From contig JARKOY010000021.1 in the NCBI GenBank assembly GCA_029975555.1, forward strand, positions 124,001 to 188,000: DNA of 64,000 nucleotides, read 5' to 3'. This DNA comes from Spirochaetia bacterium. Its GTDB lineage: Bacteria; Spirochaetota; Spirochaetia; Treponematales; Rectinemataceae. The first letter of the stretch is position 1. Every line of letters begins with the position of its first letter. Shown here in pieces: positions 1 to 64,000 of this stretch. The notes beneath the pieces are model-generated. The model was not told where the DNA came from, did not search any database, and saw only the letters and a program-made list of their open reading frames with translations. A program made the translations under genes and the position numbers.

Positions 1-1
1 A

Positions 2-1405
2 GAAAATGGGGCAGGCAAATCCACGCTCATGAAATGCCTCGTCGGCATCAATCCCCCTGATTCAGGAGAAATCTGGCTAAAAGGGAAAAAAGTTACGATA
101 CCAAACCCTCACGAGGCATTAAAACTTGGTATAGCAATGATCTATCAAGAACTCAATCCGGTTCTTGAGCGGAGCGTCATGGAGAACATCTGGCTTGGTC
201 GAGAACCGATGCTCCGCAAATTCGGTCTTCTCGTCGATCACAGAGCCATGTACGAGCAGACCAGACAGCTTCTGAAAGAACTTGAAATCGACATCGATCC
301 AAAAACAAAGGTAAAAGAGCTGTCCGTGGCAAAGATGCAGATGATCGAGATCGCCAAAGCGATCTCGTACAACGCGGACGTCGTCATCATGGACGAGCCG
401 ACATCCTCGCTCACGCCAAACGAAGTGGAGCACCTTTTCTCAATGATCCGCAAGCTGAAAGCCAGAAACGTCGCGGTCATCTACATCACTCATAAAATGG
501 AAGAAATTTTCACCATCGCGGACGAAGTCACCGTACTCCGCGACGGAAACAATATTACGACAAATCCGATCGCCGAAATGACCATCGATTCGCTGATCAC
601 CGCGATGGTCGGCCGGCACCTCACCGAAATGTTCCCGAAGATGGAGAGTCAGATCGGAGATGTAAAATTGGCGGTGCGACACCTTGAGGTCCCAGGCCTT
701 TTGCACGACATCTCCTTCGACCTCAGAAAAGGGGAAATTCTCGGCGTTGCAGGGCTCGTGGGGGCTGGCCGCACGGAACTCATGGAAGCGCTGTTCGGGC
801 TGCGCCGCAAGAGTGCCGGCGAAATTTTCATCGACGGTAAAAAGGTCGAAATCCGTGCACCTTCGGATGCGATCGAGGCAGGAATCGGCTTTTTAACAGA
901 GGACCGCAGGCTGAACGGCATCATTCCGGTGCTCTCGGTAAAGGTGAACATCATTGTCGCCAATCTCAGAAATTATCTGCGATACGGCTTTTTTCTCAAT
1001 CTCAAAAAGATTCACCACGACTGCGAGGAATTCAAGGAGAGGCTTAAGATACGCACCCCCTCCTTGGACACCCTGATACAGAACCTCTCGGGAGGAAATC
1101 AGCAGAAGGTGCTCGTGGCGCGATGGTTGCTCACGAACCCCGACATCCTCATCCTCGACGAGCCGACGCGCGGCATCGACGTCGGGGCAAAGGCCGAGAT
1201 ACACACGATCATCACCAAGCTTGCCTGCGAGGGGAAATCCATCATCATGGTGAGCTCCGAAATGCCGGAGATTCTCGGGATGAGCGATCGGATCATGGTG
1301 ATGAGCCGCGGCCAGATCACTGCAATTCTTGACCGCAAGGATGCAGATCAGGAAACCATCATGCGGTATGCGGCTGCAAAAGCAAACAACAATAAAGTGG
1401 CCTAA
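2..1405 (+). CDS. Sugar (probably myo-inositol) ABC transporter, ATP-binding protein, 5'-truncated
   Basis: Cytoplasmic ATPase of an RbsA/MglA-type sugar importer with two fused ABC domains. The window opens inside the first Walker A (ENGAGKST is readable from base 2), so roughly the first 35-45 residues are outside; the ATG at 29 is internal. Visible landmarks are signature LSVAKMQM and Walker [12 protein letters not shown] in domain 1, then a degenerate Walker A ([11 protein letters not shown]), signature LSGGNQQK and [14 protein letters not shown] in domain 2, the usual asymmetry of this family. The permease starts 11 bp after the stop, followed by inositol catabolism genes, so inositol (IatA-like) is the likely substrate; that assignment is context inference. 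Confidence 0.93.
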
Positions 1406-1416
1406 AGGAGGCTGCC

Positions 1417-2400
1417 ATGGCACAGCAGAGCGAAGTTGGAAAATTCATCAACAAATATGCAATCTTTATCGTACTGATCGTGATGGTTGTGGTGCTCTCG
1501 TTTCTCTCGCCGACATTCCTCACGCCGCAGAACCTCATCAACGTGCTCATCACAGAATCGGGGCGCGGTATTCTGGCGATCGGCGTGGCGTTCACGATTA
1601 TTTCCAGGGGGATCGATCTTTCGGTGGGCTCGATCGTTTCGCTCACGTCGGTCATCGCCGCGAGCCTTGTGCAGGAGCCATCGTACAGTGCGCGCATCTT
1701 TCCGCACTTGCCGCTTCTGCCGCCCATCGTGGCGGTGGTCGCGGGGCTCGTGGCAGGCACGATCGTAGGCATAACAAACGGAGCGCTCATCGCGTATACG
1801 GCGATTCCGCCTTTCATCGCGACGCTCGGCTCGATGATCATCGCGCGCGGGCTTGCGCTCATTCTGACGAACGCCTATCCCGTGCCGATGCTTCGGCCGG
1901 AATTCAAAATCATCGGTCAGGGCTCGCTGGGACCGATTCCTTACGTGGTCATCGTGTTCGCGCTTGTCGCCATCGTCGCGTTCATCATATTGAACTACAC
2001 CAGGTTCGGAAAGAATGTGTACGCCATAGGCGGCAACGTCAACGCGGCAAAGACGTCGGGGATCAAGGTCGACAAAAACTTGCTCGCCATCTACGCGGTT
2101 TCGGGGCTCTGCGCCTCGATCGCCGGCATTCTCATCACCGCGCGGGCGGCGTCCGGCATCGCCACGCTCGGCAACAACTATGAGCTCGACGCGATCGCCG
2201 CGGCGACCATCGGCGGCACGAGCCATACCGGCGGCATCGGCACGGTCCCGGGGATCATCGCAGGCATTCTGATATTGGGAATTTTGAACAACGGGCTTCT
2301 GCTGCTCGGCATTTCGCCGTATCTGCAGCAGGTGATCAAAGGCATCATCATTGTCGGTGCAGTTGTATTCGACATGCGCAAAAATGCGCGACAGAAGTGA
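1417..2400 (+). CDS. Sugar ABC transporter permease (RbsC/IatP-like)
   Basis: Inner-membrane permease of 327 aa, the usual length of the RbsC/XylH (BPD_transp_2) family. It is almost entirely hydrophobic segments and carries family landmarks such as SRGIDLSVGSIVSL near residue 65 and the AIAAATIGGTSHTGG stretch near residue 265. An AAAGGAGG ribosome site lies just upstream of the ATG at 1417. It pairs with the ATPase ending at 1405 and precedes the inositol genes by 14 bp, so it probably forms the membrane channel of a myo-inositol importer. The periplasmic binding protein is not in the window and is expected upstream of base 1. Confidence 0.93.
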   Translation: MAQQSEVGKFINKYAIFIVLIVMVVVLSFLSPTFLTPQNLINVLITESGRGILAIGVAFTIISRGIDLSVGSIVSLTSVIAASLVQEPSYSARIFPHLPLLPPIVAVVAGLVAGTIVGITNGALIAYTAIPPFIATLGSMIIARGLALILTNAYPVPMLRPEFKIIGQGSLGPIPYVVIVFALVAIVAFIILNYTRFGKNVYAIGGNVNAAKTSGIKVDKNLLAIYAVSGLCASIAGILITARAASGIATLGNNYELDAIAAATIGGTSHTGGIGTVPGIIAGILILGILNNGLLLLGISPYLQQVIKGIIIVGAVVFDMRKNARQK

Positions 2401-2414
2401 AAGAGAGGTTTCAC

Positions 2415-3254
2415 ATGCTAGCATCAACGCGATTCGCCCTGAATCGCATCGCGGCGCCGGCCTTGGGGCTGGCGGAGTTCTTTGAAGTAGCAAGGCAGTT
2501 GGGGATGAGTTCGGTGGAGCTTCGAAACGACATCCGGGACGGTTCGGTCACCGACGGCCTCAAGGGGACGGAGGTGCTCCGCCTCGCAAAGGCGGCCGGC
2601 GTGCGCATCATCACGATCAACGCACTGCAGCAGTTCAACCTGCCGGCGGCGCGACGGAAGGCCCTGGGCGAGCTCGAAGCCATGCTCGCGCTCTGCCAGG
2701 ATATGGAGTGTCCCGCCATCGTGCTCTGTCCGAACAACAGGCCGGACGATGCCCGAACGTTCGAGCAGCGATACCTCGACACGGTGGAGGCGCTGAAGAC
2801 CTACGCCCCGCTGTTCTCCGCAAAGGGGGTGCTCGGCTATATCGAGCCGCTGGGCTTCGGCATCTCGTCGCTCTCCTCGGCGGAAACGGCGCTCAAGGCC
2901 ATAGAAGAGAGCGGCGCTTCGTGCTACCGCGTACTCATCGACACCTTCCACAGCTATCTCGGCCCCGACAAGCCAGAATTGTTCGACAATCCGGCCGTCA
3001 TCAGCAAGATAGGGCTCGTCCACATTTCGGGCGTTGAAGCCACGATAGCCAAATCTGAATTTGCGGACGCGCACCGGGTGTTGCCCGGCGCTGGGGATGT
3101 GATGCAGAGTGTCGCCCTCATGGCCCGACTCGAAAAACAGGGCTACCGAGGGCTATACTCTTTCGAGCCGTTCTCATCGGAAGTTCAGGCTATGGGGAAA
3201 AAAGAGCTCGTGGAGGCGCTTCGCGCGAGCATGCAGTTCCTCGCCAAGGTATAA
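2415..3254 (+). CDS. iolI: Sugar-phosphate isomerase/epimerase family TIM barrel, IolI-like
   Basis: 279-aa xylose-isomerase-like TIM barrel of the AP-endonuclease-2 superfamily. Metal-site elements expected of IolI/IolE-type enzymes are visible: GYIEPLG near residue 143, LIDTFHSYLG near 178, GLVHISGVE near 204 and YSFEPFS near 250. In inositol degradation IolI interconverts inosose isomers (2-keto-myo-inositol and 1-keto-D-chiro-inositol). I chose ATG 2415 (GAGAGG six bases upstream) over an in-frame GTG at 2397 that overlaps the permease stop. Its place between an inositol-type transporter and iolG supports IolI or IolH; these two cannot be separated by eye. Confidence 0.75.
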   Translation: MLASTRFALNRIAAPALGLAEFFEVARQLGMSSVELRNDIRDGSVTDGLKGTEVLRLAKAAGVRIITINALQQFNLPAARRKALGELEAMLALCQDMECPAIVLCPNNRPDDARTFEQRYLDTVEALKTYAPLFSAKGVLGYIEPLGFGISSLSSAETALKAIEESGASCYRVLIDTFHSYLGPDKPELFDNPAVISKIGLVHISGVEATIAKSEFADAHRVLPGAGDVMQSVALMARLEKQGYRGLYSFEPFSSEVQAMGKKELVEALRASMQFLAKV

Positions 3255-3378
3255 GCGAGGCACGGCATTTTGTCTGGCGAGGGTGCGCTTTGTGCAGGGC
3301 TACAGATGAGCGCTGTGACGCGGTGCACGTATCGTCGCGCTGGCATATGAACATTTTTGCAGGAAGGAGATACACAGT

Positions 3379-4398
3379 ATGACTACTACAATCAACGTTG
3401 GCGTCATCGGGGCAGGGCGAATCGGCAAGATTCACATTTCGAACATCGTGTACTACATGCCGGAAGCCCGAATAAAAACCGTCGCGGACGCGAACCTCAC
3501 GCCGGAGATCGAGGGCTGGGCCAAGGGCCTGGGCATTCAAAATGTCAGCAAAAACGCCGAAGACATCCTGCGCGATCCGGAGATATCCGTGGTGCTGATC
3601 TGTTCTTCCACCGACACGCACGCCGATTACATCATCAAGGCGGCGCAGGCAGGCAAGCACATATTCTGCGAAAAACCCGTGGATCTCACCATCGAGAAGG
3701 TCAAGGCCGCCCTCGCCGCGGTCAAGAACGCCGGCGTCCGGCTGCAGATCGGATTCAACCGCCGCTTCGACCACAACTTTGCGCACGTGAGGGAGCTGGC
3801 GAAATCAGGAGCAGTGGGCCAGATTCACCTCGTAAAGATCACCTCGCGCGACCCGGCGCCACCTCCTCCCGCATATGTGAAGGTTTCCGGAGGCATCTTC
3901 CTCGACATGACCATCCACGATTTCGACATGGCCCGGTTCCAGGCGGGCAGCGAAGTGGAGGAAGTGTACGCGACCGGGGCGGTGCTCGTCGACCCCGAGA
4001 TCGGTGCGGCCGGCGACGTGGATACCGCGGTCGTGACGCTCAAATTCGCAAACGGGGCGCTCGGCGTCATTGACAACTCGCGCAAGGCCGCCTATGGCTA
4101 CGATCAGCGAGTCGAGGTCTTCGGTTCCGGCGGAGCGCTGACGGCCGAAAACGACGCCCCGTCGCAGGTTCGCCTGAGCGATGCACAGGGCGTCCACGCC
4201 GACAAGCCCCTCTATTTCTTCCTCGAGCGCTACAAAGATGCGTTCGTGACCGAAATGAAGGCTTTTTTCAAGGCAATCGCCGAAGGCACCGAGACCCCGG
4301 TTACGGGCAATGACGGCCTCATGGACCTCGCCATCGGGCTCGCGGCAAAAAAATCGCTCGCGGAGCACCGCCCCGTCAAAGTGTCGGAAGTGCTGTAA
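3379..4398 (+). CDS. iolG: myo-Inositol 2-dehydrogenase
   Basis: 339-aa GFO/IDH/MocA oxidoreductase that oxidises myo-inositol to 2-keto-myo-inositol (scyllo-inosose) with NAD+, the entry step of inositol catabolism. The N-terminal Rossmann motif GVIGAGRIGKIH is at residues 8-19, the cofactor/substrate signature FCEKPVDL near 94, and the catalytic region DMTIHDFDMARF near 176 holds the expected Asp and His. AAGGAGA lies upstream of ATG 3379. Directly followed (13 bp) by iolD, then iolE, which makes the inositol assignment stronger than homology alone. Could act on a related inositol isomer or sugar. Confidence 0.9.
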   Translation: MTTTINVGVIGAGRIGKIHISNIVYYMPEARIKTVADANLTPEIEGWAKGLGIQNVSKNAEDILRDPEISVVLICSSTDTHADYIIKAAQAGKHIFCEKPVDLTIEKVKAALAAVKNAGVRLQIGFNRRFDHNFAHVRELAKSGAVGQIHLVKITSRDPAPPPPAYVKVSGGIFLDMTIHDFDMARFQAGSEVEEVYATGAVLVDPEIGAAGDVDTAVVTLKFANGALGVIDNSRKAAYGYDQRVEVFGSGGALTAENDAPSQVRLSDAQGVHADKPLYFFLERYKDAFVTEMKAFFKAIAEGTETPVTGNDGLMDLAIGLAAKKSLAEHRPVKVSEVL

Positions 4399-4411
4399 AC
4401 GAGAGGTGGCT

Positions 4412-6277
4412 ATGGAAACAATTCGATTGACCGTCGGTCAGGCCATCGTAAAATTCCTCGACAATCAGTTTGTGGAATTTGACGGAAAAGTCGAAAAATT
4501 CGTCGGCGGCGTGGTCGGCATCTTTGGACACGGCGTCGTGGTCGGGCTGGGAGAAGCGCTCGCCGCTCCCGGTCACGGTCTTAAGTTTATCCAAGCAAAA
4601 AACGAACAGGGTGCCGGCCACGTCGCCATAGGCTACGCGAAGCAGCACAATCGCCGAAAGATCATGGCGGTCACAAGTTCGATCGGCCCTGGCGCGCTCA
4701 ACATGGTGACCGCCGCCGGAACCGCGACGGTCAATCACATACCCGTCCTCTTCCTTCCGGGCGACGTGTTCGCCGACCGTCAGCCCGACCCGGTGCTTCA
4801 GCAACTCGAAGTGCCGCACGACTACACCGTAAGCGCCAACGACGCCTTCCGCCCCTTAAGCCGGTATTTCGACCGCATCACGAGGCCGGAGCAGGTCATG
4901 ACGGCCTTTCTCCACGCGATGAGCGTCCTCACCGATCCTGCGCAGGGCGGCGCAGTCACGATAGCGCTCCCTCAGGACGTCCAGGGCGAAGCATACGACT
5001 ACCCCGTGGAATTCTTTGTCCAGCGCATCCACCACATCGAGCGCCGACCGCCGACCGGCGCCCAAGTCGAGCGCCTCGCCGGCCTTTTGAAAGAGGCGAA
5101 AAAACCCTACATCATCTGCGGGGGCGGGGTCCGCTACTCTGAGGCAGGCCGCGCGCTCGCCGATTTCTGCAAAAAATTCGGCGTCCCCTTCGGAGAGACG
5201 CAGGCGGGCAAAGGCACGATCCCCTGGGACCACCCCTGCAACCTGTCGGGCATCGGCGTGACGGGGAGCCTCGCCGCGAATCGTTTGGCCAAAGAGGCCG
5301 ATCTCGTGATCGGCGTCGGCACGAGGTTCGGCGACTTCACCACCTGTTCGAAGTGGCTCTTCCAGAACCCGAGCGTCAAGTTCGTCTCGATCAATGTCGC
5401 GCCCTTCGACGCCTATAAGATGAACGCCGAGCCCATCGTCGCCGACGCAAAGCTCACGCTCGCAGCGGTCACCCGCGCGCTCGGCGCTTCGGGCTACAAG
5501 GCCAGCTGGGGCGAAGAAATCGCCAAGGCCAGAGAAGAGTGGGCCCGCGAGGTCGACTCGCTCTACGGCCAAGAAGATCCCGCAGGCCTCAGCCAGATCC
5601 GCGTCATCGGAGAACTCAATGAGGTGCTACTGCCCAAGAATGCAGTGGTCGTCTCGGGTTCCGGCTCCATCCCGAGCGACATGCAGAGGACCTGGCGCAC
5701 GCGCACGCCCGGCACCTACCACATGGAGTACGGCTTCTCGTGCATGGGATACGAAATCGCCGCCGCACTCGGCTGCAAACTGGCCGTACCCGACCGCGAG
5801 TGCGTCGCCATCGTGGGGGATGGAGCATACACCATGCTCCACACCGAACTGCTCACCGCCGTGCAGGAAGGCAAGAAGATCATCGTGGTGGTCTGCGACA
5901 ATTCGGGCTTCCAGTGCATCGACAATCTGCAGCACAGCCAGGGCATCGCTCACTTCGCGAACGAGTGGCGGACCAGGGACCCGGACACCGGGCTCCTTGT
6001 CGGAGACCAGGTGCCCGTCGATTTTGCCAAAAATGCAGAGAGCTGGGGAGCGCTCGGACTCAGAGCCAGCACCGTCGAAGAATTCAGAAAGGCCGTCCAC
6101 CATGCCCTGCGCGCAAAAAAGCCGGTTGTCATCCATGCCCGCGTGTCGCCCAAGTCCATGACGCACGGCTATGAGTCCTGGTGGCGCGTCGGCACCGCGG
6201 AAGTGTCTGCCAACCCCGATGTCGTCCGGGCCGCAGAAGAGATGAAGGCAGAGCTTGCAAAAGCGCGCAAATTCTAA
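4412..6277 (+). CDS. iolD: 3D-(3,5/4)-trihydroxycyclohexane-1,2-dione hydrolase
   Basis: 621-aa thiamine-diphosphate enzyme that opens the ring of the diketo-inositol formed by IolE, giving 5-deoxy-glucuronate. The activating Glu is in QAKNEQGAGHVAIGYA near residue 70, and the ThDP/Mg motif GDGAYTMLHTELL...CDNSGFQ is near residues 470-500. Length fits the IolD family, longer than acetolactate synthase because of its N-terminal extension. Start is ATG 4412 with GAGAGG upstream; the reading frame extends further 5' into iolG but without a ribosome site. Lies between iolG and iolE on one transcript. Confidence 0.95.
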   Translation: METIRLTVGQAIVKFLDNQFVEFDGKVEKFVGGVVGIFGHGVVVGLGEALAAPGHGLKFIQAKNEQGAGHVAIGYAKQHNRRKIMAVTSSIGPGALNMVTAAGTATVNHIPVLFLPGDVFADRQPDPVLQQLEVPHDYTVSANDAFRPLSRYFDRITRPEQVMTAFLHAMSVLTDPAQGGAVTIALPQDVQGEAYDYPVEFFVQRIHHIERRPPTGAQVERLAGLLKEAKKPYIICGGGVRYSEAGRALADFCKKFGVPFGETQAGKGTIPWDHPCNLSGIGVTGSLAANRLAKEADLVIGVGTRFGDFTTCSKWLFQNPSVKFVSINVAPFDAYKMNAEPIVADAKLTLAAVTRALGASGYKASWGEEIAKAREEWAREVDSLYGQEDPAGLSQIRVIGELNEVLLPKNAVVVSGSGSIPSDMQRTWRTRTPGTYHMEYGFSCMGYEIAAALGCKLAVPDRECVAIVGDGAYTMLHTELLTAVQEGKKIIVVVCDNSGFQCIDNLQHSQGIAHFANEWRTRDPDTGLLVGDQVPVDFAKNAESWGALGLRASTVEEFRKAVHHALRAKKPVVIHARVSPKSMTHGYESWWRVGTAEVSANPDVVRAAEEMKAELAKARKF

Positions 6278-6349
6278 TGGGTTATCGGAAGCGCACTTGC
6301 AAAGCGCTCCACATGCGCGCGACATCCATTCAACCGAGGAGGATACACT

Positions 6350-7237
6350 ATGGAAAAGAGCATTCGACTGGCCATTGCCCCAATCGGCTGGACCAACGAC
6401 GACATGCCGGAGCTCGGCGGGGAGATTCCCTTCGAGCAGTGCGTGTCGGAGATGGCACTCGCAGGCTTTGAGGGCAGCGAGGTCGGCAACAAATATCCGC
6501 GAGATCCTGAGAAGCTCAACAAAGCGCTGAAGCTGCGCGGGCTCACGATCTGCAATGCGTGGTTTTCCTCATTCTTGACGACGAAACCACTCAAGGAAGT
6601 CGAGCGCGAATTTGTGCAGCAGTGCGATTTTTTGTATGCGGTGGGGGCGCGGGTGATCGGCGCCGCGGAGCAGGGCAACTCCATACAAGGAAAGCCGCTG
6701 CCGGTATTCGACGCAAAGCCCCGTTTTACCGAGGATGAATGGAAGCGCGTCGTCGACGGGCTCAATCACCTTGGCGCCATCGCAAAGCAGAAGGGCATGC
6801 AGCTCACCTACCACCACCACATGGGCACCGGTGTCCAGACCACCGAAGAAATCGACCGTTTGATGGAGATGACCGACCCCGAGCTCGTAGGGCTCTTGTA
6901 CGACACGGGACACCTCGTGTTTTCCGGGGAGGACCACCTGGCCGTCCTAAAAAAATACGTAAAGCGCATCAAACATGTGCACCTCAAAAACGTACGCTTC
7001 GATATGCTCGAAAGGGCACGGCGAGAAAAATGGAGTTTTCTGCAGGCGGTCCGCAACGGCACGTTCACGGTGCCGGGGGACGGAGGTCTGGACTTTACCC
7101 CTGTGTTCGAAACGCTTAAAAATGCAGGCTATACGGGATGGTGGGTAGTCGAGGCCGAACAGGATCCGGCCAAGGCCAACCCGCTGGAATACGCGCTGAT
7201 CGCCCGCCGCTACATTAGGGAAAAAGCGGGGATTTAA
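6350..7237 (+). CDS. iolE: myo-Inosose-2 dehydratase
   Basis: 295-aa TIM-barrel metalloenzyme converting 2-keto-myo-inositol to 3D-trihydroxycyclohexane-1,2-dione, the substrate of IolD. Landmarks are IAPIGWTNDDMPELGGE at residues 9-25, YHHHMGTGVQT near 154, LLYDTGHLVFSG near 182, HVHLKNVR near 209 and a C-terminal EAEQDPAKANP, all typical of IolE. A strong GAGGAGGA ribosome site precedes ATG 6350. It is the last gene of the visible iol run; a GC-rich structured spacer and a terminator follow. iolC, iolA and iolJ are not in this window; iolB lies 47 kb away. Confidence 0.94.
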   Translation: MEKSIRLAIAPIGWTNDDMPELGGEIPFEQCVSEMALAGFEGSEVGNKYPRDPEKLNKALKLRGLTICNAWFSSFLTTKPLKEVEREFVQQCDFLYAVGARVIGAAEQGNSIQGKPLPVFDAKPRFTEDEWKRVVDGLNHLGAIAKQKGMQLTYHHHMGTGVQTTEEIDRLMEMTDPELVGLLYDTGHLVFSGEDHLAVLKKYVKRIKHVHLKNVRFDMLERARREKWSFLQAVRNGTFTVPGDGGLDFTPVFETLKNAGYTGWWVVEAEQDPAKANPLEYALIARRYIREKAGI

Positions 7238-7244
7238 GGTGCAC

Positions 7245-7345
7245 CCCAGGGCGGCGGCTCATGCGGGGAGTTTTGCACTCCGCCAGTCGGCCGCCCCACT
7301 GCACTGTCGGGCGGCAGGCCATCCGGGCCGCGCCGGTCCGTCGGC
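7245..7345 (+). other. GC-rich nested inverted repeats after iolE
   Basis: Spacer between iolE and the next gene. It contains arms GGGCGGC (7249-7255) and GCCGCCC (7290-7296) enclosing a smaller GGAGT/ACTCC hairpin (7267-7281), then further GC-rich complementary stretches up to about 7345. No U-tract follows the large stem and I see no open reading frame with a ribosome site. It may stabilise the 3' end of the iol transcript; function is inference. Confidence 0.4.
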
Positions 7346-7395
7346 GGGCCGCACACTTTAAGTATTAAGACCTCAGGCCATCGTACCGTCATCAG

Positions 7396-7418
7396 GCCGC
7401 CCAGGAGGCGGCTTTTTT
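7396..7418 (+). terminator. Rho-independent terminator, end of iol operon
   Basis: GCCGCC stem (7396-7401), five-base loop, GGCGGC (7407-7412) and six T's (7413-7418). The last two T's are also the first two bases of the next gene's -35 box, so termination and the new promoter are directly fused. Confidence 0.8.
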
Positions 7419-7445
7419 GACCCTTTTGAGTTTTCATGGTATACT
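7417..7445 (+). promoter_or_regulatory. Promoter of the TrpR-like gene, predicting a leaderless mRNA
   Basis: TTGACC (7417-7422), 17-bp spacer, TATACT (7440-7445). The ATG at 7454 is only eight bases past the -10 box, so transcription should start at or within about two bases of the start codon. There is no Shine-Dalgarno sequence before it. Confidence 0.75.
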
Positions 7446-7453
7446 AGTCTAAT

Positions 7454-7756
7454 ATGCCAAGAGATCCTGAACTTATGCGGGCGTGCATCGCCGAGATGGC
7501 GAAGGCCCTCGAAGGGGCCGACGCTGCGCTCATTGAGCAGTTCTTTTATCAACTGTTCACCGCCGCCGAGGCGGACGAAATGGCAAAGCGCTGGGCGCTC
7601 GTCAAGGAACTTGCGAGTGGCACTCCTCAGCGAAAGATCGCCGCACAGTTGGGCCTGTCGCTCTGCAAGATCACCCGGGGATCGAAAGAGCTGAAAAAAC
7701 CAGGCTCGGCCTTCCGCCGGCTGCTCGACAAGGTCCAGTCCTCGCCTGTACCATAA
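7454..7756 (+). CDS. YerC/YecD-type TrpR-like DNA-binding protein
   Basis: 100-aa all-helical protein of the YerC/YecD family, relatives of the tryptophan repressor. The helix-turn-helix lies around residues 50-75: TPQRKIAAQLGLSLCKITRGS, matching the recognition region of TrpR-superfamily proteins. It lacks evidence for tryptophan specificity; there are no trp genes nearby, so the ligand and targets are unknown. It has its own consensus-like promoter and apparently a leaderless message; an internal ATG at 7475 also lacks a ribosome site, which favours 7454. The next gene starts four bases after the stop. Confidence 0.85.
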   Translation: MPRDPELMRACIAEMAKALEGADAALIEQFFYQLFTAAEADEMAKRWALVKELASGTPQRKIAAQLGLSLCKITRGSKELKKPGSAFRRLLDKVQSSPVP

Positions 7757-7760
7757 CCAT

Positions 7761-8345
7761 ATGGAAATTCCGCTCAGGCTTATCAGTCGCAAAGACGGTT
7801 CTCTCTTCTACGGTATTCCGCTCTTTTTCAGAATCATGATGGGCGGAATGCTCGCCTTGATAGGCGCCGCGATCGTGCTGGAGGAGTTCCACTCTGGCCC
7901 TATTGGATGGATCGCGGTGGGCCTTCTCTTGTTAGGCTTCATCTATAAAGATGACTGGCTTTTCGACCCCTCGAACAAGACCATACGCGGCGTCCTGGGC
8001 TTTTATCCTCTCCTTAAGAAAACCACCCTCACCTTCGAAGAGGTGGCTTACATCCAGCTCGCAGCCTTTTCAAAAGGCACCGTCCCGGGCAGCGAGGAAG
8101 AAAAATCTTCCAACCGCGAAGCCTTCGAAGAGATGCGGGGCAATGTCCCCAAAAGCGGACTGAAGGGCAGCCTCGACGCATTCCGCAGGAAAAGACTCTA
8201 TATCGCCCTTCTGATCATCACAAAGAACGAAGAGCACTATCTGCTCGATATGGTGCCCGCGCGCCGGGCCTCGCGCCTTTCGAATGCGGGCAGGGCGCTC
8301 TCCGCCCTGATCGGCTGCTCATTTTTCGAAAATCTGCCCGAATGA
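7761..8345 (+). CDS. Hypothetical small membrane protein
   Basis: 194-aa protein not assigned to a named family. Two hydrophobic segments lie at about residues 17-42 (FFRIMMGGMLALIGAAIVL) and 49-62, followed by a roughly 130-residue soluble part containing a charged, probably flexible stretch near 105-130. The pattern resembles bacterial two-TM proteins with a PH-like cytoplasmic domain, but that is only a guess. It starts four bases after the TrpR-like stop with no clear ribosome site, so it is probably translationally coupled to it. Confidence 0.7.
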   Translation: MEIPLRLISRKDGSLFYGIPLFFRIMMGGMLALIGAAIVLEEFHSGPIGWIAVGLLLLGFIYKDDWLFDPSNKTIRGVLGFYPLLKKTTLTFEEVAYIQLAAFSKGTVPGSEEEKSSNREAFEEMRGNVPKSGLKGSLDAFRRKRLYIALLIITKNEEHYLLDMVPARRASRLSNAGRALSALIGCSFFENLPE

Positions 8346-8372
8346 TGGTGGCTGGACAAGAGCACCAGCCAT

Positions 8373-8603
8373 TTACGCTTTTACGCTATCGACCGCGCGG
8401 GCCCCGGACTCCTCCCAGCGCCGCTTTAAGGCGAGGAGGCGCTCGCCTGCCTCGATGAGGGTCTCGTCGCGCTTGGCGAAGTGGAAGCGGATGTAGCGGT
8501 CCCCGAAGTCCTTGAAGAAGCTGGAACCGGGGACGGCCGCGAGGCCAGCCTTTTCGGCCATCCACTCGCAGAAGGATCGAGATTTTACGCTGATGTCAGG
8601 CAC
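8373..8603 (-). pseudogene. C-terminal remnant of a class I/II PLP aminotransferase
   Basis: 76 codons from a GTG at 8603. The protein matches only the last part of kynurenine/methionine-type aminotransferases: DISV...FCEWMAEKAGLAAVPGSSFF, then IRFHFAKRDETLIEAGERL. The catalytic lysine, PLP pocket and large domain (about 300 residues) are absent, and the usual loop between DIS and FCEW looks shortened. In the same frame the sequence can be read upstream only about 20 codons before a stop near 8660. Oddly it has an AGGAGG ribosome site five bases before GTG 8603 and a good promoter upstream, so a short protein may still be made. Best read as a deletion remnant. Confidence 0.7.
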
Positions 8604-8656
8604 GAAGCCCTCCTGGTGAAGTATAACCGGCCAGCAGTGTAACCGAACAAAGTTTT

Positions 8657-8688
8657 GTTACTATGCATAATAACAATCTCTTTGTCAA
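8657..8688 (-). promoter_or_regulatory. Promoter with 18-bp operator-like palindrome
   Basis: On the minus strand TTGACA (8688-8683), 17-bp spacer, CATAGT (8665-8660). Overlapping the -10 is GTTACTATGCATAATAAC (8657-8674), an 18-bp palindrome with one mismatched pair. It would drive the aminotransferase remnant at 8603. Confidence 0.6.
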
Positions 8689-8811
8689 TAGTGAGAAAGC
8701 TGCGACAAAAACGACCCTCTTACCGCCATCGGCCGCACTACGGCCAAGAATCGGTGTGGCAAAAGTTGGACGATGAACCCCTCGATATAATCGGGGGCAC
8801 CTATAAAAACA

Positions 8812-8832
8812 TTTACTAAAATTTTTAATAAA
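8812..8832 (+). promoter_or_regulatory. Tandem TTTANTAAA operator-like sites before dhaL
   Basis: TTTACTAAA (8812-8820) and TTTAATAAA (8824-8832), 12 bp centre to centre, ending just before the dhaL -35 box. The same arrangement is found before the RraA-like gene at 11698-11718. Candidate sites for the LacI-family regulator encoded at 10554-11579, or UP elements. Confidence 0.5.
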
Positions 8833-8835
8833 ATA

Positions 8836-8864
8836 TTGCGAACAAATCGAAATCCGTGTATACT
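8836..8864 (+). promoter_or_regulatory. Promoter of the dhaL-dapA transcript
   Basis: TTGCGA (8836-8841), 17-bp spacer, TATACT (8859-8864). It closely resembles the second promoter of the cluster (TTGCGG-17-TATCAT at 11724-11752). Confidence 0.75.
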
Positions 8865-8874
8865 ACGCGCGTGA

Positions 8875-8903
8875 GAGGAATCCTTGAGTTCCTCCGGAAG
8901 GAG
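8875..8903 (+). promoter_or_regulatory. 5' leader with two mutually exclusive hairpins over the dhaL ribosome site
   Basis: CTCC (8892-8895), a GGAA tetraloop and GGAG (8900-8903) form a hairpin that hides the Shine-Dalgarno. GAGGAA (8875-8880) can instead pair with TTCCTC (8889-8894), which shares bases 8892-8894 with that hairpin and would free the ribosome site. Confidence 0.4.
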
Positions 8904-8909
8904 CATCGA

Positions 8910-9542
8910 ATGAAGACAAGGGCAGATGCCCAGGATATCGTGCGACTGCTGGATACAGTTGCCGCCGCCATGACTGCCCAGAGGCCGCGGCTCATCGAGC
9001 TTGACAGCGTCATAGGAGACGGAGATCTTGGCATCACCATGGAGAAGGGCTTCGCGGCGGCCGCAGCCCTCGCGCACACTTCTGCGGCGCTGGAGCCGGG
9101 GGCCATTCTCATGAAGGCGGGCATGGAGATCGTCAAGGTGGCACCCTCCACCATGGGGACCCTGATGGGCACCGGTCTCATGCGAGGCGGCAAGGCGGTC
9201 GCGGGAAAACCACAGCTTACCGCCGCAGACATGACAACTTTTCTCCGTGCCTTCCTCTCTGGAGTGATGGAACGCGGCAAGGCCAAGCCTGGAGAAAAAA
9301 CTATTGTGGATGTGCTCATCCCTGCCGTCGATGCCATGGAAGCCTATTCGGGCGAGGATGTGGAACGGGTGTGGGCCGAAGCGGAGCGAGGTGCAGCAGA
9401 AGGCGTCGAAGCGACGAAGCGGATGGTCTCGCAGCACGGAAAGGCTGCAGTCTTCCGGGAGAAGACAAAGGGCCTGGAAGATCCTGGCGGAGCGGCCGTT
9501 TTCGCGCTGATTTCGGCATGTCACGCAAGTTTCGCCTCATGA
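8910..9542 (+). CDS. dhaL: DhaL-type dihydroxyacetone kinase subunit
   Basis: 210-aa DAK2/DhaL domain, the ADP/ATP-binding subunit that phosphorylates the keto-sugar held by DhaK. Mg-nucleotide aspartates are in LDSVIGDGDLG at residues 31-41 (D32, D37, D39); the usual GDGDHG has Leu in place of His. Start is ATG 8910 with GGAAGGAG upstream; an earlier in-frame ATG at 8856 overlaps the promoter. The matching DhaK is 6.2 kb downstream in the same cluster and no PTS-type DhaM is present, so the phosphoryl donor is probably ATP. The true substrate is likely not plain dihydroxyacetone (inference from context). Confidence 0.88.
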   Translation: MKTRADAQDIVRLLDTVAAAMTAQRPRLIELDSVIGDGDLGITMEKGFAAAAALAHTSAALEPGAILMKAGMEIVKVAPSTMGTLMGTGLMRGGKAVAGKPQLTAADMTTFLRAFLSGVMERGKAKPGEKTIVDVLIPAVDAMEAYSGEDVERVWAEAERGAAEGVEATKRMVSQHGKAAVFREKTKGLEDPGGAAVFALISACHASFAS

Positions 9543-9588
9543 AACAAGGCTATACTCACCTCAGACGAATAGAGATAAGGAGAAAATT

Positions 9589-10485
9589 ATGGAAAAGATG
9601 CATGGCGTCATCACCGCGATGGTGACACCCTTCACCGCGGACGACCACGTCGATGTCGCAACCCTCAGGGCGTATACCGAGTACCTCATAGCAAAGGGAG
9701 TGCACTGCCTTTACCCCTGCGGCACCACGGGCGAGATGCTCAAAATGTCCACAGAAGAGCGAAAGCTCGTCGCCGAAACAGTAGTGGATCAAACAGCGGG
9801 GCGCATACCGGTCTTCGTCCACGTCGGCGCCATGACGACCTCCCAGACCATCGAACTGGCCCAGCATGCTGCATCAATAAAGGCGGCAGGCATCGGCGTG
9901 GTCACTCCGCAGTTTTTCTCGGTGACCGACCGCGAAATGGAGGAATATTTCGTGGCGGTGGCCAACAGCGTCCCCGCCGACTTTCCAGTTTACCTTTACT
10001 GTATTCCCCAGTGTGCGGGCAATGACCTCCCGCCGGCCCTGGTGGACAGAATTGTCGCCCGGGCAAACAATGTCGTGGGCGTAAAATACAGCTATCCAGA
10101 CTTTATCCGCGTCAAGAATTACCTTCTGTGCAACGGCGGCAACTTCGATGTCGTGGTCGGAACCGACCGACTCTTTTTGCCCGCCCTCGCCATGGGCTGC
10201 GTGGGCACGGTGTCCGGATGTTCGAACTGTGGGCCAGAACCCTTTGTGGAAGTGTACTCCAAGTACCTCGCAGGAGATATTTTGGGCGCAAGAAAGGCCC
10301 AAGAACAGGCGAGCATGCTCTGTGAGATCACCAAAAATGGCGCCAACATGGCCGTGTTCAAGGCGGCGATGGCCTACCACGGCTTGCCTTTCGGACACAT
10401 GCGGGCTCCGGCTCTGGATCTTACACCGGAAGAGCGCGCCGATCTGTACCGGAAGCTGGACGAGTACCATAGCCTGTACAACTGA
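9589..10485 (+). CDS. DapA/NanA-family Schiff-base lyase
   Basis: 298-aa class I aldolase-fold enzyme of the dihydrodipicolinate synthase/N-acetylneuraminate lyase family. The ketoacid-binding motif GTTGE is at 45-49, the catalytic Tyr in YLYCIP is Y137 and the Schiff-base Lys in VVGVKYSYPDF is K166. Family members release or condense pyruvate with an aldehyde, or dehydrate sugar acids. GTTGE rather than GSTGE and the catabolic context argue against lysine biosynthesis. Preceded by dhaL (46 bp) and followed by a LacI regulator; AAGGAG precedes the ATG. Specific substrate unknown. Confidence 0.88.
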   Translation: MEKMHGVITAMVTPFTADDHVDVATLRAYTEYLIAKGVHCLYPCGTTGEMLKMSTEERKLVAETVVDQTAGRIPVFVHVGAMTTSQTIELAQHAASIKAAGIGVVTPQFFSVTDREMEEYFVAVANSVPADFPVYLYCIPQCAGNDLPPALVDRIVARANNVVGVKYSYPDFIRVKNYLLCNGGNFDVVVGTDRLFLPALAMGCVGTVSGCSNCGPEPFVEVYSKYLAGDILGARKAQEQASMLCEITKNGANMAVFKAAMAYHGLPFGHMRAPALDLTPEERADLYRKLDEYHSLYN

Positions 10486-10500
10486 GTTCGCGATTCATGG

Positions 10501-10536
10501 TATAATGAGTTTCTACAGGCGCACTACCCGTAGAAA
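10501..10536 (+). promoter_or_regulatory. -10 box and inverted repeat before the LacI gene
   Basis: A perfect TATAAT (10501-10506) without a convincing -35, followed by TTTCTAC (10510-10516) and its complement GTAGAAA (10530-10536) around the expected transcription start. Possible autoregulatory site or leader hairpin. Confidence 0.45.
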
Positions 10537-10553
10537 AGTCTCTGGAGGACGCT

Positions 10554-11579
10554 TTGGGGAAAATAACGAGCAGGGATATCGCCAAGCTGGCAGGAGTTTC
10601 GGTCTCGACCGTCTCGATTGTCATGAACAGAAAGAAGGGAGTGAGCGACGAGACACGTCAGCGGGTGCTGAATATCCTCGCCGAGCACGGAATATTCCCT
10701 CACGGAAATACGCAGGACGGAAGCGGAGGAATAATTAGGTTTTGCAAAATCGCCAAGCATGGGAACATCATCAACAACAGACACACCGTCTTTATCGCGG
10801 ACTACATCGACGGAATCGTGGAGGCTGCCAAGCGTTTCAACTACACCGTCGAATTTGCCACCTTCAACATGGCGCCCATCCCCGAGATTGTGGACAACCT
10901 GCGAAGCTCCCATGGCTTGGCCGGCGCGATCATCCTTGCCACCGAACTCTCCGAGGAAGACATCCTCAAATTTTCTTCACTTCCCATGCCCATCGTTTTC
11001 CTGGATGCAATGTTCCAATACCTGCCGGGAGCCTTCGTGACCATGGACAACTACGGCATGGTGTACGACGTGCTCCGCTACCTTCAGAGTCAAGGACATC
11101 GCCGCATCGGCATGCTCGCGGCAGAAGGGGGGAGCAATTTTCAGTGCCGGCGCCTCGCCTTCGTCCAAGGGATGAAGGAACTGGGACTTGAGCTCGACGA
11201 AAATTTGATATTCATCCTCAACAGCACCCACTCCGGCTCCTACGAGGACATGAAAGCGGTGCTCGACCGCAGAGGGTTCGAGCCCCCGGTGGCCTTCTTC
11301 GCCTGCAACGACATGGTGGCTATAGGGGCGATCAGGGCGCTTCGCGAATATCGCCTGCGAGTGCCCGAGGACGTCTCCATCGTGGGGTTCGACGACCTGC
11401 CTGCCTCGTCGCTGGTGTCCCCTGCCCTGACGTCCATGTCGGTCCCCAAGCGAGAAATCGGCATGCAGGGAGTCCGCATGCTCGTCGACCGCATCGCTGG
11501 CCAATGCCAGCTTCGCAGCGAGCGCTGCGTCCTAGGGGGCAACCTCGTCATCCGCTCCAGCGTGCAGCAGGTGTCCTGA
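10554..11579 (+). CDS. LacI/GalR-family transcriptional regulator
   Basis: 341-aa repressor-type protein. The LacI helix-turn-helix is at residues 5-30 (SRDIAKLAGVSVSTVSIVMN), followed by the hinge and a periplasmic-binding-protein-like sensor domain ending in the VSIVGFDDLP and SPALTSMSVPKREIG signatures. The start is an unusual TTG at 10554: GGAGG sits five bases upstream and no ATG exists before the HTH. Lies between the DapA-family gene and the transporter genes, so it most likely controls this cluster; paired TTTANTAAA motifs at the two TTGCGR promoters are candidate targets. Effector unknown. Confidence 0.92.
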   Translation: MGKITSRDIAKLAGVSVSTVSIVMNRKKGVSDETRQRVLNILAEHGIFPHGNTQDGSGGIIRFCKIAKHGNIINNRHTVFIADYIDGIVEAAKRFNYTVEFATFNMAPIPEIVDNLRSSHGLAGAIILATELSEEDILKFSSLPMPIVFLDAMFQYLPGAFVTMDNYGMVYDVLRYLQSQGHRRIGMLAAEGGSNFQCRRLAFVQGMKELGLELDENLIFILNSTHSGSYEDMKAVLDRRGFEPPVAFFACNDMVAIGAIRALREYRLRVPEDVSIVGFDDLPASSLVSPALTSMSVPKREIGMQGVRMLVDRIAGQCQLRSERCVLGGNLVIRSSVQQVS

Positions 11580-11697
11580 TCCTTTCTTTTCCAACATTTG
11601 TAAAAACAACGCTTAATCATGCATCGAACCACACCTCATCGCGCCCCCTCTCAGGGGACATATGTACCCGAACAACACAAATCCTGCTTAGTAATCA

Positions 11698-11718
11698 TTT
11701 AGTAAAATTTATATAAAT
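11698..11718 (+). promoter_or_regulatory. TTTAGTAAA plus AT-rich palindrome before the RraA-like gene
   Basis: TTTAGTAAA (11698-11706) followed by the palindrome ATTTATATAAAT (11707-11718), with a weaker CTTAGTAAT at 11687-11695. It mirrors the paired sites at 8812-8832 in both sequence and distance to the promoter. Confidence 0.5.
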
Positions 11719-11723
11719 TTTTC

Positions 11724-11752
11724 TTGCGGAATTTAGAAAACGGGTGTATCAT
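11724..11752 (+). promoter_or_regulatory. Promoter of the RraA-TctCBA-DhaK transcript
   Basis: TTGCGG (11724-11729), 17-bp spacer, TATCAT (11747-11752), leaving a leader of about 15 bases that is mostly the AGGAGG ribosome site. Confidence 0.7.
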
Positions 11753-11772
11753 GCATGGTGAGGAGGTTGTTC

Positions 11773-12516
11773 ATGCTCACTCATTCCGAATTGCTGAAAC
11801 TGAAACGGTGGAACACGCCGACGATATACAATGGCTGGGAGGCCGTCACGAAGACGGACCGCCTCAGCGTACGCTGCAACCGCGAAGAGACCCGCGACTT
11901 CATGCCTCAGATGGGAAGCATGGTGGGCTACGCGGTCACGGTGCTCTTTGAGCCCAGCAACAAGCTTCACTATGAAGACAGCGCGCGCAAATGGTCTGAG
12001 TACCGAAAGTACGTGGCCTCGGTGCCGGGGCCGAAAATCGTGGTGCTTCAGGACTTGGATTCACCCGACCACATCATCGGCTCTTTCTGGGGCGAGGTGT
12101 GCTCGAATATGCACAAAGCTTTGGGCTGCGTGGGCACCATCACCGACGGCGCGGTGCGCGACATCGATGAAATGACGAATGCAGGGTTTAAGGCGATAGC
12201 CAGGCGGCTCTGCGTAGGACACGCGTACTCGGTGCCGGTTCAGTGGGGCATTCCCGTCACCGTGTACGGCTGTGAAATTAGGCCTGGCGACCTGATCCAT
12301 GCAGATAAGCACGGATTCATCGTCATTCCGGAAGAAGATCAGGCCCATCTCCTTGAGGCCGTGGCATATATGGACGGCAACGAGTGCCGTACGACCATTC
12401 GCGCTGCGAGGGAGAGCGCCGGCAAATCCTTGGCAGAGGTGTGCAGCGATCTCGATGCGGCCAACGCTGAGTTCGCCCGCAACACCGCCGAATTCAAGAA
12501 ATCCATAGGACATTGA
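11773..12516 (+). CDS. RraA-like / HMG-aldolase family protein
   Basis: 247-aa protein of the RraA-like fold. This family includes 4-hydroxy-4-methyl-2-oxoglutarate aldolase/oxaloacetate decarboxylase, a divalent-metal enzyme that releases pyruvate. Family core is visible: WGEVCSNMHKALGCVGTITDGAVRD (residues 106-130 region, with R129-D130 at the substrate/metal site), then PVQWGIPV and IRPGDLIHADKHGFIVIP near 155-186. It is longer than E. coli RraA (about 160 aa), with an N-terminal extension typical of the catabolic relatives. ATG 11773 follows AGGAGG; an ATG at 11755 lies within the promoter-proximal leader and is disfavoured. First gene of the transporter operon. Confidence 0.82.
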   Translation: MLTHSELLKLKRWNTPTIYNGWEAVTKTDRLSVRCNREETRDFMPQMGSMVGYAVTVLFEPSNKLHYEDSARKWSEYRKYVASVPGPKIVVLQDLDSPDHIIGSFWGEVCSNMHKALGCVGTITDGAVRDIDEMTNAGFKAIARRLCVGHAYSVPVQWGIPVTVYGCEIRPGDLIHADKHGFIVIPEEDQAHLLEAVAYMDGNECRTTIRAARESAGKSLAEVCSDLDAANAEFARNTAEFKKSIGH

Positions 12517-12550
12517 AAGTCCAAAGAGCACTACGGGCACGGAGACGAAT

Positions 12551-12571
12551 GCGGCCTTGCAGCCGCCTTTT
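12551..12571 (+). terminator. Weak hairpin before tctC
   Basis: GCGGC (12551-12555), six-base loop, GCCGC (12562-12566), then C and four T's. The 5-bp stem makes it a partial terminator at best between the RraA-like gene and tctC. Confidence 0.35.
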
Positions 12572-12600
12572 CCGGCCCTGATACATAATGGAGGAAGAGT

Positions 12601-13548
12601 ATGAGAAGAATGTTCGTTCTCACTCTGTTGGTCGTCCTTGTGGCGGGATCGGCGTTTGCGCAGGCAAAATTCCCCGTCAGACAGATCAACATCGTGGTCG
12701 GAGCCTCAGCTGGTGGTACTTCCGACACCGTAACCCGCTTTTTGGCCAAGGATGTCGAAGCCCAGCTCGGCGTTCCGGTGGTCGTGACCGACAAACCGGG
12801 TGGATCATGCTCCGTGGCCTTTGAGTATATGGCCTCCCAGAGGCCGGACGGGTATCATCTCATGTACATGCCCGTAGAGAGCGCCATGGTCAAAGCGCTG
12901 GGCTTCACCCAACTGGAGCCCAAGTCGGTGAGATTCTTTGCCCATGCGATGTTCTTGCCCGCTACGGTCACCGTCAACGCCAAGAGCCCGTGGAAGACCT
13001 TCGGCGACTTGATCGCCTACGCGAAGGCAAACCCCGGGAAAGTGACCGTAGGCAACTCAGGCACCGGCTCCATCTGGCACTTTGCCGCAGTGGGTATCGA
13101 GCAGGCCTGCGGCGTGAGCTTCAACCACGTGCCATTTGACGGTGGGGCTGCTGCGGCAACCGCGGTCATGGGCGGCCACGTGGATGTCGCCACCGTAGCC
13201 CCCGGCGAGGTGCTCGCAGGCGTAAAGAGCGGCGATCTCCGCGTGCTGGCCATCGTCGACACCAAGCGTTCCCCGCTCTACCCAGATGTTCCTTGTTTCA
13301 AGGAACTCGGCTACGATGTCAAAATTCTAGCCTGGGGCGCTTTCGCTGCCCCCGCAGGAACGCCAGATAATGTCGTCGCAGTGCTGGAAGCGGCATTCGC
13401 CAAGGCCATCCAGTCCCAGGGCTTCAAGGACCTGTGCATGAAGTATGGCCTGACGCCGGGCTACATGGGCGCCAAAGATGCCCAGGCCTTTGCCGAATCA
13501 CAGGCAAAGTGGTATCAGGAAGAAATTCCCAAATTCAATCTCAAATAG
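12601..13548 (+). CDS. tctC: Tripartite tricarboxylate transporter substrate-binding protein (TctC/Bug family)
   Basis: 315-aa periplasmic receptor with a Sec signal peptide cleaved near residue 20 (...GSAFAQ). Bug-family hallmarks are FPVRQINIVVGASAGGTSDT near residues 24-41, DKPGGS near 64, GNSGTGS near 157 and HVPFDGG near 180. TctC proteins bind carboxylates (citrate, aromatic or sugar acids) through two beta-loops; the ligand is not readable here. GGAGGA precedes the ATG. Separated from tctB by 175 bp with a stable hairpin, which would let the receptor be made in excess of the membrane subunits. Confidence 0.92.
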   Translation: MRRMFVLTLLVVLVAGSAFAQAKFPVRQINIVVGASAGGTSDTVTRFLAKDVEAQLGVPVVVTDKPGGSCSVAFEYMASQRPDGYHLMYMPVESAMVKALGFTQLEPKSVRFFAHAMFLPATVTVNAKSPWKTFGDLIAYAKANPGKVTVGNSGTGSIWHFAAVGIEQACGVSFNHVPFDGGAAAATAVMGGHVDVATVAPGEVLAGVKSGDLRVLAIVDTKRSPLYPDVPCFKELGYDVKILAWGAFAAPAGTPDNVVAVLEAAFAKAIQSQGFKDLCMKYGLTPGYMGAKDAQAFAESQAKWYQEEIPKFNLK

Positions 13549-13559
13549 CAAGTCGTCTC

Positions 13560-13583
13560 GGCCGGGCCTGAAAAAGCCCGGCC
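13560..13583 (+). terminator. Intercistronic hairpin between tctC and tctB
   Basis: Perfect 8-bp stem GGCCGGGC (13560-13567) / GCCCGGCC (13576-13583), 8-base loop, only two T's after it. More likely a stability or partial-termination element than a full stop. Confidence 0.6.
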
Positions 13584-13723
13584 TTGGCGGTCCCCACGCT
13601 TTCTCTAAAACTCAACAAACACCGAACCTTTGGTTGTTCGTCGCGCGGGATATTGTTATCATCGTACATTCTACGGCAGGATGAACAAGTCGACAGTAAC
13701 AGTATAAGAATGGAGAAATTCCA

Positions 13724-14158
13724 ATGAGCAAAGCCGGATTGTTGTTTGTGAGCGCCTGCATTGCCGTGGCGCTGTTGTTCATGATCCCAGCCTTCAAATT
13801 CCCTGGAGGCACCGTGGATGGGACCCCGGGGCCGGGATATTTCCCCATCCTCGTTTCTTCCGTTATTCTTTTCCTCAGCGCTATTCTCTTTGTCCAGTAT
13901 TTGAGAGACAACAAAAAATATTTCCAACAGAATGAAACGCAGAAAAAGAACTTGCCCAAACTGCTTATCACGGCGGGCGCCATTCTCCTCTACACCATAC
14001 TCTTTATGGTCATTCCGTTTATACCGCTCACCCTTGTGTTTATGGTCTTCCTCAACTGGCTCTTCGGAAGGACATGGCGTTTCAACATCATATTCTCGGT
14101 AATATTCACAGGCGTCATTTACTACGTGTTCAACAATCTCTTGCATGTCATGCTGTAA
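13724..14158 (+). CDS. tctB: Tripartite tricarboxylate transporter small membrane subunit
   Basis: 144-aa TctB family protein with four predicted membrane segments (about 5-24, 42-62, 84-104, 120-142). The conserved GTVDGTPGPGYFPILVS stretch (residues 28-44) between TM1 and TM2 is the family signature. AATGGAG lies upstream of ATG 13724, and tctA follows after 10 bp. Acts with TctA as the membrane unit of the importer. Confidence 0.88.
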   Translation: MSKAGLLFVSACIAVALLFMIPAFKFPGGTVDGTPGPGYFPILVSSVILFLSAILFVQYLRDNKKYFQQNETQKKNLPKLLITAGAILLYTILFMVIPFIPLTLVFMVFLNWLFGRTWRFNIIFSVIFTGVIYYVFNNLLHVML

Positions 14159-14168
14159 GGGGTAGACA

Positions 14169-15653
14169 ATGGATTGGATACAAGCTTTTCTAGGAGTATT
14201 TCAGCCCCAGGTTTTTCTCTACTTGGTCATAGGTGTTGTTTCGGGAGCCCTCATTGGAACCTTGCCGGGCCTGACCGCCACCATGGGTGTTGCGGTCCTG
14301 ACACCTATCTCCTTCTGGCTCAAGCCTGAATGCGGCTTTGCCATGCTCATAGGCGTATACAATTCCGCCATCTGGTCCGGAGGCATCTCCGCAATCCTCA
14401 TCAATACGCCGGGGACTCCGGCTTCTATTGCGTCGACCTTCGACGGCTACAAGCTCACTCAAAAAGGCTTCTCAGCACTCGCCCTCAACATCAACACCAT
14501 TTACTCCGTGCTGGGCGGACTCTTGAGTTCGCTGTGCCTCATCTTCTTCGCATTTCCGCTGGCGCGTTTCGCACTCAAGTTCGGCCCCGCAGAGTACGCC
14601 GTTCTGGCGCTGTTTGGCCTGACGATGATGGTCAGCGTCTCCGGCTCCTCGCCGGTCAAAGGCCTGTTGGTGGGATTCCTCGGCCTGCTTTTTTCCACCG
14701 TGGGACTCGACAGCATCCAGGCCTACAAGCGCTACACGCTGAACAACCCCGCCCTGCTGGATGGACTCAACTTCGTCCCTATGATGATAGGGCTCTTCGG
14801 CATCGGAGAAATCCTTTACCAGATCTATACCTCCGAGGCTAAAGAAACATCCATGGTGGCAGAGGTGAAAGGAGCCAAACAATTCCTCACCCTCAAAGAA
14901 TTCGGAAGGCTTGCTCCTGCTAACGCGATGGCGACGATAATATCCGTTATTGTGGGGGCGATTCCGGGCGCAGGCGGCGACATCGCCTCCATCATCAGCT
15001 GGGGACAGGCAAAGAGAATGTCCAAACACCCTGAGGAGTACGGGGAGGGTTCGCTGGAGGGGCTCTCCGTTTCCTGCATTGCAAACAACGCCGTGATAGG
15101 CGGCGCCATGACCACGATGCTTTCTCTGGGAATACCCGGCGACGCCGTCACGGCCATTCTGATCGGTTCCCTCATGATGTACGGCATGACGCCTGGCCCC
15201 CAGCTCTTTATAGAGAACAGGCCTTTTGTCCTCACCCTGATCGCTCAGCTCATCGTAGCCAACCTCGTCATCCTCATATTCGGCCTCACTACCAACAGAA
15301 TTTACCCGAAGATACTCAAGATTAAGAAGACTACGCTCTGGGTGGTGGTCGCCATGTGCTGCATCGTGGGCGCCTACGCCATCAACAATTCCTACGTGGA
15401 CATCATCACCATGGCCCTCGCCGGCGTGTTCGGCTTCATCCTGCGCGTCATGGATTTCCCTCAAGGGCCATTCATCCTTGGGATGCTGCTCGGCAAGCTC
15501 TTGGAGTCCAATTTGAGGCGCGCGCTCTCGCTCACGATGGGGAGCTACTCAATATTTTTTACCAGCCCCATCTGCATCGTGCTGCTCACGATCTCGGTGC
15601 TATCGCTGGTGTGGCCTGCGATAAAGAAACGACTGAAGAAAAGGGCCGTCTGA
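14169..15653 (+). CDS. tctA: Tripartite tricarboxylate transporter large permease
   Basis: 494-aa TctA permease with about 12 membrane segments, normal family length. Signatures include GTLPGLTATMGVAVLTP near residue 29, the NTPGTPASIASTFDGY stretch near 78 and its repeat-related IPGAGGDIASIISWGQ near 263, and MTPGPQLF near 341. Driven by the proton or sodium gradient, it imports the ligand captured by TctC. Starts 10 bp after tctB; dhaK follows after 73 bp in the same direction, linking uptake to the downstream kinase and aldolase. Confidence 0.94.
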   Translation: MDWIQAFLGVFQPQVFLYLVIGVVSGALIGTLPGLTATMGVAVLTPISFWLKPECGFAMLIGVYNSAIWSGGISAILINTPGTPASIASTFDGYKLTQKGFSALALNINTIYSVLGGLLSSLCLIFFAFPLARFALKFGPAEYAVLALFGLTMMVSVSGSSPVKGLLVGFLGLLFSTVGLDSIQAYKRYTLNNPALLDGLNFVPMMIGLFGIGEILYQIYTSEAKETSMVAEVKGAKQFLTLKEFGRLAPANAMATIISVIVGAIPGAGGDIASIISWGQAKRMSKHPEEYGEGSLEGLSVSCIANNAVIGGAMTTMLSLGIPGDAVTAILIGSLMMYGMTPGPQLFIENRPFVLTLIAQLIVANLVILIFGLTTNRIYPKILKIKKTTLWVVVAMCCIVGAYAINNSYVDIITMALAGVFGFILRVMDFPQGPFILGMLLGKLLESNLRRALSLTMGSYSIFFTSPICIVLLTISVLSLVWPAIKKRLKKRAV

Positions 15654-15726
15654 TCGGTGTGCATCTTCAGTGCACAATCCGCCTGATCAGAATGCCTCTA
15701 AAAACTTACAATAAAGGATGTACAAA

Positions 15727-16728
15727 ATGAAGAAATTTGTGAATAAGCCCGACCGCTTCGTAGACGAGATGCTGGAAGGAGTGCTTGCGGCCCATCCGGA
15801 GCAGATGGCGAGCTGTGCTGGCAACAAGCGCAACATCGTGAGAGCGAAGAAAGGCGACAAAGTCGCCCTTGTCTCCGGAGGCGGCAGCGGACATTTGCCA
15901 CTGTTCATGGGCTACGTCGGCGAAGGGCTGCTCGACGGCTGCGCCGTGGGCGGCGTCTTTCAGAGTCCCAGCGCCGACCAGATATACGAGATCACTAAGC
16001 ATGTCGATTCTGGCAAAGGCGTCATCTACCTCTACGGTAACTACTCGGGCGACATTATGAACTTCGAGATGGCCAGCGAAATGGCCGAGATGGACGGCAT
16101 AAAGACCGCCCACATCGTGGGCAACGACGACGTGGCCTCCGCACCTAAGGGAGAGGAGCACAAACGCAGAGGTGTGGCGGGGATATTCTACATCTACAAA
16201 ACAGCCGGCGCAGCGGCTGAGGAAGGCGCAGACTTCGACGACGTGCTCAGAATAGCCGAAAAGGCCAAGACAAACGTGCGCACCATGGGCGTCGCGCTTT
16301 CTCCCTGCATCATTCCGGAAGTAGGGGTGGCGACATTCGCCATCGGCGAGAACGAGATGGAGCTCGGCATGGGCATTCACGGCGAGCCTGGAGTCTCACG
16401 CACCACGCTCAAAAGCGCCGACGAAGTGACCGACACCATGATGGCAACGATCCTTGCGGATGCCCCCCTCTCCTCGGGCGAGGAGGTGTCCGTGCTGATC
16501 AACGGTCTCGGGGCCACGCCTAAAGAAGAGCTCTACATCATCTACCGCAGAGTGGCACAGATTCTTGCATCCAAAGACGTAAAGGTGTTCCACGCCTACG
16601 TGGGAGAATTCGCCACCTCTATGGAGATGACGGGTTTTTCGATTTCTCTGTGTCGACTGGATGCAGAGCTCAAACGCCTGCTCGCCAAGAGTGCCCGCAC
16701 GCCCTTCTTCGAACAAGCACAGCTTTAG
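15727..16728 (+). CDS. dhaK: DhaK-type keto-sugar kinase subunit
   Basis: 333-aa DhaK domain. In E. coli DhaK the substrate is bound covalently by His218 with help from His56 and Asp109; all three are present at the same numbers here (SGH56, SGD109, GIH218GEPG). The normally conserved GHEP is GHLP, and the following loop reads LFMGYVGEG instead of AHAGYVG, so the substrate pocket is altered. I chose ATG 15727 because AAAGGA is eight bases upstream; ATG 15718 overlaps that site. DhaL is encoded 6.2 kb upstream. Likely phosphorylates a keto-sugar or keto-acid made from the TTT substrate (inference), as in L-erythrulose-type kinases. Confidence 0.9.
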   Translation: MKKFVNKPDRFVDEMLEGVLAAHPEQMASCAGNKRNIVRAKKGDKVALVSGGGSGHLPLFMGYVGEGLLDGCAVGGVFQSPSADQIYEITKHVDSGKGVIYLYGNYSGDIMNFEMASEMAEMDGIKTAHIVGNDDVASAPKGEEHKRRGVAGIFYIYKTAGAAAEEGADFDDVLRIAEKAKTNVRTMGVALSPCIIPEVGVATFAIGENEMELGMGIHGEPGVSRTTLKSADEVTDTMMATILADAPLSSGEEVSVLINGLGATPKEELYIIYRRVAQILASKDVKVFHAYVGEFATSMEMTGFSISLCRLDAELKRLLAKSARTPFFEQAQL

Positions 16729-16780
16729 CTGAAAGAGAGGACGAGGCGTCGTGACGCACCTCGCTCAAAGGAGTCCGCCT

Positions 16781-17593
16781 ATGAAAACTTTGAAAGAAAA
16801 GATGCGCGCATGCGAGCTCGTATGTGGCATGCACATAACACTTGCCGATCCCTCGATCACCGAACTCTGTGGTAGAATGGGCTATGATTACCTCTGGATC
16901 GATACGGAGCACTCTCCCATGGATTACCAGACGGTGTTGCACCACCTCATTGCGGCCTCCTCAGCAGGCTGCGACGCCATCGTGCGAATCCCGTGGAACG
17001 ACGCCGTCATGGCGAAGCGAGTGCTGGAGATGGGACCAGCGGGAATTCTTTTCCCCATGGTGTGCTCCGCTGCCGAACTCGACCGCGCCATGAGAAGTAC
17101 CCTCTATCCGCCCCTCGGAAACAGGGGCTTCGGTCCACAGCGCGCGGTGGGCTATGGCCTTGAGGATGCGGCGGCCTACGTGAAAGAGAAGAGCCTCGAG
17201 ATGGTGCGCATCGTCCAGATAGAGACGCAGGACACTGTAGACAATCAGTTGGACGAGATGCTTGAGAATCCCTGGGTGGACTGCTTCATGCTCGGCCCCT
17301 GCGACCTGAGCGCATCGATCGGACGACTGCCCGACACGGCGTGCAAAGAATCCCTCGCCCTCCAGGATCGCGCGATTCGAAAAATCCGCGCGGCAGGCAA
17401 ATCGGCGGGGACTTCGATCGTCACCGAAGATCCAGAGGTGATCCGTTCCTGGTGGAACCGAGGCGTCAATGTCATCACCTGCGGCACTGAGGTGAGCGCC
17501 ATCATAAGCGGCTGTTTGCGGACGCTCAGCATGCTGCGGAGCGTGAACGGTTCCGGGCCCCGAGCCGTGCCGCAGCCTGGAGCCGCAGTCTGA
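16781..17593 (+). CDS. HpcH/HpaI-family aldolase
   Basis: 270-aa class II (metal-dependent) aldolase of the 4-hydroxy-2-oxoheptanedioate / 2-keto-3-deoxyglucarate aldolase family, cleaving 4-hydroxy-2-oxoacids to pyruvate and an aldehyde. Active-site residues are visible: H44 in DTEHSPMD, R69 in IVRIPWND, metal ligands E148 in QIETQD and D175 in LGPCDLSASIG. AAAGGAG precedes ATG 16781; an earlier in-frame GTG at 16751 has no site. Follows dhaK by 52 bp and precedes a hydroxyacid dehydrogenase. The aldehyde product cannot be deduced from sequence alone. Confidence 0.9.
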   Translation: MKTLKEKMRACELVCGMHITLADPSITELCGRMGYDYLWIDTEHSPMDYQTVLHHLIAASSAGCDAIVRIPWNDAVMAKRVLEMGPAGILFPMVCSAAELDRAMRSTLYPPLGNRGFGPQRAVGYGLEDAAAYVKEKSLEMVRIVQIETQDTVDNQLDEMLENPWVDCFMLGPCDLSASIGRLPDTACKESLALQDRAIRKIRAAGKSAGTSIVTEDPEVIRSWWNRGVNVITCGTEVSAIISGCLRTLSMLRSVNGSGPRAVPQPGAAV

Positions 17594-17629
17594 GCGACAC
17601 TGCGCGGCGCATGAGGAAGGAGTGAACAG

Positions 17630-18589
17630 ATGAAGATCGTCGTCCTGGATGGCTATACGGAGAACCCAGGAGACCTCTCTTGGGACGGACTTGCGGCGCT
17701 TGGGGAGCTGACGGTGTACGACAGGACCCCGACAGACCTCGTCGTCAGTCGCATTGGCGATGCCGAAATCGTGTACACGAACAAAACACCCCTCACCAGG
17801 CAGACACTCTCCGCATGCCCTGCGCTCAAATTCATCGGCGTGCTGGCCACTGGCTACAATATCGTAGACGTAGAAGCCGCCAGAGAGCGGGGCATCGTCG
17901 TCACCAACGTCCCCACCTACGGCACGGCTGCAGTGGCCCAGTTCGCCATCGCGATGCTGCTGGAAATTTGCCACCACTACGCCCATCACAGCGAGGCCGT
18001 CCACGAAGGGCGCTGGGAGAACAGCCCCGACTGGTGTTTCTGGGACTACCCCCTCATAGAGCTGGCGGGCAAGACGATGGGCATAATAGGCTACGGGAGA
18101 ATTGGGCAGGCCACAGGACGAATCGCCCGCGCCATGGGCATGAGGATCCTGGCCTTCGATGCCCACCCGGACCCCTCGCTGGAAAGCGAAGAGTGCAGGT
18201 ACGTCGATCTGGACGAGCTGCTCGCGAACTCGGATGTGATCGCCCTTCACTGTCCGCTCTTCCCCGAGACCGAGGGGATCATCAACAAAGACACGATCGC
18301 GAAGATGAAGGACGGAGTGATCCTCTTGAACAACAGCCGCGGACAGCTCATTGTGGAGCGCGACTTGGCCGATGCCCTGAACAGCGGAAAAGTCTATGCG
18401 GCGGGCTTGGATGTAGTGTCCACTGAACCGATTCGTGCGGACAACCCGCTCTTGCGCGCGAAGAACTGTTTCATCTCCCCGCACATCAGCTGGGCAACTA
18501 AGGAGAGCCGCAGTCGGCTCATGAACATCGCCGTAGAAAATCTCCGAAGCTATCTGGCCGGCACACCGATCAATGTGGTGAACCGCTGA
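17630..18589 (+). CDS. D-2-hydroxyacid dehydrogenase (glycerate-dehydrogenase-like)
   Basis: 319-aa NAD(P)-dependent D-isomer hydroxyacid dehydrogenase. Rossmann motif GIIGYGRIGQ at 151-160, an acidic residue D177 after the next strand (favours NAD), and catalytic R237, E266 and H285 (SRG, STEP, SPHISW). Closest in look to hydroxypyruvate/glyoxylate reductases, so a role in making or using D-glycerate from the aldolase product is plausible. GAAGGAG precedes the ATG. Last gene of the cluster; the downstream spacer carries short direct repeats and no U-tract terminator. Confidence 0.9.
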   Translation: MKIVVLDGYTENPGDLSWDGLAALGELTVYDRTPTDLVVSRIGDAEIVYTNKTPLTRQTLSACPALKFIGVLATGYNIVDVEAARERGIVVTNVPTYGTAAVAQFAIAMLLEICHHYAHHSEAVHEGRWENSPDWCFWDYPLIELAGKTMGIIGYGRIGQATGRIARAMGMRILAFDAHPDPSLESEECRYVDLDELLANSDVIALHCPLFPETEGIINKDTIAKMKDGVILLNNSRGQLIVERDLADALNSGKVYAAGLDVVSTEPIRADNPLLRAKNCFISPHISWATKESRSRLMNIAVENLRSYLAGTPINVVNR

Positions 18590-18643
18590 GAAAGGTAGGC
18601 CCCTGGGCCATGGAAATAGGCCCGTACATACGTTATAGGCGTA

Positions 18644-18708
18644 CACTGAAGGCGGTCACTGAAGGCGGCCACGGCCCAGGAAAGGGCCAGTGCGTACACT
18701 GAAGGCGG
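18644..18708 (+). repeat. Three copies of a 12-bp direct repeat
   Basis: CACTGAAGGCGG occurs at 18644-18655, 18657-18668 and 18697-18708; the first and third copies extend to GTACACTGAAGGCGG. They lie in the 220-bp gap before cysK, which otherwise shows no coding potential. Confidence 0.8.
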
Positions 18709-18752
18709 CCGGTGCGGGGCGCGGGCGATGCTGCTCCTTCTGCTTTTGAGGC

Positions 18753-18783
18753 TTGACAGTTTACTACCACACCGTGGTATATT
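18753..18783 (+). promoter_or_regulatory. cysK promoter with TACCAC-N3-GTGGTA operator
   Basis: TTGACA (18753-18758) and TATATT (18778-18783) are separated by an unusually long 19 bp. Inside lies the perfect palindrome TACCACACCGTGGTA (18765-18779), overlapping the -10. A near-identical palindrome precedes the HTH/two-CW gene (21130-21144). Long-spacer promoters with a central palindrome are typical of regulated activation. Confidence 0.75.
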
Positions 18784-18812
18784 CATTCTCAATGAGGCAA
18801 AAGGAAGTCGCT

Positions 18813-19754
18813 ATGTCGTATGCAAAGAAAATAACCGACCTCGTCGGCAACACTCCCCTCGTTCAGGTACGGGCCCCGGGGGCCGCACCGGGAGTCATCC
18901 TCCTAGCCAAGCTCGAATCCTTCAATCCATTTTCGAGCGTCAAGGACAGAATCGGCCTCGCGATGATCGAAGACGCAGAGCGCCGCGGCGTTCTTAAGCC
19001 AGGCAACGTCATCGTCGAGCCCACCTCGGGCAATACAGGGATAGCCCTCGCTGCCGTCGCCGCGGCCAAGGGCTACCGCATTATCCTCACCATGCCCGAC
19101 ACCATGAGCGTGGAGCGGCGCAAGCTCCTTGCGGCCTACGGCGCAGAGCTCGTCCTCACCGAGGGAGCGAAAGGAATGAAAGGGGCCATCGCCAAAGCTG
19201 AGGAGATCGCCGCGGCCACGCCGGGGGCCTTCGTCCCCATGCAGTTCAACAACCCCGCGAACCCAAGGGTGCACCGCGAGACGACCGCGGAGGAAATATG
19301 GCGCGACACCGACGGGAAGGTGGACATCGTCGTGGCTGGCGTGGGCACAGGCGGCACGATCAGCGGCATCGCCTCGGCGCTCAAGCCCAGAAAACCCTCT
19401 TTTCTGGCCATTGCAGTGGAGCCGGACGCATCGCCCGTGCTCTCAGGCGGCCAGCCGGGGCCCCACAAGATTCAGGGCATAGGCGCAGGATTCGTGCCCG
19501 CCGTCTACGACGCAAAGCTCATCGACGAGATCATCCGCGTCAAACACGAAGACGCAGGAGCCACCGCGCGCGAGCTCGCGAAGAAAGAAGGGATACTGGT
19601 CGGCATATCGTCGGGCGCGGCCCTCTGGGCCGCCCGCCAAGTCGCTTCCCGCCCCTCCAGCGCCGGAAAAACCATCGTCGTCATTCTTCCGGATACAGGA
19701 GAGCGCTATCTGTCGACTTGGCTCTTCGAAGAAGGCGAAGAGGCAAACCTCTAA
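18813..19754 (+). CDS. cysK: Cysteine synthase (O-acetylserine sulfhydrylase)
   Basis: 313-aa PLP enzyme making L-cysteine from O-acetylserine and sulfide. The PLP lysine is in [12 protein letters not shown] near residue 42, the substrate loop [10 protein letters not shown] near 70, the phosphate-binding GTGGTISG near 179 and [10 protein letters not shown] near 265. Length is normal for CysK. AAAGGAAG precedes ATG 18813; an in-frame ATG at 18753 would fall in the promoter. Convergent with a TtcA-like gene whose operon carries the same operator, suggesting co-regulation by sulfur or Fe-S status (inference). Confidence 0.94.
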
Positions 19755-19779
19755 GCATGCGGTCGCGGGTTACTCCCTT

Positions 19780-20622
19780 TTACCCAACCTTAGGAGCACT
19801 ATTAAGATATTCCCCATTCACATGCTCGGTCGACTCGAAGAGCCTCCGCTTCATCTCGCTCGAGCCCCCCGTGAGGGCTGCGAGCCGAGCTCTCACCTCG
19901 CGCCGCTTGGAATCGCGCCCAAAAGGACAGGTACAGGTCGCCGAGCGGAAGCCCTTCTCCTCGGCATACGCGATGGTGTGACGCTCCTCGCAGAGCGTGA
20001 GCGGTCGAATGATGGAGATGGGATACTTCTTGTAGTGCATGACGGGCAGCATGCCTGAGATTTCGCCCTTGTAGAGCATGTTCATGAGGAGGGTCTCCAC
20101 TGCGTCGTCGAGATGGTGCCCGAGCGCGATCTTGTTGTAGCCGTTCGCCATGGCATAGCGTATGAGCTCGGTGCGCCGCTGAGTGGAGCACCAGTAACAG
20201 TTCATCGAGCGTCCGGGCTTGAGCCGCCCGATCACAGGCACATCGATCGAGACATAGGGTATCTCCAAAGACGTAAAGAGAGAGACGAGGGCACTTTCCT
20301 TACAGCAGGAACAGAAGTCGGTGGCGATGTGGATTGCCGTCAGTTCGTACCTTGCCGGCCACCAGCGCCGCTTCGCCGCAAGGTCGCAGGCGAGCGTGGT
20401 CGAGTCCTTTCCCCCCGAGACTGCCACGAGGATGCGGTCGCCGTCTTCGATCATGGCGTAGCGGCGGAGCGCCACTTCGACGAGCTTCTCCACCGCCGCA
20501 ACGGCTCCTTTCGCGCCAAGCCGCCGGCTGCTGCGGGATATAGAGGCGGCCGAAGAGGCAGGAACAGAAGCGCCTGTTCCTTCAGGGTCCTGCGGAGGTA
20601 TTATGTCACCGAGGTGCATCAT
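19780..20622 (-). CDS. TtcA-family PP-loop tRNA sulfurtransferase
   Basis: 280-aa ATP-dependent tRNA thiolation enzyme of the TtcA group (2-thiocytidine-32 synthesis). The PP-loop SGGKDS is at residues 69-74, CxxC at C142/C145 (NCYWCSTQRR), GHHLDDAVETL near 169, and a further cysteine pair C230/C232; TtcA enzymes bind a [4Fe-4S] cluster through the CxxC plus a distal Cys. An extra CSCC (104-107) is present. Residues 10-38 are low-complexity. ATG 20622 overlaps the upstream TGA by four bases (ATGA), so it is coupled to the HTH/two-CW gene. Specific tRNA target not proven. Confidence 0.85.
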   Translation of the reverse strand: MMHLGDIIPPQDPEGTGASVPASSAASISRSSRRLGAKGAVAAVEKLVEVALRRYAMIEDGDRILVAVSGGKDSTTLACDLAAKRRWWPARYELTAIHIATDFCSCCKESALVSLFTSLEIPYVSIDVPVIGRLKPGRSMNCYWCSTQRRTELIRYAMANGYNKIALGHHLDDAVETLLMNMLYKGEISGMLPVMHYKKYPISIIRPLTLCEERHTIAYAEEKGFRSATCTCPFGRDSKRREVRARLAALTGGSSEMKRRLFESTEHVNGEYLNSAPKVG

Positions 20623-21110
20623 CGCGGCGCCCCCTGATTCGTCTGCGCCTCCAGATGCGCCCCCACCCGCAGCGGACCGCCCTCGGCGGAAGCTTCTGCC
20701 AGCGCCTTGAGGCGGATAAACACCGCACAGCCGTAGCAGTGTCGAGCTCCCCCCTCGGACTTGTCCGAAGCCTTCGCCGAGGCACAGAGCCCGCCGGTAA
20801 AAAACCAACAGAAATGCCCCTCCTGCGCCACGTACGCGACACAGTGCCCCCGTCTCTCTTCAGGACAGGAAGTGGCCGCCCAGCAAGGGCCCTCGGCCTC
20901 AAAGGCTTCTTTATTCAGCTTGAAGAGAAGATAGTAGAGCATGCGCTCGACATTGGAAGGCACGCTCCTCCATCCCTGCTCGTAGCTCTCCACCGCCTTG
21001 AGCGACAAACCCAAGAGCTCCGCGAGCTCGCGCTGACTCTTGCCGAGCAGCGATCTCGTCGCCGCAAAGGCGGCCTTGTCCATGGGGCCTATTTCATCAT
21101 TTTCGCGCAT
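20619..21110 (-). CDS. HTH / two-CW domain cysteine-rich protein (candidate redox or metal-sensing regulator)
   Basis: 163-aa protein. Residues 12-62 form a Cro/C1-type helix-turn-helix (KSQRELAELLGLSLKAVESYEQG). Residues 75-131 carry a two-CW-like cysteine pattern: C76-W77, C82, C90, C101-W102, C109, C125, C128, spacing that suggests binding of a metal or Fe-S cluster. I recognise the two-CW pattern but not this fusion. GAGAAGG precedes ATG 21110, and a TACCAC-N3-GTGGTG palindrome lies 20-34 bp upstream. It overlaps the TtcA-like gene. It could be an autoregulated sensor controlling this operon and cysK; that role is inference. Confidence 0.8.
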   Translation of the reverse strand: MRENDEIGPMDKAAFAATRSLLGKSQRELAELLGLSLKAVESYEQGWRSVPSNVERMLYYLLFKLNKEAFEAEGPCWAATSCPEERRGHCVAYVAQEGHFCWFFTGGLCASAKASDKSEGGARHCYGCAVFIRLKALAEASAEGGPLRVGAHLEAQTNQGAPR

Positions 21111-21129
21111 TGCACAACCTTCTCAGAAA

Positions 21130-21144
21130 CACCACTTTGTGGTA
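21130..21144 (-). promoter_or_regulatory. TACCAC-N3-GTGGTG operator of the HTH/two-CW operon
   Basis: On the minus strand TACCACAAAGTGGTG; the plus strand reads CACCACTTTGTGGTA. It is 20 bp before the start codon and downstream of a poor TTGCGC-17-CAGAAT promoter. Arms match the cysK site in 11 of 12 positions. Confidence 0.65.
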
Positions 21145-21267
21145 GCGCACTATTCTGCCTCAGCCTGAGAAATTGCGCAAGGGATGGTGCCAGGCGGCCC
21201 TGGGCACAGCCCGTGGGATCCGTGGACCTCTGACGAGCCCGACTCAGAAGACAGGAACTACGGCGCG

Positions 21268-21285
21268 GGGCGGCGATGGCCGCCC
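21268..21285 (-). terminator. Hairpin after oppF
   Basis: Perfect 7-bp stem GGGCGGC (21268-21274) / GCCGCCC (21279-21285) with a 4-base loop, 8 bp past the oppF stop on the minus strand. No U-tract follows. Confidence 0.45.
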
Positions 21286-21292
21286 TCCGCGC

Positions 21293-22300
21293 TCACTCGG
21301 GTTTGTGATACAAAAAGCACGAAACCTGGTGCCCCGGTTCTGTTTCCTTGAGCGACGGCCGCACTTTTTTGCAGACATCCATCCGCTTCGGACAACGGTC
21401 GTAGAAGTTGCAGCCTGGGCGCTGCTTGTCGGGCGAGGGCACATCGCCGGTGAGGATGATGCGCTGGCGTTTCGCCTCAATTTTGGGATCGGGAATCGGC
21501 GCTGCGGACAGAAGGGCTTCTGTATACGGATGTAAAGGGTTCTTGTAAAGATCGTTGGCGTCTGCGATCTCCACGATCAGTCCCAGATACATGACCGCCA
21601 CCCTGTTCGAGATGTACTTGATGACAGAAAGGTCGTGCGCGATGAAGAGGTACGTCAGCCCGAACTCTTCCTGCAGATCTTTAAACAGGTTCAGAATCTG
21701 CGATTGGATCGAAACGTCGAGCGCCGACACAGGCTCATCGCAGAGGATGAGCTGTGGATTGAGCGCGAGCGATCGAGCGATCCCGATGCGTTGCCTCTGG
21801 CCGCCCGAAAACTCGTGTGGGTAGCGGTTCTTGAAGAAACGCGAGAGCCCCACTTTCTCCATGAGCTGCTCGACGCGATCGTCTATCTCTTCTTTTGAAG
21901 CCACCAACAGGCCATTTTTCTTGAAAATGCGGAGAGGCTCCGCAATAATGTCCCCAGCAGTCATCCTCGGATTCAGAGAGGCGTAAGGGTCCTGGAAGAC
22001 CATCTGCATATTTTTGCGCGCCTCGATCAATTCGGCTGCGCGCAGTTTGGTCAAATCCTTGTGGTTCAGAAAAACCTCGCCGGCGGTAGGCCTATACAGC
22101 TGTGCGATTGCCCGCGCCGTGGTCGACTTTCCACAGCCCGACTCCCCGACAAGGCCGAGGGTCTCGCCCTTCTTCACCTGAAAATCCACCCCGTCGACGG
22201 CATAAATGTAGCCCCTCGTCCCCGAAAACAAGCCTGTCTTGACAGGGAAATGCATCTTGAGGCCGCGCACGTCCAGCAGAACTTCGTGACGATCAGACAT
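21293..22300 (-). CDS. oppF: Oligopeptide ABC transporter, ATP-binding protein OppF
   Basis: 335-aa ATPase. Walker A GLVGESGCGKSTT is near residue 50, Q-loop VFQDPYASLNPR near 107, signature FSGGQRQRIGIARSLA near 171, Walker B LILCDEPVSALD near 190, and the C-terminal oligopeptide/dipeptide domain with the CNFYDRCPKRMDVC cysteine motif near 295-310. Partner of OppD. ATG 22300 (AAGGAGG upstream) overlaps the oppD stop by 8 bp; the frame runs further upstream without a start signal. Last gene of oppABCDF. Confidence 0.94.
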   Translation of the reverse strand: MSDRHEVLLDVRGLKMHFPVKTGLFSGTRGYIYAVDGVDFQVKKGETLGLVGESGCGKSTTARAIAQLYRPTAGEVFLNHKDLTKLRAAELIEARKNMQMVFQDPYASLNPRMTAGDIIAEPLRIFKKNGLLVASKEEIDDRVEQLMEKVGLSRFFKNRYPHEFSGGQRQRIGIARSLALNPQLILCDEPVSALDVSIQSQILNLFKDLQEEFGLTYLFIAHDLSVIKYISNRVAVMYLGLIVEIADANDLYKNPLHPYTEALLSAAPIPDPKIEAKRQRIILTGDVPSPDKQRPGCNFYDRCPKRMDVCKKVRPSLKETEPGHQVSCFLYHKPE

Positions 22301-23285
22301 TCTGGGCCTCCTTTCCATAGAGCCAGCACGATGCGCTCTGATTGTTCTCGAACGACACCACCGGCGGATATTTCTTCTTGCAGATATCCATCGCTCTTTC
22401 GCAGCGAGGATAGAAGGGACAGCAGTCTGGCAGATCGATGACGTTGGGAGGCTGGCCGGGAATGGAATAAAGGCGCTCCTTTGTCTCCTGATCGAGGCGC
22501 GGGACAGAGCGGATGAGCCCTTGGGTGTAAGGATGCCGCGGCGACTCGAAAATCTCTTCCGTGCGGCCGCGCTCCACAATGCGCCCCGCATACATGACGC
22601 AAATCGTGTCGCACATGCCGGCCACGACGCCGAGCGAATGCGTGATCAGAATGACCGCCGTGCCGAGCTTGCGGGTCAGTTCCCGCATGAGCTCAAGAAT
22701 CTGTGCCTGAATCGTCACGTCGAGGGCGCTGGTCGGTTCGTCCGCAATGAGAATCTCAGGGTTGCACGACAAGCCCATGGCGATCATGACGCGCTGGCGC
22801 ATGCCGCCCGAAAACTGGTGTGGGTACTGATCAATACGCTTCTCGGGCGCGGGTATACCCGCGAGCTTGAGCATTTCGATCGCCTTCTCCTTTGCGGCCT
22901 TCTTGTCGATCTTCTGGTGCAGCACGATGGTCTCGACCATCTGGGTCGAAATGCGCAGGAAAGGATTCAGCGACGTCATGGGGTCCTGGAAGATCATCGA
23001 TATCTTGTTGCCGCGAATCTCGCGTATTTCGTGCGGGGGCATCTTGAGAAGATCTTTGCCGTGGAAGAGCACTTCGCCGCCCGCGATTTTTCCAGGAGGT
23101 GTGGATATAAGATTGATGATCGAAAGGTTCGTCACACTCTTGCCCGAGCCCGACTCGCCGACGATGCCGAGCGTCTCACCCTTGTGCAGATCGAAGCTCA
23201 CCCCATCGACCGCCTTTACGACGCCCTCATCGACCGTAAAATATGTTTTTAAGTCTTTCACTTGAAGAATCACTTCGTCAGACAT
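22293..23285 (-). CDS. oppD: Oligopeptide ABC transporter, ATP-binding protein OppD
   Basis: 330-aa ATPase of the OppD/DppD type. Walker [13 protein letters not shown] near residue 40, Q-loop [16 protein letters not shown] near 96, signature [15 protein letters not shown] near 158, Walker [13 protein letters not shown], and the C-terminal [14 protein letters not shown] motif near 287, which in some relatives coordinates an Fe-S cluster. Separated from oppC by 12 bp. Energises peptide (or another cationic/nickel ligand) import together with OppF. Confidence 0.94.
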
Positions 23286-23297
23286 TTCGGCTCCTTA

Positions 23298-24560
23298 TCA
23301 GGTACGGTTCTTGCTCTGCGGATCGAGCGCGTCCCGCAGGCCATCGCCGAGGAAGTTCATGCAGAAAAGAAAGATCGTCATGGCAATACCCGGGCCGAGC
23401 AGCTGCCAGGGATACAGCTCCATCGCGCGGACGCCCTCCGAGACCAGCGTCCCCCACGAGGCGTCCGGTGCGGACACACCCAACCCGAGGAAGCTCAAGA
23501 ACGATTCGTTCATGATGAAGCTGGGCATCATGAGTGTCGAGAACACGATGATGACGCCGAGCGTGTTCGGCAAAAGGTGCCTGAAAATGATCCGCGGCGT
23601 ACTTGCCCCCATCGAGCGGGCCGCCTCCACAAACTCGGAATTCTTGAGGCTTATGATCTGCCCCCGCACCACCCGTGCGATGGTGAGCCAGGAAACAAGG
23701 GCGATCGCGACGAAGAGCACCACAAAGCTCCCCCTCGCCTTCTCCCCGATCATGGCCATGATGATGATGACGATGAGCATGTACGGCAGCCCGTACATGA
23801 TGTCGACAAAGCGCATAAGAAGATTGTCGAGCCAGCCGCCCACATATCCCGATATTGCGCCGATGAGAATGCCGACGAGGGCCGCCGTCAGCGTGCCGAC
23901 GATGCCGATGGCGATAGAGATGCGCCCGCCGTAGATGATGCGTGCAAACATGTCGCGGCCGAGATCATCCGTGCCGAGAATGTACACGAGCTTATAGTCC
24001 GGATTCGTGTTGAGCTCCGCCTTCACCTTTTCGAGCGTTTCTTTCTGGCTTATGAGCTCGCGCACCACGGGGTCGGTGGTGTTGCTGGAGAACCCTTCAC
24101 CCTCATACGTAAAGCTGAATACTCCGGTTTCTCCCTGGTCGCCTTGATTTTCAGATGCAGAGGCGCCCTCGGGCTGCTCGGAGCCTGCCTGCGCCTGTTC
24201 GCTTGGTCCAAAATTGAAAAATGAGCCGAACGAACTCTGCTCGTTTTTTTGTTCTTCGACCCTCTTCTCGAGCTCCGCGATGCGGTTTTCGATCTTCTTG
24301 ACGACGAGTTCTCCCGCAGGCCTGAAAGATGGGGGCAGGCTCGCATTGGTTATGACCTGCTTTCGGTAGTCTATGAGAATGCCTGCGCTGGTGAGAATCG
24401 GCGCAATAAGGCTTACTACAATATATGTGCCTACCACTACTAGACTTATCAAAGCCATCTTGTTCTTGCGCAAACGCTTCCATGCATCCGCCCAAAGAGA
24501 GACTGGCTTCATGACTTGATTGAATTCATTGACAGCGTGTTGATGTTTTGTATTTGCCAC
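23298..24560 (-). CDS. oppC: Oligopeptide ABC transporter permease OppC with a large loop insertion
   Basis: 420-aa permease, roughly 100 aa longer than usual OppC. TM1 is at 36-57; the binding-protein-dependent permease domain starts at GTDDLGRDMFARIIYGG near residue 195 and contains the EAA loop (EAARSMGASTPRIIFRHLLPN). Between them lies a predicted periplasmic insert (about 61-192) with a charged coiled-coil-like stretch (KKIENRIAELEKRVEEQK), a Gln/Glu/Ser/Gly-rich low-complexity segment and a second helix. Start is GTG 24560 with GAGGTGG upstream, 10 bp after oppB; an internal ATG at residue 17 lacks a site. Confidence 0.9.
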   Translation of the reverse strand: MANTKHQHAVNEFNQVMKPVSLWADAWKRLRKNKMALISLVVVGTYIVVSLIAPILTSAGILIDYRKQVITNASLPPSFRPAGELVVKKIENRIAELEKRVEEQKNEQSSFGSFFNFGPSEQAQAGSEQPEGASASENQGDQGETGVFSFTYEGEGFSSNTTDPVVRELISQKETLEKVKAELNTNPDYKLVYILGTDDLGRDMFARIIYGGRISIAIGIVGTLTAALVGILIGAISGYVGGWLDNLLMRFVDIMYGLPYMLIVIIIMAMIGEKARGSFVVLFVAIALVSWLTIARVVRGQIISLKNSEFVEAARSMGASTPRIIFRHLLPNTLGVIIVFSTLMMPSFIMNESFLSFLGLGVSAPDASWGTLVSEGVRAMELYPWQLLGPGIAMTIFLFCMNFLGDGLRDALDPQSKNRT

Positions 24561-24570
24561 GTGCCACCTC

Positions 24571-25497
24571 TTATTTGTAGGAAATCCTCGGGTCGAGCAA
24601 GCCATAGATGACGTCGACCACAAGGTTCGCGATGATGAGGATCACAGAGTACACGACCACTTCGGCCATAATAAGCGTATAGTCACGGTTCAGCGCCGAC
24701 TGCACGAATGGTCGGCCGATGCCTGGCACGAGGAATACCGATTCGATGACGATCGATCCCACCACGATGCCGGAAAAAGCAGGCCCAAGGTAGGTGACGA
24801 CGGGCAGAAGGGCTCCTTTGAGCACATGTTTCCACACGACGACCGATTCTTTAAGGCCCTTCGCCCTCGCCGTGCGGATATAGTCCGAGCGGAGCACTTC
24901 GAGGATGCTCGCCCTCGAGAGGCGGGCGATATACGCAAAATAAGGAAACGAGAGGGTGACTGCCGGCAGAATGACCGCTTTGATTCCGTTGGTCGAAATC
25001 CACTGGCCGATAGGTAAGATCTTCAGCTTCATGCCGAAGACTAGCTGCAGCACAGGCCCCATGACAAACAGCGGAACCGATATGCCGATGACCGCCACCG
25101 AAACGGCGACATAATCCTGCCACCTGTTCTGTTTGAGCGCGGATATGATGCCGACCGCAATACCGCCGACTGCAGCGAGCGTAAGAGAGATCACCCCCAG
25201 CGACATAGACACGGGAAGACCGCGGTCGATGATCTCATTGACTGTGAGGTCTCGGTACCTATATGAAGGGCCGAAATCCCAACGAATAATGTCCTTCATG
25301 TACCGCAGGTACTGTTTGAAGAGCGGCTCATCCATGTGGTAGCGCTTCATGAGGTTCTGCAAGATCGCCTCGGGCACATCGCGCTCGCGTGCAAATGGCC
25401 CCCCAGGCGCAATTCTGATCAAAAAAAAGCTGAGCGTAATCACAATGAAAAGCGTGGGGATGAGGCTCAACACTCTCCGAATGAAATATCGTGCCAT
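24571..25497 (-). CDS. oppB: Oligopeptide ABC transporter permease OppB
   Basis: 308-aa inner-membrane permease, standard length. N-terminal TM1 (MARYFIRRVLSLIPTLFIV), the APGGPF motif near residue 30, and the EAA loop around RSDYIRTARAKGLKESVVVWKH near residues 200-222 that docks to the ATPases. AAAGGAGTG precedes ATG 25497. Forms the translocation channel with OppC. Lies 179 bp downstream of oppA, the gap holding a terminator-like hairpin. Confidence 0.94.
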   Translation of the reverse strand: MARYFIRRVLSLIPTLFIVITLSFFLIRIAPGGPFARERDVPEAILQNLMKRYHMDEPLFKQYLRYMKDIIRWDFGPSYRYRDLTVNEIIDRGLPVSMSLGVISLTLAAVGGIAVGIISALKQNRWQDYVAVSVAVIGISVPLFVMGPVLQLVFGMKLKILPIGQWISTNGIKAVILPAVTLSFPYFAYIARLSRASILEVLRSDYIRTARAKGLKESVVVWKHVLKGALLPVVTYLGPAFSGIVVGSIVIESVFLVPGIGRPFVQSALNRDYTLIMAEVVVYSVILIIANLVVDVIYGLLDPRISYK

Positions 25498-25623
25498 TCG
25501 GAATCACTCCTTTCCTGGGCGCAAACTCTTACAAGTAGTTCATTTGCGTGACCGGAATTAAATTCGAGAAGAAAATTCTCAAGAAAAAGCATTATAGCGC
25601 ATCTATGCAATTTTATCTACCAT

Positions 25624-25653
25624 AAAAATGGGGCCGTCGTTGGAGACGGCCCC
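25624..25653 (-). terminator. Terminator/attenuator between oppA and oppB
   Basis: Perfect 9-bp stem GGGGCCGTC / GACGGCCCC (25630-25638 and 25645-25653) with a 6-base loop; on the minus strand it is followed by ATTTTTAT. It should terminate part of the oppA transcripts so that oppB-F is expressed at a lower level. Confidence 0.8.
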
Positions 25654-25676
25654 GATAGTTCAGTCAAGCATCCCGC

Positions 25677-27227
25677 TTATTTCTTGGGGCGAATGAATTT
25701 CCATGGATGGATATCGAGGGGGTTCGGATACCAGCCGTCCCACTTGTTCATATCGATGAGGTTCTGGGTGACGTAGTAGTAAATCGGAAGAATTGCCATG
25801 TCCTGATCGATCAAGACTTTCTCCGCATCCATCATGAGCTGATAGCGTTCCGCGCCGCTGGTGAGGCGAGACTTCGCGAGCAGTTCGTCATAGGTCTTGT
25901 TGGAATACAGACCATCGTTCTGCGTACCGCCGGTAACCCACATGTCGAGGAAAGTGGAAGGATCGAGATAGTCGCCTATCCAGCCTGCGCGCGCGATATC
26001 GAAGTTGTGCGACTGGGAGCGCGTATCGAGGTAGGTTCCCCATTCCTGGTTGAGCAGGTTGACCGTAATGCCCAGGTTCTCTTTCCACTGTGCCTGGATG
26101 AATTCGGCGATCCTCTTGTGGTTCGTGTTGGTGTTGTAGAGAATCGTGAGGGTCGGGAAGCCCTTGCCATCAGGATAGCCAGCTTCGGCGAGGAGCTTGC
26201 GGGCGGCTGTCGGATCGAAGCCATAGCCTTTGGCCGGCGTATACCCGCTGCTCGGCGGCACAAAGCCATCCGCTGGAATCTGTCCGCCGCGGGTGACCTT
26301 GTTGACGAGGTCGTTCTTGTTGATGGACATGGCGAGGGCTTTGCGCACACGGGCGTCGTCGAGCGGCTTGCGGGTGACGTTGAAGATGTAGTAGTAGGTT
26401 CCGTACTGCGGGGCGACGTGGAAGTCCTTGCGGAGCTTCACTTCATCCATGAGCTCGGAAGGAACGGTGTTCGTCCAATCGGAGGCGCCGGTCTTGTAGA
26501 GATTGTAGCCGACATTGATGTCGTCGTTGGCGATGAAGATGATCTTCTTGAGCGCGACGTTCTTCGCATCCCAATACTTGTTGTTCTTCACCACGACGAT
26601 CTTTTCCTGCGGCTTCCACTCAGAGAGGACAAAGGGGCCGTTGGACACGATCTTGCCCGGCTTTACCCAATCTGCACCATATTTTTCGATGGCATGGATG
26701 GGGACGATGGCGAAGGCATAGTGGCTGACCATATCCGCGAAGAAGGGAATCGGACCGACGAGCTGCACTTCGAACGTGTACTTGTCCACCGCGCGAATCT
26801 TGACGTTTTCGGGCCCGGCCTTTCCATCCAGATACTCCTGTGCACCGGCGATGTACATCGCGGGAAGATCGGCGTACTGGAAGGCATTCTTCGGATCCAT
26901 CTTGCGCAGCCACGATTTGACGACTGTGTCGGCGGTAATTTCTACGCCATCCGACCACGTAGTACCCTTGCGAAGTTTGAAGGTGCAGGTCTTGTAGTCC
27001 TTGCTGAAAGACCAGCCCTCGGCCACGGCGGGCAGCGCCCGGTTGGTCTTCGGATCATTGATGGTCAGTCCTTCGAAGAGCGCCAGGTAAATGCGGTGCT
27101 CCGGAACGCCCTCGACCGCATGCGGGTCCAGCGATGCAGGCTCGGTGCCGTTGACGATAGTAAACTCCTGCGCACTGAGGCCGACCACTGCGAGAAGCGC
27201 AAAAAATGCGAAAAGAATCTTTCTCAT
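25677..27227 (-). CDS. oppA: Oligopeptide-binding periplasmic protein OppA
   Basis: 516-aa solute-binding protein of the SBP_bac_5 family. A Sec signal peptide ends near residue 19 (...VGLSAQ) without a lipobox cysteine, so it is probably soluble periplasmic rather than lipidated. Family landmarks include TEPASLDPHAVEG near residue 28, LFEGLTINDP near 50, and KLRKGTTWSDGVEITADTVV near 85. First gene of oppABCDF with its own promoter and followed by a strong attenuator. Most relatives bind oligopeptides; ligand specificity cannot be read from sequence. Confidence 0.94.
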   Translation of the reverse strand: MRKILFAFFALLAVVGLSAQEFTIVNGTEPASLDPHAVEGVPEHRIYLALFEGLTINDPKTNRALPAVAEGWSFSKDYKTCTFKLRKGTTWSDGVEITADTVVKSWLRKMDPKNAFQYADLPAMYIAGAQEYLDGKAGPENVKIRAVDKYTFEVQLVGPIPFFADMVSHYAFAIVPIHAIEKYGADWVKPGKIVSNGPFVLSEWKPQEKIVVVKNNKYWDAKNVALKKIIFIANDDINVGYNLYKTGASDWTNTVPSELMDEVKLRKDFHVAPQYGTYYYIFNVTRKPLDDARVRKALAMSINKNDLVNKVTRGGQIPADGFVPPSSGYTPAKGYGFDPTAARKLLAEAGYPDGKGFPTLTILYNTNTNHKRIAEFIQAQWKENLGITVNLLNQEWGTYLDTRSQSHNFDIARAGWIGDYLDPSTFLDMWVTGGTQNDGLYSNKTYDELLAKSRLTSGAERYQLMMDAEKVLIDQDMAILPIYYYVTQNLIDMNKWDGWYPNPLDIHPWKFIRPKK

Positions 27228-27259
27228 ATTACCTCCTCTTTGAATGTAAAGGTAAAATT

Positions 27260-27288
27260 ACTATATACTCTTCCAATCCACATTGCAA
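27260..27288 (-). promoter_or_regulatory. oppA promoter
   Basis: On the minus strand TTGCAA (27288-27283), 17-bp spacer, TATAGT (27265-27260). The leader then contains AGAGGAGG just upstream of the oppA ATG. Confidence 0.7.
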
Positions 27289-27457
27289 GGATATTTTTGA
27301 ACTTGTTGAAAATCAGGATTAATTGTGTTTTTTCTGTGTTCGATGTTGTATGAGCAAGTGGCTCACGCGCCCCCTGTCTGAAGGTAGAAGCGGCCGAGCC
27401 CATACTTGCAGGTATCATGCGCGATAAACAACAATAGTATTGAAGAGGAGAAACGAG

Positions 27458-28645
27458 ATGTACGAATTCTACGCACCGACCACCATCGTATTCGGTGAGG
27501 GCTGTCTTTCCGAAACAGCACAGCAGATCAAAAAAATGGGTGTAACCCGCGCGCTCCTCGTGACCGGCAGATCGAGCACAGCGTCCTCGCCCGGTTTTAA
27601 GCGCCTGTGCGACGACCTCGACACCGCGGGCATCCGCTGGGTCCATTTCGCAGACGTCAGTGCCGACCCTGAAACCTCTACTGTCGACAGAGGAGCAGAA
27701 CTCTACCGCGCGCAGGGTTGCGATGGCATCATCGGCTTCGGCGGCGGAAGCCCCATCGACTGTGCGAAGGGCATCGCCGCGAGCGTGGCAGAAGGGAGAT
27801 CTATCCGCGACTTTGTGGGAACGGGGCTCGCATTCACGAAGCCTGTGCCGCCGCTCGTGGCCATCCCGACAACCGCAGGCACAGGGACAGAGGTCACCAA
27901 CGCTGCGGTATTCACGGTCGTCGACGAGCGCGGCCACCGCAGCAAAAAAGGCACCTCGAGCCAGTTCTACTTCCCCAGGCTTGCAATTGTGGACCCCCTC
28001 TTGCACGCCAGCATGCCCCCTTCGCTCACCGCGGCAACCGGCATGGACGCCCTCACGCACGCCATCGAAGCCTATGTCAGCCGATTCCACACGCCCTTAA
28101 GCGACATGTACTGCCTCGAGTCGATCCGGCTCATCGGACGGAGTCTGCGGACGGCGTGCGGGGCAGCAGAAAGCAGTGAGGGCGCGGCCGAAGACAAGGC
28201 AGCCGCGCGGCGCGACATGGCCTTGGCTGCGACGCTTGCAGGCGTCGCGCTCTCGCAGGCAGGGCTGGGCATGGTGCACGGGTTTGCGCACCCAGTGGGC
28301 GCCACGGCGGGACTCGCACACGGCCTTGCGAACGCGATTCTGCTTCCTTTTGTGATGAGCGCCCTCATCCCCGACGCAGGCGAGCGGCTTGCCAGCATCG
28401 GGCAGGCGCTCACGGGGAAAAGTGGCATCGGCGCCGAGGAATCGGTGCGCGCGATTGCTCGCCTTGGGCGCGATATCGGTATTCCAGAGAATCTGGAGGC
28501 CGCCGGCGTACCTTCGAGCCATTTCGAGAGTATCTTGGCCGATGCCCTCTCTTATAGAAGAAGAAAAGCGAGCCCCCGCGCCTTTACCGACGCGGAGCTG
28601 CGCGAGCTTCTCGAGCGCATGTACCGCGGAAGGGTAGACGCGTAG
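27458..28645 (+). CDS. Iron-containing (group III) alcohol dehydrogenase
   Basis: 395-aa Fe-ADH family enzyme that interconverts alcohols and aldehydes with NAD(P)H. The dinucleotide motif GGGSPIDCAKGI is at residues 96-107, TTAGTGTEVTN near 138, and metal ligands D197, H201, H274 and H288 are all present (DALTHAIEAY; GMVHGFAHPVGATAGLAHG). Start ATG 27458 follows AGAGGAG; a TTG at 27440 is upstream in frame but unlikely. Monocistronic and divergent from oppA, convergent with sbcC. Specific alcohol unknown; relatives handle butanol, propanediol, lactaldehyde. Confidence 0.9.
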   Translation: MYEFYAPTTIVFGEGCLSETAQQIKKMGVTRALLVTGRSSTASSPGFKRLCDDLDTAGIRWVHFADVSADPETSTVDRGAELYRAQGCDGIIGFGGGSPIDCAKGIAASVAEGRSIRDFVGTGLAFTKPVPPLVAIPTTAGTGTEVTNAAVFTVVDERGHRSKKGTSSQFYFPRLAIVDPLLHASMPPSLTAATGMDALTHAIEAYVSRFHTPLSDMYCLESIRLIGRSLRTACGAAESSEGAAEDKAAARRDMALAATLAGVALSQAGLGMVHGFAHPVGATAGLAHGLANAILLPFVMSALIPDAGERLASIGQALTGKSGIGAEESVRAIARLGRDIGIPENLEAAGVPSSHFESILADALSYRRRKASPRAFTDAELRELLERMYRGRVDA

Positions 28646-28768
28646 GGGGCGAGGCTGCGGTTGGATGGCGGCGCCCGTGCAGCCTGCAGGGGCTTTTTGT
28701 TCCAAAGTCAGCGCAGAGTGTCGCCTTCGCGTTCACGCAAACCTGAGGCTTCAGCCTCTTGCGATCTC

Positions 28769-31700
28769 TCAATCTCGCTCGAACTCGAGGTGCGAGCCGC
28801 GCACGCCTTTTCTGACAACAATCCTCGAAGGAATGCGGCTGTAGAGCTCCTCCACGTGCGAGATGATCGCGATCGTCTTGTCGCCGCGCAGCTCCTCCAG
28901 CACGGAAATGGCGAGCGAGAGCGACTCTGCATCGAGGCTCCCGAACCCCTCGTCGATAAAGAGCGACTCGATGCGCTGAGCGCCGGCCCGCTCCTGGATC
29001 GAATCCGCCAAGCCAAGCGCCAGGCTTATCGCAAGCATGAACTTTTCGCCGCCCGAGAGCGTACCGACAGGCCGCCGCGCGCCGTTCCACGCATCGGTCA
29101 CGAAGAGCTCAAGCCCGATCTTCTGATTTCCGCTGCCGCTCAGGATGTCCGCCTCGACAATGTAACGCCCACTGCTCATGCGGTAGAGCCGCTCGGAGGC
29201 GCGCGCGGCGATCTCTCGGAACTGAAGGCCGAGCACGTAGTTCTTGAACGGCATCTTCCTCTGTGGGTTGAGGCTGCCGGAGAGCAGTCTGGCAAGCTTT
29301 TCCTGCTTACCGAACTCTTCTGTGGCAGAAGAATATTCGCCCCTGAGGACCTCGGCACGCGAATGCAGCTGTCGCAGCCGCTCGAGCTCCGCGCCGAGAC
29401 GAGCCCGTTCGCTCCGCAGTTCCGAAACGGAAGTCTCGAGGGCTTTTTTGCGCTCCGCGAGCGCAGCGCAGGCTGCGACGAGGGCGCGCTCTTCCTGCTC
29501 GAGCTCAAGAGGAGATGGCGCTTGAGCGCGCGCGGCGAGCACTTCATAGGATGTGCGCAGCTTCGCGTAGCTGTCCCTGAAGACCGAAAGGGCTCTCTCT
29601 TCCTCACGGACCCGATCCTGAGGCCAGACCGCGCGCCGGATGCCCACAATCAGACCGAAAACCCCGGCCTCGCCGCTCGGATGGGCGGAAAACACCGCTT
29701 CGAGCGAGCCTGCAAGGTGGATGAGCCGGTTGGCCTCCGACCCCAAATGCCCTGTCCGGGGCAGACTGCGACCAAGTTCCCAAAGTGCAGCCTGAATGGA
29801 TCCCCTGGCGGCGCGCTGGGCTCCGGTCTGGTGCTGCAGATAAAACTCATGGGGAGAAGCTGTTTCATCAGAAGAATGCAAAACACGGAGGAGGCTCTCC
29901 GCCTTTGCCTTATCCGCCTCGTCGAGGAATTGCTCAAGAGCGGTCGCAAGAGCATTGCTTCTCGACGTGACTGTCGCCAGATGTAGTTCGATTTCGGTAT
30001 TCGCCCTACTGGAGGCCAGATGCCACTCTTGGACGCGGTTTTCAGCGCGCGCAATCTCCTTCTGAAGCGACAGAAGACTCGTTTGGACTTCTTGGAGCCG
30101 CGGACCTGGGTCTTCGTTCCCAGCCTGTTCGGCAAGAGAGAGAAGGCGTGTATCAAGTTCCGCGTACGCGATTTCGAGCGCGGCCTTTTCTTTCTGAATT
30201 CGGGCGTAGTCGCGCTCGGCGCTGTCGATGGTCCGCCGCATCTGTTGCAATCGTTCGCGGGCACCTCGATACTCTTTCAGCCTCCGCTCGAGATCGATCC
30301 GCTTCGACTTCAAATGCGCTCCGGCCGACGCAAGCGCGCCGCGCGACGCTTCATCGATGAAGGCCCCTGCCCCCTCGTTGGGGAATTTGTTCGCATACGC
30401 GCGCCATTCATCCGAAATTTTCTGGGTCACAGACGCAAGCTCCTGCGCAAACTCCTGCAGGCGGTTCTCTAGGTTTTCCTTGTTCTGAAGGAGCGCGGCG
30501 CGGGAAGCTCGTATCGTTTCGACCGCATCCCTCGCTTTCCTGACGTCCTCTTCGCTCGGTGTGGTCTCGGAAAGGCCGGCAGGCCTCGGGTGTTCTCGCG
30601 AACCGCACACGGGACAGGGTTCGCCGGGGACGAGCGAGGCTGCAAGGAGGCCTGCCTGCGCATGACGAAGTGCTGCATCGATGCGGGCACGATGTTCCTC
30701 AGCGGCGGCGAGGTCGCGTTCGGTGGAGATGATCAAATCTTCCGTGCCTTGAATATTACGTAAGATTTCGGAGCGCTGCGCTTCAAGGCGCTCTTTTTGC
30801 TCGAACAGAGCCTCTAGCCGCTTGAGCGCCTCGCCAGCCACAAGTGTATCCTGCAGCTCCTCCTGGACACCGGGCTCTTCCGCTACGCCTCTGTCCAGCT
30901 CCGCGATGTCTTCCTTCAGCCCAGCAAGTGCCTGCTCCTGTCGCACGCATTGCTCAGCAGTGGCTTTCAGTTTCTGACGTGCATCCAGCCTCTGGCGCTC
31001 GAGCTCGGTTTTTTGCCGCCACGCTTCCAGCGCTTTCTGGTAGAGAGCCGCACGGCGCTGGAGATCGGCCTGCGCTTCTTTAAGCTGGGGCAAGTTTTGC
31101 TGCACAGCCTCGACGTCGTCCCTCTCCGATTCAAGTCTTGCAAGCTCCCTCCCTGTCTGCAGGGCCTTTTCCAACGCCGCCTCCAGCTCATCTCGCTGAA
31201 TCTCGACTTGTCGGGCAAGGGATTCAAGCGCCGAAAGGGCCTTTGCCGCCTCAAGCCTCCCTGCTCTCTCTTCAAAGGCCGGTTTGGACAGCTCGATCTC
31301 CGAAAAAGCCCTCCACGCCGCGAGGAGCGACTGCCAAAATGTAAGGCGCTCATTCTTCTGCGCGATCTCGGCCTCAAGAAGAGAGGTCTCCTGCGTCATC
31401 TTTTCGATCCTGGCATCCAGCTCGCCGAGACTCCTCTCCAAGTCCGCCGTACGGATGGAAGGCTCTGCACCGAGCTCGTTCGTTATGCGCTCTAGCTCCT
31501 CGCGCTTCGCCCTGAGCGAAGCATCCAGCTGCACAACCTTTCTGCGGGCGATCTCGGTCACTTCGTCATAAATACTTACATCGAAGAGCTTTTCGAGAAT
31601 TTCGACTCGTTCGGTCGTCTTCATCTCGAGGAATTGCTGAAATTCTCCCTGAGGGAGCAAGACAATCTTCGAAAATTCGTCGGCGCGCAGGCGCAAAAGC

Positions 31701-32119
31701 TCGAGCAAAATCTGATCCGCTGCGGCAGGCCGGTCTGCCAAAAGCTCATATTCAGCCGAATCATTCATCCGATAGAGGGAGACCTCTCCGGCGGCCTCGG
31801 ATTCTTTTCCCTTCCGGTTCTGCCTCCGATAGGGCAGGCTTCGATACACTTTCCAGCGAACCGAAGAAGCAACAAACTCGAACTCCACCCATGGCTTACT
31901 CCCTGCAGGAGAAAAGCGCGAGACGAGTTCGCGCTCGAGGTTGCTCCGCCCCCCTACGGCCTCGCCATACAGCGCGTAGGCGATCGCATCGAAGATGGTA
32001 GTCTTGCCGGAGCCTGTTTTGCCGTAGATGAGGAAAAAATCGTCGAGGACAGAAAAATCTATGTCCTGGCGCTGACGGTAGGGGCCGAAGTGTTCAAAGG
32101 AAAGCGCAAGCGGCCTCAT
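28769..32119 (-). CDS. sbcC: Exonuclease SbcC (Rad50-like ATPase)
   Basis: 1116-aa SMC-type ATPase of the SbcCD nuclease that opens hairpins and DNA ends. Walker A GKTGSGKTTIFD at 33-44, long coiled coils on either side of the zinc hook CPVC (C502, C505), then the C-terminal LSGGEKFMLAISLALG signature and LFIDEGFGSLD Walker B. ATG 32119 overlaps the sbcD stop (ATGA), so the pair is coupled. Frame continues upstream but without a start signal. An open frame antisense to the C-terminal third is a codon-bias shadow. Confidence 0.95.
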   Translation of the reverse strand: MRPLALSFEHFGPYRQRQDIDFSVLDDFFLIYGKTGSGKTTIFDAIAYALYGEAVGGRSNLERELVSRFSPAGSKPWVEFEFVASSVRWKVYRSLPYRRQNRKGKESEAAGEVSLYRMNDSAEYELLADRPAAADQILLELLRLRADEFSKIVLLPQGEFQQFLEMKTTERVEILEKLFDVSIYDEVTEIARRKVVQLDASLRAKREELERITNELGAEPSIRTADLERSLGELDARIEKMTQETSLLEAEIAQKNERLTFWQSLLAAWRAFSEIELSKPAFEERAGRLEAAKALSALESLARQVEIQRDELEAALEKALQTGRELARLESERDDVEAVQQNLPQLKEAQADLQRRAALYQKALEAWRQKTELERQRLDARQKLKATAEQCVRQEQALAGLKEDIAELDRGVAEEPGVQEELQDTLVAGEALKRLEALFEQKERLEAQRSEILRNIQGTEDLIISTERDLAAAEEHRARIDAALRHAQAGLLAASLVPGEPCPVCGSREHPRPAGLSETTPSEEDVRKARDAVETIRASRAALLQNKENLENRLQEFAQELASVTQKISDEWRAYANKFPNEGAGAFIDEASRGALASAGAHLKSKRIDLERRLKEYRGARERLQQMRRTIDSAERDYARIQKEKAALEIAYAELDTRLLSLAEQAGNEDPGPRLQEVQTSLLSLQKEIARAENRVQEWHLASSRANTEIELHLATVTSRSNALATALEQFLDEADKAKAESLLRVLHSSDETASPHEFYLQHQTGAQRAARGSIQAALWELGRSLPRTGHLGSEANRLIHLAGSLEAVFSAHPSGEAGVFGLIVGIRRAVWPQDRVREEERALSVFRDSYAKLRTSYEVLAARAQAPSPLELEQEERALVAACAALAERKKALETSVSELRSERARLGAELERLRQLHSRAEVLRGEYSSATEEFGKQEKLARLLSGSLNPQRKMPFKNYVLGLQFREIAARASERLYRMSSGRYIVEADILSGSGNQKIGLELFVTDAWNGARRPVGTLSGGEKFMLAISLALGLADSIQERAGAQRIESLFIDEGFGSLDAESLSLAISVLEELRGDKTIAIISHVEELYSRIPSRIVVRKGVRGSHLEFERD

Positions 32120-33384
32120 GCACGCTCCTGTTCCGCTTCCGCGAGGACCGATTCGAAGGCCTTCACCATATCTTCCTGCGGAGGCTCGTCGAGAACGCAC
32201 TGAGCAAAGGATGCAAAATCCCTGAGCACCGCAATGTGGCGCGCCTCTCCCTGTGACAGTCCGAACGCCTGCCGATTATCCTCGGCCTCCAGGCGCTGCT
32301 CACCAGCAGAGGGCGCATCGAACTCCGTCCCTGCGGCCATTCTTTCAAAGGCTTCCTGACGCACCGAAACGAGATTGGGGAAACGGGCGGTCAGGGCATT
32401 GAATGCGTCATAGACTGGGTTGGCATCGGTAAGGACTACTTCAACGTAATCCGACTCGGAAGCCGACGCTCCCGCAGTCAGCTCAGCGAAGCTGCCGCGC
32501 ACGCGCCTGAACGCGCGCAGGGACTTAAGCATGACCGGCTCGATCCGCGGCGCCGTCGCCGTGCAAAGTTCGACGTACAGAAAGCCTTTCTCGTCGCGTC
32601 CATCCCCAAACGACATCGCCATGGGCGCGCCCGAATACCACATCGCCGGCGAGAGCGCCTGCATGCGGTGCAGGTGCCCCAGCGCGACGTAGTCAAAACC
32701 GTCGAACAGAGAAGCCGGCACCGCCTCCGCCCCCCCAATGAACGCGGTGTCCGATTCGGAGAGCGCAGCTCCACGGACATAGCAGTGTGCCGCAAGGATG
32801 TTGACGTCATAATCTTGAAAATGTGGACGGAGGTGGGCAACGACGTTCGCCACGCGCTCCGCCATAGATCCGTCGCTGCCGAGCGCAGGGATGGACGCCA
32901 TCTCCTTTTCATTGTGATTCTCAGCGAGGCTTTTCCGAAATTCGTGGTACGCGCCGTGAGTCACGAAGGGCAGCGCCCACACTGCCGCCCGCGTTCCTCC
33001 CTTTTCCAGCACCAGCGCAGGGGCGAGCCTTACATCGCTCACCAGGTGGATACCCACCGCTTCGAACAGTTCCGCCGCAAACGCGATGCGGCGCGGCGAG
33101 TCGTGGTTTCCCGGAATGACGAGGATGCGCGCATGTCTCGGCAGGGCGCGCCGAAGATCGGCCATGAAACGGCCGAACATGGTCTGTGCATCCTCCGAAG
33201 GAATGCTGCGGTCGAACACATCGCCCGAAATGATGACAAGATCGGGCGCAAGGCCCTCCGCCCGCTGGACAATCTGGCTGAGCACATAGGCCTGATCCTC
33301 GGCGAGGTCCTGAGTTCTCAGGCTTTTGCCAAGGTGAAGGTCGGACATATGGAGAATTTTGAATATAAGGTCGGTCGACCGCAT
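32116..33384 (-). CDS. sbcD: Exonuclease SbcD (Mre11-like nuclease)
   Basis: 422-aa metallophosphoesterase nuclease subunit. Mn-binding motifs are in order: HMSDLHLGKS (D15, H17), IISGDVFDRS near 53, IPGNHDSPRRI near 94, LAAHCYV near 198 and GHLHRMQ near 235. AGGAAAGG precedes ATG 33384. Forms SbcCD with the overlapping downstream gene; role in processing palindromes, stalled forks and protein-blocked ends is family knowledge. Confidence 0.95.
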   Translation of the reverse strand: MRSTDLIFKILHMSDLHLGKSLRTQDLAEDQAYVLSQIVQRAEGLAPDLVIISGDVFDRSIPSEDAQTMFGRFMADLRRALPRHARILVIPGNHDSPRRIAFAAELFEAVGIHLVSDVRLAPALVLEKGGTRAAVWALPFVTHGAYHEFRKSLAENHNEKEMASIPALGSDGSMAERVANVVAHLRPHFQDYDVNILAAHCYVRGAALSESDTAFIGGAEAVPASLFDGFDYVALGHLHRMQALSPAMWYSGAPMAMSFGDGRDEKGFLYVELCTATAPRIEPVMLKSLRAFRRVRGSFAELTAGASASESDYVEVVLTDANPVYDAFNALTARFPNLVSVRQEAFERMAAGTEFDAPSAGEQRLEAEDNRQAFGLSQGEARHIAVLRDFASFAQCVLDEPPQEDMVKAFESVLAEAEQERA

Positions 33385-33574
33385 CGAAAAACCTTTCCTT
33401 TCGCCATTCAGTGTAGTATGTTTTTAGACAGGGCTCAATTCCATGCGAGAGAGGGGAACCTTGGCATGCCCAGAGCGCCTGTCGGTGTCCCAGTGCCGTG
33501 CCCCCTTCGATGTCCCGACTGTGGCGCACACGCTGTGTGATGGGCCCGCAACAAAGCTCAAAAGGAGTTCTGCA

Positions 33575-34555
33575 ATGCTGTATCGCCGATTAGGTTCAGC
33601 AGGAATCAAAGTATCGGTGCTGTCGCTCGGCTCATGGGTCACCTACGGCTCGCAGGTCGACGTCGACGCCGCGACGCAGATGATCAAATGCGCGTACGAA
33701 CGCGGCATCAATTTCTTCGACAACGCCGAAGTCTACGCAGGCGGTAAGTCCGAAACCATCATGGGCCAGGCCTTCCGAAAACTCGGCTTCAGGCGAGGCT
33801 CATATCTCGTCTCGACGAAGCTCTTCTGGGGCATCAACGAAGGTCCGAACGAGAAGAACACGCTCAACCGCAAATATCTCCTCGAAGCCATCGAGGGCAG
33901 CCTCGAAAGGCTCGGCATGAAGTATGTCGACCTCCTCTTCTGCCACCGCCCAGACCCCGAGACGCCGATCGAAGAGACCGTCTGGGCCATGCACGACATC
34001 ATCTCATCCGGCAAGGCGCTGTACTGGGGCACGAGCGAATGGTCTGCCGAGCAGATCCGCGAGGCATGGGACATCGCCGACAGGCGCAACCTCAGAAAAC
34101 CGCAGATGGAGCAGCCCCAGTACAGCATGCTCGTCCGCACGAAGGTCGAAAAGGAGTTTGCACGCCTCTACCAGGGCATCGGCCTCGGGCTCACCACGTT
34201 TAGTCCACTCGCCTCGGGCCTTCTGTCGGGCAAATACAGAGACGGCATCCCCAAGGACTCGCGATTCGCCCTGCCGGGATACGAATGGCTGAAGGAGCGC
34301 TGGTACCACGACGAAGTCATCGCCACCATCGAAAAACTGCGGCCGATCGCCGAATCGCTCGGCTGCACGATGAGTCAGCTCGCCATCGCATGGGTCGCGC
34401 ACAATCCGAACGTGAGCACCGTCATCACGGGCGCAAGCCGCCTCTCACAGCTCGAGGAAAACCTCGGTGCGCTCGAAGTGCTGCCGAAGCTGACGCCGGA
34501 GGTGCTGAAGAATATCGATGCGGCGCTGGAGCCGCTGCTTGCAAAACAGAGCTAA
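33575..34555 (+). CDS. Aldo/keto reductase (Kv-beta/YghZ-like)
   Basis: 326-aa NADPH-dependent aldo/keto reductase, (beta/alpha)8 barrel, resembling the voltage-gated K+ channel beta subunit group. Catalytic tetrad D49, Y54, K82 and H124 is intact ([29 protein letters not shown]). The C-terminal cofactor clamp includes [25 protein letters not shown] precedes ATG 33575; the frame extends back to 33443 without a site. Likely reduces aldehydes such as methylglyoxal or L-glyceraldehyde 3-phosphate (inference from YghZ). Monocistronic; ends at a long perfect hairpin. Confidence 0.9.
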
Positions 34556-34646
34556 CTCCTAAAGACCGTTCAACATCGGCAATAAAGGCGACGGCTTCTA
34601 TAATCGCTAAAAGTAGTGTGGGTACTCTTTTCTTTGATCATCGAAC

Positions 34647-34686
34647 GGTGCTCTTTCAAAACACATCCGCCTTTTGAAAGAGCACC
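34647..34686. terminator. 15-bp perfect hairpin between convergent genes
   Basis: GGTGCTCTTTCAAAA (34647-34661) and its exact complement TTTTGAAAGAGCACC (34672-34686) around a 10-base loop. It lies between the convergent aldo/keto reductase and nuclease genes. There is no U-tract on either strand outside the stem, but the stem itself contains a T/A run, so it could serve both directions. Confidence 0.65.
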
Positions 34687-34690
34687 CCAT

Positions 34691-35350
34691 TTATCGACGG
34701 AATTCCCAGGGCGGAATAGGGTGAGCATCTTGCCACAGCCCTTTCCGCTTTTTCCGAGCCTCTATTTCACAGCGTGCAAGCTCTGAGTCGTCGGAATATT
34801 TCTTGTAGTGCCACGCATACCCCGCCCTCACAATTTCAGCGTTGATGTAAAGATTGCCAAGATAGATGTCGCCGACATATCGTCCATACCGATCGATATC
34901 AACGACATGCACAGAAACAGGTTTGGAAAAGAGAAGCTGGGCGGTGAATTCTTTTGCGGCTTTCCAGTACGCTTGTCCTCGTTCAGGACAGTCGATGCCG
35001 TTTAATCGAATTCTGTAGGTCTGATTATGCCAGAGCAACGTCACGGTGTCTCCATCGGTAATCCCCGTCACTGTTCCAACAACAGTACGATGAATGATGG
35101 AGGCCTCATTGGATTCGGGCCTTGGTGATGAGGGAAGTTCCACCGCTGTAGGAGGATTGCAGACTTTACAAGGGAGATACCCTTTTTTCAGTGCGTCGGA
35201 AAGCAATATCTTGATTTTTGAATGGGCAACATAAGAGCATGACTCGGTATGATATTTCGTCCCTGTCGATGTAATATAGACGTATTGGTCCTCGGCGAAT
35301 AGAAATAGCGGCCAAAGAAAGAACAAAACTAGAAATGCGCGCCTTCTCAT
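34691..35350 (-). CDS. Secreted thermonuclease (SNase) with N-terminal cysteine motif
   Basis: 219-aa exported nuclease. Signal peptide residues 1-19 (MRRRAFLVLFFLWPLFLFA). Residues 26-66 carry an Ada-like metal-binding pattern (YHTESCSYV...GYLPCKVC; C38, C61, C64). The staphylococcal nuclease domain spans about 90-215 with GITDGDTV (D99, D101), YRIRLNGIDCPE (R115, D120, E123) and DRYGR (R157), so Ca-dependent catalysis should be intact. Start ATG 35350 has no ribosome site; a perfect inverted repeat lies just upstream. Probably degrades extracellular or periplasmic nucleic acid for nutrition. Confidence 0.9.
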   Translation of the reverse strand: MRRRAFLVLFFLWPLFLFAEDQYVYITSTGTKYHTESCSYVAHSKIKILLSDALKKGYLPCKVCNPPTAVELPSSPRPESNEASIIHRTVVGTVTGITDGDTVTLLWHNQTYRIRLNGIDCPERGQAYWKAAKEFTAQLLFSKPVSVHVVDIDRYGRYVGDIYLGNLYINAEIVRAGYAWHYKKYSDDSELARCEIEARKKRKGLWQDAHPIPPWEFRR

Positions 35351-35360
35351 AGTATTCGGC

Positions 35361-35378
35361 TAAGAATATGGATTCTTA
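35361..35378 (-). promoter_or_regulatory. Inverted repeat upstream of the thermonuclease
   Basis: TAAGAAT (35361-35367), four bases, ATTCTTA (35372-35378), perfect. It overlaps a weak TTGCCG-16-CATATT promoter on the minus strand and lies 11-28 bp before the ATG. Candidate operator. Confidence 0.45.
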
Positions 35379-35474
35379 CAACGAATCGGCAATGTTTTTC
35401 ATCCTCAGCACCTTTTTCACTATGGCGGTGCCTTTCAAACAAGTCGCAGAAGAAATGTAACCCCCTCCTCTTTT

Positions 35475-36602
35475 TCATTTCGGCGGCAGCAGATAGGCTC
35501 CTACGCCCTTCGTGAGTAGGCCCTCATAATCAGGAACACCCTCGACTTCCAGCGGCATTTCCGGGTGCTCTAGGTTCCAAGAATTCATAAGTTCTGATAT
35601 AGCCGTCACGTGCCTGCCGACACGCTCCTCGAGGGGGTGGCCGTGCTCATCGTAGGGCACATAGAGTCGGCCGAGCTTGGCCGCGCGGACGTACCATTTG
35701 TCCTTGCCCGTCAGCACGAGGGCTTCGTCCGTCCGACCGCGGAGCCGCCCCTGCGATGCGTTCGCGGTCTCCATGAGCACGGGCAGGGTGTCGGTGAAGT
35801 CGCCCAGTTCGCGGTGCGACAGTCCGCGGAGGTTGACCGGCGAAGGTTCGAGGCTGATCTTTATGTCCTGCATCTCGAGGCCGAGCACCGTGTCCGAGGC
35901 GAGCTGCATGGCTTTTGGGTGCGCGACGATTGCGTTGATGACCGGGTACTCGGGCGAGGCTTCGTGCAGGTCGACCGTGATGGTCACCTTCTGCTGTCTG
36001 ATGAGCTGCACTATGCCGTAGCACACTTTTTCGGTGAGAGTGCCGTCAGGACGGCCCGGGTAGCCGCGGTTGAGGTTGCGGGTCTCGCTTCCGGACAGTG
36101 TCTGCCCGGACGAAGCGTGAATGTAGACGTTGGGGTCGGGCCACTGGTGTATGGGGTTGGTCGCCCTCGATCCATAGCTGAATACGCGCGGACCGTTGGG
36201 GGTCTGGATCGTAAAGCGCTGGGGCGCACCTTCCTGCGGGTCGTTTGCGGTGAAGCCCGAGGCGTTTGCGCGGGGAATGACATAGAGAGTGCCCGTCCTC
36301 GGCACGACATTCTCTATGAACAATATTGCGGCAAGATGCCCTGCTGGCTCGTTGGGGTGTGTGCCGCCGAGAATTAGCATCGACGCTCCATCGTCGGAGC
36401 CTCTCATCACATAGACCTCTGTGTCGCCTGCCGTGCCTTTCAAGCCAGAGAACCACTCCGAGAGCATTTTCTTCTCGGTGACGCCGGGACCACGCACGAT
36501 CAGGTCGGGCTTCCTCATCGAAAGAAAAGAAGCCCCGGCAAGCGCCGAAGCCACGAGGGCTCCGGCAAAGCATACGATGGCCGTTATCCTATGTTTCTGC
36601 AT
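35475..36602 (-). CDS. M14/AstE-like zinc amidohydrolase (succinylglutamate desuccinylase/aspartoacylase type), exported
   Basis: 375-aa protein with an N-terminal membrane anchor or signal (residues 8-29, ITAIVCFAGALVASALAGASFL), placing it in the periplasm. Zinc-binding HxxE is in LGGTHPNEPAGH near residue 81, a DPNVY motif follows near 155, and DLHEASPEYPVIN near 213 supplies the third ligand region. Family members hydrolyse N-acyl amino acids or C-terminal residues. AGGAA precedes ATG 36602. Last gene of the GGT-DUF6305-permease operon, so it may trim gamma-glutamyl or N-acyl compounds (inference). Confidence 0.8.
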   Translation of the reverse strand: MQKHRITAIVCFAGALVASALAGASFLSMRKPDLIVRGPGVTEKKMLSEWFSGLKGTAGDTEVYVMRGSDDGASMLILGGTHPNEPAGHLAAILFIENVVPRTGTLYVIPRANASGFTANDPQEGAPQRFTIQTPNGPRVFSYGSRATNPIHQWPDPNVYIHASSGQTLSGSETRNLNRGYPGRPDGTLTEKVCYGIVQLIRQQKVTITVDLHEASPEYPVINAIVAHPKAMQLASDTVLGLEMQDIKISLEPSPVNLRGLSHRELGDFTDTLPVLMETANASQGRLRGRTDEALVLTGKDKWYVRAAKLGRLYVPYDEHGHPLEERVGRHVTAISELMNSWNLEHPEMPLEVEGVPDYEGLLTKGVGAYLLPPK

Positions 36603-36611
36603 GGATGTTCC

Positions 36612-36755
36612 TCATTTGATCATCAAAAGCCTGAGCAGAAGCGGCACGATCACCATGGCAGCCGTTATCTGCAGCGAAAGCTTCTTCGTGTCGAAGAGGA
36701 CCCAGACTGTCAGGGCGAGTACCACAGCCAATATCACAAGATACACATAGAACAT
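36612..36755 (-). CDS. 47-aa membrane protein between permease and M14 gene
   Basis: Small open frame with a strong TAGGAGG ribosome site 7 bases upstream of ATG 36755. The product has two hydrophobic stretches: residues 3-20 (YVYLVILAVVLALTVWVL) and 30-45 (ITAAMVIVPLLLRLLM), joined by FDTKKLSLQ, so it looks like a two-TM hairpin. It starts 9 bp after the permease stop and ends 9 bp before the M14 gene. It could be an auxiliary subunit of the permease; I do not recognise a family. Confidence 0.75.
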   Translation of the reverse strand: MFYVYLVILAVVLALTVWVLFDTKKLSLQITAAMVIVPLLLRLLMIK

Positions 36756-36764
36756 GGGATCCTC

Positions 36765-38036
36765 CTATAAGACAGCCCTGATCTGCTTGGAGAACACGAT
36801 GAATAGGATGGCGTACACGATGATTATCAGCGTCGGGATCACGAGTTTCTTCAGTACGGTGCCGTACTTCTCGAGCCCCACCACCTTGGCGGCAAAGATC
36901 GCTGCGAGGGCCGTGGGCGGCATGAAATCGCCGATGGCCGCGATCAGCGAGAGCGCCGCCGCCGCGATGATTTGGTCCCGGCCAAGGAGTGCCAGCATGA
37001 AAGGCACGCCGAGCACGCTCGCTGAGCCGAAGGCTGAAATCGCCCCGAACAGAGGGATCGAGATCGCGATCATCGCATAGAGGAGGGCGGGCGGCACCGA
37101 CAGGGCGTTGACCACGATGAAGCCGCGAACGCCCGTCGCCGTCATGATCTGGATGAACATGCCCACGCCCACGAGAATGCCCAGCACAGGGAGCACGTCC
37201 TCGATGGATTTCTTCGCCGACTGCACGATGTTGAAGCGTTTGCCCGTGACCCACGTCGACACCGTGCCGATGATAAAGATGAGCGGCATGCCGAGCCCAA
37301 ATACCCGTGGCACCACCTTGTCGAGGACCATCAGCACAAAAATGAGAATGATCGGCGAAAAAAGCCGCCATCCGCCGTACCGACTCAGGGTCGAAAAATC
37401 GAGCGAGGCGAGAACCTTCGTGCGGTCCATATGCCGCACCTTTCTCCAGCCGAACCACAGCGCAAAGACGACCGCGAGCGGGAAGGTGAGCAGCACAAGC
37501 GGCAGTTCGAAGCCGACATAGGGCATGTCGATGCCACCTCCGATGATCATCGCCGGGATATTCACCGGTGGAGCGATCATGCCCAGAATGGCCGCAATCG
37601 AGATGAGCGCCCCTGCGTCTACCGTCGATATTCCCATCGAGGCGAACATCGGCGCCACCACCGCGCCCGCCGTCAGCACCGACGCGGTCGAACTGCCAGT
37701 AATCATCCCCGGCACCATGATGACGAAGGTGAGAAGGACCATCAGAACTCCGGGCCATTTATGGAACTTCTTGATCACCGCCGCAGTCAAGGCCTCCAGA
37801 GCCCCCGAATCCCTAAACCCGGTCATGAACATCATCGCGGTGGCGATGGTCAATATTGTGTCGACGTACCCAAAGGTGCCTTCGACCAGGTGCCGCACCG
37901 GATCCTGCACTCCACCGGCGAGCGCGCCCGCCGTCGCTGCGAGCAGCATCGACACGGACACAGGCCACTTGAGCGCAAAACAGCCTGCGGCGAACACGCC
38001 GATCATCAAGACAAAAAGCCAAAATTCCTGCGACAC
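36765..38036 (-). CDS. TRAP-type (DctM-like) large permease
   Basis: 423-aa inner-membrane protein with about 11-12 TM segments, in the DctM/IT superfamily. DctM-like features are GMITGSSTASVLTAGAVVAPMF near residue 110, a following ILGMIAPPVNIPAMI near 150, and the second-half repeat FGAISAFGSASVLGVPFM with GDFMPPTALAAIFA near 370. No DctP receptor or DctQ subunit is encoded beside it; instead a DUF6305-like exported protein and a 47-aa protein flank it. Start is GTG 38036 with GCGAGG upstream, 11 bp after the previous stop. Confidence 0.82.
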   Translation of the reverse strand: MSQEFWLFVLMIGVFAAGCFALKWPVSVSMLLAATAGALAGGVQDPVRHLVEGTFGYVDTILTIATAMMFMTGFRDSGALEALTAAVIKKFHKWPGVLMVLLTFVIMVPGMITGSSTASVLTAGAVVAPMFASMGISTVDAGALISIAAILGMIAPPVNIPAMIIGGGIDMPYVGFELPLVLLTFPLAVVFALWFGWRKVRHMDRTKVLASLDFSTLSRYGGWRLFSPIILIFVLMVLDKVVPRVFGLGMPLIFIIGTVSTWVTGKRFNIVQSAKKSIEDVLPVLGILVGVGMFIQIMTATGVRGFIVVNALSVPPALLYAMIAISIPLFGAISAFGSASVLGVPFMLALLGRDQIIAAAALSLIAAIGDFMPPTALAAIFAAKVVGLEKYGTVLKKLVIPTLIIIVYAILFIVFSKQIRAVL

Positions 38037-38047
38037 GTCACGCCTCG

Positions 38048-38620
38048 CTATTTGGCAAAGGCTGCGGCCAGTGGCTCGCTGACCTGCGAAATTTTCTGAA
38101 CAATGTCGAGCGGAATCTTGGTCCCGCAGAGCTTCGTGAAGAGGCCATCAGCGTTGCCCTCCTCGACGACGATGAAGTAGTCGCACAGGGGCACCGCCGC
38201 GCCAATGAAGCGGTCGGACAGCTCCCCCCGCCTCGCCTCGCCGCCGATGTGCAGGCCGATGATCTTCATGCCACGCTTTTTGGCCTCGGCGAGGAGCGCC
38301 TTCGCTCGCTCCAGCTCCGCATCCGCGGAAATGCCCGCGGCGCCGAGTCCCTTCGACGAACCACCGATGACGACGACGAGAGTCTTGGCGTTCGTGCTCG
38401 CGAGCGCCTGCGCCTTCACCAGCGAATCCATGCTGAAGCTCAGTTTCGCTCGGCTCATGATCGCCTTCGCCATCTCGACGTCGGCGCTCTGCCCGATCGA
38501 CGTGAGGAGGGCCGGTTGCGCCGCAATCGGCGCCTTCAAGGTAAACGCCACCAGCGAGAGCGGCATGTACACCGCCATCAGCGCTGCGACGACAATCCTG
38601 AGAATATCGGAGCGTTTCAT
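38048..38620 (-). CDS. DUF6305-like exported protein
   Basis: 190-aa protein with an N-terminal signal/anchor (residues 8-27). The mature part is an alpha/beta fold with LTSIGQSADVEMAK near residue 40, VVVIGGSSKGLGAAGISADAE near 83-103, IGLHIGGEARRGELSDRFIG near 122-141 and DYFIVVEEGNADGLF near 149. I match these to DUF6305; no biochemical role is established as far as I know. AAGGGGA precedes ATG 38620. Sits immediately before the permease, in the position a TRAP or TTT system would use for its substrate-binding protein, so it may be the receptor (inference). Confidence 0.75.
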   Translation of the reverse strand: MKRSDILRIVVAALMAVYMPLSLVAFTLKAPIAAQPALLTSIGQSADVEMAKAIMSRAKLSFSMDSLVKAQALASTNAKTLVVVIGGSSKGLGAAGISADAELERAKALLAEAKKRGMKIIGLHIGGEARRGELSDRFIGAAVPLCDYFIVVEEGNADGLFTKLCGTKIPLDIVQKISQVSEPLAAAFAK

Positions 38621-38672
38621 AGAATCCCCTTTCCTGTGTGTAAAAATTCGACGACAAAGCTCAGCTTGCACA

Positions 38673-38695
38673 CAGCCGGCCCCGTTGGCCGGCTG
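38673..38695 (-). terminator. Intercistronic hairpin between GGT and DUF6305 genes
   Basis: Perfect 9-bp stem CAGCCGGCC (38673-38681) / GGCCGGCTG (38687-38695) with a 5-base loop and no U-tract. Likely a 3' stabiliser or partial terminator that sets the level of the genes after GGT. Confidence 0.6.
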
Positions 38696-38770
38696 CAATG
38701 CTACCGAGAAACCGGGGGCGCGCGCGATCAATTCGACAGAAAATCCGTGCGCCCCGCTCGGAGCGTCATC

Positions 38771-40456
38771 TCAGAATGCCTTCGCCTGTCCGTCGCGGCG
38801 TGGATCTGCGCCGCCGTAGAGCAAGCCTGCATCATAATCGTAGACGATCGCGTGCACCCCGCCGAAATAGGCATCCCAATCGGCATGGATCGAAACGCCG
38901 TGGCCGAGCTTCTTGATGCCGTCGAGCGCACTGACCGGATAGCGTCCCTCGAGGTGTAAGTCTCCGGATGCCGCTTGGTAGACGCGTGGGGCAAGTATCG
39001 CTTCCTGAATGGGGAAGCCAAAATCCACGACATTCGAGATGACCTGGGCCACTGTGGGGAATATGCGCGTGGCGCCAGGAGAGCCGATGGTCATGAACGA
39101 ACGCCCCTTCGAATCGAGAACAAGAGTCGGACTCATGCTGGAGAGCGGCCTTTTGCCGGGCTCAACGGAGTTGACCGAACCGGGGGTCGCCACAAAGTCG
39201 TCCATCTCGTCGTTCATGATGAAGCCCCAGCCAGGGATCACGACGCCAGAACCGAAGAAGTAGTTGATCGTTTTGGTGACCGCGACCATGTTGCCATCTT
39301 TGTCCATCACGGAGAAGTGGGTGGTTGAGCCGGATTCATACTTGAAAGGATCGCCAGCTTTGGGAGGAGTCATCGAGGCGTTCATGTCGATCCTGGCGGC
39401 CTGTTCCTTCGCATACGCCTTGCTGGTGAGCCCCGCGAGCGGCACCTTGACGAAATCGGTGTCGCCCATGTACTTCGAGCGGTCGGCGAAGGTCAGCTTG
39501 AGGATTTCGGACCAAAGGTGCGCAGCCTGCGGAGTCTGGAAACCGAGCTTCTTCACATCGAAGTTCTCGAGAATGTTGAGGATTTCGATGAGGTGCGTGC
39601 CGCCGGACGAGGCAGGCGGCACCGAGTAGACCTTGTAGCCACGATAGTCGCCTTCGACGGGCTTGCGGATCTTCACCTGATAGTTCGCGAGGTCCTCGAG
39701 GGTGAGGATGCCGCCGCGCTTCTGAACTTCATCCACGATGGCCTGTGCGATTTCGCCTTTGTAGATGGCATCTTCGCCTTCCTTGACGATCTTTGCGAGC
39801 GTCTTGGCGAGATCGGGGTTGTAGATCACCTCGCCCACCTCATAGGGGAGCCCATCCTTGAGGTATATCTGAGCGCCGTTTTCATACTTGACGAGCTTGC
39901 CGAAGTTGTCCTTGATGATCGACGCGAGGTTGACGGTGACCGGAATGCCTTGCAGCGCCCACTGAATTGCCGGCTGGATGATGTCGGCGCGGCTCAGCTT
40001 GCCCGAACCGTAGTGTTCCAGCGCATAGAGAAGCCCTTTCACCTCGCCGGGAACGCCGACCGCCAGTCCGCCTTCGACGGTCGAATTAGGAATAACCTTG
40101 CCGTCCGCGCCGAGATACATCGTTGGCGTGGCTTTACCCGGCGCCATCTCACGGAAATCGATGACGACGGGCTCCGCCATGTCCTTCATCTTGATGATCA
40201 TAAAGCCACCGCCGCCTACGCCCGATGCGTTCGGCTCAAGCACACCGAGCGCAAAACCGGTGGCAACCGCAGCATCGACGGCGTTGCCACCCTTCTTCAA
40301 AATGTCGATGCCCACCTGGGATGCCTCCGGCTTTGCCGCGGCGACGACGCCGTTGGCTCCCACGGCGGCACGACCATATAGATTGACCGGCAGCTGCGCC
40401 GATACGGCGCCGAGCGCCGCCACGAACAGCGCCAACGCGAGCATGAGCTTTTTCAT
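38771..40456 (-). CDS. ggt: Gamma-glutamyltransferase (GGT), exported
   Basis: 561-aa Ntn-hydrolase precursor with a signal peptide ending near residue 20 (...GAVSAQ), so periplasmic. It hydrolyses or transfers gamma-glutamyl groups, for example from glutathione, after autocatalytic cleavage before the conserved threonine, here T378 in ESGSTTHFSVMDKDGN. GGNAVDAAVATGFALGVLEP near residue 55 and the substrate loop PLSSMSPTLVLD near 455 are typical. First gene of a minus-strand operon with an exported DUF6305-like protein, permease, 47-aa protein and M14 amidohydrolase. Confidence 0.93.
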   Translation of the reverse strand: MKKLMLALALFVAALGAVSAQLPVNLYGRAAVGANGVVAAAKPEASQVGIDILKKGGNAVDAAVATGFALGVLEPNASGVGGGGFMIIKMKDMAEPVVIDFREMAPGKATPTMYLGADGKVIPNSTVEGGLAVGVPGEVKGLLYALEHYGSGKLSRADIIQPAIQWALQGIPVTVNLASIIKDNFGKLVKYENGAQIYLKDGLPYEVGEVIYNPDLAKTLAKIVKEGEDAIYKGEIAQAIVDEVQKRGGILTLEDLANYQVKIRKPVEGDYRGYKVYSVPPASSGGTHLIEILNILENFDVKKLGFQTPQAAHLWSEILKLTFADRSKYMGDTDFVKVPLAGLTSKAYAKEQAARIDMNASMTPPKAGDPFKYESGSTTHFSVMDKDGNMVAVTKTINYFFGSGVVIPGWGFIMNDEMDDFVATPGSVNSVEPGKRPLSSMSPTLVLDSKGRSFMTIGSPGATRIFPTVAQVISNVVDFGFPIQEAILAPRVYQAASGDLHLEGRYPVSALDGIKKLGHGVSIHADWDAYFGGVHAIVYDYDAGLLYGGADPRRDGQAKAF

Positions 40457-40502
40457 GGCCTACCTCCACACGCCTTCTTTGGAAAGAATTCGGAATTATT
40501 GT

Positions 40503-40531
40503 ATTTTCTTACAGTTCCAGAGCGGTGTCAA
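40503..40531 (-). promoter_or_regulatory. ggt promoter
   Basis: On the minus strand TTGACA (40531-40526), 17-bp spacer, GAAAAT (40508-40503). The -35 overlaps the last codons of the upstream gene; TGGAGG lies before the ggt ATG. Confidence 0.55.
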
Positions 40532-41202
40532 TCTTGTTCATTACTGATTTTGTCCGGCTTTTTTGTCTGCCCGAGACGAACCTCGACGGCCGCTGGCTTT
40601 CCGAGGCGCGCCGATTCACAGAAGGTCTCGGCAAAGTGCCGCACTCCCTCTTCGATGGCCGCCCGGACTGCCGGTTCAGCGAGCGTCGCCTGCGCGTGCG
40701 TCAAGAGGTCGTTCGAAAGCTCGCGCTGCATGCGGGCGGCCTCTTCTTTGAGTCGGAACAGCATATTGGTGAGAAGATTGGAATTCTCGGTGATGATCTC
40801 GATCGTATCCGTGTGCACCGCGGGCAAAAGACAGTCGGGTGCAGGCGTCGAAAGCGCAAGCCTGCGCGTCTTGGCGTCCCACTGAATCGTCCAGGCCGAG
40901 GGGTCCGAAGCGGGAATGACATAGGTGATGTCGGCCACGGCGCTCAGGCGGATCTTGGCTTTGATATTGAATATCGCGAGCAGCTTGGCGGTGAATTCTT
41001 TCGACGCTTCGTAGCGCTCCTGCGTGGTCGCCGCAACCACCAAGGGCCACGGCTCGAGCTTTTGCAGGTAGAGCGTAAACTGAGATCGCACATCGGGTCG
41101 GGAATGGGCAAGCACCTGAACGACCACGACAGTGGCCACCGCGAGCACGATGGTCAGGATGAACAGCAGCACCACGGGAGCAGAAAGGCGTACACGGTCC
41201 AT
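40528..41202 (-). CDS. Hypothetical membrane-anchored protein, DUF4230-like
   Basis: 224 aa with one N-terminal TM segment (residues 8-31, APVVLLFILTIVLAVATVVVVQVL) and an extracytoplasmic domain. The mature part (KEFTAKLLAIFNIKAKIRLSAVADITYVIPASD..., then a long charged helix near 140-180) resembles DUF4230-type proteins, but the match is by general look only. The C-terminus is Lys-rich and polar. It begins 3 bp after the C69 peptidase stop, so the two are one operon. Confidence 0.6.
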   Translation of the reverse strand: MDRVRLSAPVVLLFILTIVLAVATVVVVQVLAHSRPDVRSQFTLYLQKLEPWPLVVAATTQERYEASKEFTAKLLAIFNIKAKIRLSAVADITYVIPASDPSAWTIQWDAKTRRLALSTPAPDCLLPAVHTDTIEIITENSNLLTNMLFRLKEEAARMQRELSNDLLTHAQATLAEPAVRAAIEEGVRHFAETFCESARLGKPAAVEVRLGQTKKPDKISNEQD

Positions 41203-41205
41203 CGT

Positions 41206-42498
41206 TCAATCTCCCCAGCGATCCTCCCATTCGCCGACAATGGCAGCGACTTCGTTGGCATACACAGAAAAAAGGCGCTGGGGAGAAGACTTTTCCTTCA
41301 ACGTTGACTCGAATGCCTTGTGTGCGACCTTGATGATCGATCTCTGCGCCTCATCTCTCGACTGCACAAAGACTTGCTGATTTGCAAGCATCAAACGGTG
41401 TTGGTCTTCGGCCCATGCCTTGCGAGCGCGCCAGTAGGCATACATCTGATCTGCTTTCGTTTCGTCGGGGATCGGTTTCCACAGAGAATAGAACCGGCCG
41501 TCCTTTAAGATCGCCGGCTTATACAGCGAGACGCAAGGGTACGAGCTGTCCGTATACCATACGATCGCACCGCCGGACAGATACTCTACGGACATGGAGG
41601 CTGTTGTCGCGCTCTTCGGGAAGATCCCCGGATGTACGCAGAGGTTCTTCATGCGGCTCAGAAACAGCCCGGGCTTCGGAGCTCCTTCGTGGGATCGTAA
41701 AAGCGAAAGCAGTGCCTCGATTGTTCCCGAAGCATTGCCTTCGTTTGAGCCGCCTGCGGCCATGCGCATGAGCCCCGCCAGCGACGTGGACCTGCGTCGT
41801 TCGCCCTTGGTAAAGAAAAGATAGCGCGCATCTTCAACATGTCTTTTCCAAGAATTACGCTGACCCTTGCGCCCCGGGTCGGCTTCGTCGGAACAGGCGG
41901 CCCGTTCGTTGACGGGAGCGATCTCTTTTCGAGTTTGCGCATCGAGACGCTTGTAATCGTCTTCAATGCAGTAGGCGTTCGAAATCGCATCTGCAATCAT
42001 GGCCTTGCGCCAAGCCCAGCGCTTGCCTGCAGTCTCGATTACATATGCTTCTTCGGGGTCCACCGCAAGAAAACTGTTGTTGTAGACGAGCCTGCCTTTG
42101 TAGGCACCGTTTCCTCCCTGTGGATGTGTCTCGACAAACGAAGTAATGAAATCCACGGCCTCTTGTGCCGTCGCACAGGCGGAGAGTGCCGACCTGAGGA
42201 TATCCATGCCGAGTACGCCGTGCTCGTCGGGCGTAAACCGCGAAAAGACCGCCTCGTTTCCGATCGCGAGACTCTTACTGTTGATGCCCATTTCGCCGCC
42301 ATGCATCCAGGAGGGCTTGGAAAGCAGCATCGCGTAGCCCTTGTCGGAGAATTCGACGCCTTCTCGTATGAGTTCGGTCTTCGGTTCGCGCGGCGGAATA
42401 TGCACAAGGACCTGGGGTTCTTCCGGTTCTCTGTCCGAATTTTTGCCAAAAAGGATTGATTTACCTGCATTGTCATGCAACACGAGAGTATCACACAT
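41206..42498 (-). CDS. C69-family Ntn peptidase (secernin-like dipeptidase)
   Basis: 430-aa cytoplasmic Ntn-hydrolase. Start is fixed by biology: removal of Met1 exposes the catalytic Cys2 in MCDTLVLHDNAGKSILFGKN, followed by the family's NSDREPEEPQ. The frame runs upstream to 42561, but any longer start would bury the nucleophile. WMHGGEMGINSKSLAIGNEA near residue 66 and GNGAYKGRLVYNNSF near 130 are further C69 landmarks. C69 enzymes are dipeptidases or amide hydrolases; the eukaryotic relatives are secernins. AGGAGG is 11 bases before the ATG, a long spacing. Confidence 0.85.
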   Translation of the reverse strand: MCDTLVLHDNAGKSILFGKNSDREPEEPQVLVHIPPREPKTELIREGVEFSDKGYAMLLSKPSWMHGGEMGINSKSLAIGNEAVFSRFTPDEHGVLGMDILRSALSACATAQEAVDFITSFVETHPQGGNGAYKGRLVYNNSFLAVDPEEAYVIETAGKRWAWRKAMIADAISNAYCIEDDYKRLDAQTRKEIAPVNERAACSDEADPGRKGQRNSWKRHVEDARYLFFTKGERRRSTSLAGLMRMAAGGSNEGNASGTIEALLSLLRSHEGAPKPGLFLSRMKNLCVHPGIFPKSATTASMSVEYLSGGAIVWYTDSSYPCVSLYKPAILKDGRFYSLWKPIPDETKADQMYAYWRARKAWAEDQHRLMLANQQVFVQSRDEAQRSIIKVAHKAFESTLKEKSSPQRLFSVYANEVAAIVGEWEDRWGD

Positions 42499-42551
42499 GG
42501 GCTTGCACACCTCCTCGGGCTTCTTGTCCCGCTGCAAGTCGACACGTCTAT

Positions 42552-42579
42552 GGTATATCACTTTTCAATATTCACGCAA
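42552..42579 (-). promoter_or_regulatory. Promoter of the C69 peptidase operon
   Basis: On the minus strand TTGCGT (42579-42574), 16-bp spacer, TATACC (42557-42552). Its -35 lies inside the divergent promoter of the TPR gene, so the two transcripts probably influence each other. Confidence 0.5.
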
Positions 42580-42599
42580 GCGAAAAAGTCTGATATTCT
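42571..42599 (+). promoter_or_regulatory. Promoter of the TPR-GT2-PlsC operon
   Basis: TTCACG (42571-42576), 17-bp spacer, extended -10 TGATATTCT (42591-42599). The ATG at 42608 is eight bases downstream with no ribosome site, predicting a leaderless message. Confidence 0.5.
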
Positions 42600-42607
42600 T
42601 GGGCTTA

Positions 42608-43498
42608 ATGGACATCATTGCAAACCACGTTCCTGTATCCCGGTGTATAGCACTTGTAGGCTTAACCCTCCTCACCATCGCGCGCTCGCCCGTCTCCGCC
42701 CAATCCACAGCATCTCCTCCAAAGAATCCCCCTTCGGTCGGAACGTTTCAACTGGACAGCCCGGGTACCTTGGCACACATCCAGAACATGCTGCCGGGAG
42801 TTCCCTTTCCGACGGCATTGGACCAAGGCGCGGTGCAGGCCTTTCTGACGCTCCGCGACAGCGTGTACAACGGCGCCGCCTCGGAGTCTGTCGATGCACA
42901 AGCCGGCTCTCTTCTGAAAAACATCGATGGGCAGCAGGTTGCGGCGGAAGACCGGGCACTGCTCGAGGCGCGCATCGCGTACCTCGTCGGCCGGTCTTGG
43001 AACGATCATAAGAACAAAAAGAAGGCGCTGCCCTGGTTCGAACGGGCCGTCGACGCCGCCCACACACTGATCTCGCTCGTCGGAGAGACGCCCACAGCCC
43101 TCGTCGCGCTCGCAGAACCTCTGGGAGAACTTTCCCTTTTGAAGGACTTGGGATTTCTGATCAGCAATGGACCGAAAGTGGGCCAATACGCAAACAAAGC
43201 GCTGGATATCGAGCCGAAGAATATCAAGGCATGGCTTTTAAAAGCGAGCGCGCTCGCCTATCCTCCGACCATCTGGGGCGGAAACTACAAAAAGGCGCTG
43301 GAAACCTACGCCGCCGTTCTGCCCTTGTCCACATCGGGCCTGCCGAAAGATGTGCTCTTCGACATCCGCGTCGGCATCGCCACCGCGTATGCCAACCTCA
43401 AACTTCCTGAACACGCGGCGTGGTGGTTCAGGGCCGCCCTCGAACTGTACCCTCAGAATCCATACGCAACCACCGAACTGGAGAAACTTGCCAAATGA
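42608..43498 (+). CDS. Exported TPR-like protein
   Basis: 296 aa with a signal sequence (residues 10-31, ...TLLTIARSPVSAQ). The mature part is helical with TPR-like units around KKKALPWFERAVDAAH near residue 135, GQYANKALDIEPKNIKAWLLKASALAYP near 195 and EHAAWWFRAALELYPQNPYATTELEKL at the C-terminus. Probably a periplasmic scaffold. Start ATG 42608 is preceded by a -10 box eight bases upstream. It overlaps the glycosyltransferase by ATGA, so it is part of a lipid or glycan modification operon; exact role unknown. Confidence 0.78.
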   Translation: MDIIANHVPVSRCIALVGLTLLTIARSPVSAQSTASPPKNPPSVGTFQLDSPGTLAHIQNMLPGVPFPTALDQGAVQAFLTLRDSVYNGAASESVDAQAGSLLKNIDGQQVAAEDRALLEARIAYLVGRSWNDHKNKKKALPWFERAVDAAHTLISLVGETPTALVALAEPLGELSLLKDLGFLISNGPKVGQYANKALDIEPKNIKAWLLKASALAYPPTIWGGNYKKALETYAAVLPLSTSGLPKDVLFDIRVGIATAYANLKLPEHAAWWFRAALELYPQNPYATTELEKLAK

Positions 43499-44634
43499 GC
43501 GCTACAATCCTCACCGCGTACGGGGTGGCCACCTTTGCTGCCTGCATCTTTTTCTGTTTCATCACGACATCGAACATCCTGTGGCTCGTGCATACGCTCT
43601 CCATCGGGCCCCAAAAGGCGGGCCCATCCGTAGCGGTGCTCATCCCTGCGCGCAACGAGGCGCTGCGCATCCGTCCCTGTCTCGATTCGCTGCTGCAGCA
43701 GAACTACAATTCCTATCAGATCTACGTGATCGACGACAACTCGACCGACGAGACCTGGGAAATCCTCAAGGACTACATGCTCCGCTTTCCGCGCAAATTC
43801 AAGGCCTTCAAGGCCGAGCCGCTGCCCGAAGGATGGTATGGCAAGCCTCACGCCCTTCAAGAGTTGGCCAGCCATGTCAAAGAAGACTACCTGCTCTGCA
43901 CCGACGCAGACACGGTCCACAAACCGGATTCCATCGGCAAAGCGATATCCGTTGCCGAACGATACAAAGCCGACCTCGTCACGGGGTACGTCCACCACCT
44001 CATGCCCACTTTTGCGGAGGCCACCATCGTGCCTTCAGTCTATCTTCTGACAATGCTCGGCATGCCCCTGTATCTCATTCCTGGCACAAAGGCTCCCCTC
44101 ATAAGCCATGCAATCGGGCAATTCATGCTGTTTCGGCGATCATTCTTCGAAACAATCGGTGGCTACGAAAAAGTGAAGCACCAGGCGACGGAAGACGTAA
44201 AAATGGCGCGCGTCGTCAAGGCACAGGGCGGAAAGGTCGTGTTCGCCGACCTGCGGGACATCGTCGACTGCCGCATGTACAGTTCCTACAAAGAGGCTAT
44301 TCAGGGCATCGCAAAGAACGCCTACGATTACCTCGGCAAGAATCTCATTGTGCTGTTCCTGGGAACGGTGGCAGTACCGCTCATCTTTTTCATTCCCGTC
44401 ATCGCATGCATCGTCCCCATTCCATCGCTCGGACCCGCGCTGCCTTTTCTCCGAGCATCGGCGATCCTCTCGTTCTACACGTGGGTCCTCGAAACCATCG
44501 ATCGCCGCCTACCGTGGTACGTGGCGTTCATCTATCCGCTCGTATTTGTGAATGCTCTCTCATCGCTCTGGCGAGGCTTCCGGCTGGTGAACAGAGAAGG
44601 CGGCATCGAATGGAAGGGGAGAAAGGTGCGATGA
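43495..44634 (+). CDS. Membrane glycosyltransferase family 2 (CrtQ/HpnB-like)
   Basis: 379 aa. N-terminal TM (residues 8-32), GT2 catalytic domain with VAVLIPARNEALRIRPCLDSL near 46-66, VIDDNSTDETW near 78, the D-x-D metal site in LLCTDADTVHKPD near 138 and the Q/E-D catalytic region HQATEDVKMARVV near 228, then three to four C-terminal TM segments. Such enzymes add sugars to lipid carriers such as carotenoids or hopanoid-like lipids. ATG 43495 overlaps the TPR stop, and the PlsC-type gene overlaps its own stop, an arrangement like the CrtQ-CrtO glycosyl/acyl pair (inference). Confidence 0.87.
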   Translation: MSATILTAYGVATFAACIFFCFITTSNILWLVHTLSIGPQKAGPSVAVLIPARNEALRIRPCLDSLLQQNYNSYQIYVIDDNSTDETWEILKDYMLRFPRKFKAFKAEPLPEGWYGKPHALQELASHVKEDYLLCTDADTVHKPDSIGKAISVAERYKADLVTGYVHHLMPTFAEATIVPSVYLLTMLGMPLYLIPGTKAPLISHAIGQFMLFRRSFFETIGGYEKVKHQATEDVKMARVVKAQGGKVVFADLRDIVDCRMYSSYKEAIQGIAKNAYDYLGKNLIVLFLGTVAVPLIFFIPVIACIVPIPSLGPALPFLRASAILSFYTWVLETIDRRLPWYVAFIYPLVFVNALSSLWRGFRLVNREGGIEWKGRKVR

Positions 44635-45377
44635 GATATCGGAAGGGTGCCCCGCTGATATCAGAGACCCCCTGGTCCCGCCTTACGGGAGACATCCTTG
44701 TCGCCTTCGTCGCCCTTATCGGTTGGCCGCTGAGCCGCCTTCTTTATAGTATAAAGATCGAAAACGCAAACTCGAGGGCCGGTCTGACTCATCGCTTACC
44801 CTCGCGCGCCATCCTCGTCAGCAACCACTGCATGCCGCTCGACCCTGTCTTCCATGGCCTCGCCGTATTTCCGCGCCGCACCTACTTCACTCTCCTCGAG
44901 GAGACCTGCGAGGCCCCCGTGCTCGGCTCGCTCGTGAGGCTCTTAGGCGGCATTCCCCTCCCCAGGAGCAGCGGACGCCTCAAGGACATCGAAGAAGCCG
45001 TGGCTCACGGACTGTCGACGCGGGGGCTTGTCCACTTCTATCCGGAGGGCGAGTGCTTCATCGGAAACCAGAAAATATTCCCCTTCAAGGCGGGAGCCTG
45101 CTATTTCGCGATACGTTTCGGTGTGCCGATAGTCCCCATCGTCAGCATTCTGAAACGGCGCCATGGAAAAAAGTCAAGGCGCACCCAGGTAACGGTGCGC
45201 GTGCTCGCACCCATCCTGCCTCCCCCCCCCGACAAAACCATCCGTGCCACACTCATCCGCTCGATCCAATTCTCGAGGCAGATCCACGATCTCATGCAGG
45301 CTGAAATCGAGCGTGCAGGCGGCGACCATTCCCTCTACCGGGGCCCGATGCCGCGGATCAAGGGCGTAAACGACTAA
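44631..45377 (+). CDS. 1-acyl-glycerol-3-phosphate acyltransferase-like (PlsC family)
   Basis: 248-aa acyltransferase. The catalytic NHX4D box is SNHCMPLDP near residue 62 and the acceptor-binding box is YPEGE near 139, where FPEGT is commoner. One hydrophobic segment at residues 20-42 attaches it to the membrane. ATG 44631 overlaps the GT2 stop (ATGA); the frame can be read back through the GT2 gene but that is a shadow. In this operon it more likely acylates a glycolipid than feeds bulk phospholipid synthesis (inference). Confidence 0.87.
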   Translation: MRYRKGAPLISETPWSRLTGDILVAFVALIGWPLSRLLYSIKIENANSRAGLTHRLPSRAILVSNHCMPLDPVFHGLAVFPRRTYFTLLEETCEAPVLGSLVRLLGGIPLPRSSGRLKDIEEAVAHGLSTRGLVHFYPEGECFIGNQKIFPFKAGACYFAIRFGVPIVPIVSILKRRHGKKSRRTQVTVRVLAPILPPPPDKTIRATLIRSIQFSRQIHDLMQAEIERAGGDHSLYRGPMPRIKGVND

Positions 45378-45440
45378 CAGAGCGGCAAAGTTCTATGCAG
45401 GCCTCGCAGCTCAAACGGAGGCCTGGCCACGCTGTGGCAC

Positions 45441-47303
45441 CTATAAAAAGAACTTCATCGTCAACGAGAGCACATTCTTCCACCCCGTGGTGACGAGTGA
45501 AGAGCGGCCTGCGCCGGTCTCGTCGACGGACCAGGTATAGGAAATGCCATAGCCCAGCCCAAGTTCGAAGGGAATCGCAGCGCCCAGAATCTCCGGATGA
45601 TCGGCGGGCCGCCAGGTCACCACGATATTCCCGATGTGGTTGTAGTCGTAGATGCCGTCGTGGAGGAAGTTCTTGTTGTAAGAATACAGTTGTTTGTAAT
45701 CCATGTACTTGTCCACATCGCCGTAGATCTCCGCCAGACCCGCCTTCCAGTCAGCCTGGGGGTTGTCGCCGTGCCGCACGAATCGGTACTTGAGGGCGAC
45801 ACGCCAGTCGGGCGCCGGCGTCACCTCGAACTTGAGTAGGAATTCGTCGGAGTTGGGCGGCAGATAGTAACCGAGATTTTCGCCGTCCTGCGTGTAGGAG
45901 GTGTCCACGCGCAGCCGGTAATCCGGATACCACGTTGGGTAGTGCGAGTACACGAAGGGCTCGATCTTGGTGTACTGCGCGGTGACGGTCGCGAAGGACA
46001 GCCAGGGCAGCGGCACCTTCACGCCGCCCTGCAACGCGAACATGTTGCGCGCCTTGGTGAAGAGCTGTGATAGGTTCGTGATCTCCATCTCGTCGGCGTA
46101 GAACGAGGCGTAGAACTTGCCGATGCGTGGCACGAGAATCTGCCCGTCCACCTGCACGCCGAGGTTATCCACATCGGCGAGCTGATTCTGATACATCACT
46201 GAAAACAAAAGGGGCGAAAAATACCCGAGCTCGAAGCGCTTTGCGCCCACCAGCGTGCTCGTCGCGGATATCGTGAGCCAGTCGAATGGAAAAAGCTCCA
46301 TGCGCTGAAGCCCGAGCATCTTCTGGTAGGAGATGGCGGAGTAATACGGATCATCGGCCTGGCCGTCGCCATCCAAATCAGCGTAAGCCACGGTCGTACT
46401 TTTTTCGTTACTGTCCTTCGCCCAGTTCGTGAGCGATCCCACCAGCCCCGATACTGCGAAGTATTTCGAAGGCCGGAACACCGTCTCAAAGCCCACAAAG
46501 GGCCGCGCCGTCTCCGAAAGGGCAAACGAGCCCGCCCCGATGCCCCAGTCCCGCCTGAAGCGCGAGAGCCTCACCATCACAGAGCCGTCCTCGGTCTCCG
46601 CCGCGATGTCCTCGCGGATGTCGTAGCTCACCGTAGGATAGTCGAGCGTGCCGTCGGAGTTGCGCGGTGTCCCGAACCATATGTGGATCGCATCCCATTC
46701 CTTCGTATAATCGTAAGGAAGGTAGAGGCTCTTTTCGATCTTGTCGTAGGTGAAGCCGGCCTCCCCCTTCAGCGAAAGCCAGGGGAGGGGCTCCGCCGCC
46801 AGATACGGCACCCAGCGCGAATTGAGGTGCCACATGTCCTTGAGCGCGGTGGAACTCGAGCCCTCGAGAAGGTCGTAGAGCCCGCCTGCGTCGAGCTTCG
46901 TCGTCGCCTCGACGCGGACGCCCGCGCGGGCTTTTCCGCTTTTGTCGTGCCAGAACGACTGTTCGACGCCCGCACCGGCCTTAAACTCCTCGGCATACCG
47001 ACGAATGAGGGCCTGCTCGGTGGGCGAAAAGGCCTCCATGTGCCCGACCATCGTCGCCAAAAGGTCGGCCACCTGCTGGCTTGTGTACGGCTTGACTGAG
47101 GAAAGCCTCGTGACCACGCCGCGCAGCTCCGCCGTCTCGATGACGGCATACACGGGGTGTCCGAGTTCCACGGCGAGATGCCCCTGCGCCGAGACAGCCC
47201 TGAGACCGGCGCCGCACAGCAGCAGAGCAAAAAACACCACCGAAACGACGGTGCGGACCGCAAACCGGCGCAGCGCCCCGCCTCGCGAATTGTTCTGTTT
47301 CAT
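45441..47303 (-). CDS. Wzi-like outer-membrane beta-barrel protein
   Basis: 620 aa with a signal peptide (residues 15-39, ...GLRAVSAQ). The N-terminal helical part (YTSQQVADLLATMVGHMEAFSPTE near 70-95) precedes a long series of amphipathic strands ending in aromatic SLTMKFFL, a classic barrel C-terminus. The pattern fits the capsule-assembly Wzi family. A calcium-type stretch DLDGDGQADD lies near residue 330. ATG 47303 overlaps the metallo-hydrolase stop (ATGA). Probably an outer-membrane porin or surface-polysaccharide anchor; the frame extends 23 codons upstream without a signal. Confidence 0.75.
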   Translation of the reverse strand: MKQNNSRGGALRRFAVRTVVSVVFFALLLCGAGLRAVSAQGHLAVELGHPVYAVIETAELRGVVTRLSSVKPYTSQQVADLLATMVGHMEAFSPTEQALIRRYAEEFKAGAGVEQSFWHDKSGKARAGVRVEATTKLDAGGLYDLLEGSSSTALKDMWHLNSRWVPYLAAEPLPWLSLKGEAGFTYDKIEKSLYLPYDYTKEWDAIHIWFGTPRNSDGTLDYPTVSYDIREDIAAETEDGSVMVRLSRFRRDWGIGAGSFALSETARPFVGFETVFRPSKYFAVSGLVGSLTNWAKDSNEKSTTVAYADLDGDGQADDPYYSAISYQKMLGLQRMELFPFDWLTISATSTLVGAKRFELGYFSPLLFSVMYQNQLADVDNLGVQVDGQILVPRIGKFYASFYADEMEITNLSQLFTKARNMFALQGGVKVPLPWLSFATVTAQYTKIEPFVYSHYPTWYPDYRLRVDTSYTQDGENLGYYLPPNSDEFLLKFEVTPAPDWRVALKYRFVRHGDNPQADWKAGLAEIYGDVDKYMDYKQLYSYNKNFLHDGIYDYNHIGNIVVTWRPADHPEILGAAIPFELGLGYGISYTWSVDETGAGRSSLVTTGWKNVLSLTMKFFL

Positions 47304-48373
47304 TGTCTCACCCTGAATACCATTCTGTTGCGCTCGAATCCATACTCGAGCCGGCCCTGATCGCAGAGCCACGAAAGATACGAGCGTATCGTCGACCCGA
47401 CGAGCACGTGCTGGTCCGCATTAAGCACTATACCATAGTGGGCACAGACCTCCGCCACCACGTCTTCGAGCGAGGCGCCGTTTTTGCCCTTTTGGACGAG
47501 GCCAACGATGACCTCGGCGATTTCGAATATCTTGGCGCGGTTGAGATCGACAAGTGGCCGGATGTCGCGTACCGGCTCCGCGTGCGAGGGCACGAACCAT
47601 TCGGCTTCGATTTTCTCAAGCATCGTGAGCGTCTCGAGCTCCGCCGCAACATCGTAAAAAAAGAAAATATGGTATTTCTCAAGAATCGATGCCCCGGCCA
47701 GGGCATCCGCGGCAAAGAACACCCTGTCGGGAGTCCTCACGCCGATCATGCCGAAGTAGTGGCCCGGCAGAGCAATAATATGCAACGCACCGCCGCCGAC
47801 CGTCGCGAGGAAACCGCCAGAGGCAGGTTCCGCCCCCTGCCCGCCCGCCGGGCTCGTTGTATCGCCAGGACTCGCCGCCCTCAAGGTCCTTTCCGGCCCC
47901 CGAGAGCCTGCCGAGGCTACGCCATGCCGGATATCTATGGTGCCGCTTTCATCGAGCACAAATTGACAGGGTGGCTCGAGCAGGTGCGTCGCACGCGAGG
48001 GCGGCGCCATCAAAAATTTGTTGCGGATCGCCTTCTGAGGATAGCCGCCGGCGAGAAATGAAGGCTCAAGGTGAGGATACTGGAGGAAGGCCGCTTCGAT
48101 CTCCGTCGCTGCGATCGCACAGTCGGTACGCCTCTTCACAAAGGCGTTTCCCCCGCAGTGATCGGCATTCGAGTGCGTGTTCAGCACTGCCGCAAGCCGA
48201 ACCCCGAGCCGCTCGCACTCCCGCACAATGCGCCTACCCGCGTCTTCGTCGCCCCCAGAATCGATGACGACGGCGCGCGCAGCATCGCCCTGTCCGAAAA
48301 CATACAGGCCGAGGTTGGTCGGGCCGCGCGCCACGAGGGTATTGCCCACAAGCGGTTCAAAGACGAGAGCCAT
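47300..48373 (-). CDS. Metallo-beta-lactamase-fold hydrolase with HxNxDH motif
   Basis: 357-aa MBL-fold protein. The metal motif reads NTHSNADHCGGNAF (H67, D71, H72), with Asn69 where HxHxDH has the second His; the third and later ligands LPGHYFGM near 212, FFAADAL near 227 and PSHAEP near 265 are present. A Gly/Pro-rich insert lies around 155-190. The C-terminal 80 residues look like a winged-helix region (VVAEVCAHYGI...YLSWLCDQGRLEYGF). Possibly a sensor or thiolesterase; substrate unknown. Middle gene of GNAT-MBL-Wzi. Confidence 0.8.
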   Translation of the reverse strand: MALVFEPLVGNTLVARGPTNLGLYVFGQGDAARAVVIDSGGDEDAGRRIVRECERLGVRLAAVLNTHSNADHCGGNAFVKRRTDCAIAATEIEAAFLQYPHLEPSFLAGGYPQKAIRNKFLMAPPSRATHLLEPPCQFVLDESGTIDIRHGVASAGSRGPERTLRAASPGDTTSPAGGQGAEPASGGFLATVGGGALHIIALPGHYFGMIGVRTPDRVFFAADALAGASILEKYHIFFFYDVAAELETLTMLEKIEAEWFVPSHAEPVRDIRPLVDLNRAKIFEIAEVIVGLVQKGKNGASLEDVVAEVCAHYGIVLNADQHVLVGSTIRSYLSWLCDQGRLEYGFERNRMVFRVRQ

Positions 48374-48382
48374 ATGTCATTG

Positions 48383-48838
48383 TTACTGCGCCTTGCCATC
48401 CTGCGCAAGCTGCTTCACGTAGGTGTATTGAGTTTTCGTACGCAAAAATCCCAAGTTTTCATAAAAACGATGCGCGTCGGTCCGTACGACATTCGTTTTA
48501 AGCCTGAGGATCGAAAGCCCCTGTGCAGAGGTCCAGCGTTCGGCTTCTGCCATGAGCGCGTGCCCGATGCCGCGGCCCCTGTGCGTCGCCTCCACCACAA
48601 AGCCCGAGATCTCCGCAAATTTTTCGAGGTAGAAATGGTCGACGATCTCGATACTCGTCCAGCCGACAACCTGACCATCGAGTTCCGCGACGATGACGCG
48701 CCGTTCCTTCGCCTCGAGGTAGCGCGGCAGGCGCGTTTGTACCACTTCGGCTGTCGTCGGGTATCCAAGCTGTGTAGAGAGCATGGCGAGTGCCGGGCTG
48801 TCTTCAAGCCGAGCGCTGCGGATGACGAGAGCTTCCAT
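48383..48838 (-). CDS. GNAT-family N-acetyltransferase
   Basis: 151-aa acetyl-CoA-dependent acetyltransferase. Motif A, which binds the CoA pyrophosphate, is GFVVEATHRGRGIGHALMAEAE near residues 82-103 (R-G-x-G-I-G), and the C-terminal RTDAHRFYENLGFLRTKTQYTY is typical motif B. I chose ATG 48838 (GGGAGG upstream) over ATG 48856. The acceptor (small molecule or protein) cannot be inferred. Upstream of the MBL gene by 9 bp, so likely one operon. Confidence 0.85.
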   Translation of the reverse strand: MEALVIRSARLEDSPALAMLSTQLGYPTTAEVVQTRLPRYLEAKERRVIVAELDGQVVGWTSIEIVDHFYLEKFAEISGFVVEATHRGRGIGHALMAEAERWTSAQGLSILRLKTNVVRTDAHRFYENLGFLRTKTQYTYVKQLAQDGKAQ

Positions 48839-49056
48839 GGGCGATCCTCCCTTCATACAACAAAAAGCGCTTGCTCGACGAGGGCATCCTCAACGGATGC
48901 GGGGCGCTGAGTGCGAGGGCGCAGCGCGGAATGCGAGGCGCGGCCGCCCTCTCATCGATCTCACGCTTCTTCGCTGCCAAAGCTCACCGAGGGGCCACGA
49001 TCGGCGGCGCCACATCTGTCAGCGCCCTTTTCCACGGTACGCGCCAGCCAACATAC

Positions 49057-49087
49057 AAAACCCCCGTGCAACGTCGGCATCGGGGGG
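49057..49087 (-). terminator. Terminator of tex
   Basis: On the minus strand CCCCCG...CGGGGG (arms 49086-49081 and 49066-49061), extended by TGC/GCA pairing with a bulged A, followed by TTTT (49060-49057). About 118 bp after the tex stop. Confidence 0.6.
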
Positions 49088-49113
49088 TAGGGTCGGCCGC
49101 TGGGGTTGGGGGG
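49082..49113 (+). other. G-quadruplex-forming sequence
   Basis: Four G-runs: 49082-49087, 49090-49092, 49102-49105 and 49108-49113 with loops of 2, 9 and 2 bases. It overlaps the tex terminator region on the opposite strand. Confidence 0.4.
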
Positions 49114-49204
49114 ATTAGCGGCACAAAAACCGACACCGAACGCTCGCACGAGGGCGATACAAAGTATATCGAAGGCAGAAAGAGGATTCAAGGCTCCATG
49201 CGAG

Positions 49205-51640
49205 TTATTTTTGCTTCTTGAGCAAATCCGCAAAGGGGTTGTAGGTCATGCCGTCGTCGCTCCCTTCGCGGAAAGAGCGTCCTCTGGGGGCCGGCTTGCC
49301 CGTCGAAACTCGCCCCCCCGAGCCGAAAGAGCTCGCGGCTCTCTGTGGGGCCGCATTCCTGCCGCCCCTTGGCTCGTCCTTTGCATCCTTCCCGGCATGC
49401 CCAAAACCTGCCGCAGAGGGGTCGTCCCGGCGCCCTTCTGCGCTTTCCGGACGTCCGGCGACCTGCCCCGTCTGCGCCATCGCCCTGAGCGACAATCCTA
49501 TGCGCCGCCGCACAGGATCGATGCTGATGATCGTAAATTCCTTGAGGTCTCCCACGCGCAGCACATCCATCGGATTCTTGACAAAGCGGTCGCCCATCTC
49601 GGACACGTGGATGAGTGCGCTCTCCTTGATGCCGATATCCACGAAGGCGCCGAAATCGACCACGTTCTTCACCTTGCCCTTCACTTTCATGCCGGGCTGC
49701 AGATCCTCGAACGAAAGCACTCCCTGCTGCAGAAGCGGCGGCGGCAGATCCTCGCGCGGATCGCGGTTTGGTCTCTTGAGCTCCGCAATGATGTCGTCGA
49801 GGGTGATGTCGCCCACGCCGTACTTTTCTTTGAGCGCGGCGCGCTCCTCGTGGGATGGATCCTTGCCGGACTTTACGATCGGCAGAAGTTCCGCCGCAAG
49901 CGCGTAGTTCTCGGGGTGCACCCAACTGTTGTCGAGCGGATTGTCGCTCTCCGGAATCTTGAGAAAGCCCGCGCACTGCTCGAAGGTCTTCTCGCCCAGC
50001 CCCGGAATCTCCTTAAGAAGCGAACGACTGCGGATCACGCCGCTCGCGTCGCGGAACTTGACGATTTTTTTGGCCAGGCTCGCGTTGATGCCCGACACGT
50101 ACCTCAACAGCGAATAGCTCGCGGTGTTCAGGTTCACGCCGACCTGGTTGACGACCGAGCCGACCACCTCGTCGAGCTGCTCTGCGAGACGCTTCTGGTT
50201 CACATCGTGCTGATAGAGCCCCACGCCGATACTCTTGGGATCGATCTTGACGAGCTCTGCGAGCGGATCCTGCAGGCGCCGGCCTATGGAAATCGCGCCT
50301 CGGATCGTGAGGTCGAGCTCCGGAAATTCCTCGCGCGCGAGGTCGCTCGCCGAATAGACCGAGGCTCCGTCCTCGTCGACCACCGCAAAGCGGCAGTCGA
50401 GCCTGTGCTCCGCAATCGCCTCCGCCACAAGCTTCTGTACTTCGTGGCTGCCCGTGCCGTTTCCCACCGCGACCACCGAAAGCCCATGTTTCGTCACTGC
50501 TGCGGCGATGTCCTTCTTCCCCTGCTCGGGCTTCGTCTCCTGATTGATCACGAAATAGTCGAGAAATTTGCCCGTCTCGTCGAGCGCCGCACACTTCGTT
50601 CCCGTCCGGATGCCCGGATCGATGCCGAGCACGCGCGTGCCCCGCAGGGGCGGCTGCATGAGGAGGTTGCGCAGATTCGTGCTGAACACCTCGATCGCAT
50701 GGGACTCCGCTTTTTCGCTGAGGTCGGAGCGGATCTCCCGGCGCACCGCCGGCAAAAGAAGGCGCGAAAGACCATCGGTCACCGCATCCCTGTGCTGCGC
50801 ATTCGCCGGCCGCACCCGTTCGACTACCCTGTCCTCGACCAAAAGATCGTCGATGTCGATCGACACATCGAGCTCACCCTCGCGCTCGCCGCGATTCACC
50901 GCCAGAACCCGGTGGTGCTTCAGCGTCGATAGAGGCTCCTTGTAATCCCAATACATCTGGTACGTGGACTGCTCGCGTTTCTCGTCGTCCCCGATGCCCT
51001 TGACCGACAGCGAGCCGTGCTGCAGGACGAGCTGCTTCACGTAGGCGCGAATTTCAGTATCCTGCGAAAGCCGTTCGGCCAGAATATCGCGCGCGCCCGC
51101 AAGCGCCTCCTCCGGAGATGCAACGGAAAGTTCGGGGTGCTCCTCATCGCTGCAGACAAAAGAGGGCGCCGCCGCCACAACCTCTTCGAGCGACGCCTTT
51201 GCCATCAGGTCGGCAAGGGGCCCGAGCCCCTTTTCCTGCGCGAGCATGCCGCGCGTCTTCTTCTTTTTCTTGAATGGCGCCCAGAGGTCCTCAAGCTCGG
51301 TGAGCGTCGCCGCCTTCTGAATGTTCTCATAGAGAAACGCATCGAGCTTGCCGAGTGCGGACACGCCCTTGAGCACCTCGAGCCTGCGCTCTTCGAGATT
51401 TTTGTAGCTTTCGAATTTTTGAATGCAGTCGCGCACCTGCACCTCGTCGAGGTTACCGGTGCGCTCCTTTCGGTAGCGACTGATAAAGGGAACCGTGCAG
51501 CCCTCAGCCGACAGGCTTAAGACCGCCTGCACCTGCGAAAGCCTCACCCCGAGCTCTCCGGCTATTTTCTGCGCAATCGCGAGCTCGTCGATCGAAAGCG
51601 CCTCGATGGTACCTGCGTCAAACGTCGTTGTCGAATTCAT
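49205..51640 (-). CDS. tex: Tex-family S1 RNA-binding protein
   Basis: 811-aa Tex/Spt6-like protein. The order is HTH-like N-terminus with FISRYRKERTGNLDEVQVRDC near residue 53, a YqgF/RNase H-like domain (VLGIDPGIRTGTKCA near 336), helix-hairpin-helix repeats (ISGINASLAKKIVKFRDASG; LKEIPGLGEKTFEQCAGFLKI) near 510-560, and an S1 domain at about 651-720. The last 85 residues are Gly/Arg/Ala-rich and disordered, longer than many Tex proteins. Binds nucleic acid and transcription elongation complexes. Divergent from the HTH-receiver gene. Confidence 0.93.
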   Translation of the reverse strand: MNSTTTFDAGTIEALSIDELAIAQKIAGELGVRLSQVQAVLSLSAEGCTVPFISRYRKERTGNLDEVQVRDCIQKFESYKNLEERRLEVLKGVSALGKLDAFLYENIQKAATLTELEDLWAPFKKKKKTRGMLAQEKGLGPLADLMAKASLEEVVAAAPSFVCSDEEHPELSVASPEEALAGARDILAERLSQDTEIRAYVKQLVLQHGSLSVKGIGDDEKREQSTYQMYWDYKEPLSTLKHHRVLAVNRGEREGELDVSIDIDDLLVEDRVVERVRPANAQHRDAVTDGLSRLLLPAVRREIRSDLSEKAESHAIEVFSTNLRNLLMQPPLRGTRVLGIDPGIRTGTKCAALDETGKFLDYFVINQETKPEQGKKDIAAAVTKHGLSVVAVGNGTGSHEVQKLVAEAIAEHRLDCRFAVVDEDGASVYSASDLAREEFPELDLTIRGAISIGRRLQDPLAELVKIDPKSIGVGLYQHDVNQKRLAEQLDEVVGSVVNQVGVNLNTASYSLLRYVSGINASLAKKIVKFRDASGVIRSRSLLKEIPGLGEKTFEQCAGFLKIPESDNPLDNSWVHPENYALAAELLPIVKSGKDPSHEERAALKEKYGVGDITLDDIIAELKRPNRDPREDLPPPLLQQGVLSFEDLQPGMKVKGKVKNVVDFGAFVDIGIKESALIHVSEMGDRFVKNPMDVLRVGDLKEFTIISIDPVRRRIGLSLRAMAQTGQVAGRPESAEGRRDDPSAAGFGHAGKDAKDEPRGGRNAAPQRAASSFGSGGRVSTGKPAPRGRSFREGSDDGMTYNPFADLLKKQK

Positions 51641-51815
51641 AGATCGTAACGTTACGAGAATGCGCGGAAAATTGCAAGAACATAGGCTGCGGCGCTCATA
51701 TGGATTTCATTGGGGTCCGATTTTTCCTCTGGCTTTTTCCATCCATATCAAATATGCTAAAAGCAACACTTTCAAAGTCACGGAAAATAATCCACAATAC
51801 TCCAGAGGCAACCGA

Positions 51816-52457
51816 ATGGGCAAATTCAGTACTAAAATTCGTACTTTTTCGGCGCTCGAGGTGGCCAAACTCTGCGGCGTCGTCAACCAGACTGCGATCA
51901 ACTGGATCCGCAGCGGGCACCTGAAAGCCTTCAGTACGCCCGGTGGACAATACCGAGTCTACGCAGAAGACCTTGTGGCGTTCCTGAAGGAGCGGAATAT
52001 GCGCGTCCCCCAGGAATTACACGAAGATCTCACGATGCCCGTCGATCTCGGCCTTGCGCTCATCGTCGACGACGACAAGGACCTCAACACCATCCTCAAA
52101 CGGCTGCTCGAGCGAAAAATCGAAGAACTGCGCGTCGCCCAAGCGTTCGACGGGTTCGAGGCAGGTAGACTCATCGCCGAGCGCCACCCTGCGATCGTGC
52201 TGCTGGACTTGAACCTGCCGGGCGTCGACGGCATTTCGCTCTGTAAAAAAATACGCTCGGACGAATCGCTCGGCCAACCGGCAGTCATCGCAATGACGGG
52301 CATAGCGCAGGAAGAGGCACAGTCGCAAATGATGGACGCCGGAGCAAACGCCTTCTTCTCGAAACCCCTCAATTTCGAAGCGCTGATCGCGAAGATCAAA
52401 GCGCTGCTCGATGAGCGCCGCAATCCCCCCGGACAAGAGTCGGAGGTTGCACCATGA
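51816..52457 (+). CDS. HTH-receiver protein (excisionase/MerR-type HTH plus REC domain)
   Basis: 213 aa with a reversed domain order. Residues 10-60 form a MerR/excisionase-type helix-turn-helix ([37 protein letters not shown]). Residues 80-200 are a response-regulator receiver: acidic pocket D85-D87, phosphoacceptor D131 in LLDLNLPG, T161 in AMTG and K183 in FSKP, all intact. No histidine kinase is adjacent. AGAGG precedes ATG 51816. Its stop overlaps the macrodomain gene (ATGA). Confidence 0.88.
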
Positions 52458-53047
52458 AAGCGTTGTACCGTTCGCCCGAAGGCCGCTGCATCGTTGCAGT
52501 CGGCGACATCACCACCCTCGTCTGCGACGCCATCGTCAACGCGGCGAACTCAAGCCTTTTAGGCGGAGGCGGCGTCGACGGCGCCATCCACAGGGCGGGA
52601 GGACCAGAGATCCTCGCCGAATGCAAGGCACTGCGCCGCGGCCCCTTGCCCGACGGACTTCCGGCAGGCAAGGCAGTCGCCACGACCGCAGGGCGCCTGC
52701 CTGCCAAGCGAGTCATCCACACCGTCGGCCCAATCTGGCGAGGGGGCGCTCACCACGAAGACGAAATCCTCGCATCCTGCTACCGCGAATCGCTCGCCCT
52801 CGCAGCGCAGGAAGGCCTCGAATCGATCGCATTTCCGGCCATCTCTACCGGCGTCTACGGATTCCCCCGAGAGCGCGCCGCCCGAATCGCCTGGCGGACC
52901 GTCCAGGAATTCCTCGAAGGCGCACACAAGCCACCTTTCGCCCCTCACCCAGCTACTCCGGACGCCTCTTGCCTGCGCACCGTCTGGTTCATATTCTTTT
53001 CCGACATGGACGCGGAAGTGTTCATGAGCGCGAACGGCCTTGCGTAA
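52454..53047 (+). CDS. Macrodomain protein (O-acetyl-ADP-ribose deacetylase-like)
   Basis: 197-aa macrodomain, YmdB/MacroD-like. ADP-ribose-binding elements are [20 protein letters not shown] (residues 16-35), the [14 protein letters not shown] loop (37-50) and the phosphate loop [11 protein letters not shown] near 135-145. It should hydrolyse O-acetyl-ADP-ribose or mono-ADP-ribosyl groups. ATG 52454 overlaps the regulator's TGA, so it is coupled to a phosphorylation-responsive gene. Residues around 165-178 look like a loop with Pro/His, slightly longer than usual. Confidence 0.9.
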
Positions 53048-53056
53048 GGAGATTTC

Positions 53057-54346
53057 ATGCGTTTCGATTTACTGCATCCGGCGGATCAGCTTGTCATGAT
53101 GATGCACCGCATCTACTACCGCGGCATGACGACCACCTCGGGCGGAAACCTGTCGGTGAAGGATGCCGACGGCAGTGTCTGGATCACCCCCAGCGGCATC
53201 GACAAAGGCAACCTTCGACGCGACGACATCATGCGCATCCTCCCCGACGGAACAGTTCAGGGCAGACACCGCCCCTCGTCTGAATACCCCTTTCACCTCG
53301 CCGTCTACGCACAGCGCCCCGACGTCGGCGCGGTCCTGCACGCCCATTCGCCGGGCCTCGTCGCCTGCTCCATCGTGCGGCGCATTCCCGAGGTCCTAAT
53401 GACGCCGGAGATCTTTCAAGTCTGCGGAGAAGTCAGCATGGCGCCGTACGCCCTGCCGGGCAGCACCATGCTCGGCGAGAAGATCGCCGCCGAATTCGCC
53501 AAAGGCTACTCCGTGGTCATGCTCGAAAACCACGGCATCGTCATAGGAGCCCCTGATATCTTCAAGGCCTTCACGATGTTTGAGACACTCGAGTTCGCGG
53601 CCAGACTCCAGATCAACGCACTAAAAATTGGCACACTGCGCCTTCTCGATCCCGAGACCGCGACGCGCGTCAACGAGACGAAACTGGCAAACTATCCCGA
53701 CATGGAGGTCTCCACCCACACGAGCGAAGAGAACGCGATCCGGCGCGACCTCGTCGAGTTCATTCACCGCTCCTACCAACAGGGGCTGTTCACCAGCAGC
53801 CAAGGAACCTATTCGGCGCGCCTCTCCGAAGGCGGCTTCGTCATCACGCCCTACGGCAAAGACCGTATGTACCTCGATGTCGAGGACCTCGTGCTCGTGC
53901 GGGACGGACATTGCGAAAAAGGGAAAATGGCGAGCCGAGCGGCCCACCTCCACGAAACGATCTATAAAGGTCATCCGGAAATCAACTCAATCTTGATCGC
54001 CCAGCCCCCCAACCTCATGGCCTTCGCCGTGACCGACGCGCCGTTCGATCCCCGCACCATACCCGAGAGCTACATCGTGCTGCGCGGCATCCACAAGATA
54101 CCCTTCGGAACCTCTGTCTTCGAGCCTGACAGAATCTCTTCCGAGCTGAGCGATCGCTCTCCAGTCCTGATCTCCGAAAATGACAGCGTCATCGTGACGG
54201 GCAAGACCCTCCTCAACGCCTTCGACCGCCTGGAGGTGGCGGAGTTCTCCGCCAAATCGATCATCGAATCGCTCAGCCTCGGGTCCATCGTCCACATCAA
54301 CGACCAGGAGATCCGCGACATCGAAACGGCGTTCAACTTGAAATGA
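53057..54346 (+). CDS. Tandem class II aldolase/adducin protein with degenerate second domain
   Basis: 429 aa made of two class II aldolase-fold halves. In the first (about 1-210) the metal/catalytic set is intact: SSEYPFH (E76), HAHSPG (H95, H97) and LENHG (H159). In the second (about 222-429) the equivalent positions read ASRAAHLH and IAQPPN, so the Zn ligands are lost and it is probably structural or regulatory. First half resembles fuculose/ribulose-phosphate aldolases and epimerases. Lies between the macrodomain gene and convergent iolB. Substrate unknown, though inositol- or deoxy-sugar-related by context. Confidence 0.87.
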   Translation: MRFDLLHPADQLVMMMHRIYYRGMTTTSGGNLSVKDADGSVWITPSGIDKGNLRRDDIMRILPDGTVQGRHRPSSEYPFHLAVYAQRPDVGAVLHAHSPGLVACSIVRRIPEVLMTPEIFQVCGEVSMAPYALPGSTMLGEKIAAEFAKGYSVVMLENHGIVIGAPDIFKAFTMFETLEFAARLQINALKIGTLRLLDPETATRVNETKLANYPDMEVSTHTSEENAIRRDLVEFIHRSYQQGLFTSSQGTYSARLSEGGFVITPYGKDRMYLDVEDLVLVRDGHCEKGKMASRAAHLHETIYKGHPEINSILIAQPPNLMAFAVTDAPFDPRTIPESYIVLRGIHKIPFGTSVFEPDRISSELSDRSPVLISENDSVIVTGKTLLNAFDRLEVAEFSAKSIIESLSLGSIVHINDQEIRDIETAFNLK

Positions 54347-54361
54347 TCCCCCACGAGCAGA

Positions 54362-55141
54362 CTATGGGGCATTCACCAGCCACTCGTACTCGGGGATATA
54401 GATTCTGGTCTTATCCCATGGGTCTCCATCGAGGTGCCGGATCATCCAGACATAGTACATTGTAAAGCCAGGCGCGGCGACCTGCTGGTGCGCCTTCCCG
54501 GGCAAAATGGCGGCATAAGAGCCATCGGTGCTCTTGAACACGTCGTCGCCGATGAAGCAAGCCCCAAACCCTTCCGGGCGGTCGAACTGATAATAATACA
54601 GTTCCGGCTGCGGGTGATGGTGCGGGGGATACGAACTCCACTTGCCGGGCTGATTGAAAACCTCACCCATGACCATATTGGAATACGGAGCGTTGGACAG
54701 ATCGAACATGGTGGAGACTATCCTGTGGCCGGCGCCGTTCCACTGACCTTTGCCGAATTCCTGGTACAGACAGTTCTCTGGCGTGTAAAAGACCGCAGGA
54801 AACTCCTTCTCATTGTCCGTCTGTTGCACGATAATCTCGCTGTCCGCGAGTGCTTCGATGCCCACCTTAGTGTTTCTGGAGAAATGCAAACAGAAGGGCT
54901 TGCGCTCAAACGGAGAGGCGCGCTTTCCCGTCGCGATCCTCGCCGCGGCGGCATCATCCCACTCGAACCGCACCTCGCCCCTCAGCAGCAGAATCGCCGT
55001 CTCATTGGCGCTCTCCAGAAATTCTATTCTCTCACCCTTGCGACAACGCCTCACATAGATGTCCATGAGCATCTCGGCGTTTTTACCGTGCATCTGACAC
55101 AGTATCTTTTTCCCGTTTTCAAATTTGGGGGTGTCGAGCAT
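54362..55141 (-). CDS. iolB: 5-Deoxy-glucuronate isomerase
   Basis: 259-aa bicupin converting 5-deoxy-glucuronate (IolD product) to 2-deoxy-5-keto-gluconate. The metal-binding signature SSYPPHHHPQPELYYYQFDRPEGFG lies near residues 168-192, and GKAHQQVAAPGFTMYYVWMIRH near 215-236 completes the second cupin. Length is normal for IolB. GGAGG is 8 bases before ATG 55141. Convergent with the tandem aldolase. It is 47 kb from iolGDE, so the pathway is split in this genome. Confidence 0.92.
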   Translation of the reverse strand: MLDTPKFENGKKILCQMHGKNAEMLMDIYVRRCRKGERIEFLESANETAILLLRGEVRFEWDDAAAARIATGKRASPFERKPFCLHFSRNTKVGIEALADSEIIVQQTDNEKEFPAVFYTPENCLYQEFGKGQWNGAGHRIVSTMFDLSNAPYSNMVMGEVFNQPGKWSSYPPHHHPQPELYYYQFDRPEGFGACFIGDDVFKSTDGSYAAILPGKAHQQVAAPGFTMYYVWMIRHLDGDPWDKTRIYIPEYEWLVNAP

Positions 55142-55282
55142 GGGAAGGACCTCCGGTTTCTTGTTTAGTACAAACTCAGACCTAACAACGGTAACAGAGA
55201 TATTCTATGGATTGAGCATGATTATGGCTAGGGAGCGCAATGCCCCATCGCAAAAACTATATGAATTGACAAGGCTCGCCCA

Positions 55283-56209
55283 TCAAAATCTAAGTCGTAA
55301 CATAATGTCTTGATCATAATTGCCAAAGCCCCGCCCAAAAATGTTCAGCCCACCTGTGTGCTCAGCGTTTTCTTTGATGCCGATGCGAACTTTGATCGAG
55401 TGGTGTTCGGAAAGGGCTAGATCGCGGAGGGTTATGCTGGAAATGCGAACCCCATCGATGAAGGACCCCTCATCGGTTATGCTCAAGTTTTTTAAAAGCC
55501 CATATTGGGATCCCTCGAGCTTCCACCATTCAGGAGTCAGGTTCCCGCGCTTGTCACCGAAATCCCCTGGAGATGTCCATTTTCCGATCTCCACGTTATT
55601 TATCCAAAAAGTAATGTCAGAAAGCCAATTTTTGTTAGTGCCCGGTATTTCGGAAGAGAGTTCTGCGATCAGCTCAAGCTTCTGAATGGGTTTGTTCTTA
55701 TAGAGACTATTATTCGGAAATTTGTATTCTACCCAGCCTCGCTCGAACCACAGAAGGCCAGCCTTGATCCTGTCAGGGATGAGAAAGGAACCAGGAACAT
55801 CAAGGTAACCGATGATACCTTCGGTTGAACAAAGCCCACAAGGGGCCTGAACATCATAGCTGGTGAAAAGGCCCACAGGCATCTCTACCTCGATCGTATC
55901 CTCATCAATGACCTTTTGCTCGTTATTGAACCGTATCACAATTTCCTTGTATATAGCCTTGCATATCTTCTGATTGCCCTTCCTTGCCTTGACGACTTCA
56001 GTTTCGATGAGCCCTGCTTTTTCGAGAATCGCTATGTTGGTGGCTACGGTCGATTGAGGCAGCTTCAGCTCTTGTACGATCTCGTTAATATTCTTCGGTC
56101 CCTTTGAGAGAAGGTCGAGGATTCTAAGACGCAGTTCAGAGGCTATGCCTCGCACGACCGTGAGGTCTTCCTGGGGGGTCAACACAATGATTCGCTGGTC
56201 TTTTTGCAT
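55283..56209 (-). CDS. ArsR-type HTH regulator with a sugar-sensing-like C-terminal domain
   Basis: 308 aa. The winged helix-turn-helix spans about 15-80 (GIASELRLRILDLLSKGPKNINEIVQELKLPQSTVATNIAIL). The rest is a beta-rich domain (TSPGDFGDKRGNLTPEWW near 215) seen in regulators next to plant-polysaccharide genes. Divergent from a sugar ABC transporter/arabinofuranosidase operon, so it probably controls it. ATG 56209 has no ribosome site and its -10 box is six bases upstream, predicting a leaderless message. Body is AT-richer than the rest of the window. Confidence 0.82.
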   Translation of the reverse strand: MQKDQRIIVLTPQEDLTVVRGIASELRLRILDLLSKGPKNINEIVQELKLPQSTVATNIAILEKAGLIETEVVKARKGNQKICKAIYKEIVIRFNNEQKVIDEDTIEVEMPVGLFTSYDVQAPCGLCSTEGIIGYLDVPGSFLIPDRIKAGLLWFERGWVEYKFPNNSLYKNKPIQKLELIAELSSEIPGTNKNWLSDITFWINNVEIGKWTSPGDFGDKRGNLTPEWWKLEGSQYGLLKNLSITDEGSFIDGVRISSITLRDLALSEHHSIKVRIGIKENAEHTGGLNIFGRGFGNYDQDIMLRLRF

Positions 56210-56215
56210 AAATTT

Positions 56216-56244
56216 AATATATCATAAATTGTGATACAAATCAA
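56216..56244 (-). promoter_or_regulatory. Regulator promoter with 17-bp palindrome
   Basis: On the minus strand TTGATT (56244-56239), 17-bp spacer, TATATT (56221-56216), ATG at 56209. The spacer is occupied by TATCATAAATTGTGATA (56220-56236), TATCA-N7-TGATA, a likely autoregulatory site. Confidence 0.65.
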
Positions 56245-56388
56245 GCATGTTTTGATAAACATATGGAATGTGGCACAGTCCTCTGAATTTTACAATAATC
56301 ATAAAAAATATATGATAGAAGCACATGTTTATATAGTCAATTTTTGACCAACCAATTTCTGGCTGAAAACAATACAAACGAAATAATG

Positions 56389-56438
56389 GATACGTATCAA
56401 AAATTTTGCTTGACAGCTAAAAAAACCAATGCTACCAT
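56389..56438 (+). promoter_or_regulatory. Promoter and operator of the arabinose-oligosaccharide operon
   Basis: TTGACA (56410-56415), 17-bp spacer, TACCAT (56433-56438). Twelve bases before the -35 is the perfect palindrome GATACGTATC (56389-56398). Its GATA/TATC half sites match those in the regulator's own promoter. Confidence 0.7.
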
Positions 56439-56490
56439 TAATTTGCAGAGAGGATTTTCCTGCAATGATACTATTTAGGAGGTAGCAAAA

Positions 56491-57783
56491 ATGAAACGGT
56501 TCCTATTCGTCTGCCTTGTAATCGCTACGCTCGGCATTGTGCCGGCTTTCGGACAGAAAACCGACATTACACTCTGGACATTCCAAGAGCTGCATTTGAC
56601 TTTCTATCAAAAAATGGCTGAAAAATGGAATGCCGCTCATCCGAAAGAGATGATCAACCTAAAAGGAGAAGTTTTCCCTTATGATGATATGCACAACAAG
56701 CTCCTTATATCATTACAGTCAGGCGTTGGAGCACCAGATATAAGCGATATTGAGATAAGCAAATTCGCCAACTATCTACAAGGCGACATTCAGCTTGCCC
56801 CACTCAATGATCTCATCGACCCAGAAAAAGATAAGTTTGTTCAATCCAGGCTCGATCTGTATAAGAAAGATGGTAAGTATTACGGGCTCGATTTTCATGT
56901 CGGCGCGGAGGTTATGTACTATAACATGGATATTATGAAGGCTGCTGGTGTTGATATTGATAAGATTAAGACGTGGGGAGATTACATCAAAGCAGGCCAA
57001 CAGGTCGTTGCCAAGACAGGTAAGCCAATGACCACCATCGAGGTAACCGAGCACTGGTCCTACTATCCGCTTCTCAATATGGCCGGTTCCGATGTGGTAG
57101 ACTCGAATGGTCGTGTCACTCTTGATGATCCGATCAACGTGAAAGTGCTTCAACTCCTCAAGGACATGATCTACAAATATAAAATCGCGATCCCCACTCC
57201 TGGTGGTTTCCATCATAATGAACAATACTATGGCTTTATGAATGACGGCGGAGCAGCTTCGATCTGGATGCCCATGTGGTACATGGGACGCTTCACCGAT
57301 TACATGACCGATCTCTCTGGCAAAATCGCTGTGCGACCAATGCCAAAATTTGATGGCTCTGATGTAGTATATAACATCAAGTCACCATATACTTCAGCAG
57401 GGATGGGAGGCACAGGGACGGCTGTTATCAAGACAAGTAAAAATCTTGCCCTGGCAAAAAAATTCCTATATTTCTGCAAAGGATCAAAAGAAGGCACTAT
57501 CGCGACATGGACGGATCTTGGATTTGATCCTCTCCGCTGGGATGTGTGGAGCGATCCTGCAATGAAAGCGCCCAACAAGTTTACTAAGTTCTTTGTGAAT
57601 AAGGAAAATATCTTTGATGTGTTACTCCAGGTCAAAGACGGTTTTAATACCACCAATGTCGGTGGCAAATATCCTGCAGTCATCGATGCGATCAAACATA
57701 CAGTCATGTACAAAGTGCTGGTTGAGCAATCCAAAACCCCTGAACAAGCACTCAAAGAAGCCGCTGCCGAGCTTCGAAAGTAG
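56491..57783 (+). CDS. Sugar ABC transporter substrate-binding protein (AraN-like)
   Basis: 430-aa SBP_bac_1 family receptor. Signal peptide ends near residue 21 (...VPAFGQ). Landmarks are DITLWTFQELHLTFYQKMAEKWNAAHP near 24-50, DISDIEISKFANYL near 83, YKKDGKYYGLDFHVGAEVMYYN near 125-146 and GTGTAVIKTSKNLALAKKF near 308. GGAGGT precedes the ATG. The adjacent GH51 enzyme suggests alpha-L-arabino-oligosaccharides as ligand. A hairpin separates it from the permease genes. Confidence 0.92.
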   Translation: MKRFLFVCLVIATLGIVPAFGQKTDITLWTFQELHLTFYQKMAEKWNAAHPKEMINLKGEVFPYDDMHNKLLISLQSGVGAPDISDIEISKFANYLQGDIQLAPLNDLIDPEKDKFVQSRLDLYKKDGKYYGLDFHVGAEVMYYNMDIMKAAGVDIDKIKTWGDYIKAGQQVVAKTGKPMTTIEVTEHWSYYPLLNMAGSDVVDSNGRVTLDDPINVKVLQLLKDMIYKYKIAIPTPGGFHHNEQYYGFMNDGGAASIWMPMWYMGRFTDYMTDLSGKIAVRPMPKFDGSDVVYNIKSPYTSAGMGGTGTAVIKTSKNLALAKKFLYFCKGSKEGTIATWTDLGFDPLRWDVWSDPAMKAPNKFTKFFVNKENIFDVLLQVKDGFNTTNVGGKYPAVIDAIKHTVMYKVLVEQSKTPEQALKEAAAELRK

Positions 57784-57814
57784 GGTTTCCAGCACTGTTG
57801 CGTAAATTATAAAA

Positions 57815-57854
57815 GCTGGCGCGCCTGAAGGATTCAATCCCATGGCGCACCAGC
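57815..57854 (+). terminator. Intercistronic hairpin after the binding-protein gene
   Basis: GCTGGCGCGCC (57815-57825) pairs with GGCGCACCAGC (57844-57854), one mismatch, 18-base loop, no U-tract. Probably limits read-through into the permeases. Confidence 0.6.
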
Positions 57855-57873
57855 ATACATGTACGGAGACGGC

Positions 57874-58764
57874 ATGAAAGCCTCATCATATTATCATTCG
57901 CAGAAGTTGGTGCCATATGTTTTTGTGCTTCCTTTTTTAATTTCGATCGCTGTCTTCTATGTATATCCGATTATTGGCACCATCATTATGAGCTTTCAAC
58001 AAGTTGTACCAGGGCAGACTCATTTCATCGGCCTAGCAAATTACAAGAGAGTTATCTCGAGTGATTTCCTAACAGCGCTCAAAAACAGCTCAATATACAC
58101 CCTCCTCACAATCCTGATCCTTGTGCCGGGGCCCATCATCCTCGCTGTCTTGTTGTCAAAAGGGCCCTCCCACATGAACAATGCACTCAGGGCCGCTTTC
58201 TTTATCCCTTCGCTGGTTTCTGTGGTTGTGGCAGGAACGCTTTTCCGACTCATGTTCGCGGCAAACGGAAAGGCGGTCGTCAATGCGATGCTGGCATGGT
58301 TCGGGCTTAAGCCGGTAGATTGGATACTTGGTGGTGCACGGCAAGCAATGTTCCTCATGGTATTGGTTGCGGTGTGGCGGTGGACAGGAGTCAACATCAT
58401 TTACTTCCTTGCGGGGCTTCAAGCTATTCCTGAAGACCTGTACGATGCGGCAGCTATTGATGGTGCTGGCCCATTGAACAAATTTTTCCATATCACTTTA
58501 CCACTCCTCAGGCCAACTATCATTTTCGTGACTACTATCAGTATTTTTGGCGGCTTTGCCATGTTCGAAGAAAGCTATGTTCTTTGGCAGGGGGTCTCAC
58601 CCAACAATTTTGGACTGACAATCGTATGGCTTATCTACCAAAAAGGCTTCCAACTTGGAGATATGGGGACTGCTTCTGCAATCGGGCTTGTTCTTATGGT
58701 CATCGTTTTCACACTGAGCCTCTCGGTGCTCAATCTTTTCGGCTTTTTCAAGAGGGAAGAGTAA
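57874..58764 (+). CDS. Sugar ABC transporter permease 1 (AraP/MalF-like)
   Basis: 296-aa permease with six predicted TM segments, MalF-type. The EAA loop is visible as LQAIPEDLYDAAAIDGAGPLNKFFHITLPLLRP near residues 185-217. I prefer ATG 57874 (CGGAG five bases upstream) to ATG 57859. The partner permease starts one base after the stop. Imports the oligosaccharide delivered by the preceding binding protein; no dedicated ATPase is encoded here, so a shared MsmX-type ATPase elsewhere probably energises it. Confidence 0.92.
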   Translation: MKASSYYHSQKLVPYVFVLPFLISIAVFYVYPIIGTIIMSFQQVVPGQTHFIGLANYKRVISSDFLTALKNSSIYTLLTILILVPGPIILAVLLSKGPSHMNNALRAAFFIPSLVSVVVAGTLFRLMFAANGKAVVNAMLAWFGLKPVDWILGGARQAMFLMVLVAVWRWTGVNIIYFLAGLQAIPEDLYDAAAIDGAGPLNKFFHITLPLLRPTIIFVTTISIFGGFAMFEESYVLWQGVSPNNFGLTIVWLIYQKGFQLGDMGTASAIGLVLMVIVFTLSLSVLNLFGFFKREE

Positions 58765-58765
58765 T

Positions 58766-59617
58766 ATGCGGACTCGAGGTTTTGTAGCTATATTCGCAAC
58801 AATCCTAAAATACCTCTGCCTGATCGTACTCGCCGTCAGCTTCATTTTCCCCATCCTTGCGCTGGTCACCGCATCCTTCAGGCCGGGGCGGGACTTGCTG
58901 CGATATGGTATAACCTTCAAGAGCATAATTCCGGATTCGCTCGACCCCAAAAACTTTGTCGCCCTTGTCAAGTCACGCGACGGCATCTATCTCACATGGT
59001 TCAAAAACAGTCTCTTCCTGACCATACTCCAGACGGTTTTGAGCCTATTTTTCTCATCTTTTGTTGGATATGGGCTCGCAAAATATCATTTCCGGGGAAG
59101 AAACACGATCTTTGTCATTGTACTTTTTGTGATGATGGTGCCCTTGCAGATTCTGATGCTTCCGCTCTATAAACTTACGGCTGCGCTAGGTATCATGAAT
59201 ACGTATCTTGGAGTTTTACTTCCTTTTATCGTGTCGCCATTTGCTATTTTCTTCTTTAGACAGTATGCAATCGGAATCCCAAATGACTTCATCGACGCAG
59301 GCAGGGTTGACGGCCTTGGCGAATTCAGGATCTTTTTTAAACTCATAACGCCGCTGATGGCGCCCGCCTATGGTGCGATGGCAATTCTCTTAGCCCAACA
59401 GAGCTGGAACAACTTTCTGTGGCCTCTCATTGTCATGCGGACGGGCAACATGTTTACCCTGCCGATCGGTCTCAATAGCTTGCTTACGCCGTATGGCAAC
59501 AACTACGACATGCTTATCGCAGGCTCTTGCGCGGCTTCAATTCCAATCATTATCGTATTTTTCTTTTTCCAACGCTATTTCATATCAGGACTAAGTGCTG
59601 GTGGAATCAAGGAATAA
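58766..59617 (+). CDS. Sugar ABC transporter permease 2 (AraQ/MalG-like)
   Basis: 283-aa permease with six TM segments, standard MalG length. The EAA loop reads IPNDFIDAGRVDGLGEFRIFFKLITPLMAPA near residues 167-198. AGAGGGAAG precedes ATG 58766. Pairs with permease 1; the two overlap within one base and are followed after 21 bp by the GH51 gene. Confidence 0.92.
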   Translation: MRTRGFVAIFATILKYLCLIVLAVSFIFPILALVTASFRPGRDLLRYGITFKSIIPDSLDPKNFVALVKSRDGIYLTWFKNSLFLTILQTVLSLFFSSFVGYGLAKYHFRGRNTIFVIVLFVMMVPLQILMLPLYKLTAALGIMNTYLGVLLPFIVSPFAIFFFRQYAIGIPNDFIDAGRVDGLGEFRIFFKLITPLMAPAYGAMAILLAQQSWNNFLWPLIVMRTGNMFTLPIGLNSLLTPYGNNYDMLIAGSCAASIPIIIVFFFFQRYFISGLSAGGIKE

Positions 59618-61144
<1,527 letters not shown>

Positions 61145-61292
61145 CCAATTCATTATTTCCATGGGATTGAAAAGGAATTGTACACATATGGCCATGCGGA
61201 CAAAACGGGAGGCGTAAGTATCCTCATAAAAGCGCTTGTCCTCAAATCCTGAACAGCGGAGCCCCCGCCGGCCGACAGTACGGACGCCGCCC

Positions 61293-61312
61293 GGGCGGGC
61301 AATGGCCCGCCC
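61293..61312. terminator. Hairpin between the GH51 and transketolase genes
   Basis: GGGCGGGC (61293-61300), AATG loop, GCCCGCCC (61305-61312), perfect. Located between convergent genes without a U-tract. Base composition rises sharply from here on. Confidence 0.5.
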
Positions 61313-61346
61313 ACCTGACAGCAGGGGCGCCGCTGTACAGATTGTT

Positions 61347-63314
61347 TTACCTCGCAATAATCTCCGCCAATCTTTCCGCAGTAAACCCGAGGTGTTTCGC
61401 GACATCTCCCGCGGGCCCCGACGCGCCGAACCTCTCTATGGAAAGGATATTCTCTCGCCTGGCTATACCTTCCCACCCTTGGGCGACGCCAGCTTCGGCG
61501 ACCACGATCTTCGCGGTCTCGGGGAGCAGCTCAGCTCGATACTGGTCAGACTGTCTGAAAAAAGCTTCCCTACAGGGCATGGAGACGATTCTGACGCTCT
61601 TCTGGGGGACGAGCCTCGCAGCCTCGATGGCCAAGGACACTTCGCTTCCAGTCGCCACAACGACGACATCGGGGACACCTTTGGTGTCGTGGACGATATA
61701 AGCCCCCTTGGCCATATTAGTCCGCCACTGAGGATCGTCCTTGGCAAGCATGGGTACGTTGTTTCTGCAGAGGACGAGGACTGTGGGCCCGTCTTTCCTG
61801 TTCATGGCGATCGACCAGGCTTCGGCCGTCTCTTCCCCATCCGCGGGACGCAGCACGAGCACTTCGGGCATGGCTCGGATGCTCGCCAGCTGCTCGATCG
61901 GCTCGTGGGTGGGGCCGTCTTCGCCGACGTAGATGGAATCGTGGGTCAGCACATACACGAGGGGCAGTTTCATGAGCGCCGAGAGCCTGAGCGCCGGCCT
62001 GAGGTAATCGACGAAGGAAAGGAAGGTCGCGACAAAAGGCCTTAAACCCCCATGGAGCGCAAGGCCGTTGCCTATGGCCGCCATGGCGTGCTCTCTGATG
62101 CCGAACCGTATATAGCGTCCCGCGCGATGTTCCGGAGTATAGTCGGCGACTCCGTTCAAGGCGGAGACATTGGGAGAAGTCAAGTCTGCCGATCCCCCCA
62201 CAAAGTTGGACCAGGCTGCCGCGATGGCCTGCAGGACTTTCCCCGATGCGGCGCGCGTCGAAATTGCTTCGCCAGAGGCGAAGGAAGGCAGGCGCAGTGC
62301 AAACTGAGCCTCGCCCGAATACCAGACCTCGAGTTCTTTTGCCAGCGCTGGCTCCTCGCGCTTCCAGGCTTCGAATTCTTTGACCCACAGCGCGTGACGA
62401 GATTGCAGTTCTTTTTTATAGGCATCGAAATATTCATAGGCCTCGGGAGCGACCCAGAATTTCTGATCCTTTGGGATTCCGAGCGCCTCTTTTGCCCTGG
62501 CGACTTCTTCTTCGCCGAGCGGAGAGCCGTGCACGCTGCACGTCCCTTGTTTGGTAGGTGCACCTTTCCCGATGATGCTCTTCAAAATGATGAGCTTCGG
62601 TTTATCCTGATCAGCCTTCGCCTCCGCGACAAGTCTTGCGATGCCGGGGAAATCGTACATGTCGCCTTTCAGCACCTTCCATCCATAGGCCTCGTAGCGC
62701 TGCGCGACATCTTCCGTAAAGGTAATATCCGTCGGCCCATCGATCGTCACATTGTTCGAATCGTAGAAGACAATGAGCTTTCCGAGCTTGAAGTGCCCGG
62801 CGAGGGAGGAAGCTTCCGCGCTGATGCCTTCCTGGAGGCATCCGTCGCCGACAAGCACCCATGTGTAGTGATCAAAGATCTTGCGCTTTGCCGTGTTGAA
62901 CTTCGCGGCGAGCATGGTCTCGGCCATGGCCATGCCGACCGCGGTGGAGATGCCCTGTCCTAAAGGCCCCGTCGTCATCTCAATGCCGAGGGCTGCGTTG
63001 TATTCAGGGTGTCCGGCGCAGGGGCTGCCGACCTTGCGGAAACGCTTGATGTCCTCGAGACTTATGCCGAATCCTGCCATGTGGAGCATGGCATAGAGAA
63101 ACATCGAGCCGTGGCCGGCCGACAGCACGAAACGGTCCCTGTCGATCCACGCGGGATCGGACGGATCGTACTTCATGGCTTCGCCGTAGAGAAATGCGCC
63201 GATTTCGGCAGCGCCGAGGGGAAGCCCCGGATGACCGGAATTCGCCTCCTGGATGGCGTCCATCGAAAGGCTCCGCACGCTTGTGGCGATTTTCTTCAAA
63301 GCTTCCTGATTCAT
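61347..63314 (-). CDS. tkt: Transketolase
   Basis: 655-aa ThDP enzyme of the pentose-phosphate pathway, full length. SGHPGLPLGAAEIGAFLY near residue 26, the ThDP/Mg motif VGDGCLQEGISAEASSLAGH near 154, SNNVTIDGPTD near 186 and the phosphate/His region SVHGSPLGEEE near 263 are present, then the pyrimidine domain (RFGIREHAMAAIGNGLALHGG near 408). GGAGAGA precedes the ATG. Follows a LarA-family gene by 18 bp. It would feed arabinose- or xylose-derived carbon into glycolysis. Confidence 0.96.
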   Translation of the reverse strand: MNQEALKKIATSVRSLSMDAIQEANSGHPGLPLGAAEIGAFLYGEAMKYDPSDPAWIDRDRFVLSAGHGSMFLYAMLHMAGFGISLEDIKRFRKVGSPCAGHPEYNAALGIEMTTGPLGQGISTAVGMAMAETMLAAKFNTAKRKIFDHYTWVLVGDGCLQEGISAEASSLAGHFKLGKLIVFYDSNNVTIDGPTDITFTEDVAQRYEAYGWKVLKGDMYDFPGIARLVAEAKADQDKPKLIILKSIIGKGAPTKQGTCSVHGSPLGEEEVARAKEALGIPKDQKFWVAPEAYEYFDAYKKELQSRHALWVKEFEAWKREEPALAKELEVWYSGEAQFALRLPSFASGEAISTRAASGKVLQAIAAAWSNFVGGSADLTSPNVSALNGVADYTPEHRAGRYIRFGIREHAMAAIGNGLALHGGLRPFVATFLSFVDYLRPALRLSALMKLPLVYVLTHDSIYVGEDGPTHEPIEQLASIRAMPEVLVLRPADGEETAEAWSIAMNRKDGPTVLVLCRNNVPMLAKDDPQWRTNMAKGAYIVHDTKGVPDVVVVATGSEVSLAIEAARLVPQKSVRIVSMPCREAFFRQSDQYRAELLPETAKIVVAEAGVAQGWEGIARRENILSIERFGASGPAGDVAKHLGFTAERLAEIIAR

Positions 63315-63332
63315 GGTCTTCTCTCCATTGTG

Positions 63333-64000
63333 TTATGCGATGATGGGAACCGTCAGCGTTCCGTCGGTGAGCACCGCAACCTTTGCCCCTGGCCCACGGC
63401 TCGCGAGGGCGATGTCGATCGATTCCTGCAGAAAATCCGTTTTCTCGATGAAGGCTTTTTTCAGCGTGGCCCCGTCCAGTTCGCTGTAAGCGACAAGGCG
63501 CAGTCTCTTCGCCGCCTCCGCAATCTTTGCAGCCTTATGGTAGCCGAGCTTGTAGCCAGCAGCGATTTTGTCGAGAGCCTCCTGGGGAGTGGCGGCGCTT
63601 CCCAAGAGGTCCAGATAAGCGCGGTCGCCGACGCCGTCCCAGCACGAGGCCACCAGAATGAGCACGCCTCCGTCCATCACGGCCAGTGCACCGTTGTCGA
63701 TCGCCTTCTGCGCCTGGTAGAGGTTGATATCCATGGGGCTCCGCGCCACGGAGATGACCACGTCGAAGCGCCGCCTCAGCGGTACGGCGAACACGTCGTT
63801 GGCCGCACGCACCGCCGCATGGAATGACGTTCGAAGGTCTCCTGCTGTGCAGAAGACCACCTCTTGGTCCTTGTCCAGCACGGTCATGATGGAAAAAACA
63901 TCGGCCTTTATGTGACTCAGCGCGTCTTCCATGTCGCGGTGTACAGGGTTTTCATCGAGGGCGAGGGAGTGAGCCTGAGGTTCAAGCGCCAGTTTGTGGT
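63333..64000 (-). CDS. LarA-family (DUF2088) protein, C-terminal part
   Basis: Open to the right edge of the window, so the N-terminal half is missing; 221 codons are visible. The C-terminal LarA domain begins around LDENPVHRDMEDALSHIKADVFSIM and continues with CTAGDLRTSFHAAVRAANDVF, SVARSPMDINLYQAQKAIDNG and GYHKAAKIAEAAKR. LarA proteins are nickel-pincer-cofactor racemases of lactate or other 2-hydroxyacids; substrate is undefined for many members. The internal ATG at 63932 is not the start. Same direction as tkt with an 18-bp gap. Confidence 0.85.
   Translation of the reverse strand, partial: HKLALEPQAHSLALDENPVHRDMEDALSHIKADVFSIMTVLDKDQEVVFCTAGDLRTSFHAAVRAANDVFAVPLRRRFDVVISVARSPMDINLYQAQKAIDNGALAVMDGGVLILVASCWDGVGDRAYLDLLGSAATPQEALDKIAAGYKLGYHKAAKIAEAAKRLRLVAYSELDGATLKKAFIEKTDFLQESIDIALASRGPGAKVAVLTDGTLTVPIIA

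What the first reader, a model, noticed from the sequence alone, without database searches (positions are those of the whole stretch)
35475..40456. GGT - DUF6305 - TRAP-like permease - 47-aa membrane protein - M14 amidohydrolase operon
An exported gamma-glutamyltransferase and an exported AstE/M14-type amidohydrolase bracket a DctM-like permease that has no DctP or DctQ. The DUF6305-like protein takes the receptor position and the 47-aa protein could stand in for DctQ. This reads as a periplasmic degradation plus uptake system for gamma-glutamyl or N-acyl amino acids with a new transporter architecture.
Basis: partly seen in the sequence, partly recalled or inferred. Interest (0 to 1): 0.7.

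Follow-up and report, generated by a model that had tools for sequence, protein, structure and literature searches.

The report
Companion operon of poly-gamma-glutamate synthesis
These five neighbouring genes are a real, widely conserved operon (gamma-glutamyltransferase, a small exported protein of unknown function, a membrane carrier with a 47-residue partner, and a zinc hydrolase) that occurs almost only in bacteria that also carry the genes to make the polymer poly-gamma-glutamate, so it most likely trims that polymer and recovers its glutamate rather than scavenging stray gamma-glutamyl compounds.

Summary
Five minus-strand genes at 35475-40456 encode a lid-loop-less GGT, DUF6305, a DctM-like ion-transporter-fold permease, a genuine 47-aa membrane protein and an AstE/AspA-type zinc hydrolase. 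The block is conserved in order from Spirochaetota to Fusobacteria and Clostridia (of 80 DUF6305 loci, 77 carry GGT, 74 the hydrolase, 71 the permease, 68 the 47-aa gene).

In 47 of those 80 loci the block lies beside poly-gamma-glutamate (PGA) synthase genes (pgsB, pgsC, TIGR04332). DUF6305 implies such genes in 20/20 of the window's relatives and 17/17 Fusobacteriaceae, whereas nine other Spirochaetota with TIGR04332 lack DUF6305 and the 47-aa protein. The window's own genome has pgsB-pgsC-TIGR04332 on another contig.

Best reading: an accessory module of a known type of PGA system, trimming PGA outside the membrane (GGT plus zinc hydrolase) and probably recapturing glutamate or short gamma-glutamyl chains through the permease and its 47-aa partner. 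The PGA link is strong; substrate and transport direction are inferred. DUF6305 is predicted as a single-lobe Rossmann-like protein, so a DctP-like receptor role is not supported. No paper in the searched library mentions DUF6305. New variant of a known kind.

The parts
38771..40456 (-). Gamma-glutamyltransferase (561 aa), exported (signal peptide by inspection), catalytic Thr in STTHFSV, lid loop absent
   Evidence: PF01019 2.4e-165, TIGR00066 above cut-off; 10-residue gap opposite the E. coli lid loop, none against a Bacillus-type GGT; all 96 distinct operon GGTs have the Thr and a loop of 11-16 residues against 23 in E. coli
38048..38620 (-). DUF6305 protein (190 aa), N-terminal hydrophobic export segment, Rossmann-like single-lobe fold, conserved GQ and GxSxKGxGxxG motifs, mostly kept RRG
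   Evidence: PF19823 8e-51; alignment A1; AlphaFold2 model pLDDT 92.5, pTM 0.84
36765..38036 (-). DctM-like permease (423 aa), ion-transporter-superfamily elevator fold
   Evidence: PF06808 44 bits; model pLDDT 86.5; VIA-align Z 28 ArsB, 16-27 DASS carriers, 21-23 TRAP M subunits
36612..36755 (-). 47-aa membrane protein, two hydrophobic segments, C-terminal motif P-L/F-x-L-R-x-L-x-I-K
   Evidence: Present beside the permease in 68 of 80 loci; codon-position bias and Shine-Dalgarno; alignment A5
35475..36602 (-). Membrane-anchored or exported AstE/AspA (M14-like) zinc hydrolase (375 aa); putative metal ligands H82, E85, H213, putative catalytic E278, RNLNR motif
   Evidence: PF24827 in all 23 aligned members; nearest solved relatives are AstE/AspA and DoeB-type enzymes; invariant H82, E85, H213, E278
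40528..41202 (-). 224-aa one-TM protein upstream; neighbour kept only in the window's closest relatives, not part of the general module
   Evidence: cluster 34 of 10 loci
41206..42561 (-). 451-aa C45/AAT-like protein; neighbour kept only in the closest relatives
   Evidence: PF03417 22 bits, below cut-off 23.2

Best explanation
The block is an accessory module of a poly-gamma-glutamate (PGA) system. PgsB-PgsC-TIGR04332, encoded elsewhere in this genome, makes and secretes PGA. Outside the cytoplasmic membrane the open-cleft GGT removes gamma-glutamyl units from the amino end (or transfers them), the AstE-type zinc hydrolase cuts gamma-glutamyl links from the other end or inside the chain, and the ion-transporter-fold permease, in complex with its 47-aa partner, carries the released glutamate or short gamma-glutamyl chains back into the cell. 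DUF6305 is an extracytoplasmic Rossmann-like helper that binds a PGA-related ligand, perhaps also as a signal for a linked histidine kinase. Shown: gene identity, order, conservation, co-occurrence with PGA synthase genes, conserved catalytic residues, folds by prediction. Inferred: substrate, direction of transport, permease/47-aa complex, role of DUF6305.
For: In 80 DUF6305 loci from named genomes: GGT 77, M14 74, permease 71, 47-aa 68, PgsB 45, PgsC 44, TIGR04332 41; 47 loci hold at least one PGA synthase gene, identified by TIGR04012 6e-111, TIGR04011 6e-42, TIGR04332 1.7e-113 in Clostridium tetanomorphum. Of 59 relatives, DUF6305 is in 20 and all 20 have TIGR04332; one further genome, 79% complete, has TIGR04332 alone (Fisher 7.5e-15). 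Fusobacteriaceae: 16 both, 44 neither, and one DUF6305-only genome whose contig ends at a pgsB beside the module, so 17/17 (Fisher 8e-14 on the raw counts). The 47-aa protein tracks the module: in 20/20 DUF6305 relatives, in 0 of 9 TIGR04332 genomes without DUF6305. Where DUF6305 has no permease beside it, GGT-permease-47aa-M14 or permease-47aa-M14-PgsB-PgsC-TIGR04332 lies elsewhere in the same genome (four checked). Own genome: pgsB-pgsC-TIGR04332 at L148. GGTs lack the lid loop; lid-loop-negative Bacillus GGTs are described as PGA degraders and an inserted loop favours glutamine over PGA (PMC8062742). Fusobacterium nucleatum has been reported to produce PGA (Candela 2009, cited in PMC3815933 and PMC4497714).
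Against: No biochemical data on any member. The window itself holds no PGA synthase gene; they are on another contig. Some permeases of this fold (MtrF/AbgT type) are efflux pumps, so direction is open. TIGR04332 systems exist in nine genomes without the module, so the module is not needed for synthesis as such. Three of 24 named DUF6305 genomes lacked TIGR04332 and had no PgsB over the cut-off; all three are draft metagenome bins. Genomes are not phylogenetically independent, so the Fisher values overstate significance. Some operons (layout C) lack GGT.
Confidence: 0.55

Rival explanations
1. The module belongs to PGA synthesis, export or anchoring rather than turnover: GGT acts as a CapD-like transpeptidase that attaches PGA to an acceptor, the 47-aa protein stimulates the synthase like PgsE/CapE, the permease supplies glutamate or a counter-ion or moves chains outward, and M14 sets chain length.
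For: Operon fusion with pgsBC in both orders; in L161 permease-47aa-M14-PgsB-PgsC-TIGR04332 is one run; CapD is a GGT-family protein of the cap operon (PMC4497714), CapE is a 47-aa peptide needed for capsule (title of Candela 2005 cited there) and PgsE stimulates PGA production (PMC3815933). No conserved CapA/PgsA-like neighbour was recognised.
Against: PgsB-PgsC-TIGR04332 occurs without the module in nine Spirochaetota. GGT scores far better against ordinary GGTs than against CapD (large subunits: 316 against 163 bits). Two hydrolases plus a carrier of dicarboxylate-type fold look catabolic.
Confidence: 0.28
2. One reading: a periplasmic scavenging system for environmental gamma-glutamyl peptides (glutathione and the like) or N-acyl amino acids, with DUF6305 as receptor and the 47-aa protein as DctQ substitute; no functional tie to PGA.
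For: Enzyme classes; permease without DctP/DctQ; unlinked to pgsBC in the window.
Against: Near-perfect genome co-occurrence with PGA synthase genes in two distant clades; lid-loop-less GGT; DUF6305 is not a bilobal binding protein and can lie away from the permease.
Confidence: 0.1
3. DUF6305 is primarily a sensor: it binds PGA breakdown products outside the membrane and reports to a neighbouring histidine kinase, with the enzymes producing the signal.
For: Histidine kinase and response regulator genes lie near the module in about 30 loci; in L078, L079, L114, L047 and L053 a DUF6305 gene is near the kinase or regulator gene.
Against: Most loci keep DUF6305 with GGT or the permease; no kinase was noted beside the window's operon.
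Confidence: 0.07

Closest known systems
Poly-gamma-glutamate systems pgsB-pgsC with TIGR04332 (Fusobacteria, Clostridia; a Francisella cap-locus gene is annotated 'poly-gamma-glutamate system protein', PMC5362203)
   Same: Module is adjacent to or co-occurs with these genes
   Different: GGT, DUF6305, permease, 47-aa protein and M14 hydrolase are not in the operon descriptions that could be read; nine Spirochaetota have TIGR04332 without DUF6305 and the 47-aa protein
Bacillus pgsBCAE / capBCADE
   Same: A GGT-family enzyme and a very small protein go with a PgsB/PgsC-type synthase
   Different: No PgsA/CapA recognised; GGT is closer to true GGT than to CapD; relation of the 47-aa protein to PgsE/CapE not compared; extra permease, hydrolase and DUF6305
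TRAP transporters (DctPQM)
   Same: Permease matches PF06808 above cut-off and has the elevator fold of TRAP M subunits
   Different: No DctP, no DctQ; fold equally close to one-component DASS carriers and ArsB; constant 47-aa partner instead
AstE/AspA (PF24827) zinc hydrolases; phage PGA hydrolase PghP as functional parallel
   Same: Metal-site and RNLNR pattern of the AstE/AspA group; PghP is a zinc enzyme cutting PGA (PMC4497714)
   Different: Weak match to AstE/AspA/DoeB only; no other Pfam family except M99 matched, so no sign of PghP membership
Bacillus subtilis GGT (PGA exo-hydrolase)
   Same: Lid loop absent, catalytic Thr conserved
   Different: Here operon-encoded with a permease and hydrolase; the B. 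subtilis ggt is unlinked to pgs (PMC4497714)

Membership tests
Poly-gamma-glutamate system (accessory module of) | PgsB and PgsC encoded in the same genome | tested here: met
   pgsB (TIGR04012 over cut-off), pgsC and TIGR04332 on contig C151 of the own genome
Poly-gamma-glutamate system (accessory module of) | Genetic linkage of the module to synthase genes | tested here: met
   47 of 80 loci; not in the window itself
Poly-gamma-glutamate system (accessory module of) | Organism makes PGA | not testable with these tools
   Needs polymer analysis
TRAP transporter | DctM-family permease | tested here: met
   PF06808 44 bits over cut-off 23.8; 18 of 20 members match
TRAP transporter | DctP-type bilobal binding protein in the operon | tested here: not met
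   DUF6305 matches only PF19823 and is modelled as a single lobe; no DctP match in the operon
TRAP transporter | DctQ subunit of about four TM helices, separate or fused | tested here: not met
   47-aa protein has two hydrophobic segments and no DctQ match; permease (423 aa) is not fused
Gamma-glutamyltransferase | Catalytic Thr opening the small subunit | tested here: met
   Thr in all 96 distinct operon GGTs
Lid-loop-negative (PGA-capable) GGT | Lid loop absent | tested here: met
   Loop 11-16 residues in all 96 against 23 in E. coli; activity on PGA itself not testable
CapD | Closer in sequence to CapD than to GGT | tested here: not met
   Large subunits: CapD 163 bits, E. coli GGT 316 bits
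AstE/AspA (PF24827) | Family match and metal ligands H-x2-E ... H | tested here: met
   23 of 23 members match at E below 0.01; H82, E85, H213 invariant; the window's own copy is 0.3 bits under the cut-off
PgsE/CapE small protein | Sequence relation to PgsE/CapE | not tested
   No NCBIfam model matched and Pfam gave only chance-level matches; no PgsE sequence was compared

The most novel reading that the evidence does not exclude
A polymer-recycling transporter of a new build: an ion-transporter-fold permease that works only with an obligate 47-aa two-helix subunit and a soluble Rossmann-like protein (DUF6305), dedicated to taking poly-gamma-glutamate fragments back into the cell that made the polymer, so that PGA serves these anaerobes as an external glutamate store.
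Probability: 0.25. Interest if true: 0.78.

Novelty: new variant of a known kind. Interest (0 to 1): 0.6.

Why it matters
It gives a functional context to a Pfam family of unknown function (DUF6305), to a conserved 47-aa membrane protein with no family name, and to a permease without its usual partners. It ties them to poly-gamma-glutamate in Gram-negative and clostridial anaerobes, including Treponema vincentii, Fusobacterium and gut Oscillospiraceae, where PGA biology is little studied, and suggests that such bacteria turn over and recover their own PGA.

Tried and rejected
DUF6305 as periplasmic binding protein: rejected on the single-lobe model; Foldseek and VIA-align gave only general Rossmann/ribokinase-like matches (best Z 9.3), so no function follows from the fold. 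DUF6305 related to TIGR04332: hhalign probability 15%, not usable. M14 as member of the phage PGA hydrolase family: only AstE/AspA and M99 matched. Permease assignment to one subfamily by structure: TRAP M, DASS and ArsB all match, not decisive. 47-aa protein against Pfam: only chance-level matches. First alignment (A1) was too diverse for a DNA pattern scan; a closer set (A2) worked. Weak PF19823 hits in genus g49 (21-25 bits inside ORFs of 441-683 aa; G113, G135, G158): no module gene detected around G113's hit and no 47-aa protein in all three genomes, treated as chance or remote. Promoter and terminator scans were at background level. A first attempt to count lid loops with a text pattern missed many sequences and was replaced by an alignment.
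Full report
Observation. Pfam and NCBIfam confirm GGT (PF01019, TIGR00066), DUF6305 (PF19823, 8e-51), a DctM-family permease (PF06808, 44 bits) and an AstE/AspA-like hydrolase (PF24827, 24.7 bits, a hair under the cut-off of 25). The 47-aa ORF carries no family name but has a strong Shine-Dalgarno site, third-position codon bias across eight relatives and clear protein conservation.

Neighbourhood in relatives. DUF6305 was found in 20 of 59 related genomes. Among the named loci the closest include Rectinema subterraneum (L063). In 35 DUF6305 loci an M14-like gene was always beside it. Three layouts occur: A, GGT-DUF6305-permease-47aa-M14 (as in the window); B, DUF6305 with GGT and two M14 genes and no permease; C, DUF6305-permease-47aa-M14 without GGT. 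In four layout-B genomes, GGT-permease-47aa-M14, or permease-47aa-M14 followed by pgsB-pgsC-TIGR04332, lies elsewhere.

Neighbourhood in named genomes. A scan of 84,980 species genomes gave 253 DUF6305 relatives; the best 80 loci were kept. They come from Spirochaetota (including Treponema vincentii), Fusobacteriota (Fusobacterium, Cetobacterium), Bacillota (Clostridium tetanomorphum, Fusibacter, Oscillibacter, Lachnospiraceae and others) and a few bins labelled Holophagaceae, Comamonadaceae, Bacteroidetes and Atribacteria, whose labels may be wrong. Counts: GGT 77, M14 74, permease 71, 47-aa 68. The run DUF6305-permease-47aa-M14 is contiguous in 63 and the full five-gene run in 52. Many loci are cut by contig ends, so these are lower bounds.

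The poly-gamma-glutamate link. In Clostridium tetanomorphum they are PgsB (TIGR04012, 6e-111), PgsC (TIGR04011, 6e-42; PF14102) and 'poly-gamma-glutamate system protein' TIGR04332 (1.7e-113), followed by a histidine kinase. At least one of the three lies in 47 of 80 loci. The window's genome has all three on another contig.

Co-occurrence. Among 59 relatives, 20 have DUF6305 and TIGR04332, one has TIGR04332 only, 38 have neither. The 47-aa family is in the same 20 plus one incomplete genome. Among 61 Fusobacteriaceae, 16 have both, 44 neither, and the one DUF6305-only genome carries pgsB on the same contig, beside the module at a contig end. Of 24 named DUF6305 genomes, 21 have a TIGR04332 match, 20 above the cut-off. 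In 198 genomes across the phylum TIGR04332 occurs in ten, nine without DUF6305 and without the 47-aa protein. So the module depends on the synthase, but the synthase does not depend on the module. Fisher values of 7.5e-15 and 8e-14 ignore shared ancestry.

Enzymes. All 96 distinct operon GGTs keep the catalytic threonine and lack the lid loop: 11-16 residues where E. coli has 23. The review PMC8062742 reports that lid-loop-negative Bacillus GGTs have an open cleft thought to admit PGA and that inserting the E. coli loop shifts preference from PGA to glutamine. The M14-like proteins share invariant H82, E85, H213, E278 and the RNxNR motif. Their nearest solved relatives by sequence are AstE/AspA and DoeB-type enzymes. 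Assignment of these residues as metal ligands and catalytic base is by analogy with AstE/AspA.

Permease and small protein. The permease model (pLDDT 86.5) is an ion-transporter-superfamily elevator: ArsB Z 28, DASS carriers 16-27, TRAP M subunits 21-23. Structure therefore does not decide whether it is a derived TRAP M subunit or a one-component carrier; sequence favours DctM. The 47-aa protein lies between permease and hydrolase nearly everywhere, with two hydrophobic segments and an invariant Pro and Arg in the second. A stable complex with the permease is the simplest reading but is not shown.

DUF6305. The model (pLDDT 92.5) is one alpha/beta lobe; the alignment has invariant GQ and GxSxKGxGxxG motifs and a mostly kept RRG. 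Four Clostridia loci carry three DUF6305 domains in one protein. It is sometimes near the histidine kinase or response regulator gene. A ligand-binding helper or sensor is inferred; a DctP-like role is not supported.

Interpretation. Because the module occurs with PGA synthase genes wherever the genomes are adequate, an endogenous polymer is a better substrate than environmental glutathione. Two extracytoplasmic gamma-glutamyl-cleaving enzymes plus a dicarboxylate-type carrier point to trimming and recapture; a part in synthesis or anchoring remains the main rival. Fusobacterium nucleatum was reported as the first Gram-negative to make PGA (Candela 2009, cited in PMC3815933 and PMC4497714). 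No paper in the library mentions DUF6305 or TIGR04332 by name; one mentions 'poly-gamma-glutamate system protein' for a Francisella cap-locus gene.

Limits. Loci were ranked by similarity to layout A, genomes are related, several are draft bins, and no experiment supports any single function. What is shown is the operon, its conservation and its dependence on PGA synthase genes.

Noticed in passing
L125:4212-5993, L129:5466-7259, L135:6741-8459, L138:326-2233: Lachnospiraceae and a related Clostridia bin carry three tandem DUF6305 domains in one protein, joined by Ser/Gly/Ala-rich linkers in L125.
   Followed up: partly
L078:2319-2933, L079:1985-2548, L114, L047, L053: A DUF6305 gene sits near a histidine kinase or response regulator gene, hinting at a sensory role; kinase and regulator genes accompany about 30 module loci.
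   Followed up: no
window 40528-42561: A 224-aa one-TM protein and a C45/AAT-like protein precede GGT in the window and its closest relatives only.
   Followed up: partly
L152-L157: Other Spirochaetota carry pgsB-pgsC-TIGR04332 with none of the five module genes detected nearby in the six loci inspected.
   Followed up: partly
L086:5867-6598, L099:11379-12110 and similar: In many Clostridia a second, shorter AstE/AspA hydrolase (about 240 aa; PF24827 72 bits in L099) lies between the M14 gene and pgsB.
   Followed up: partly
G290:C1:467282-467742: A DUF6305 gene in a Fusobacteriaceae genome looks split over two frames with stops inside, possibly a pseudogene or sequencing error.
   Followed up: no
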